NCBI GenBank assembly: GCA_028286785.1
Contig: JAQBQX010000019.1
Span: forward strand, 1 to 32,253
From: Candidatus Adlerbacteria bacterium
GTDB taxonomy: Bacteria > Patescibacteriota > Minisyncoccia > Phycocordibacterales > SBAW01
Reading direction: 5' to 3'
DNA: 32,253 nt
The stretch's first letter is position 1, and every line of letters begins with the position of its first letter. A program made the position numbers and the translations under genes. Below, in pieces: positions 1 to 32,253 of the stretch. Under the pieces are notes generated by a model. It had not been told where the DNA came from and ran no database searches. It worked only from the letters and a program-made list of their open reading frames with translations.

Positions 1-2
1 GT

Positions 3-695
3 GAAGTTGGTGCCTATGCTGTTGCGGATGTTGCACACATCGCCGGGCTTATTGCAGGCAAGGCTGCGAAGAATCCTTTTGATGCGGGGTTTGATGTCAT
101 GACCTCGACAACACATAAGACATTGCGCGGACCTCGCGGCGGTCTGATTGTTGTCCGCGAAAGCGCCGATATCGCCAAAGCGGTAGACAAGGCAGTATTC
201 CCAGGGCTACAGGGTGGGCCGTTGATGCAGACCATTGCAGCCAAAGCAGTCGCGTTTGGCGAAGCACTGCAGCCATCATTTACAACATACGCAGCGCAGA
301 TTCTCAAAAACGCTAAAGCAATGGAAGAGGTCTTTCGTGCTCATAATGTGCGCATGCTTGGCGGCGGTACCTCAAACCATTTAATTTTGGCAGATGTGTT
401 CGGGAGCCTTGGTATTCCTGGTAAAGAGGCCGAAGCGGTTTTGGATACTGTCGGTATTACTCTGAACAAAAATGTCATTGCCGACGATACTCGCAGCCCG
501 ATGGACCCATCTGGTATCCGCTTTGGTACTCCAGCCATCACAACCCGCGGCTTTATGGAAGGGGACTGTGCGCGTGTGGCGGAGCTGATGCTCGACGCAC
601 TGGCAAACCGCGCCGACCAAACAAAGCTTTCTGCAATCCATCAGGAAATAAAAGACATGGCTGCCAAACACCCGATCCCGGACACATTTGTGTAA
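3..695 (+). CDS. glyA: Serine hydroxymethyltransferase, C-terminal part (5' end outside window)
   Basis: Frame is open from base 3: EVGAYAVADVAHIAGLIAG...DVMTSTTHKTLRGPRGG, the SHMT PLP-lysine motif; stop at 693-695. Confidence 0.97.
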   Translation, partial: EVGAYAVADVAHIAGLIAGKAAKNPFDAGFDVMTSTTHKTLRGPRGGLIVVRESADIAKAVDKAVFPGLQGGPLMQTIAAKAVAFGEALQPSFTTYAAQILKNAKAMEEVFRAHNVRMLGGGTSNHLILADVFGSLGIPGKEAEAVLDTVGITLNKNVIADDTRSPMDPSGIRFGTPAITTRGFMEGDCARVAELMLDALANRADQTKLSAIHQEIKDMAAKHPIPDTFV

Positions 696-696
696 T

Positions 697-1800
697 ATGT
701 GGCTGACTATAAAAAAAAGAGTGGTTGCGTTTTGGCTGCGCTTCGAGCACTACTTTAACTTCTGTGCCGCAGCGGCTGGCTTTACCTTTGACCTTTGGCT
801 CGCTAAACGCCCTGACAGCATTGCCGACAATATACTGCTGCTCACCTACCTGTGCATTGCTGCAACAATAATCATCCTCCTGAATCACAAGACGCGTCAA
901 CAGATGGATGCCGAAAATCCGACCGAGCCTCTGGCACTTTTGTTTTTACTGCAGTTCTGTTTTGGAGGCCTGGCCAACAACCTGCTCATTTTATACGGCA
1001 AAAGCGGAACGCTCGCAGGTAGCGCATTGTTTGTAGTGTTGCTGTTGGGGATTGTGCTCGGCAACGAATTTTTCCGCAATCGGTATGTCAGACTCAACTT
1101 TAATGTCGGCGTGTACTACTTGCTCCTGTTGACGTATGTCATCATTGCGGCGCCGACATTCATCTTTCATTCTATAGGTACGGCCGTATTCATTTATAGC
1201 GGCCTCATCAGTCTCGCTATCATTGCCGTATTTTTGATAGTGATACGCACAACTGTCTTGCGTGGAGTGCGCGAGAGGAAGCATTTTATCGAAGTGGGCG
1301 GTATTGTTGCTGGCATATTTCTTGTATTTAATGCGCTCTACTTTTTGGATATTATCCCGCCCGTACCGCTGTCGCTCAAAGGGATCGGCGTGTATCACAG
1401 CATTATGCGCGAACCGTCGGGCAACTATGCGGCTACCTACGAAGCCCCGGCTTGGTTTGTGTTTTGGCGCGACACTGCAGCGACCTTTACCATCAAACCG
1501 GGACAATCCGCGTATTGCTTTAGCGCGGTGTTTGCCCCGGGTAAGCTTACTGCCCCGATTTCGCACAAGTGGCAATGGTATGACACGCGCACTAAAGAAT
1601 GGATCACTAAAGAAACGGTCTCGTTCGGCATTTTGGGAGGTCGCGACGGCGGGTACCGCGGCTATAGCATCAAGGCTAATCTTCCGGCAGGGCAGTGGCG
1701 CTGCGATGTCGAGACCCAAAACGGCGCGCTTATCGGCCGCATGAGTTTTACGGTCATCGAGTCGGCCTTGCCTGCAAACCTGTCGACAACCACCCTATAA
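697..1800 (+). CDS. Multi-pass membrane protein with C-terminal DUF2914-like domain
   Basis: Several hydrophobic segments, then ...ISHKWQWYDTRTKEWITKETVSF...GGRDGGYRGYSIKANLPAGQWRCDVETQNGALIGRMSFTVIE, resembling DUF2914. ATG at 697 is 1 nt after the glyA stop and preferred over 688. Confidence 0.75.
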   Translation: MWLTIKKRVVAFWLRFEHYFNFCAAAAGFTFDLWLAKRPDSIADNILLLTYLCIAATIIILLNHKTRQQMDAENPTEPLALLFLLQFCFGGLANNLLILYGKSGTLAGSALFVVLLLGIVLGNEFFRNRYVRLNFNVGVYYLLLLTYVIIAAPTFIFHSIGTAVFIYSGLISLAIIAVFLIVIRTTVLRGVRERKHFIEVGGIVAGIFLVFNALYFLDIIPPVPLSLKGIGVYHSIMREPSGNYAATYEAPAWFVFWRDTAATFTIKPGQSAYCFSAVFAPGKLTAPISHKWQWYDTRTKEWITKETVSFGILGGRDGGYRGYSIKANLPAGQWRCDVETQNGALIGRMSFTVIESALPANLSTTTL

Positions 1801-1816
1801 CTGGTAGTGTATGGCA

Positions 1817-3433
1817 ATGACCTCTGTGAGAGAAAAGATAGAACAGGCCGTGGCGCAGACTCTTGCTGACCTTGGCGCTGCGAACGTGCCTTTTGCGGTG
1901 GAGAGGCCTGCTGACATGTTGCATGGCGATTATTCCACCAATGCGGCGCTTGTTGTTGCTAAACTTCTCAAGAAGAACCCGAAAGATGTCGCACAAGAAA
2001 TTGCCGACAAGTTGACTGTCCAGGGTGTTAAGACAATCGACATAGCGGGTCCTGGCTTCATCAACTTTACGCTCGCGGGCAATGCGGTTAAAGATATTGT
2101 GCACGAAGCTCACGAAACCTCGTGGGGGAGCAATAACGCGCGCCAAGGTCAGAAGATCATGGTCGAATATACCGACCCTAATCCGTTTAAAGAGTTCCAT
2201 ATAGGGCACTTGATGAGCAATGCAATTGGCGAAAGTATCGCGCGACTGTTTGAAGCTGGTGGGGCGGATGTAAAGCGCGCCAACTACCAAGGGGATGTTG
2301 GGCTGCATGTCGCTAAAACAATTTGGGCAGTAAAGAATAAAAAAGTTGCTGGGGCCGATTGGGGTGCCGCATATGTTGCAGGAAATACTGCCTACGAAAC
2401 TGATGAGGTGGCAAAAAAAGAGATACAGGAAATCAATGTAAAAGTGTATGACCGCACAGACGACGCTATTAATGCTCTGTATGATGAGGGGCGCGAATCG
2501 TCACTGGCGCATTTTGAAGAGATATACAAAAAACTTGGCACTAAGTTTGATGAATACTTTTTTGAAAGCCAAACATGGAAGAAAGGTTTAGGGCTGGTGC
2601 AAAATAATATAGGGCAAGTGTTTGAGGCTAGCGACGGAGCCGTCATATACCGTGGCGAGCAGGATGGACTGCACACTCGTGTGTTTATTAATGCCGCAGG
2701 CCTGCCAACCTATGAAGCTAAAGACCTCGGGCTATTGGCGCTTAAGGCCGAGAAAGGGGAATTTGATGTATCGGTTACTGTCACTGCGAGCGAGCAGACA
2801 GAATATTTTAAAGTGGTCTTGGCTGCCGCAAAACATATTGATGAGGTACAAGCTATCGCCGAGAGAACCCAGCATGTAAGCCACGGCATGATGCGCTTTG
2901 CTGACGGAAAGATGTCGTCGAGAACTGGTAATGTGGTTACTGGCGAGTCCTTGCTTGCCGACCTGACTGAAGCTGCGCGCGGCAGGGAAGACGTTGCAGT
3001 GGGGGCCATCAAATATACCGTACTTAAATCGGCAAGTAGCAAAGATATCGTCTTTGACCCTGAAAAGTCGCTGTCTCTCGACGGCGACTCGGGGCCGTAC
3101 TTGCAGTATGCATTGGTGCGCACGCGCTCGCTGTTGCGCAAAGCGGCCGAGGCGCAAGTGGTTGATCCTCAACCGGCCGGTGCCATGCCGGTTGAAAGGC
3201 TCATCGTGCATTTTCCTGAAGTGGTTGAATATGCGGCAACAGAGCTCGAGCCGCACTACGTCACCACCTATTTAACCGAGCTCGCGAGCGCTTTCAACAG
3301 TTGGTATGCCCAAGAGCGGCTCATTGTAGACGGCGCCATAACGACCCGCTCGATTGCCGTACTCAAAGCGATAGAGAATACGCTCGCGCAGGGCTTGAAG
3401 GTGCTGGGCATCCCAACTCCGGAGGAAATGTAA
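1817..3433 (+). CDS. argS: Arginyl-tRNA synthetase
   Basis: Class I HIGH-type motif NPFKEFHIGHLMSNAIGES, KMSSRTGNVV motif, C-terminal DALR-type helical region. ORF track start is 1811; 1817 (MTSVREK) is favoured by an upstream TGgTAGTGT -10 element. Confidence 0.96.
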   Translation: MTSVREKIEQAVAQTLADLGAANVPFAVERPADMLHGDYSTNAALVVAKLLKKNPKDVAQEIADKLTVQGVKTIDIAGPGFINFTLAGNAVKDIVHEAHETSWGSNNARQGQKIMVEYTDPNPFKEFHIGHLMSNAIGESIARLFEAGGADVKRANYQGDVGLHVAKTIWAVKNKKVAGADWGAAYVAGNTAYETDEVAKKEIQEINVKVYDRTDDAINALYDEGRESSLAHFEEIYKKLGTKFDEYFFESQTWKKGLGLVQNNIGQVFEASDGAVIYRGEQDGLHTRVFINAAGLPTYEAKDLGLLALKAEKGEFDVSVTVTASEQTEYFKVVLAAAKHIDEVQAIAERTQHVSHGMMRFADGKMSSRTGNVVTGESLLADLTEAARGREDVAVGAIKYTVLKSASSKDIVFDPEKSLSLDGDSGPYLQYALVRTRSLLRKAAEAQVVDPQPAGAMPVERLIVHFPEVVEYAATELEPHYVTTYLTELASAFNSWYAQERLIVDGAITTRSIAVLKAIENTLAQGLKVLGIPTPEEM

Positions 3434-3437
3434 ACAC

Positions 3438-3956
3438 ATGATGAAACCTGCAAAACTTTCCCTTATTGTTATTTATGGCGCTCCTGGTGCCGGCAAGACA
3501 ACTCTTGCGGATTTACTGCATACTGAGCTTTCGAACACAGCGCATATTGGTGTCGACCACATCAAACGATTTATTTCAGAATTCAGAGAAGTCGCCTCAC
3601 ATCAAGATGTAAGTAAAAAAGTTATTAACGCGATGGCTGCAGAATATTTACAAAATCATATTAGTGTCATTGTCGAGCAGGGGATAGATTTGAATGAATT
3701 AAATGCACTTAAAGAAATTGCGGCGGTAAATAGCGCAGAGTTTTTTGTCTATCGCTTGGAAATCTCTCGGGATCTTGCTGACAAACGTGCGGCGGAAAGG
3801 ATGGAGGCTTTGGGTAAGCCGGCAATTCCTCAAGAAGTTCTCGACACACTTAATAGGACACATGAAGGGGTAGATTACTCAAACACTGCGGTATTGAATT
3901 CCGGCGAGCTGACAACCCAAGAAATGGCTGATCGGATTCTTAAAGATTTGATATAA
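3438..3956 (+). CDS. Small P-loop NTPase/kinase (AAA_33 / zeta-toxin-like fold)
   Basis: N-terminal Walker A GAPGAGKTTLADLL; kinase-like size (172 aa); DKRAAERM lid-like region. Confidence 0.65.
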   Translation: MMKPAKLSLIVIYGAPGAGKTTLADLLHTELSNTAHIGVDHIKRFISEFREVASHQDVSKKVINAMAAEYLQNHISVIVEQGIDLNELNALKEIAAVNSAEFFVYRLEISRDLADKRAAERMEALGKPAIPQEVLDTLNRTHEGVDYSNTAVLNSGELTTQEMADRILKDLI

Positions 3957-4007
3957 GAAAATAGGGCCGTTTTTTATTTATAGTCTTACCTGGTATAGTC
4001 TTTTCAT

Positions 4008-7000
4008 ATGCCTGACGATCCTAAACAGGGCGGGGAAGAGCTCGAGCGCCCACCCTACACCCCCAAAGGCCCTTTTGCAGAACGCGAAGAAGCCATTTTG
4101 GACTTTTGGAATGAGAGCGAGATTTTTGACCAGACGCTCCGCAAAGACGCGCCCAAAGGCGAGTTTGTATTTTATGATGGTCCGCCGTTTGCCAACGGCT
4201 TGCCGCACTATGGTCACATACTGGCTTCGACTATCAAGGACGCCATTCCGCGGTATCGCACCATGCAAGGCTACCGAGTGCAGCGTCGCTGGGGTTGGGA
4301 TTGTCACGGCTTGCCGGTTGAAAACCTTGTAGAGAAAGAGCTCGGATTTAAGAGCAAGCGCGATATTGAACAATACGGGATAGAAAAGTTTAATGCGATG
4401 GCACGTACCTCGATCATGAAGGACGTGTCCGATTGGAAGCGAATCATCCCGCGCCTGGGCCGCTGGGCTGACATGGAACATGACTACAAGACCATGGACA
4501 CGACCTACACAGAAAGCGTGTGGTGGGCTTTCAAGAACTTGTATGACCGCAAACTAATTTATGAAGGGTACAAGGCCATGCAGCTGTGTCCGCGCTGCGG
4601 CACGACACTTTCAAACTTTGAGGTGGCCCAAGGATACCAAGACATTGATGACATTGCGGTCACGGTAAAGCTCTTGCTCGTTGACGAGCCGAACACCTCG
4701 CTCCTTATTTGGACCACAACACCCTGGACGCTGCCGGGCAACACTGCCGCTGCGGTGAACAGCAAGGCGACCTATATAAAAGTAGAAAAAGACGGCGAAT
4801 TTTTCATAGTCGCAAAAGAGCGCGCTGAGGCGGTCTTTGGCGAAGCGCCTACTGTGGTTGGCGAGATGCTTGGCAAAGCCCTTGTTGGTAAAAAGTACAC
4901 GCCTCCGTTTAACTATTTTAAAAACGAAGTTCACAAACACAAAACCCATGCATGGAAGGTCTATGCTGCCGACTATGTCACGACCGATTCGGGCACCGGT
5001 ATTGTGCACTTGGCACCTGCGTTTGGTGCCGAAGACCTCGAGTTGGCACAAAAAGAAAAGGTCCCGGTCATCCACCATGTGACTGAAGAGGGTAAATTTA
5101 TTGCGACAGTCACAGACTTTGCAGGGCTCCCGGTCAAGCCAAAAGGCCGCCACATGGAAACTGACGTAAAAATCGTGGCATGGCTCGACGAACATAAACT
5201 GCTGTTCAAGCAGGAAAAAATAAAGCACTCGTACCCGCATTGCTGGCGCTGCGACACTCCACTTCTCAACTGGGCTGCAAATTCTTGGTTTGTGAATGTC
5301 CAAAGCGTCAAACAAAACTTGTTGAAGCAAAACAGCAAGGTCTCGTGGGTACCCGACCACATAGGTACTGGGCGGTTTATGAAAGGGCTCGAGAGCGCTC
5401 CGGATTGGGCAATATCCCGCAGCCGCTATTGGGGCGCGCCGCTGCCGGTATGGCGCCACAGCAAAACAAAAGAAGTCCGCGTTGCGGGTTCGGTGGACGA
5501 CATGCTGGGTCTCGTGCGCCGCTCCGGCAATCGGTACTTTGCCATGCGCCATGGTGAGGCACTGAGTAACGTGAACAAGCTCGATGATCTTATGGGCGAT
5601 CCAGAGAATCATATTACTGAAGGTGGTAAAAAGGCTATTCTGTTGACTGCACAGAATCTCAAGAAAGAACACATCGACATGATCGTTGTGTCGCCATTTG
5701 TTCGCACTCAGGAGACCGCGGCCATTGTCCAGCGAGAACTCGGTGTGCCAGGCGCAGCTGTTATGGTTGACGAGCGCCTGCGAGAAGGGGGAAGCCATGA
5801 TGTCCAAGAAGTGCGTCAACGCGTGGGTGAATTTTTGTTTGATGTGGAGCGCCGTTACAGCAACAAAAACATTCTGATTGTGTCGCATGGATATCCGATC
5901 TGGATGCTTCATAATATTGCTGCGCACCAAAAGTCGGACGTCTATGTGAAAACACATTTGCCACAGCTTGCAAGCGTGCAAGAAATTTCTTTTGTTCCAT
6001 ATCCGCACAATCAAAACTTCGAGCTCGACCTCCATCGCCCGTATATAGATGAAGTGCCACTAGGGGACCATCTCAATGGCCGCTGGGAACGCATTCCTGA
6101 TGTGTTTGACTGCTGGTTTGAGTCTGGTTCGATGCCGTTTGCGAGCAATCACTATCCGTTCGAAAAAAACACGTTCGATCCCAAGCGGTTTTTTGGTCTT
6201 GGTGCGAAAGGGTATCCGGCAGATTTTATCGCAGAAGGTCTCGACCAGACCCGCGGATGGTTTTACTCGTTGATTGTGCTGGGTACTGCGCTGTTTGGAA
6301 AAGCTCCGTACAAGCATGTCATCGTCAACGGCCTTATCTTGGCTTCTGATGGTCAAAAAATGAGCAAACGTTTGAAAAACTACCCTGACCCGATGGAAGT
6401 GGTGGAAAAATACGGAGCCGATGCGCTGCGCTATTATCTGCTATCGTCGTCTGTGATCCGCGGAGAAGACTTGCGCTTTAGTGAGCGTGGTGTCGACGAA
6501 GTATCGAAAAAATTGCTGATGCGGCTTGATAACGTGCGCAGCTTTTATGACTTGTATGCGCCGGCAGTGCAGGAAGTGGGCCGGGACAGCGCTATAGGTT
6601 TCAAGGCCTTTGCTTCGCAGCCCGCAGCACTCCACGTGCTTGATCGCTGGATCATATCCCGCTTGGCCCAGGTGGTGCGCGGCACTACAGAGGGTTTTGA
6701 TACCTATCAGCTCGATAATGCTACGCGCCCCTTGCTCGCGTTTGTTGATGATCTTTCCAACTGGTACCTGCGTCGCTCGAGAGACCGATTTAAAACAGAC
6801 GGCAGTGACAAAGTAAACGCACTGGTCACTTTGCGCTACGTGCTCATTACACTTGCGCACACGATGGCGCCTACGATGCCGTTTTACGCCGATGACTTGT
6901 ACCGTCGTTTGAGGACTGATGATATGCCAGAGAGCGTACACTTGGCGCAGTGGCCGATGGCAGACCTCATAGATGAGACCTTGGTGTCTGATATGGTATT

Positions 7001-7454
7001 GGTGCGCGAGTTGTCGTCGCGCGCTTTGCAGTTGCGCGAAAAAGCAGGAGTGAAGATCCGCCAGCCACTAGCCACCCTTACTGCCAAAGCGCTCCCTTCA
7101 GACGAGTCGCTCCATGCGCTTATCGCTGACGAGGCAAACGTTAAGCAGGTAGTGCTCGATGCTAACCTTGCTGATGAAGCCGAGCTCGATACGGTACTCA
7201 CGCCAGAGCTCAAAGAAGAGGGTACTCTGCGCGATCTTGTACGTATGGTGCAAGACCTGCGCAAAAAAGAAGGGCTGACTATTTCCGACCGACCCACACT
7301 GAGCGTTGCTACTGACAAAGACGGAAGTGCTTTTGTCGAGCGCAACAAACATGCCCTGATGGAAGAAACAGGCCTCAGCTCGGTGAATGTAGAAGATGGT
7401 GGTGAGACTGCAAAAGATTTTGTATTTCCGATAACGCTCACGCTTACTGTGTAA
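4008..7454 (+). CDS. ileS: Isoleucyl-tRNA synthetase with inserted histidine-phosphatase domain
   Basis: PPFANGLPHYGHILAST (HIGH), LIWTTTPWTLPGN editing domain, DGQKMSKRLKNYPDP (KMSKS), DLHRPYIDEV, anticodon-binding C-terminus; RHGE/SPFVRTQETA/VSHG insert in the same frame. Confidence 0.97.
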   Translation: MPDDPKQGGEELERPPYTPKGPFAEREEAILDFWNESEIFDQTLRKDAPKGEFVFYDGPPFANGLPHYGHILASTIKDAIPRYRTMQGYRVQRRWGWDCHGLPVENLVEKELGFKSKRDIEQYGIEKFNAMARTSIMKDVSDWKRIIPRLGRWADMEHDYKTMDTTYTESVWWAFKNLYDRKLIYEGYKAMQLCPRCGTTLSNFEVAQGYQDIDDIAVTVKLLLVDEPNTSLLIWTTTPWTLPGNTAAAVNSKATYIKVEKDGEFFIVAKERAEAVFGEAPTVVGEMLGKALVGKKYTPPFNYFKNEVHKHKTHAWKVYAADYVTTDSGTGIVHLAPAFGAEDLELAQKEKVPVIHHVTEEGKFIATVTDFAGLPVKPKGRHMETDVKIVAWLDEHKLLFKQEKIKHSYPHCWRCDTPLLNWAANSWFVNVQSVKQNLLKQNSKVSWVPDHIGTGRFMKGLESAPDWAISRSRYWGAPLPVWRHSKTKEVRVAGSVDDMLGLVRRSGNRYFAMRHGEALSNVNKLDDLMGDPENHITEGGKKAILLTAQNLKKEHIDMIVVSPFVRTQETAAIVQRELGVPGAAVMVDERLREGGSHDVQEVRQRVGEFLFDVERRYSNKNILIVSHGYPIWMLHNIAAHQKSDVYVKTHLPQLASVQEISFVPYPHNQNFELDLHRPYIDEVPLGDHLNGRWERIPDVFDCWFESGSMPFASNHYPFEKNTFDPKRFFGLGAKGYPADFIAEGLDQTRGWFYSLIVLGTALFGKAPYKHVIVNGLILASDGQKMSKRLKNYPDPMEVVEKYGADALRYYLLSSSVIRGEDLRFSERGVDEVSKKLLMRLDNVRSFYDLYAPAVQEVGRDSAIGFKAFASQPAALHVLDRWIISRLAQVVRGTTEGFDTYQLDNATRPLLAFVDDLSNWYLRRSRDRFKTDGSDKVNALVTLRYVLITLAHTMAPTMPFYADDLYRRLRTDDMPESVHLAQWPMADLIDETLVSDMVLVRELSSRALQLREKAGVKIRQPLATLTAKALPSDESLHALIADEANVKQVVLDANLADEAELDTVLTPELKEEGTLRDLVRMVQDLRKKEGLTISDRPTLSVATDKDGSAFVERNKHALMEETGLSSVNVEDGGETAKDFVFPITLTLTV

Positions 7455-7455
7455 T

Positions 7456-8034
7456 ATGTATGACGTCGTAGTGACCAAAGGCTTGGTGCTCGGCAAACGC
7501 GGGGTGGGGGAGGCAAACACGTTGGTGAGTATCGTGACAGCCGACCTCGGGCTCGTGCGCGCATCGGCCCGCTCTTCTCGTGCAGAAAAATCCAAGCTCC
7601 GCTATGTGCTCGAGCCTCTGACCATGGGGCGGTTTTCTTTGATACGTGGGCGACACGAGTGGCGACTGACCGGGGCAGAAGCGGCTGAGCGTGCGTTTAG
7701 TGCAGCGCTCCCCGAACGGCGCACGGCAGCTGGGCGTATCTCGCGCCTGCTGATACGGCTGATCCAAGGCCAGGAACCGGTCCCTGCATTGTTCGATGTG
7801 GTAGAAAGCGGATTTGCTGCGCTTGCATCTGTGCCCGACGACGAAGCTGTCGGGGTCGAATATATAACCGTGCTGCGCATAGTGTCACTGCTCGGATATT
7901 TGCCTCAGTCACGGGCGCTCGAGCAGTTTGTGGGCACTTCATCATATGGACGTGACCTCAACTTGCAGGCGGGTTCTATGAAGCCAGCTTTGGCCAAGGC
8001 CATCAATACGGCGCTCGAAGTAAGCGGGCTCTAA
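7456..8034 (+). CDS. recO: DNA repair protein RecO
   Basis: N-terminal OB fold MYDVVVTKGLVLGKRGVGEANTLVSIVTADLGLVRASARSSR; starts 1 nt after the ileS stop. Confidence 0.85.
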   Translation: MYDVVVTKGLVLGKRGVGEANTLVSIVTADLGLVRASARSSRAEKSKLRYVLEPLTMGRFSLIRGRHEWRLTGAEAAERAFSAALPERRTAAGRISRLLIRLIQGQEPVPALFDVVESGFAALASVPDDEAVGVEYITVLRIVSLLGYLPQSRALEQFVGTSSYGRDLNLQAGSMKPALAKAINTALEVSGL

Positions 8035-8056
8035 GCCAGTGCGCTATACTGTACTT

Positions 8057-10009
8057 ATGCAACGCGAAGAAAAGGACGCGGTAGACGCGCTCAAGTCCAA
8101 GCTGTATTCTCGCAACCAAACCACGTCTGTCGGCAACGATATGCGGTCACCGCTTTCTGCTTCAACAGCAGACGCTCCTCATGTGTGGCAAGAAGAGCAG
8201 TCCGAAGTTCCCGCGGAAGCTGCTCCTGTGGTGGCACCTATCGCAAGTCTGATGGTCGAGCCAAAACGCCGCGTATCCTGGGCGGCAAAATTTTTCTTCG
8301 TATCAATATCGTTTTTTATAATCGCTGCAGGGGCTGCTGCGTACTTCTTTTTTGGCGGGGGCAATTCTATCTCTCCGCAGAATATAGATCTACAAGTGGT
8401 GGTGCCGTCCTTGGTGGATGCTGGCAAACCGAGCACGTTCCAGATAATTATTTCCAATCACAATATTGGTGACCTAACGCTGGCCGACCTCATCATCGAC
8501 TATCCGGATGGTACACGTAGTGTCGAGACGGTGGGCACAGCGCTGACTCATGATCGACAAGCAGTCGGTACTATTGCGGCAGGGCAGCAGATCAAGCGCA
8601 CCACATCTGCGATGTTTTTTGGCCAACAGGGAACAGAAAATACCATCAAAGTCACACTCGAATATTCCGTCAACGGATCAAATTCGTTTTTCCAAAAATC
8701 GGGTACTGCATCGTTCGTGATAGGCTCCTCGCCAGTGTCGGTGTCCATACATTCTCCGACTGAGGCTATAGCCGGTCAGGCATTTGGCATGGACGTGACG
8801 GTGCAGGCCAATGGCCAATTGCCGGTGGGCAACGTGGTCTTGCAGGCGCAGTATCCGTACGGCTTTATTCTTTCGACATCTTCTCCGTCGGCTGTGTCCG
8901 GAGGCAACCTGTGGCGTCTCGGCGTGCTTGAGCCGGGCGATATCAAAACCATCCATATTTCAGGTTCGATTGACGGACAAGACGGCGATGAACGCGTATT
9001 CCGCTTTGTGGCAGGAACTGACGCGAGTGATAGCGACGTGACTATAACAACACCGATACTGACAGTTCCAGCAACATTGACGGTACGCAGGCCATTTATT
9101 TCAGCCACCATTGCTCTCAATGGCACGTCGGGCAAAACAGTCGCAGTGCCTCCGGGCAGCAGTGTCTCTGGTGTAATCACTTGGAAAAACAATCTGCCCA
9201 CCTCTGTTTCAAATGCAAGCTTCAAACTCTCGCTCAACGGTGCAATCATTTCTCCTGACTCGATCAATGCTCTTGGCGGATTCTATCAGTCGTCCGATTC
9301 ATCCATTACATGGGACTCGCAAACTAACGCAGAGCTCAAGAATGTTGCTGCGGGTGCTCAGGGTACATTGCAGTTTAGTTTTGGAACTCTCGATCTCCAG
9401 AAAAACATCGGGACCAAACCGAACATTTCTCTCAATCTTGCCCTCACCGGTATCCGCGAAGGGCAGTCGGGCGTGCCGGACACTGTAGCGTCCGCTGCAA
9501 CGGCCCAGGCAACGGTGGCATCGCTTTTGACCCTATCTTCACGTGCGCTGTACTTTAGCGGTCCGTTTACCAATACCGGTCCTGTACCGCCAGTGGTCGG
9601 CCAAAAGACCACATATACCGTCCAATGGGGCGTGAAAAACTCTTCTAGTGTCGTAAGTGGCACCGTAGTGCGCGCAGTGCTGCCGTCATATGTACGATTT
9701 GTCTCATCGGCTGCAGGCAGCAATATTATCTACGATGCTCCAACCCGCACTGTTTCGTGGTCCATAGGATCTGTTGCGGCAGGTACCGGCTACTCGAGTG
9801 AGGCTGTTGCAGGGAACTTCCAAGTTGAGCTCACTCCAAGCTTGTCGCAAGTGGGTCAGCCGGTGTCACTGACTGGCAAGACGATACTCACTGGACGCGA
9901 CGATGCTGCCAATGCATCTGTACAGTCAAATGCAGAAGCTCCAACAACACAGATCAATACTGATACAGGCTATATGCCATCGATGGGGATCGTTACTGCG
10001 GCAAAATAG
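8057..10009 (+). CDS. Single-pass membrane-anchored surface protein with DUF11/CARDB-like beta-sandwich repeats
   Basis: Cytoplasmic N-term, TM segment AAKFFFVSISFFIIAAGAAAYFFF, then repeated VPSLVDAGKPSTFQIIISNHNIGDLTLADLIIDYP-type modules. Start 8057 preferred over 8039 (TATACT at 8045-8050). Confidence 0.7.
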   Translation: MQREEKDAVDALKSKLYSRNQTTSVGNDMRSPLSASTADAPHVWQEEQSEVPAEAAPVVAPIASLMVEPKRRVSWAAKFFFVSISFFIIAAGAAAYFFFGGGNSISPQNIDLQVVVPSLVDAGKPSTFQIIISNHNIGDLTLADLIIDYPDGTRSVETVGTALTHDRQAVGTIAAGQQIKRTTSAMFFGQQGTENTIKVTLEYSVNGSNSFFQKSGTASFVIGSSPVSVSIHSPTEAIAGQAFGMDVTVQANGQLPVGNVVLQAQYPYGFILSTSSPSAVSGGNLWRLGVLEPGDIKTIHISGSIDGQDGDERVFRFVAGTDASDSDVTITTPILTVPATLTVRRPFISATIALNGTSGKTVAVPPGSSVSGVITWKNNLPTSVSNASFKLSLNGAIISPDSINALGGFYQSSDSSITWDSQTNAELKNVAAGAQGTLQFSFGTLDLQKNIGTKPNISLNLALTGIREGQSGVPDTVASAATAQATVASLLTLSSRALYFSGPFTNTGPVPPVVGQKTTYTVQWGVKNSSSVVSGTVVRAVLPSYVRFVSSAAGSNIIYDAPTRTVSWSIGSVAAGTGYSSEAVAGNFQVELTPSLSQVGQPVSLTGKTILTGRDDAANASVQSNAEAPTTQINTDTGYMPSMGIVTAAK

Positions 10010-10031
10010 AATCATCGTCTATACTGAATAG

Positions 10032-11384
10032 ATGTCAGTGCAAAGCTTTCGCCGCGAATCTCCTAATGCATTTAATGCAGTGCTAGCAGCGCTCGGGTTT
10101 TTGCCGTTTATTATATTTCTGATACTGGGCTACATTGCTACGGCTCCGCTGAGCCAGGCCCAAGTGCTTGATATGGTGCGCCACCGCGTGTTGCCTGCAG
10201 TGGTGCAGCTGCGCTGTATGGATGCCAATGGCGACGAGGTGCAGTCAGGTTCGGGTATTTATAATACCGACTCAGAAGGCGCCTATGTTGATACCAACGC
10301 GCATGTGCTGCGCGCCGCGGACGGAAAGTTTTATGGCTGCAATGTATATTTTCCCGTACCAGACACGGGCGGATTTTATCAATCTGCGTACTATGCCGGA
10401 CCTGGGTCAGTAGTTTTGTACGACCAGCAGCAATCGGTCGTTGATGGCGAAACCATACAAGGGATCGACTATGCGCAGCTCCAGCTCGATGGTCCTTTGG
10501 CCGATGAGCGGGGTCGGGCGTACCCATTTCCACCAGTACAGGTAGATGGCTATCAGCCCATGGTGCGCGCCTGCCTGCCATACAAAGGCACTCCGCTTGA
10601 AATCGGTTCGCACATGTATGTGCTTGGTTATCCAGGTGTGGGCGACGATTCACTGACCTTTACCGACGGCGTCGTGTCCGGCTTTACTGGCGAGCATGGC
10701 GAATTTATTAAAGGCTCTGCCGTCGCGGCACCTGGCTCGTCCGGGGGAGTAACAGTCGAATCTGAAACGGGTTGCTTTATCGGCTTTGTTACAAGTGTCG
10801 AGAGCGATTCAGGCGGTACTATTACCCAGATACTGAGCGGTGACTTTATCACCAGCTTCCTTAAACATTTAACCGGTGTACATACCTATACGCCAGAGGT
10901 AACTGCGCAGCAAGGCAGCGCTGGGCTCACTAACAAAGTAGAACTTGGAAACATCTCGCTTGCATACCCATCAGACTGGAGTGTCGCAACTAGTACCAGC
11001 AAAACCGACGGGACCCAGGCGCTGTATATCCGATCTCCGTACGAAGGGGCACTGGATGGTATGGCCGAGGAGATGGACGTGTGGGCAAGCCCGATGGGTT
11101 CTACATCTATTGAGGCACAAGCCCGCGACATGTTTGTAAGCGCCAAAGCAGTGGACCCAGATGCCACAAAAACAACCTCTACGCTGGAGGGCGTAGACAT
11201 ATACACCATACAGCTCGTGGACAACACATATGCGTATTTTCCAGAAGAGATAAACACCGAAATCTCCTATTTCCGCTACAAAGACCGCGACTACGAAATA
11301 GAAATCGACTGGCCCATTGGGTCTGAAAGCCACGCTTACAAGACCGTCTTTGACCTCATTATGAGTTCCATAAAGTTTCGATAG
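10032..11384 (+). CDS. Membrane-anchored trypsin-like serine protease
   Basis: N-terminal TM; candidate catalytic triad TNAHVL (His), GIDYAQLQ (Asp), AAPGSSGGVTV (Ser). Confidence 0.75.
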   Translation: MSVQSFRRESPNAFNAVLAALGFLPFIIFLILGYIATAPLSQAQVLDMVRHRVLPAVVQLRCMDANGDEVQSGSGIYNTDSEGAYVDTNAHVLRAADGKFYGCNVYFPVPDTGGFYQSAYYAGPGSVVLYDQQQSVVDGETIQGIDYAQLQLDGPLADERGRAYPFPPVQVDGYQPMVRACLPYKGTPLEIGSHMYVLGYPGVGDDSLTFTDGVVSGFTGEHGEFIKGSAVAAPGSSGGVTVESETGCFIGFVTSVESDSGGTITQILSGDFITSFLKHLTGVHTYTPEVTAQQGSAGLTNKVELGNISLAYPSDWSVATSTSKTDGTQALYIRSPYEGALDGMAEEMDVWASPMGSTSIEAQARDMFVSAKAVDPDATKTTSTLEGVDIYTIQLVDNTYAYFPEEINTEISYFRYKDRDYEIEIDWPIGSESHAYKTVFDLIMSSIKFR

Positions 11385-11401
11385 CCTGTATAGTAGGCCT
11401 T

Positions 11402-12745
11402 ATGACCGAGGACCCTAAAGAAAAGAGCAGCCTCATGGAGAAAATAATATCCCTCTCTAAGCGCCGCGGTTTTGTATACCAGGGTTCCGAAATCTACGGC
11501 GGTCTCGCTGGCACTTGGGACTATGGGCCGTTGGGTGTGGAGCTTAAAAACAATATCAAAAATATTTGGTGGAAGATGTTTGTGCAGGGTCGCGACGACA
11601 TGTACGGCCTGGACGCGGCTATTTTGATGAACTCGCGTGTATGGGAGGCAAGCGGTCACGTGTCTGGCTTTTCCGATCCGCTAGTTGAGTGCGAAAAGTG
11701 TAAAAAACGTTTTCGCGAAGATCATCTCGAAGACAAAGCGAAATGTCCTGAGTGTGGCGGCAAGCTCGGAGAAGCACGTCAATTTAATATGATGTTCCAA
11801 ACACAGATTGGAGCAATGGAAGGTTCTATTTCATATTTGCGGCCGGAAACTGCTGGCGGTATTTTTGTAAACTTTAAGAATGTTGTCGACTCGTTCCATC
11901 CCAAACTGCCGTTTGGTATTGGGCAAATCGGAAAGGCTTTCCGCAACGAGATCGCTCCGCGCGACTTCATATTCCGTGTCCGCGAACTGGAGCAGATGGA
12001 AGTCGAATACTTTGTCCGCCCAACTGAATGGGAAAGCAGTTTTGAAATGTGGCGCAGCCAGGTGCATGCATTTAATGCTGCTGTTGGTATCCCGAGTGAA
12101 AATGTCCATGAGCTCGAGGTGGGCGACGGCGACCGAGCGCATTACAGCAAACGCACTATCGACTTCGAGTTTGATTTCCCGTTCGGTCGGAAGGAACTTT
12201 ACGGTTTGGCGTATCGCACTGACTTTGACCTCAAGGCGCATGAAGTCGGTTCTGGTACTGAACTGAAATACCAGGATCCGGAAACTAACGAAAAATTTGT
12301 TCCGCATGTCATCGAGCCATCGTTTGGTGTCGACCGTACATTTTTGGCGGTCCTTGCCTCTGCCTACGCCGAAGATGAACAAAACGGGGAAGTGCGCACC
12401 TACCTCAAGTTCAAACCTGCAGTTGCGCCTGTTAAAGCGGCAGTATTTCCGCTCCTTAAAAACAAACCCGAACTTGTCGCCAAGGCTCGCGAGATCTATA
12501 TCGCCCTTAAAAAGGATATTCCGCAGATTATGTGGGATGACAACGGCAACGTCGGCAAGCGCTACCGCCGCCAAGATGAAATTGGTACTCCGTGGTGCGT
12601 CACTATCGACTTTGACACATTGGGCGAAAACCCAGCCCTGTTGGACACTGTGACTGTGCGCGACCGCGACTCGGGCGAGCAGATCCGCATGCCTGTCGGG
12701 GAGTTATCCTCATTCATCTCCAGCAAAATCAAAGAAGAAATATAA
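11402..12745 (+). CDS. glyS: Glycyl-tRNA synthetase (dimeric class II)
   Basis: SKRRGFVYQGSEIYGGLAGTWDYGPLGVELKNNIK, zinc-type C-x2-C pairs, LRPETAGGIFVNFKNV, RVRELEQMEVEYF motifs. Confidence 0.97.
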   Translation: MTEDPKEKSSLMEKIISLSKRRGFVYQGSEIYGGLAGTWDYGPLGVELKNNIKNIWWKMFVQGRDDMYGLDAAILMNSRVWEASGHVSGFSDPLVECEKCKKRFREDHLEDKAKCPECGGKLGEARQFNMMFQTQIGAMEGSISYLRPETAGGIFVNFKNVVDSFHPKLPFGIGQIGKAFRNEIAPRDFIFRVRELEQMEVEYFVRPTEWESSFEMWRSQVHAFNAAVGIPSENVHELEVGDGDRAHYSKRTIDFEFDFPFGRKELYGLAYRTDFDLKAHEVGSGTELKYQDPETNEKFVPHVIEPSFGVDRTFLAVLASAYAEDEQNGEVRTYLKFKPAVAPVKAAVFPLLKNKPELVAKAREIYIALKKDIPQIMWDDNGNVGKRYRRQDEIGTPWCVTIDFDTLGENPALLDTVTVRDRDSGEQIRMPVGELSSFISSKIKEEI

Positions 12746-12759
12746 GGTAGAATAAAGGC

Positions 12760-13839
12760 ATGTCTACCCCTCCTCGCGACATGCACGTAACCATCACCGC
12801 CAGGAGTATCATAACCGCCATACTTTTTTTGCTGTTGGTAGGTCTTGTGTGGGTGTTGCGCGACATCGTGCTTATTGTTCTCTCGGCGGTAGTTATCGCC
12901 TCGGCCATAGAGCCGGCGGTCGGGTACTTTTATCGCAAGGGCATACCGCGCATTGGCGGCGTCATGCTTACGTATGCCATTGTCCTGGGGGCGTTTTTTA
13001 GCGTCCTCTTTTTCTTTATCCCTCCCATCCTCAACGACGCTGCGACGTTTTTGCGCAACTTACCCCAGACGCTCCAGACCATCAACTTTAATGACCTGAC
13101 CCACGGCTTGCTGCCTGCGTGGGGTTCGTCATCGTTTAACTCGGCCGACCTGCTTAACAGCGTGTCGCAAACGGTCGCAGACTCGACCGGCGGGATGTTC
13201 AGCACTGCGGCAGCATTCTTCGGCGGCCTGACATCATTCATACTCATCATTGTTTTGTCATTTTACTTTTCAGTGCAGGAAACCGGCGTTGACGACTTTT
13301 TGCGCGTGGTGACCCCGGTCAAAGAACAAGCCTACGTGCTCCACTTGTGGAAGCGCTCGCAAGACAAGATAGGCAAGTGGATGCAGGGGCAATTGGTGCT
13401 CGGGGTTATTGTGGGTGTCTTGCTGTACCTTGGTCTCGTAATCCTCGGCGTGCGCTACGCGCTCCTGCTGGCAGTATTGGCTGCCGTGTTCGAACTCATC
13501 CCGGTGTTCGGGCAGATTATGGCCGCAATACCGGCGGTTGCTATCGCATATACCGACGGCGGGCTTTCGCTCGGTGTCTCGGTCTTTATTTTGTACATGG
13601 TGGTGCAGCAATTCGAGGCGCACCTGATTTATCCGATTGTGGTCAAAAAGGTGGTGGGCGTTCCGCCCCTGCTGGTCATCCTAGCGCTCCTTGTTGGGTT
13701 TAAATTAGTGGGCTTTTTGGGCGTATTGCTTTCGGTCCCGATTGCGGGAGCTATCCAGGAATTTGTGTCTGACGTCGACCGCCAAAAGACCCGGGCGCTT
13801 GCGCGTGCAGGCCTTGCACCAGACGGAGAAGAGAAGTAG
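12760..13839 (+). CDS. AI-2E family transporter (PerM-like permease)
   Basis: Multi-TM protein with VFELIPVFGQIMAAIPAVAIAY and QQFEAHLIYPIVVKKVVGVPPLLVILALLVG signatures. Confidence 0.9.
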   Translation: MSTPPRDMHVTITARSIITAILFLLLVGLVWVLRDIVLIVLSAVVIASAIEPAVGYFYRKGIPRIGGVMLTYAIVLGAFFSVLFFFIPPILNDAATFLRNLPQTLQTINFNDLTHGLLPAWGSSSFNSADLLNSVSQTVADSTGGMFSTAAAFFGGLTSFILIIVLSFYFSVQETGVDDFLRVVTPVKEQAYVLHLWKRSQDKIGKWMQGQLVLGVIVGVLLYLGLVILGVRYALLLAVLAAVFELIPVFGQIMAAIPAVAIAYTDGGLSLGVSVFILYMVVQQFEAHLIYPIVVKKVVGVPPLLVILALLVGFKLVGFLGVLLSVPIAGAIQEFVSDVDRQKTRALARAGLAPDGEEK

Positions 13840-13851
13840 GGTTGTACCTAT

Positions 13852-15300
13852 ATGGCCCAAGAGAATTCTAAGCAGAAACCGTTTTACCTTACCACCACGC
13901 TTCCGTACGTTAATGCCGACCCGCACATCGGCTTTGCTTTAGAAATTGTGCATGCGGACATCATCTGCCGCCACGAAAGGCTCAAAGGAAGGGAGGTGTT
14001 TTTTACCACCGGGACCGACGAACACGGACAGAAGATTTTTCAAAAGGCCCAGGAAACCGGTCAGGACACGCAGGCATACGTCGATCATTATGCCGAGCAG
14101 TTCGGTAAACTCAAAAATCTACTCGGGCTTTCATACGATGCGTTTATCCGCACTACCAATGCAGGGCATAAGCTTGCTGCTCAAGAAATGTGGCGCCGCT
14201 CGCTTGCAAAAGGAGATATCTATAAAAAGAAATATAAAGGTCTGTACTGTGTGGGCGACGAAATGTTCCTCAAAGATACTGACCTGGTTGACGGCAAATG
14301 TCCTAACCATCCAAACATGGACCCGGTAGAGATCGAGGAAGAAAATTATTTCTTCCGTCTCAGCGCATATCAAGACAAGCTCCTTGCATACTTGGCGCAA
14401 GACGGTGTGATACTGCCTGAATGGCGTCGCGACGAGGCGATAAAATTTGTTGCAGGCGGACTCGAGGACTTTAGTATCTCGCGCGAAATAGCTCGCATGA
14501 GCTGGGGTGTTCCGGTGCCAGACGACGACAGCCAGGTTATGTATGTGTGGTTCGATGCTCTCACTAACTATATTTCGACTCTTGGTTGGCCTGAGGATAC
14601 TGATGAGAATTTTGCAAAGTTTTGGGAAGGCGGCGAAGTAGTGCAGGTTGCCGGCAAAGACCAAGTGCGTTTTCAGTCTGTTATGTGGCAGGCGATGCTT
14701 ATGTCTGTCGATGTTAAAGCGACCGACAAGGTGGTGTACCACGGCTTTATCACCTCCGGCGGGCAAAAAATGAGCAAATCGCTAGGCAATGTCATCGAAC
14801 CCGCTGCCTTGGTGGAAGAATATGGCACCGAGGCTGTGCGTTACTTTTTGGCTCGGCACATACATCCGTTCGAGGACTCCGACTTTACCCTGGAGCGCTT
14901 TAAAGACGTCTACAATGCCAACTTGGCCAATGGCCTGGGTAACTTGGCTGCGCGCATCATGACCTTGGCACAAACGCATCTGGAAAGCCCGGTTGAAGCG
15001 GGAGAGGTGGAAATACCCGCAGAATATTCAGAGGCGTTCGAGAATTTTGAGATCAACAAAGCTGCCGACGTCATTTGGGAGCGCATCAGTCTCTTGGATG
15101 CACAAATCACCGACACGCAGCCGTTTAAGGTGATCAAGACAAACCCCGAAGAGGGAAAGGAACTGATTGCGGCGCTGGTGGTGGAGCTCGCTGGCATTAC
15201 TAAACTTCTGACTCCCTTTATGCCGGCAACTGCAGAAGCTATTGCCGAAGCAATTAAAGAAAACAAAAAGCCCGAAAATCTCTTTCCCCGCAAGGATTAA
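13852..15300 (+). CDS. metG: Methionyl-tRNA synthetase
   Basis: YLTTTLPYVNADPHIGFALEIVHADI, HGFITSGGQKMSKSLGNVI. Confidence 0.97.
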   Translation: MAQENSKQKPFYLTTTLPYVNADPHIGFALEIVHADIICRHERLKGREVFFTTGTDEHGQKIFQKAQETGQDTQAYVDHYAEQFGKLKNLLGLSYDAFIRTTNAGHKLAAQEMWRRSLAKGDIYKKKYKGLYCVGDEMFLKDTDLVDGKCPNHPNMDPVEIEEENYFFRLSAYQDKLLAYLAQDGVILPEWRRDEAIKFVAGGLEDFSISREIARMSWGVPVPDDDSQVMYVWFDALTNYISTLGWPEDTDENFAKFWEGGEVVQVAGKDQVRFQSVMWQAMLMSVDVKATDKVVYHGFITSGGQKMSKSLGNVIEPAALVEEYGTEAVRYFLARHIHPFEDSDFTLERFKDVYNANLANGLGNLAARIMTLAQTHLESPVEAGEVEIPAEYSEAFENFEINKAADVIWERISLLDAQITDTQPFKVIKTNPEEGKELIAALVVELAGITKLLTPFMPATAEAIAEAIKENKKPENLFPRKD

Positions 15301-15363
15301 TAAGTAGACTGGCTCGTATCTCTGCGACATGATACCCTGCCTAAGGACTTCTTTGAGGAGGGT

Positions 15364-16143
15364 ATGATGAACGAGTTTCAACGTTTAATGGCTGTCGAAG
15401 CGGCGGTCAAGCGCGAGATGGCCAAACAGGACAAGGCGCACGACTGGTTCCATATCGACCGTGTGCGTAAGATGGCGCTTAAGCTCCAAGCAATTGAGGG
15501 TGGCGATCCTCACTTGATTGAAATGGTTGCGCTCGTTCACGACGTTGGCGACCGCAAGGCACATGAGAGCGAAGAAGCTGGGCGCAAGGCAACTCACTCC
15601 TTGCTTGAAAAATGCGGAGTTGGGCCACGGTTTGCTTCTGTAGTTGTCGACATTGCGCATAGAATTTCGTTCAAAGGGTTCCATGTGCCGGACGATATGC
15701 CATCGCTTGAAGGCAAGATTGTCCAGGACGCCGACCGGCTCGATGCTGTGGGCGCAATTGCTATCGCTCGCACGTTTACATGGGGAGGTGCCCACGATCG
15801 GCCCATGTATGACCCGAACATGCCGCCTACACCAGCAAAAACGGCTGAAGAATACTATGCCTCAGGCGGCGCGACGAGCGTCAACCATTTCCACGAAAAG
15901 CTGTTGCACCTGACCGACCGGATGCATACAAAAACAGCGCGTGCTCTCGCATCGGAGCGGACTGAATTTATGCGGGAATATCTCGAGCGGTTTATGTCAG
16001 AGTGGAATTTGTCTGAGGATTGGGAGGCTCGGGTCAGACTCGAGTTACATGAAAGGTCTGAAGATAGAAGGTCATATTTCGACGCAAAACGTAAATACAT
16101 AGAGGAAGCTCGAGCTTTCATAAATAAAGGTCATAAAAGTTAA
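15364..16143 (+). CDS. HD-superfamily phosphohydrolase (YedJ/YpgQ-like)
   Basis: HDWFHIDRVRKMALKL...MVALVHDVGDRKAH...IVQDADRLDAVGAIAIARTFTWGG. Start may be 15367. Confidence 0.88.
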   Translation: MMNEFQRLMAVEAAVKREMAKQDKAHDWFHIDRVRKMALKLQAIEGGDPHLIEMVALVHDVGDRKAHESEEAGRKATHSLLEKCGVGPRFASVVVDIAHRISFKGFHVPDDMPSLEGKIVQDADRLDAVGAIAIARTFTWGGAHDRPMYDPNMPPTPAKTAEEYYASGGATSVNHFHEKLLHLTDRMHTKTARALASERTEFMREYLERFMSEWNLSEDWEARVRLELHERSEDRRSYFDAKRKYIEEARAFINKGHKS

Positions 16144-16153
16144 GAGTTCTCAG

Positions 16154-16180
16154 GCCTGCGCACACGCGCAGGCTTTTTTT
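16154..16180 (+). terminator. Rho-independent terminator
   Basis: GCCTGCG (16154-16160) / CGCAGGC (16167-16173) followed by T7. Confidence 0.85.
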
Positions 16181-16194
16181 GTTATACTCACCCA

Positions 16195-16974
16195 ATGGAA
16201 TATTTCGACGCGCATTGCCATATCTATACGCCGCAGTTTGATGCCGACCGCTCGGAGGTTTTGGCTCGTATGAAAGATGCGGGATTGGGAGCTATTGTTG
16301 TTGGCACCGATTATGCACAAAGCACCCAGGCTCTTGAATTGGCTTCGGCTCACGATTTTTTGTGGGCATCTGTCGGTCTGCACCCCAATGACAATTTGGA
16401 AGAAGCGTTTGATATAGAAAAATATCGTGCCTTGGCGCAAAACCCAAAGGTGGTCGCGATAGGCGAGTGCGGTTTGGACTATTTTCGCTCCGGCGGGACC
16501 GATGCAGAAAAAGCTGCGCAAAAAATACGCTTTGCTGCGCATATCGAGTTGGCGGTTGAGGTGGGTAAGCCGTTGATCATTCACTGTCGCAATGCGCACG
16601 ACGATATGCTGATCATGTTGGGCGAATATAAAGAAAAATTTGGGGACAAACTCCAAGCAGTCATACACTTTTTTACAGGGACAAGTGAACTTGCTCAAAG
16701 ATACCTCGACCTCGGTTGCTACCTGTCTTTTCCGGGGCCGATAACCTATACAACCGAATATGACGAATCTATCCGTGTCTGCCCGCTCGACCGCATGCTT
16801 TCAGAAACTGACTCACCGTATGCAGCGCCCGTACCCAACCGTGGCAAGCGCAATGAACCAGTGCATGTTAAGGATGTAGTCGAAAAACTGGCTCTAATTA
16901 AGGGTTTTTCAGCTGCAGCCGTAGCCGACCAAATAGTCAAAAACGCCACTAAGTCCTTTGGGTTGACAAAATAG
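16195..16974 (+). CDS. tatD: TatD family deoxyribonuclease/hydrolase
   Basis: YFDAHCHIYTPQFDADR, VGLHPND, AIGECGLDYFR, SETDSPYAAPVPNRGKRNEP. Confidence 0.95.
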   Translation: MEYFDAHCHIYTPQFDADRSEVLARMKDAGLGAIVVGTDYAQSTQALELASAHDFLWASVGLHPNDNLEEAFDIEKYRALAQNPKVVAIGECGLDYFRSGGTDAEKAAQKIRFAAHIELAVEVGKPLIIHCRNAHDDMLIMLGEYKEKFGDKLQAVIHFFTGTSELAQRYLDLGCYLSFPGPITYTTEYDESIRVCPLDRMLSETDSPYAAPVPNRGKRNEPVHVKDVVEKLALIKGFSAAAVADQIVKNATKSFGLTK

Positions 16975-16991
16975 GTTTTTAAGAGTATAAT
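16963..16991 (+). promoter_or_regulatory. Consensus sigma-70 promoter inside the 3' end of tatD
   Basis: TTGACA (16963-16968), 17-bp spacer, TATAAT (16986-16991). Confidence 0.85.
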
Positions 16992-17058
16992 TATATTAGC
17001 TGATAGAGCCCGATTTCGGACCTCTAGGACAGCTCTTTGTAAACAAGGAGATGACGCC

Positions 17059-17727
17059 ATGACTACGGTTGTGACCCCATCGACAATCACCACTGGCCAA
17101 ATTGGCAAGCTGCAGGACCTTCTTGTGGCACGTTTGCGTAAAAGTGGATTTTCGAGTGCTGCCATGCAGGTGGTTCTCGAAACTCAGGGCGACACTATTG
17201 GAGATGCTATGCTCCAGGTTATCAGCGATGAGATCGAAGCGCTCGGTGAGGTCACGACTGAGATCATCGTTCGTCATGTTGCCGTCGACCGCACTCGTCT
17301 GCCGCAACAAGCGCTAAACGCCATAGGGTGCCAGCAATGGATTAATCCAGATGTTGTCGCTGCAATGCCACGCGGCGAAGGCTCCGAGGCAGAGGTGTGT
17401 TTTTTCAAACCCAGTCGTTATCTCAACGATGAAGAGGTTGAGAGACAGTACCAGCAGCGAGGGCTCCGGCCTGTTGACCCGTATTCTCTGGCGGCAGTAA
17501 ATGAAGCTGACCCAACATTTGGGGACAAGCGTGAAAATGTCACGCACTGGAAAGATGAACAGGGTCGGTGGTGCTATCTAGCTTTCGCTAGGAGTTCCTC
17601 CGTACACGAACGCTCTCTCCATGTTGGCTGTGGCCAAGGCCCGGTATATAACGAGAAAGGTGAGGTCTCATATGGCAGCGACGTCTGGATGAATGATACG
17701 TGGTTCGCCGGCATCCGCGAGAAATAG
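17059..17727 (+). CDS. Uncharacterised protein (222 aa)
   Basis: Clean ORF behind a consensus promoter and AAGGAG ribosome-binding site (~17045-17050), followed by a strong terminator; no family assigned by eye. Confidence 0.88.
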   Translation: MTTVVTPSTITTGQIGKLQDLLVARLRKSGFSSAAMQVVLETQGDTIGDAMLQVISDEIEALGEVTTEIIVRHVAVDRTRLPQQALNAIGCQQWINPDVVAAMPRGEGSEAEVCFFKPSRYLNDEEVERQYQQRGLRPVDPYSLAAVNEADPTFGDKRENVTHWKDEQGRWCYLAFARSSSVHERSLHVGCGQGPVYNEKGEVSYGSDVWMNDTWFAGIREK

Positions 17728-17741
17728 TTCACCAAACTTCT

Positions 17742-17771
17742 GCCCCGCACTGAAAAGTGCGGGGCTTTTTT
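17742..17771 (+). terminator. Rho-independent terminator
   Basis: GCCCCGCACT-GAAA-AGTGCGGGGC followed by T6. Confidence 0.93.
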
Positions 17772-17813
17772 ATATGTCTTGCGCCGGCTATTTTGACGTG
17801 GTAGAGTGCACGC

Positions 17814-18326
17814 ATGACTACAAAGTCGCAGGACGAAGAGTCCTTTACCCAAGCGAATGATGCGTCAACCGTATACGAGGTTGGCTATCACGTTATCCCA
17901 ACTGTCCCAGAGGCAGAAGTGGCTACCGTTGTCGATGCAATTCGCGCTGTGCTTACCGCACAGTCCGCAGAAATTATTAGTGAGCAGGTTCCGGTCAAAA
18001 CGACACTCGCGTACCGCATCGAGCGCGCAGCGTCAGGCAAAGTAGAGAAGTTCACAGAAAGCTATTTCGGGTTTATCAAGTTTGCCACGGCTCCCGAGGC
18101 AAGCGTTGCTATCCACAAAGCACTTTCTGATAAGTACGAAGTGCTGCGCTTTATTATCGTTCACACTACGCGCGAGGATGCCTTGGCACCACGCCGCACT
18201 GTGTTTGCTTCAGACCGTTTGGAAGGCAAGACGATCGAAAAGCCGGTCGCAGAGGTAGTTGAAAAGGTAGGGGAGGTATCAGAAGCAGAGCTCGATAAGT
18301 CGATCGACGCTTTGGTTACCGAGTAG
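17814..18326 (+). CDS. rpsF: 30S ribosomal protein bS6
   Basis: YEVGYHVIPTVPEAEV...SEQVPVKTTLAYRIE...YFGFIKF; precedes ssb and rpsR as in the classical operon. Confidence 0.92.
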   Translation: MTTKSQDEESFTQANDASTVYEVGYHVIPTVPEAEVATVVDAIRAVLTAQSAEIISEQVPVKTTLAYRIERAASGKVEKFTESYFGFIKFATAPEASVAIHKALSDKYEVLRFIIVHTTREDALAPRRTVFASDRLEGKTIEKPVAEVVEKVGEVSEAELDKSIDALVTE

Positions 18327-18343
18327 TGTGGCATAATTAAGCT

Positions 18344-18838
18344 ATGTACATCAATAAAGCAATGGTCTACGGAAACCTCACCCGTGACCCGGAGTTGCGG
18401 GCGCTGCCCTCAGGTGGGCAGGTGTGTTCCTTTAGCGTTGCGACCAACCGCGTATATAAAAAGGCGGACGGCAGCAAGGCAGAACAGGTAGAGTTCCACA
18501 ATATTGTGGTGTTTGGCCGCCAGGCAGAAACCTGCGGACAATACCTCAAAAAAGGGAGCCCTGCGTTTATTGAAGGCCACATCCAGACCCGCAGCTGGGA
18601 CGCTCCTGAAAAGGGCAAGCAGTACCGCACCGAGATCATCGCAGAGCGCGTGCAATTTGGTCCTAAGGGAGGCTCAACTGGTGGCGCAAGCTCTGGCGGC
18701 TCAGACTATAGCGGAGGCAACGGCCCAAGCAATTCTTCAGCCGGATACTCCGACGCAGAAGCGCCTCAAAAGGCTCCGAAAGACGATGCTATTGATTACC
18801 CCGAGGAAGATATTAACCCAGACGACATCCCATTCTAA
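18344..18838 (+). CDS. ssb: Single-stranded DNA-binding protein
   Basis: MYINKAMVYGNLTRDPELRALPSGGQVCSFSVATNR; acidic C-terminal tip DDIPF. Confidence 0.97.
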   Translation: MYINKAMVYGNLTRDPELRALPSGGQVCSFSVATNRVYKKADGSKAEQVEFHNIVVFGRQAETCGQYLKKGSPAFIEGHIQTRSWDAPEKGKQYRTEIIAERVQFGPKGGSTGGASSGGSDYSGGNGPSNSSAGYSDAEAPQKAPKDDAIDYPEEDINPDDIPF

Positions 18839-18848
18839 TTAAACAATT

Positions 18849-19040
18849 ATGTCAGACAATTACGTACAATTTCAGCGTATAGACTACAAGGATACCGAGA
18901 CCTTGAAGCGCTTCATCAACCCGCACGGCAAGATCATGCCTCGCCGCCGCACCGGTTTGTCATCGGCAAACCAGCGCGAGTTGGCCCAGGCGGTCAAACG
19001 TGCTCGCTTCATGGCTTTGATGCCGTATATCATTCGCTAG
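18849..19040 (+). CDS. rpsR: 30S ribosomal protein bS18
   Basis: [51 protein letters not shown]. Confidence 0.95.
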
Positions 19041-19050
19041 TTCAGCAAAT

Positions 19051-19080
19051 AAAAAAGCCCCGCAATTGCGGGGCTTTTTT
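19051..19080. terminator. Bidirectional terminator between rpsR (+) and efp (-)
   Basis: 30-bp perfect palindrome AAAAAAGCCCCGCAATTGCGGGGCTTTTTT. Confidence 0.95.
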
Positions 19081-19089
19081 ATTTCTGGT

Positions 19090-19665
19090 TTATTTTTTGT
19101 CTACGCGCTCGACGTATTCGCCGACTTCGGTATTGATGCGCACAACGTCACCTTCGTTGATGAACAGTGGGGCATTGATGACTGCACCAGTCTCAAGCGT
19201 GATCTGTTTGTTGCCTCCCTGGGCAGTATTGCCTTTGACGGCAGGAGGGGCTTCTTTGACCACGAGCTCGACTTTGATGGGGATACGTACACCGATGATG
19301 CGCTCATCAAACACCAGTGCTTCAACGACAGAATTGATTTTCATAAACTTGGCCGCGTCACCGATAGTGTCTTCAGGGATGGCAAAGCGGTCGGCAGGAT
19401 TATTTTCGGCACAAAACCAAAACTCGCCTTTGTTGGTATACATGTACTTAACCTGCTTGGTTGAAAGGTCCGCTTCCTGTACCTTTTCCGACACGTGGAA
19501 GGCCTGCTCGGTTACCTTGCCCGTAATCAGGTTGCGCAGCTTGGTCTGGTTGACCGGTTTGCGCTGCTGTTTGCGGAAGACGTGCGCGTCGAGCACTTCG
19601 TAGGGCTCCTCGTTAAAGAGGATGACCTTTTTGTTTAAAATCTCGTTATATTCAAGCATTGCCAT
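19090..19665 (-). CDS. efp: Elongation factor P
   Basis: MAMLEYNEILNKKVILFNEEPYEVLDAHVFRKQQRKPVNQTKLRNLITGKV... with EF-P C-terminal OB domains; start chosen from EF-P alignment, not the longest ORF (19731). Confidence 0.93.
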   Translation of the reverse strand: MAMLEYNEILNKKVILFNEEPYEVLDAHVFRKQQRKPVNQTKLRNLITGKVTEQAFHVSEKVQEADLSTKQVKYMYTNKGEFWFCAENNPADRFAIPEDTIGDAAKFMKINSVVEALVFDERIIGVRIPIKVELVVKEAPPAVKGNTAQGGNKQITLETGAVINAPLFINEGDVVRINTEVGEYVERVDKK

Positions 19666-19694
19666 AGTGCCTCGCATTGTAGCTAAAAACCAAT

Positions 19695-19719
19695 AAAAAA
19701 GCCACCCAATAGGGGTGGC
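19695..19719 (-). terminator. Rho-independent terminator for the minus-strand ORF 19728-20045
   Basis: On minus strand GCCACCC-CTATT-GGGTGGC followed by T6. Confidence 0.85.
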
Positions 19720-19727
19720 TGGAAATC

Positions 19728-20045
19728 TCAACGCTTACGGACTTGTGCGTGCTGCATGTTACTGCGGGCCCATTGGCTAAGTGTGACAATCACAGACTGG
19801 TGCTCAGGATTGTCGACGGTCAGTTTGTACGGGCCGATATCGATCTTTAGTTTGGAATCCTGTCGGGAAGTCCAAATTTTGCGGACTTCACCGATCGGTC
19901 CACTGCCTACTATTTCAACGACAGCTCCCGGGAAGTCTTTTCCCAGGGCTTCTAGCAGCATTTCTATTTGAGATGCTCTAGGAAGTTTGCCTTCAGTAAT
20001 CTGCGTGTCCGACTCGCTATCATAGTGTCTGACTGAACCTACCAT
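19728..20045 (-). CDS. Hypothetical protein (105 aa)
   Basis: Complete ORF with AGGAA near the start and its own terminator. Confidence 0.6.
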   Translation of the reverse strand: MVGSVRHYDSESDTQITEGKLPRASQIEMLLEALGKDFPGAVVEIVGSGPIGEVRKIWTSRQDSKLKIDIGPYKLTVDNPEHQSVIVTLSQWARSNMQHAQVRKR

Positions 20046-20183
20046 TTCCTGCCCTCTGTATGTGCCCTAGAATGTACTCGGTACAATGGCACACTATACC
20101 ACTACTTCCGCAGCATTTCCAGAAACTGACGCTGCAATTTTATTGTTATAGATATCAAAGAGCACATGATATATGCTACAGGG

Positions 20184-20771
20184 ATGGGGGAGTATTTAGA
20201 CAATAGCGAAAACCTCGAGCGCTCCGACGAGGAGATTTTGGCGCTTTCGATCTCAAACCCGAGCCTTTTTGCGCTTTTAGTACGTAAATATGAGGCGCCT
20301 TTTTTGCGCAAAGCGCGCTCTATTATCCGCGAGGAGGAAGAGGCCGAGGATATCGTGCAGGAAGCTTTTACCAAAATTTACCTCAATGCAAAAAAATTTA
20401 AGGTAATGGAAGGTGCCCAGTTTTCATCCTGGGCCTACCGGATAGTCATCAACACGGCGCTTTCGCACTACGCCAAGCGCAAACGCCGCGGCATGATCGT
20501 GGCACCGCTGGATGACGAGATTTTGCAGCTTATTCCGGACAAGACGCTGGACCAGTTTGACCAAAAAGAATTGCGCGATGAAGTGGCGAGCGTGGTGTCC
20601 CGCATGTCGCCCATGTTCGCATCAGTACTGACTTTGTTTTTTATCGACGGGAAGTCTCAAGAGGAAATAGCCACGCAGGAAGGTGTGACAGTGGGGGCAA
20701 TCAAGACCCGCGTGCACCGAGCAAAGGAGGAGTTCAGGAAACTTTATAAGTCGGTCACAGAGTTACCATAA
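20184..20771 (+). CDS. RNA polymerase sigma-70 family (ECF-like) factor
   Basis: Region 2 SNPSLFALLVRKYEAPFLRKARSIIREEEEAEDIVQEAFTKIYLN; region 4 DGKSQEEIATQEGVTVGAIKTRVHRAKEEFRKL. ORF track start 20166; 20184 favoured by TATGCT at 20172-20177. Confidence 0.9.
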   Translation: MGEYLDNSENLERSDEEILALSISNPSLFALLVRKYEAPFLRKARSIIREEEEAEDIVQEAFTKIYLNAKKFKVMEGAQFSSWAYRIVINTALSHYAKRKRRGMIVAPLDDEILQLIPDKTLDQFDQKELRDEVASVVSRMSPMFASVLTLFFIDGKSQEEIATQEGVTVGAIKTRVHRAKEEFRKLYKSVTELP

Positions 20772-20773
20772 GT

Positions 20774-21112
20774 ATGAGTCATAACATGAGCATAATCGAG
20801 AAAAACGTCATGGCAGGGGTGCGTATGGTCTACCTAGGCCGCACCCTTGTGTCGCGCACTGCGCTAGAGGCTTACGTAGCGGTACTTTCGCTATGGGGTA
20901 TAGGCCGCTTGGTGTGGGTGAGCGAAGTCTTTCATAACTTTGTCACAGTGGAAAAGCTGGGACTTGCTGCCACAGGGAAGTACGTGCTTTATGCCCTGGG
21001 ACATACACAAATAGGCGTTCAATTGACGCTTCTGGTGCTTGGTGCGGCATTGCTGGGCCTAGCGGTTGACGCTGTACGCTCGGCCACGACACCTACGCGA
21101 CGTTTTGCATAG
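20774..21112 (+). CDS. Small membrane protein (112 aa) downstream of the sigma factor
   Basis: Starts 2 nt after the sigma stop; two or more hydrophobic segments; start could be 20786. Confidence 0.6.
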   Translation: MSHNMSIIEKNVMAGVRMVYLGRTLVSRTALEAYVAVLSLWGIGRLVWVSEVFHNFVTVEKLGLAATGKYVLYALGHTQIGVQLTLLVLGAALLGLAVDAVRSATTPTRRFA

Positions 21113-21114
21113 CT

Positions 21115-22194
21115 CTATTCTTCGTCAGGAGCATCGTCATCTTTGCTTGGCGGGAGTTTAGAAGTGAGAGCGTTTTCAGCAAATTTAGTACGGATTTCCT
21201 TTAAGATCGCGTTTGCGGTCTTTTTGTTGTCACGCAGGTACGTACGGGTTGCGTCGTAACCGCGGCCCATCTTTTCATCGCCGTAGCTGTAAGAAGATCC
21301 GCTTTTTTGTATGACGCCGTACTTTTCGCCCAAGGCGATGATTTCGCCCTCGCTTGAGATACCTTCGTTGTACATGAGGTCAAATTCGGTGGTACGGAAG
21401 GGAGCTGCTACTTTGTTTTTGACTACCTTGACCCGGTGGCGGCCTCCGACAACTTCTTCGCCCTTCTTTATCTGTGCAATGCGGCGGATATCGAGGCGCA
21501 CCGATGTATAAAACTTGAGAGCCTTGCCGCCGGTCGTTGTCTCGGGGTTGCCGAACATCACGCCGATCTGCATACGGATCTGGTTGATGAAGATGACTAT
21601 GGTCTTGGACTTCGAGGTAATGGCTGTGAGTTTGAGCAGCGCTTGTGACATAAGGCGTGCTTGTTTGCCCACCTGGTGGCTGCCCATGTCGCCCTCGATT
21701 TCGTCTTTAGGAGTGAGCGCCGCAACCGAGTCGATGACAATGAGGTCGACCTTGCCCGAGCGCACCAAAGACTCGACGATTTCGAGCGCTTGTTCGCCGG
21801 TATCTGGTTGTGAGACAAGAAGGTTGTTGATATTTACGCCGATTTTTTTGGCATATTCTGGATCAAGTGCGTGTTCGGCATCTATAAATGCGCAGATGCC
21901 GCCTTTTTTTTGCGCTTCGGCAATGGCATGCAAGGTAAGAGTTGTTTTGCCGGATGACTCAGGGCCGAAAACTTCGATGATGCGGCCGCGCGGGTATCCG
22001 CCGATACCAAGAGCCCAATCAAGCCCAATAGAGCCCGAGGGAATAACGTCGACATCCACCTTGGGGGAGTCGCCGAGCTTCATGATGGCCTCGTCGCCAA
22101 ATTTTGTCTTGATTTCGCGGATTGCCGCATCAATAGCGCTGCTGTCTTTTGAAATGCTTTTCGGTTCCTTCGGTGCAGATTTCTTGAGTGCCAT
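21115..22194 (-). CDS. recA: Recombinase RecA
   Basis: [73 protein letters not shown]. Confidence 0.98.
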
Positions 22195-22198
22195 AGTA

Positions 22199-22564
22199 TT
22201 AAGTATTATTCGTGCAAAAGTTCAAAACAGTGAAGTGCACAGACATGGATGCTTCGCGCCCAAAACGGTCTTTTGCTGCGACCGTAATACTAGTATACCC
22301 CGGGTGTGGAGAGAGTGTAGCACTAAAATGTCCTGCCGCATCCGTGTAGGCAGGGCGACCGTTAATAGTCAAAAAAGCTATATTTTGAGCCATTCCTGAG
22401 ACCACGACCGCAACGCTTGATGTGGCGGATCCACTGCGAGGGAAGTCGAGGCTGATTTCTGGGCCTGACAAGATCCGACGACCTTCAAATAATCCGTAGC
22501 CGCCGACTATAACTATAGCCACCAGTACTAACGCCCATTTGTACCAATTATTGTTCCTCATCAT
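22199..22564 (-). CDS. Small membrane-anchored protein with Ig-like (glucodextranase domain-B-like) extracellular domain
   Basis: [30 protein letters not shown] anchor followed by a beta-rich domain; overlaps the ftsK 3' end by about 17 bp. Confidence 0.6.
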
Positions 22565-24761
22565 GCGTGCTCTCTGTCTTGGCGCCCAATACTTCGCGTG
22601 GTTTTGCGCCATCAGCTGGGCCAATGACTCCACGCTCTTCAAGTACGTCCATCAACCGCGCTGCGCGAGAATATCCGACTCGAAGCTTGCGCTGGAGGTA
22701 CGAAGTCGACGCTTTGCCTGCCTCTAGTACTGCGTTGCGCGCAGCTTCGTACATGTCGTCGTCAATTTCGTCCTCGTCGCTCGTGATACCGGTGTTGCCA
22801 AGTCCGCCTGCGGTAGGGCCGCCAGTGGGGCCGGTGATATCGATAGGAAGTTCCGAATCGTTATGCTTTGCAATAAAGTCGGTGACCTTTTTTACTTCGT
22901 TTTCGCTGATGTAGGCGCTCTGGAGACGTATAGGTTTGCCCATTTCGCCTGAAAGGTAGAGCATGTCGCCCGCACCCAAGAGCTTTTCTGCGCCTGCTTG
23001 GTCCAAAATGGTGCGCGAGTCGATCTGTGAGGCAACCTGCAGTGCTATGCGGGCCGGAACGTTTGCTTTGATGAGGCCGGTAATGACATTAACTGATGGT
23101 CGCTGTGTCGAAAGAAGCAGGTGAATGCCCACAGCGCGGCTCATCTGGGCCAAACGCACAATTGCCGCTTCAAGTTCACGTGGGAATGTCTGCATGATGT
23201 CGGCCAACTCGTCGATGACAATCACGATGTACGGCATTGCTTCAGGGATCTTGTCGCCCTCGGCTGCGCCTCCTTTGCGGCGTAGTTTTTCCAAAGACGG
23301 GGTAAGGACGTTGGTATGGTACGACTCGATGTCGCGCACGCGTTCAGACTCTAATATATTGTATCGGCGTTCCATTTCTTTGCCCGCCCAGCGCAGCGCC
23401 ATGACTGCTTTTTTAGGGTCGGTGATAACTGGGGTGAGTTGGTGCGGGATAGTGTTATAGAGGGTCAACTCCACACGCTTGGGGTCGATCATCAAAAAGC
23501 GCAGCTGCTGCGGCCCGCAACGGTACAAAAGTGAGGTGATGATAGTGTGGATGCTCACCGACTTGCCCGAGCCCGTTGCCCCTGCGATGAGTCCGTGGGG
23601 CATTTTGGCGAGGTTGGCAAACTGCGACCCGCCTGCAATGTCGCGGCCAAGTGCTACCAACAACGGCTTCGGCGATGCGGCAAACTCAGGTGCCTCAAGG
23701 AGCGTGCCCAAGCCCACTGTAACTTTTGAGTGGTTCGGGACTTCGATGCCTACCAGGGATTTGCCAGGGATAGGTGCCTCAATGCGTACGGGGTGCGCCG
23801 CAAGAGCAAGTTCGAGGTTAGTCTGGAGCGATACAATTTTTTGCAGGCGCACACCTTCGGCGGGTTTGATGGCATAGCGGGTGACCGATGGGCCGATTGA
23901 AATCTCGTCGAGCTCAACCACAATTCCAAAGTTTTGAAGCGTGCGTTTGATGATGTTGGCATTTGCTTTAACGTCACCAACACCCGGGCGGCCTTTGTCA
24001 CGCTCAAGGAGTGACAAAGGTGGCGGGGTGTACGTGCCCAATAGCGACTTCAAAAGGTCTGCAGTATTGACCGCTGCCACAGCGGCAGTAGCAGGTTCGC
24101 GCAGAGGCTGCTGGTGCGGGACGGGCACATCATCTTCCTCGTCGTCTGCATCTGGTGCCTCTTCGTGCTCCTCGTCTTCTGCGTCCACACGGAAGCCGCT
24201 CACGGCAATTCCGTCATCTTCTGGTTCGGGAGTTTTGCCAAATAACCCACGCACTCCACGCACTGTGCTTGCGCTCAAGCCGGTAAAGACATGGACCGGG
24301 ATCGAGCCTTCCAACAACATGAGCAAAGATACCAATGTGAGTCCGCCCATGAGTATGACCGATGCGTATATATCAAAGTAATGAATGGCAGTTTTGCCCA
24401 GCATATCGCCCACTAATCCGCCCTTGCCGCTGACAATAGCCACAAACCCTAATCCAGACAATATAAAGAGAATGCTCGAAAGGCTCTTAAACCAGTCGAA
24501 GCCGGGTTTTTCTTCGCGCAGAGCAGTCCCTGCCAAAACAAAAAAGAGCACTGGCAACAGAAAATATCCGATACCCACCAGATGTACTATGCCTTGATAG
24601 GTGTCTATGCCCGCGACCCCTGCGGTGCCAAATGCGGCCAGGGTCAGGAAGCAACCAAGGATCGAAAACACTACGGCTAAAATTGCACGTTTTGTACCGT
24701 CGGGCATGCCAGATGTTGCCGCGCGGGCGTTTGCTGACTTAGAATTTTTCTTACGCGCCAT
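22548..24761 (-). CDS. ftsK: DNA translocase FtsK/SpoIIIE
   Basis: N-terminal TM helices, acidic linker, GATGSGKSVSIHTIITSLLYR Walker A, C-terminal winged-helix gamma domain. Confidence 0.96.
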   Translation of the reverse strand: MARKKNSKSANARAATSGMPDGTKRAILAVVFSILGCFLTLAAFGTAGVAGIDTYQGIVHLVGIGYFLLPVLFFVLAGTALREEKPGFDWFKSLSSILFILSGLGFVAIVSGKGGLVGDMLGKTAIHYFDIYASVILMGGLTLVSLLMLLEGSIPVHVFTGLSASTVRGVRGLFGKTPEPEDDGIAVSGFRVDAEDEEHEEAPDADDEEDDVPVPHQQPLREPATAAVAAVNTADLLKSLLGTYTPPPLSLLERDKGRPGVGDVKANANIIKRTLQNFGIVVELDEISIGPSVTRYAIKPAEGVRLQKIVSLQTNLELALAAHPVRIEAPIPGKSLVGIEVPNHSKVTVGLGTLLEAPEFAASPKPLLVALGRDIAGGSQFANLAKMPHGLIAGATGSGKSVSIHTIITSLLYRCGPQQLRFLMIDPKRVELTLYNTIPHQLTPVITDPKKAVMALRWAGKEMERRYNILESERVRDIESYHTNVLTPSLEKLRRKGGAAEGDKIPEAMPYIVIVIDELADIMQTFPRELEAAIVRLAQMSRAVGIHLLLSTQRPSVNVITGLIKANVPARIALQVASQIDSRTILDQAGAEKLLGAGDMLYLSGEMGKPIRLQSAYISENEVKKVTDFIAKHNDSELPIDITGPTGGPTAGGLGNTGITSDEDEIDDDMYEAARNAVLEAGKASTSYLQRKLRVGYSRAARLMDVLEERGVIGPADGAKPREVLGAKTESTHDEEQ

Positions 24762-24811
24762 TGAAACATAATACCACGTGAGCCGAGACTATTTTTAAGC
24801 CTTAATCAACC

Positions 24812-24839
24812 TGTACAACCTGGAAGCGCTTGTTATACT
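24812..24839 (+). promoter_or_regulatory. Putative extended -10 promoter of the HTH gene
   Basis: TGtTATACT (24831-24839); weak -35 TGTACA at 24812-24817, 16-bp spacer. Confidence 0.55.
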
Positions 24840-24852
24840 CAAGGACACAGTC

Positions 24853-24929
24853 TGTCTTAGAAATGTCTTTCAAATCCTTAAAGGACAGCAATAAGACAAG
24901 TGTAAAAGACGCATTGAAAATCAATGTCT
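24853..24929 (+). promoter_or_regulatory. Two consecutive hairpins in the HTH gene leader, the second covering the start codon
   Basis: TGTCTTA(24853-24859)/TAAGACA(24892-24898) enclosing TGTCTTT(24864-24870)/AAAGGACA(24880-24887); then AGA..CATTGA(24907-24917)/TCAATGTCT(24921-24929) containing ATG 24924. Confidence 0.6.
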
Positions 24930-25664
24930 GATAACACCTCTAATTTTCATACATTTGCCTTACAGTCAGGCCTTTTTAAAGGACACGACGATTGGTATTT
25001 TTGCTATTTAAAGTCAGAACGGATCGCCCACGTGCTCGCTGTTTTGGCCCAGAGCTCTCCACACCCTGACCTAGACCGTTTGATTGAACTTGCGTCGTCT
25101 CTGCCGGAATCAATCGTGTACTTTGCTGCCTCTGAAGTGGTGCCTTCTGTATTGTTGGCCGAAGTATTTGTGCTCCTTTCCGCGATGCGTCTTAGCGGTA
25201 CTAAGAACCTCATTCGGCAAGAAAACGTTTCAGTACTTATAAGTGAACTCCAACACATTGCTCAATTAATGGGGAACAGCAGCCAAGTGTCGCCGTTTGT
25301 GACTGCCGAGGATTTTGCCGTGCCGTTTGCAACGGCCCCTGACCAAATACCTAAAAGACTTTCTATGCCACCAACCTTAGCCGAAGCGGGAGTTCCTATA
25401 AAGGACATCTATAAAGGACATTTAAAAAGGCAGGCAGGGCCCGTCCCACGCCCCTCTAAAGACCAGGAAGATCGGGCTGCCATAATCCGCGATTTTGTCC
25501 TTTCAAATAAGGGGGTTTCTATAAAAGACATTTCTAAGGTAGTGCGAAACTGTAGTGAGAAAACAATCCAGCGCGAATTGGGTGCGCTTATCCAACAGGG
25601 ATTGGTTAAAAAAATAGGGGAGAGGCGGTGGAGCGTATACGTAGGCAGTGCTTCGGCGCAGTAA
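24924..25664 (+). CDS. Uncharacterised protein with C-terminal winged-helix HTH
   Basis: C-term AIIRDFVLSNKGVSIKDISKVVRNCSEKTIQRELGALIQQGLVKKIGERRWSVY looks like a DeoR-like wHTH; N-terminal ~150 aa unassigned. Confidence 0.8.
   Translation: MSDNTSNFHTFALQSGLFKGHDDWYFCYLKSERIAHVLAVLAQSSPHPDLDRLIELASSLPESIVYFAASEVVPSVLLAEVFVLLSAMRLSGTKNLIRQENVSVLISELQHIAQLMGNSSQVSPFVTAEDFAVPFATAPDQIPKRLSMPPTLAEAGVPIKDIYKGHLKRQAGPVPRPSKDQEDRAAIIRDFVLSNKGVSIKDISKVVRNCSEKTIQRELGALIQQGLVKKIGERRWSVYVGSASAQ
25396..25421 (+). repeat. 13-bp perfect tandem direct repeat CTATAAAGGACAT x2 within the HTH coding region
   Basis: 25396-25408 and 25409-25421 identical; third copy with one mismatch at 25519-25531 (CTATAAAAGACAT). 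Confidence 0.95.
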
Positions 25665-25695
25665 AAATCAAGTTGACCCAGACCCCTCCCTGGTG

Positions 25696-25719
25696 TACCT
25701 TTATCCACAAGGTATTTTT
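25696..25719 (+). terminator. Weak rho-independent terminator after the HTH gene
   Basis: TACCTT-TATCCAC-AAGGTA followed by T5. Confidence 0.5.
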
Positions 25720-25746
25720 GCACCTTCCACCCCCTGTACCTATAAT
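25718..25746 (+). promoter_or_regulatory. Sigma-70 promoter of the S-layer-like gene leader
   Basis: TTGCAC (25718-25723), 17-bp spacer, TATAAT (25741-25746); predicted TSS about 25753. Confidence 0.75.
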
Positions 25747-25752
25747 GGTACA

Positions 25753-26118
25753 TAGTGGTTGAACCCCATTCGGGCTATAAGCCTGTGTGGGGCAGAATGC
25801 CAGGTTCGTTGACAATTTCATAATCAAACACCTTCATGAAAGACGCAGGTAAGATGTGCGCTCTTTTTGCGTCTATAAATAGTACGTGCTCGCACACCAG
25901 GAATCTTCCTTGTTCCGTATTGACCGCATGACCGATTCCGCCTCACATCTTGCTACCAACGCCTTCACATCTCGCTTGCCTCTTCGCGCTCCATCCTTCC
26001 TTTAATAGGAAAGGTGGTGACGAGGAGAGAGCGAGCGGGAGGGCAGGTAGGTTATCAGTGCTGTTCCATTTATTCGTAGGATTACAAGTAAATTATTATT
26101 CGTTCGTTTAGTTACCTT
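25753..26118 (+). ncRNA. Long structured 5' leader or independent structured RNA
   Basis: Three local structures: three-way junction 25761-25807, hairpin 25841-25874 with possible pseudoknot to 25891-25896, long hairpin 25961-26044. Confidence 0.55.
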
Positions 26119-29100
26119 ATGACTATTACTCAGAGTTCTTCACGTCTCGCCGCTCTCACCATTGGTGTAGCAGCAGTCGTCGCATTTGCGTTCGCAGCGG
26201 TTTCGGCCACTCCAGCGCAGGCTGCAACAATCTGCCCAGGCACAACGTTCTCGACAAACCTTAAACAAGGTGCAACGAGCGCAGGTGTTTTGGCATTGCA
26301 GCAGTTCTTGAACATGAGCCCAGACACGATGATTGCATCGACTGGCGCCGGTTCTCCTGGAAATGAAACAACCTACTTTGGTGCTTTGACCACAGTAGCT
26401 GTTAAAAAGTTCCAGCAAAAGTACGCAGCACAGATTTTGACACCGTTGGGTCTTACAACTCCAACGCCTAACTTCTACGCTGCATCACGTGCACAGGCTA
26501 ATGCAGTCTGCGCAGGCACAGCGGGCACAGGTACTGGTACCGGAACTGGTACAGGCACAGGAACAACAGGTTCTGGCTTGTCGGTTATGGCATCAGCACA
26601 GCCGGCTAATGCACTTGCTCCGGCAAATGCAGCTCGCGTACCATTCACAAACTTTACTCTCACAGCTTCTAATGACGGCGACGTCACTATCAGCGGTGTG
26701 ACAGTACAGCGTGGTGGCGCATCAGCTGACGCTTCCTTCTCAGGTGTTACTCTTCTTGATGCTTCAACTGGTCTCCAGATCGGTATCTCGAAGACGCTTA
26801 ACAGCAACCACCAGGCTACCGTCGGTGACACTATCGTCATCCCTCGCGGCACATCGCGTACCTTCACTGTTGCAGCAAACCGCGCAGCAGCAGGTGCTCA
26901 TGCTGGTGAAATCGCAAGCTTCTCTGTTGTGTCTATCAACACTTCAGCTGCAGTCAACGGTTCGCTCCCAATTGTTGGTGCAAGCCACACAATCAACGAG
27001 TCGCTGTCACTTGGTTCAGTTTCGACTTCAACATCGTCATTTGACCCAGGCGCAGCTCAGAGCCGCAACATCGGTGACACCGCTGTTCGCTTCTCGGGTA
27101 TCCGCTTTACAGCAGCTTCTTCGGAAGACTTGAAGCTCTACTCGATCCGTTGGCGCCAGACCGGTTCTGTTAGCGCATCTGACTTGTCAAACGTCATGAC
27201 AAACGTTGGCGGTACTATGTACCCAGCGACTGTTTCGGCAGACGGCAAATACTTCACTTCAACCTTCCCAGGCGGTATCTTGATCGCTAAGGGCAACTCG
27301 GTTGATGCGTACGTACAGGGCGATATCACCGGCTCTAACGCTGCAGGTCGCACCGCAGAGTTCGACATCGACAAATCGACAGACGTCTACTTTGTTGGTC
27401 AGCTCTATGGCTACGGCATCGCTGCTCCAGGTACCTACACACCTTGGTTTGTAGGCCGCTCGGCATCGATCAGCGCAGGTACAGTAACTACAATCAGCAA
27501 GGCAAACGAAGTTGCTGCGCAGAACATTGCAGTTAACGTTCCTGGCCAGGTTCTCGGCGGGTTTGCTACAAACTTTGCAGGTGAATCTGTATCAGCACAG
27601 CAGATGGTCTTCACTGTCTCAACCACAACCGGTAACACTTTCGGTCTCACCAGCGTTTCTATCGTTGATGAGAGCGGTCGCGTAGTTGCAGGTCCAGTTG
27701 ACCAGTCAGGCACATCACTTACCTTTACTGATACCGTTACGTTCTCAACAGGACGCCACGTGTACACACTCAAGGGTAAGGCTTCGTCTGCAACACCTAC
27801 AGGTACTACCTTCACTGTTGCCACAACTCCTTCGAGCCAGTGGACAAACGTGACAGGTCAGACCTCGGGTAACACCATTTCGCTTTCTGGTACAAGCCAG
27901 GTAACGATGAACACAATGACAGTTAAGGGCGGTTCGGCTGCAGTGACCTTCTCGTCACAGCCAACTTCTCAGAACGTCGTTGCAGGTGTTCAGAACTTTG
28001 TGTTCGGTAACTACCAAATCGACGCATCACAGTCAGGTGAAGACCTCCGCCTCAACGCGGTACCTCTTTACTTCACTGGAAATGCTACAACCCTTTCAGG
28101 TTGTCAGATCTGGGACGGTACAGCCTCTCTCAACAATGGCTCACGTGTAGTCAACACATTGACTGCAGGTGGTGCTACTGCAAACACCTTCAGCCTCGAT
28201 AACACTCTTATCGTTGCTAAGGGTACGGTCAAGACACTCGCAGTTAGCTGTAACATTTCGTCATCAGCTACTTCGTCGTCAACCTACAAGTTCTCAACAG
28301 ACACAGCTACGGGTGATTACGCCTTTACTGGCGCAACCTCGGGTAACACCATCACTCCTACCGCTTCGGCTTCGAACGCAGGTACGATGACTGTTACTGC
28401 AGGCTCGCTCACCATCTCAGTTGACTCATCGTCTCCTTCATACAAGGCGGCATCAGGTGGTTCAACCGGCGTGACTGTTGCTGCTATCAAGGTCCGTGCA
28501 ACAAACGAGGCAACAAACCTCACTAAGCTCGGCTTGGTACTCACTTCAGGCAGCGCAGGTGACCTCTCACAGGTATACATCTACAACGGTGCAACCTTGG
28601 TAGGTACAGCTCAGTTCACTGGTGGTAACACTGTCGCAACATCTACATTCAACACTGCGGTAGCGTTGACTAAGGATACCGACACAGTTCTTACCGTTAA
28701 GGCTGACTTCGCTGACATTGGTTCTAGCCAGTCAGGTACAGAAGGTAACCTCGTCAAGATTGATCCGCTCAATGCAGAAGGCACTGGCGCATCATCTGGT
28801 AACACAGTTACTGCAAGCGCAACAGCTGGTGTAGCAGGCGTACGCGTCTTCAACACCTTCCCAACGCTCGCACTTGATACGCTTGGCTCTACCGGCGTAG
28901 CCGATGGCAAGCTTATGCGCTTCAAGGTTACTGCTGACTCGTTGGGTCAGGTAGGTATCGGCAAGTTCACGTTCACACTCGCAACTACAACGTTGTCAGT
29001 GACGAACATCGGCTTGTACGCATACACTGATTCTTCTTACTCTTCAACAATCTCAAGCCAGGGCACTTCTGGTCAGATTGGTGCAACAGTATCGTCAGCA

Positions 29101-29412
29101 AGCACAACAGCGTTCTGGATCCAGCCAAGCACGTCTCCTGTCCAGGTCCCAGCAGGCTCAACTGTATACTTCGAACTTCGCGGTTCAGTTACAAACAATG
29201 CCACTGGCGCTTCGGTCGTGACGACTCTCTTGGGTGATGCAACCGCTAGCCCATCGACGGGTACATCGCCATTCGCTTCGGTCTCTGGTAACTTTATCTG
29301 GAGCGCAAACGCAACAGGTACAGCTGCTACATCAACCGGCAACGACTGGTCAAATGGTTACGGCCTCCCAGGCTACCCAGCCTCAGGTCTTATCCAGACT
29401 CGTTCGAACTAA
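26119..29412 (+). CDS. Large secreted S-layer-like protein with N-terminal peptidoglycan-binding-like domain
   Basis: Signal peptide MTITQSSSRLAALTIGVAAVVAFAFAAVSATPAQA; NLKQGATSAGVLALQQFLN...GALTTVAVKKFQQKYAAQIL; GT-rich linker; Ser/Thr/Gly-rich beta repeats. Confidence 0.85.
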   Translation: MTITQSSSRLAALTIGVAAVVAFAFAAVSATPAQAATICPGTTFSTNLKQGATSAGVLALQQFLNMSPDTMIASTGAGSPGNETTYFGALTTVAVKKFQQKYAAQILTPLGLTTPTPNFYAASRAQANAVCAGTAGTGTGTGTGTGTGTTGSGLSVMASAQPANALAPANAARVPFTNFTLTASNDGDVTISGVTVQRGGASADASFSGVTLLDASTGLQIGISKTLNSNHQATVGDTIVIPRGTSRTFTVAANRAAAGAHAGEIASFSVVSINTSAAVNGSLPIVGASHTINESLSLGSVSTSTSSFDPGAAQSRNIGDTAVRFSGIRFTAASSEDLKLYSIRWRQTGSVSASDLSNVMTNVGGTMYPATVSADGKYFTSTFPGGILIAKGNSVDAYVQGDITGSNAAGRTAEFDIDKSTDVYFVGQLYGYGIAAPGTYTPWFVGRSASISAGTVTTISKANEVAAQNIAVNVPGQVLGGFATNFAGESVSAQQMVFTVSTTTGNTFGLTSVSIVDESGRVVAGPVDQSGTSLTFTDTVTFSTGRHVYTLKGKASSATPTGTTFTVATTPSSQWTNVTGQTSGNTISLSGTSQVTMNTMTVKGGSAAVTFSSQPTSQNVVAGVQNFVFGNYQIDASQSGEDLRLNAVPLYFTGNATTLSGCQIWDGTASLNNGSRVVNTLTAGGATANTFSLDNTLIVAKGTVKTLAVSCNISSSATSSSTYKFSTDTATGDYAFTGATSGNTITPTASASNAGTMTVTAGSLTISVDSSSPSYKAASGGSTGVTVAAIKVRATNEATNLTKLGLVLTSGSAGDLSQVYIYNGATLVGTAQFTGGNTVATSTFNTAVALTKDTDTVLTVKADFADIGSSQSGTEGNLVKIDPLNAEGTGASSGNTVTASATAGVAGVRVFNTFPTLALDTLGSTGVADGKLMRFKVTADSLGQVGIGKFTFTLATTTLSVTNIGLYAYTDSSYSSTISSQGTSGQIGATVSSASTTAFWIQPSTSPVQVPAGSTVYFELRGSVTNNATGASVVTTLLGDATASPSTGTSPFASVSGNFIWSANATGTAATSTGNDWSNGYGLPGYPASGLIQTRSN
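26514..26571 (+). repeat. Low-complexity Gly-Thr linker repeat
   Basis: Encodes AGTGTGTGTGTGTGTTG from ggcacaggtactggtaccggaactggtacaggcacagg. Confidence 0.85.
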
Positions 29413-29453
29413 TCTTGGATGACTTCGGTCAACTAAGTTAGCAAGCAACAAAA

Positions 29454-29477
29454 GCCCCCTCACAAGAGGGGGCTTTT
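29454..29477 (+). terminator. Rho-independent terminator after the S-layer-like gene
   Basis: GCCCCCTC-ACAA-GAGGGGGC followed by T4, flanked by A-tract. Confidence 0.92.
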
Positions 29478-29510
29478 GCGTTGCGTAGGTATATCAATTA
29501 CACTGTTGAT

Positions 29511-30224
29511 ATGAATACGAATCGTTCACTTTTCCTAGGTATTGTTATTGCTGTAGTCATTGCCCTTGTTGCATTTATGGCATTTCGCTCATCGCGTGCG
29601 CCGGAAGCTGTCCAGTCGCCGGATACTACTCAAACGACCGGTACGACAACCGGTCAAACTGCCTCTTCCACTACTGTGGGCGGCGTCACTATCACAGGCC
29701 CGGGCACTATCGAGATGGTAGATAGCGGAGGCACTAAAATTCCCACACCTTCGCTTACACGCCCGATTACATTTTCGGCGGATGTTTCTGCCGAGATAAA
29801 AACATATCTCACCGGTAAGGAGCAAGATCTTATCGCCCAGCTCAAAAAAGCCCCAACTCGCACTGACCTGTGGCTCCAGCTTGGGCTCTACCGCAAGCAA
29901 GCAGGGGATTACACAGGTGCGGCAGAGGCGTGGACCTATGTAGCAAAGGTTGCACCGACTGAAATGCGCACAACCGCCTACGCTGATTTAGGCGACCTCT
30001 ACATGAACTTTGTGCACGACAACGCAAAGGCCGAGGTTAACTTCAAGGCAGCAGTAGCGCTTACTCCAAAGTACGTGCAGGGCTACCACGACCTTTTTAA
30101 CCTGTACCACTACACCCTCAAAGACGACATCAAAGCCGCTGCAATCCTGAAGGCGGGCCTCAAAGCAAACCCAAACAATACCGAACTCCTTGAGGTCCAA
30201 AAGCAATTCCAAGCAGGAAAGTAA
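29511..30224 (+). CDS. Membrane-anchored TPR-like protein
   Basis: TM MNTNRSLFLGIVIAVVIALVAFMAF; TPR-like WLQLGLYRKQAGDYTGAAEAWTYVAKVAPTEMRTTAYADLGDLYM. Start 29511 rather than 29481. Confidence 0.75.
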   Translation: MNTNRSLFLGIVIAVVIALVAFMAFRSSRAPEAVQSPDTTQTTGTTTGQTASSTTVGGVTITGPGTIEMVDSGGTKIPTPSLTRPITFSADVSAEIKTYLTGKEQDLIAQLKKAPTRTDLWLQLGLYRKQAGDYTGAAEAWTYVAKVAPTEMRTTAYADLGDLYMNFVHDNAKAEVNFKAAVALTPKYVQGYHDLFNLYHYTLKDDIKAAAILKAGLKANPNNTELLEVQKQFQAGK

Positions 30225-30244
30225 ATTAGGAGTATACTAGAGCT

Positions 30245-30871
30245 ATGAATACTTCATCCGAAACGGGTGGAAAGGGGGCATGGCTTACCAAAATATGGCG
30301 GGTTGCACGATGGGTGCTTCTCGCCATTTTTGTGTTATATATAGCCTTGGCTGTATACCGCTTCCCAGTGGTGGCGCAAAAACAGAAAAGCGATGCCGTT
30401 GTGGCAAAGATCCATGCGCAAAAACTTACCCGAGAGGTGGTATTGGGGGATTTGCCCAACGAGCCTGACAAAGAGATAAATGACGCAACAGTGGCTGGCG
30501 TAGACGCTAACCGTAACGGCATCCGCGACGATGTTGAGAGGGCGATATATTTCAACCATAAAGACTCAGCAAAAGTAGTTGCCGCCGAGTATCAATATGC
30601 GATGGCGATACAAATGATGCTCACCCAAGTATTTGATACTAATACCTGGATTGCTGCCGCGGAGGAAACTTCTCGGGGTGATGCATGTGTTGGTGATGCT
30701 ACTGGTGATGATTTTCAAATCTATCTTAAAAGAACAAGAGAAGTTGAAAACATGATGGTGAATACTTCAACAAGACATGCCTCTGAGGATGCGGCATATA
30801 TGTTTACTGCTAGTTTCACACTTCCTAATACAGATATATGCAACGTCGATTTAAATACATTGCCCAACTAA
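30245..30871 (+). CDS. Single-pass membrane protein with DxNxNGxxDD calcium-loop-like motif
   Basis: TM VARWVLLAIFVLYIALAVY; GVDANRNGIRDDVERAI. Confidence 0.7.
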   Translation: MNTSSETGGKGAWLTKIWRVARWVLLAIFVLYIALAVYRFPVVAQKQKSDAVVAKIHAQKLTREVVLGDLPNEPDKEINDATVAGVDANRNGIRDDVERAIYFNHKDSAKVVAAEYQYAMAIQMMLTQVFDTNTWIAAAEETSRGDACVGDATGDDFQIYLKRTREVENMMVNTSTRHASEDAAYMFTASFTLPNTDICNVDLNTLPN

Positions 30872-32253
30872 CACTTTTAGTGGGTCTTTTTTCTATACCT
30901 GCACTTGTGCAGTCTGATGCGAATAACTGTTCAGAAACAGGCTATACGGTCATTTTTATAAATGGAGTTTGGGATGATTACCGGTCTGCTCAAGTAAATG
31001 CTAGTTCTTTAGGAAAAAAATTAAATCGTAATTTTAACGGACAACCCTTAACAGTCCAGCTTGAATACAACGCATCACATTTGGCTGGGATAGGGGATGG
31101 GTTAGAAGTGGCTTTTCCTGTTTTGAATCAATATGACCTGCAGACTATCTTGCAGCACATGCACCAGGATGTGCATACACAGAAAGTGATTATTGTTGGA
31201 CACTCACAGGGTGCTGTATATGCCAACAAAGTATATGAATATCTTGTTGCGCACGGTATGTCCCCTGAATCGGTGGCAGTCTATGCAGTCGCAACGCCCG
31301 AAAGTTATGTGGCGGGCGGTGGCAAGTACATCACGTATGCTTTGGATAATACTGTTACCAACCTTGCTACGACATTTGGTCTGCATCCGCTTGCGCCCAA
31401 CGCAACATTTAGCGAACTCCTCGATACCTCGGCAAGCAACTCGGCCGTCCCTGCGCAAGGTCATTCATTTATAGACCTGTATCTCGGTGCATTTTCCGAC
31501 CGGATAGTAAGTGACATCCACCAAGAACTTGCAGGTCTTACTGCAGAGAATCAGAATAGAGCCGAATGTTTTACCGTCCCGAGCGTTTCGTTGATGTATC
31601 GGGCCCAAGGTGCGGCACTTGGGATGGCAGACCCGCTTGTGTCAGGTATCAGTACCGTCAGTGTTAAAGGATATAGTGCGCTCGCAGCAGTTGCGGGATC
31701 TATTGGGGCCCTGGCCGAAGCGGGGCGAGGTGCCGTTGCGTATGTTGTCACAACTCCGCGCAGGGTGGTTGATGCTGCATATAACAACCTTACCTCTGCC
31801 GAGTCGAACGTTAAGGATTTTACCGTACAAAAACAAATATACGGTTCTAGTCTGGACACGTCGGATGTGCGGGACTTACTCGGAGTTCCACAAGGCGGGG
31901 CAGCAATTTTAGCTTTGCAAAAAACAATTAATAAGCCTGCTGACCCAGAGTCTGCTCCGGCGGCAGAAGTTGCAACTTCAACACAAGGTGGAGTGATAGA
32001 TAATGAAGCTACCTCGACTGTGCGGGTCATGGGTTCTCGCGAGTGGCCTTGGCCGGGCGGTGATTCAAGAGTGCCTCAACCTGCAACTGCATCAGTCCCT
32101 GATGCTATCCCGCCTGTGCCAGACCCAGCCACAACAACACCCACCACAACTCCGGACATACTACCTATTGTCCCGGATGCTCCAACAGTGCTCTTTACGT
32201 CTACTACCACTCCGCCTACTTTGACTGTGGAAGAATGCGCAACTTCGCTTAAC
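30838..32253 (+). CDS. Secreted alpha/beta hydrolase-like protein, 3' end outside window
   Basis: Open from ATG 30838 to window end (472 codons): MQRRFKYIAQLTLLVGLFSIPALVQS signal peptide; VIIVGHSQGAVYANKVYEYL nucleophile elbow; Pro/Thr-rich C-terminal region. Absent from the ORF track because no stop is reached. Confidence 0.82.
   Translation, partial: MQRRFKYIAQLTLLVGLFSIPALVQSDANNCSETGYTVIFINGVWDDYRSAQVNASSLGKKLNRNFNGQPLTVQLEYNASHLAGIGDGLEVAFPVLNQYDLQTILQHMHQDVHTQKVIIVGHSQGAVYANKVYEYLVAHGMSPESVAVYAVATPESYVAGGGKYITYALDNTVTNLATTFGLHPLAPNATFSELLDTSASNSAVPAQGHSFIDLYLGAFSDRIVSDIHQELAGLTAENQNRAECFTVPSVSLMYRAQGAALGMADPLVSGISTVSVKGYSALAAVAGSIGALAEAGRGAVAYVVTTPRRVVDAAYNNLTSAESNVKDFTVQKQIYGSSLDTSDVRDLLGVPQGGAAILALQKTINKPADPESAPAAEVATSTQGGVIDNEATSTVRVMGSREWPWPGGDSRVPQPATASVPDAIPPVPDPATTTPTTTPDILPIVPDAPTVLFTSTTTPPTLTVEECATSLN

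Follow-up and report, generated by a model that had tools for sequence, protein, structure and literature searches.

Conserved word arrays at a winged-HTH regulator gene of Candidatus Adlerbacteria point to an old self-controlling switch with two targets

DeoR-type repressors of E. coli act through several distant operators per target, and in the lac and gal systems intragenic operators (O2 in lacZ, OI in galE) assist the operator at the promoter. For RGG proteins and G-quadruplexes, a form of self-control has been described in which the nucleic-acid motif that takes part in the regulation also codes for a region of the protein (PMC11789052). Here we consider a regulator gene of Candidatus Adlerbacteria, located in a stretch of 32,253 nucleotides (hereafter the window), in which copies of a short word, AAAGGACA, and of its variants accompany the core promoter, the leader and the coding sequence. 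We regard it as probable that these words are operators of the gene's own winged-HTH product, serving repression at the core promoter, auxiliary sites in the leader and within the gene, and a second promoter that belongs to an RNA unit. A literature search, outside of which most subscription journals lay, found no description of the regulator gene, the word, the RNA unit or the circuit. The features of the regulator locus are as follows.

22548-24761, minus strand: ftsK-like gene, divergent neighbour with a common intergenic region (ORF; identity by reading)
24834-24839, plus strand: -10 box TATACT, extended by TG at 24831-24832 (like geometry in 27/38 close leaders)
24840-24847, plus strand: putative operator word CAAGGACA directly 3' of the -10 box, touching the promoter, its position conserved in ortholog leaders
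24853-24858, minus strand: inverted leader word TGTCTT (inverted leader words occur in relatives too)
24864-24870, minus strand: inverted leader word TGTCTTT (sequence inspection)
24880-24887, plus strand: leader word AAAGGACA (word type conserved order-wide)
24893-24898, plus strand: leader word AAGACA (sequence inspection)
24904-24911, plus strand: leader near-word AAAAGACG (sequence inspection)
24924-25664, plus strand: regulator gene, 246 aa (ORF; AlphaFold2 model; orthologs in relatives)
24972-24985, plus strand: CTT TTT AAA GGA CA, codons 17-20 (LFKG) and the start of codon 21, holding AAAGGACA at 24978-24985 (synonymous sites nearly frozen)
25284-25457, plus strand: linker coding sequence, in which the intragenic words are concentrated (pLDDT about 50-78)
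25400-25407, plus strand: intragenic word AAAGGACA, read as I-K-D-I
25413-25420, plus strand: intragenic word AAAGGACA, translated as Y-K-G-H and spaced 13 bp from the copy before it
25496-25503, minus strand: inverted word TGTCCTTT in the winged-HTH coding region (no separate conservation shown)
25519-25531, plus strand: near match CTATAAAAGACAT, where the winged HTH has its conserved S-I-K-D-I

Beyond the stop codon of the regulator gene, a DnaA-box-like TTATCCACA, followed by AGGTATTTTTGC, lies at 25701-25709, and a DnaA-like box stands no more than 160 nt after the stop in 29/38 close orthologs, mostly as TTGTCCACAGGGTATTTTTGC. A TATAAT follows this box, and then about 370 nt up to the next large ORF; on reading alone, the stretch (25742-26118) may be a further promoter or RNA unit.

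The cluster was first pointed out in a sequence-only reading, and re-inspection of the window found every copy of AAAGGACA and both near matches where that reading had placed them. The five exact copies, four forward and one inverted, are all that the 32-kb window contains, and all fall within the regulator locus. About 0.02 copies had been expected per 620 bp, a figure that the shuffle mean of 1.05 per window bears out, and the cluster is indeed far above chance in the comparison with shuffled windows if AAAGGACA is fixed in advance. The same cannot be said when any 8-mer is permitted, as clusters of at least five copies then arise at 0.017 per shuffled window and one of 60 dinucleotide shuffles had one; given that AAAGGACA was picked after looking, the window alone provides merely suggestive, moderate significance. 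A genome-wide frequency equal to that at the locus, which would have refuted the proposal, was not found: the own genome (581 kb, incomplete) holds 25 copies, against 17 of the reversed control word, with one more cluster, on contig C29; clusters are confined to two loci, the regulator gene and the cca locus described below. The true unit, T(A/C)AARGACA with TAAARGACA as its 9-base form, extends beyond the 8-mer: although the search pattern did not include it, a T stands two bases 5' of the AARGACA core in 90% of the words in leaders and 80% of those late in the coding sequence. By this wider unit CAAGGACA, the AAGACA at 24893, AAAAGACG at 24904 and the inverted TGTCTT at 24853 and 24864 belong to the array. 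The interpretation given by the sequence-only reading, in which the protein binds the words and autoregulates, is supported, its binding part by inference; what that reading missed was the wider consensus, the core-promoter geometry and the second target.

The regulator is predicted by AlphaFold2 (mean pLDDT 86) to consist of a helical N-domain (aa 5-119), a low-confidence linker (121-178) and, as anticipated from the translation, a C-terminal winged HTH (179-241). Its gene was found in 135/147 genomes sampled around the source genome, nearly always in single copy, and the named relatives are mostly Candidatus Adlerbacteria. The recognition-helix and wing stretches SEKTIQREL and GERRWS.Y are almost invariant across the order, in step with the nearly invariant word. 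Homologs with a changed wing, GDKRWRRY, occur in other orders of the class (L305-L322) and mostly have no leader words, which is consistent with a joint change of word and protein; a few of them (L307, L322) retain TGTCC/GGACA elements. Structurally the winged domain resembles BlaI-, HlyU- and SqrR-type domains, and the S23 helical-bundle family structure 2rld also matches the regulator (TM 0.75 by target), with a weak E-value of 0.09. The regulator of the window has no Pfam match above the cut-off. HTH_DeoR, the Pfam model matched by most members, is matched weakly by 47/67 relatives (best E 1.1e-6) and Penicillinase_R by 15/67. Membership of the DeoR family was rejected, as the window protein has no above-cut-off DeoR-like HTH and its architecture is not the N-terminal HTH followed by a C-terminal sugar-phosphate-binding domain, the HTH being located at 179-241 of 246 and the N-domain being all-helical. 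Also set aside were the BlaI/MecI family, as whole-protein homology is absent and the alignment is confined to the winged-HTH part (TM by query 0.20-0.24; profile comparison with 1p6r, E 0.082), and LexA, for which LexA_DNA_bind was found in 2/67 members only and no peptidase domain was found.

Loss of the word in orthologs with the same protein would have spoken against the proposal; instead, leaders of orthologs with only 41-53% protein identity keep the word and have little common sequence apart from it. In the last 110 nt, AAGACA occurs in 56/70 leaders against 3.6 expected, and AGGACA in 42/70 against 2.0. Within the close group, the word directly abuts the -10 box (TATACTC-AARGACA) in 27/38 leaders, and in distant families inverted half-words stand on both sides of it (TGTCCTATATATAATGGACAT). 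In 247 genomes this flanked -10 composite was matched 31 times, in 30 places, and its reversed control once. The regulator gene lies no more than 1.5 kb away at 27 of these places; the three that remain include the cca locus described below. Conservation of sites at a gene's own promoter across orthologs is a criterion for an autoregulatory transcription factor, and it is met here. Tandem copies are often 10-13 bp apart, with a spacing that is loose and not strictly helical, which a flexible linker between domains would fit. The palindrome TGTCYTNNARGACA was considered as a general operator and discarded, for it occurs in just 3/35 genus genomes and is not the rule.

Inside the coding sequence, the sequence-only reading had proposed to look for conservation of the word at synonymous sites, and such conservation is present. 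At codons 17-20 the close orthologs use CTT in 36/38, TTT in 38/38, AAA in 37/37 and GGA in 36/38, the last against a background of 12% for GGA, and the following codon varies. Forward words in the coding sequence number 135 in close orthologs, against 53±5 after synonymous shuffling within the gene, and 133 against 54±5 in distant orthologs, so that shuffling loses most of them. These word and synonymous statistics do not model the relatedness of the sequences and are to be taken as indicative. The regulator gene carries about 6-8 words per kb, a neighbouring control gene 0.5-0.7, and in close orthologs the linker (17.9 forward words per kb) equals the leader in density, with 0.2 per kb in the N-domain. 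Linker words occupy two frames, giving K-D (KDI) and K-G-(H/Q), and the third frame is rare because the usual preceding TA would give a TAA stop. It could be argued that selection maintains the KGH and KDI peptides for their role in the protein and that the words are a by-product of this and of chance, as the linker has recurrent K, G and D residues and synonymous-shuffled genes still carry 53 words; the 2.5-fold excess over these shuffles, the frozen wobble bases of codons 17-20 and the identical word in non-coding leaders and at the second promoter leave this explanation very improbable. Synonymous constraint, the use of two frames and the common flanking T together argue for a nucleotide-level function of the coding words, and on the best reading the KGH/KGQ and KDI peptides of the disordered linker are largely the translation of operators in two frames, the operator function itself being inferred.

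Nucleotide-level function need not mean DNA. The regulator or another factor might bind AARGACA repeats in the mRNA and control its translation or decay, and AAGGA may in addition resemble a Shine-Dalgarno sequence. The sense-strand bias in close orthologs (75:18 in the leader, 98:10 in the linker) agrees with this, as do the start of the first word near the expected 5' end of the transcript and, by reading, the ability of inverted TGTCYTT to pair with the word in several leaders. However, AAAGACA, which is no Shine-Dalgarno sequence, is as frequent in leaders as AAGGACA, distant families have words flanking the -10 box itself, the regulator carries a winged HTH, and the second locus has its words 5' of the -10 box, outside the RNA and in the opposite orientation. 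Control solely at the RNA level is therefore unlikely in our judgement, and we retain DNA operators as the preferred explanation, with the reservation that the sense-strand bias is stronger than a DNA model needs, which makes an added role at the mRNA level possible.

In 35 genus genomes, 64 triple-word clusters were counted, of which 60 lie at the regulator gene or the cca locus, and the 4 found elsewhere equal the 4 control matches. The second of these loci has the following feature.

L001:10290-10560 (contig C29 of the own genome): second word array and unannotated structured-RNA unit with terminator, after cca (once per genome across the order)

This unit has the order TTATCCACA-N-TGTCCTTTACA-TGTCYTTTA-N-(-10). 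The 250 nt or so downstream of the -10 show better folding than their shuffled versions, with a mean z of -3.6 against -0.6 for an upstream control; the terminator hairpin is part of this stretch. The exact pattern occurs once per genome in 60/297 genomes, with no control matches. Compensatory changes in the RNA unit were seen only between close pairs (7 and 4 pairs), and an alignment of seven sequences by sequence alone was poor. In an Rfam search of 10 loci only tRNAs reached the gathering score, so that no known family (6S, tmRNA, RNase P or other) was recognized, and transcription of the unit is an inference. The words here are spaced in tandem by 11-13 bp as at the regulator, and this spacing, together with their position and orientation, fits DNA better than RNA. 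Between two of them TTTACA sits at the position of a -35 box, and on this reading the words would occupy the -35 and the spacer. Words are also found at the 3' end of cca, and in three further loci (L201, L206, L358) within its coding region, where they encode peptides of the IKDIKD type and lie some 1.1 kb away from the RNA promoter. A further inverted word pair of the own genome, TATAAAGGACATTTATAGTGTCCTTTAGGACA, has yraN on one side and a tRNA-Pro gene on the other (C29:22851-22879, L001:7852-7880); as no such array occurs in the G006 or G023 stretches, it was rejected as a third conserved target and seems local and specific to the own genome.

Both arrays might also be read by a different transcription factor that controls the regulator gene and the RNA unit alike. 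No binding data exist for the regulator, and in two draft assemblies, G062 and G113, the second unit is present although no regulator was detected; four others (G097, G120, G127, G136) lack regulator and words together, a correlation across genomes that, with these two exceptions, would give only partial support to the pairing. Yet the strongest arrays are at or inside the regulator gene in nearly every genome, and word and winged HTH are conserved over one order, the GDKRWRRY homologs elsewhere being mostly without leader words, and a separate factor thus appears to us a little less likely even than control at the RNA level. Binding of the words by the regulator itself is strongly inferred rather than demonstrated, as EMSA and footprint data are lacking.

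Words for replication or segregation (origin, partition or uptake words) were considered as well, owing to the DnaA box beside the second array and the distance of 26-37 kb between this array and dnaA in three same-genus genomes. The GC skew speaks against an origin: in G006 the minimum falls at dnaA (about 284 kb) and the array at 247.9 kb, 36 kb away, and in G167 minimum and array (about 268 kb vs 307 kb) are some 39 kb apart; the minimum of G023 is a broad one that extends close to the second unit. A DnaA-box cluster was not found at the second array, which was accordingly rejected as the chromosome replication origin, and uptake words would be numerous and scattered, unlike the 25 copies in the own genome. 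We see very little room for any such role.

Returning to operators of the regulator itself, the following mechanism is proposed. Winged-HTH heads on flexible linkers would bind TAAARGACA copies that overlap their own core promoter, beside or around the -10 box, and occupancy of the core promoter would most simply repress transcription. Oligomers may form through the N-domain, which is likewise inferred, and leader, codon 17-21 and linker copies would be auxiliary sites that stabilise a multi-headed complex through tandem occupancy or looping; the remoter copies, inside the regulator gene and at the cca end, could raise occupancy or permit looping. The regulator would also control the second promoter, driving the unannotated structured-RNA unit next to cca. 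A more far-reaching version, in which the regulator controls its own gene and one structured RNA as a core circuit throughout the order and the linker is largely a translated operator array in two frames, is conceivable, though we hold it with slightly less than even confidence.

Regulators of the reduced, mostly uncultured Patescibacteria are poorly known, and one for which a binding word can be inferred, along with a set of about two conserved targets, allows specific tests in vitro without culturing. In this case a disordered part of the protein seems to be shaped by selection on operators, and the circuit draws attention to a conserved RNA unit whose function is unknown.

Among described systems, the DeoR type is similar in the weak HTH_DeoR matches of most members and in having several distant operators per target; it differs in its N-terminal HTH, where that of the regulator is C-terminal, and in its sugar-phosphate-binding domain, which the regulator lacks; the dense short direct repeats within the regulator's own gene are a further difference. 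With BlaI/MecI the regulator shares a winged-HTH fold, found among the top structural matches, and the Penicillinase_R matches of some members, whereas overall homology is missing, the HTH is C-terminal and no sensor or protease partner was seen. The parallel with RGG proteins is limited in that the latter are RNA-binding proteins acting with RNA G-quadruplexes (PMC11789052), in place of a winged HTH with inferred DNA operators. Like lac O2 and gal OI, the words would be operators within coding sequence, here by inference, that aid an operator at the promoter; unlike them, they occur in many copies within the regulator's own gene, concentrated in the sequence that encodes its disordered linker.
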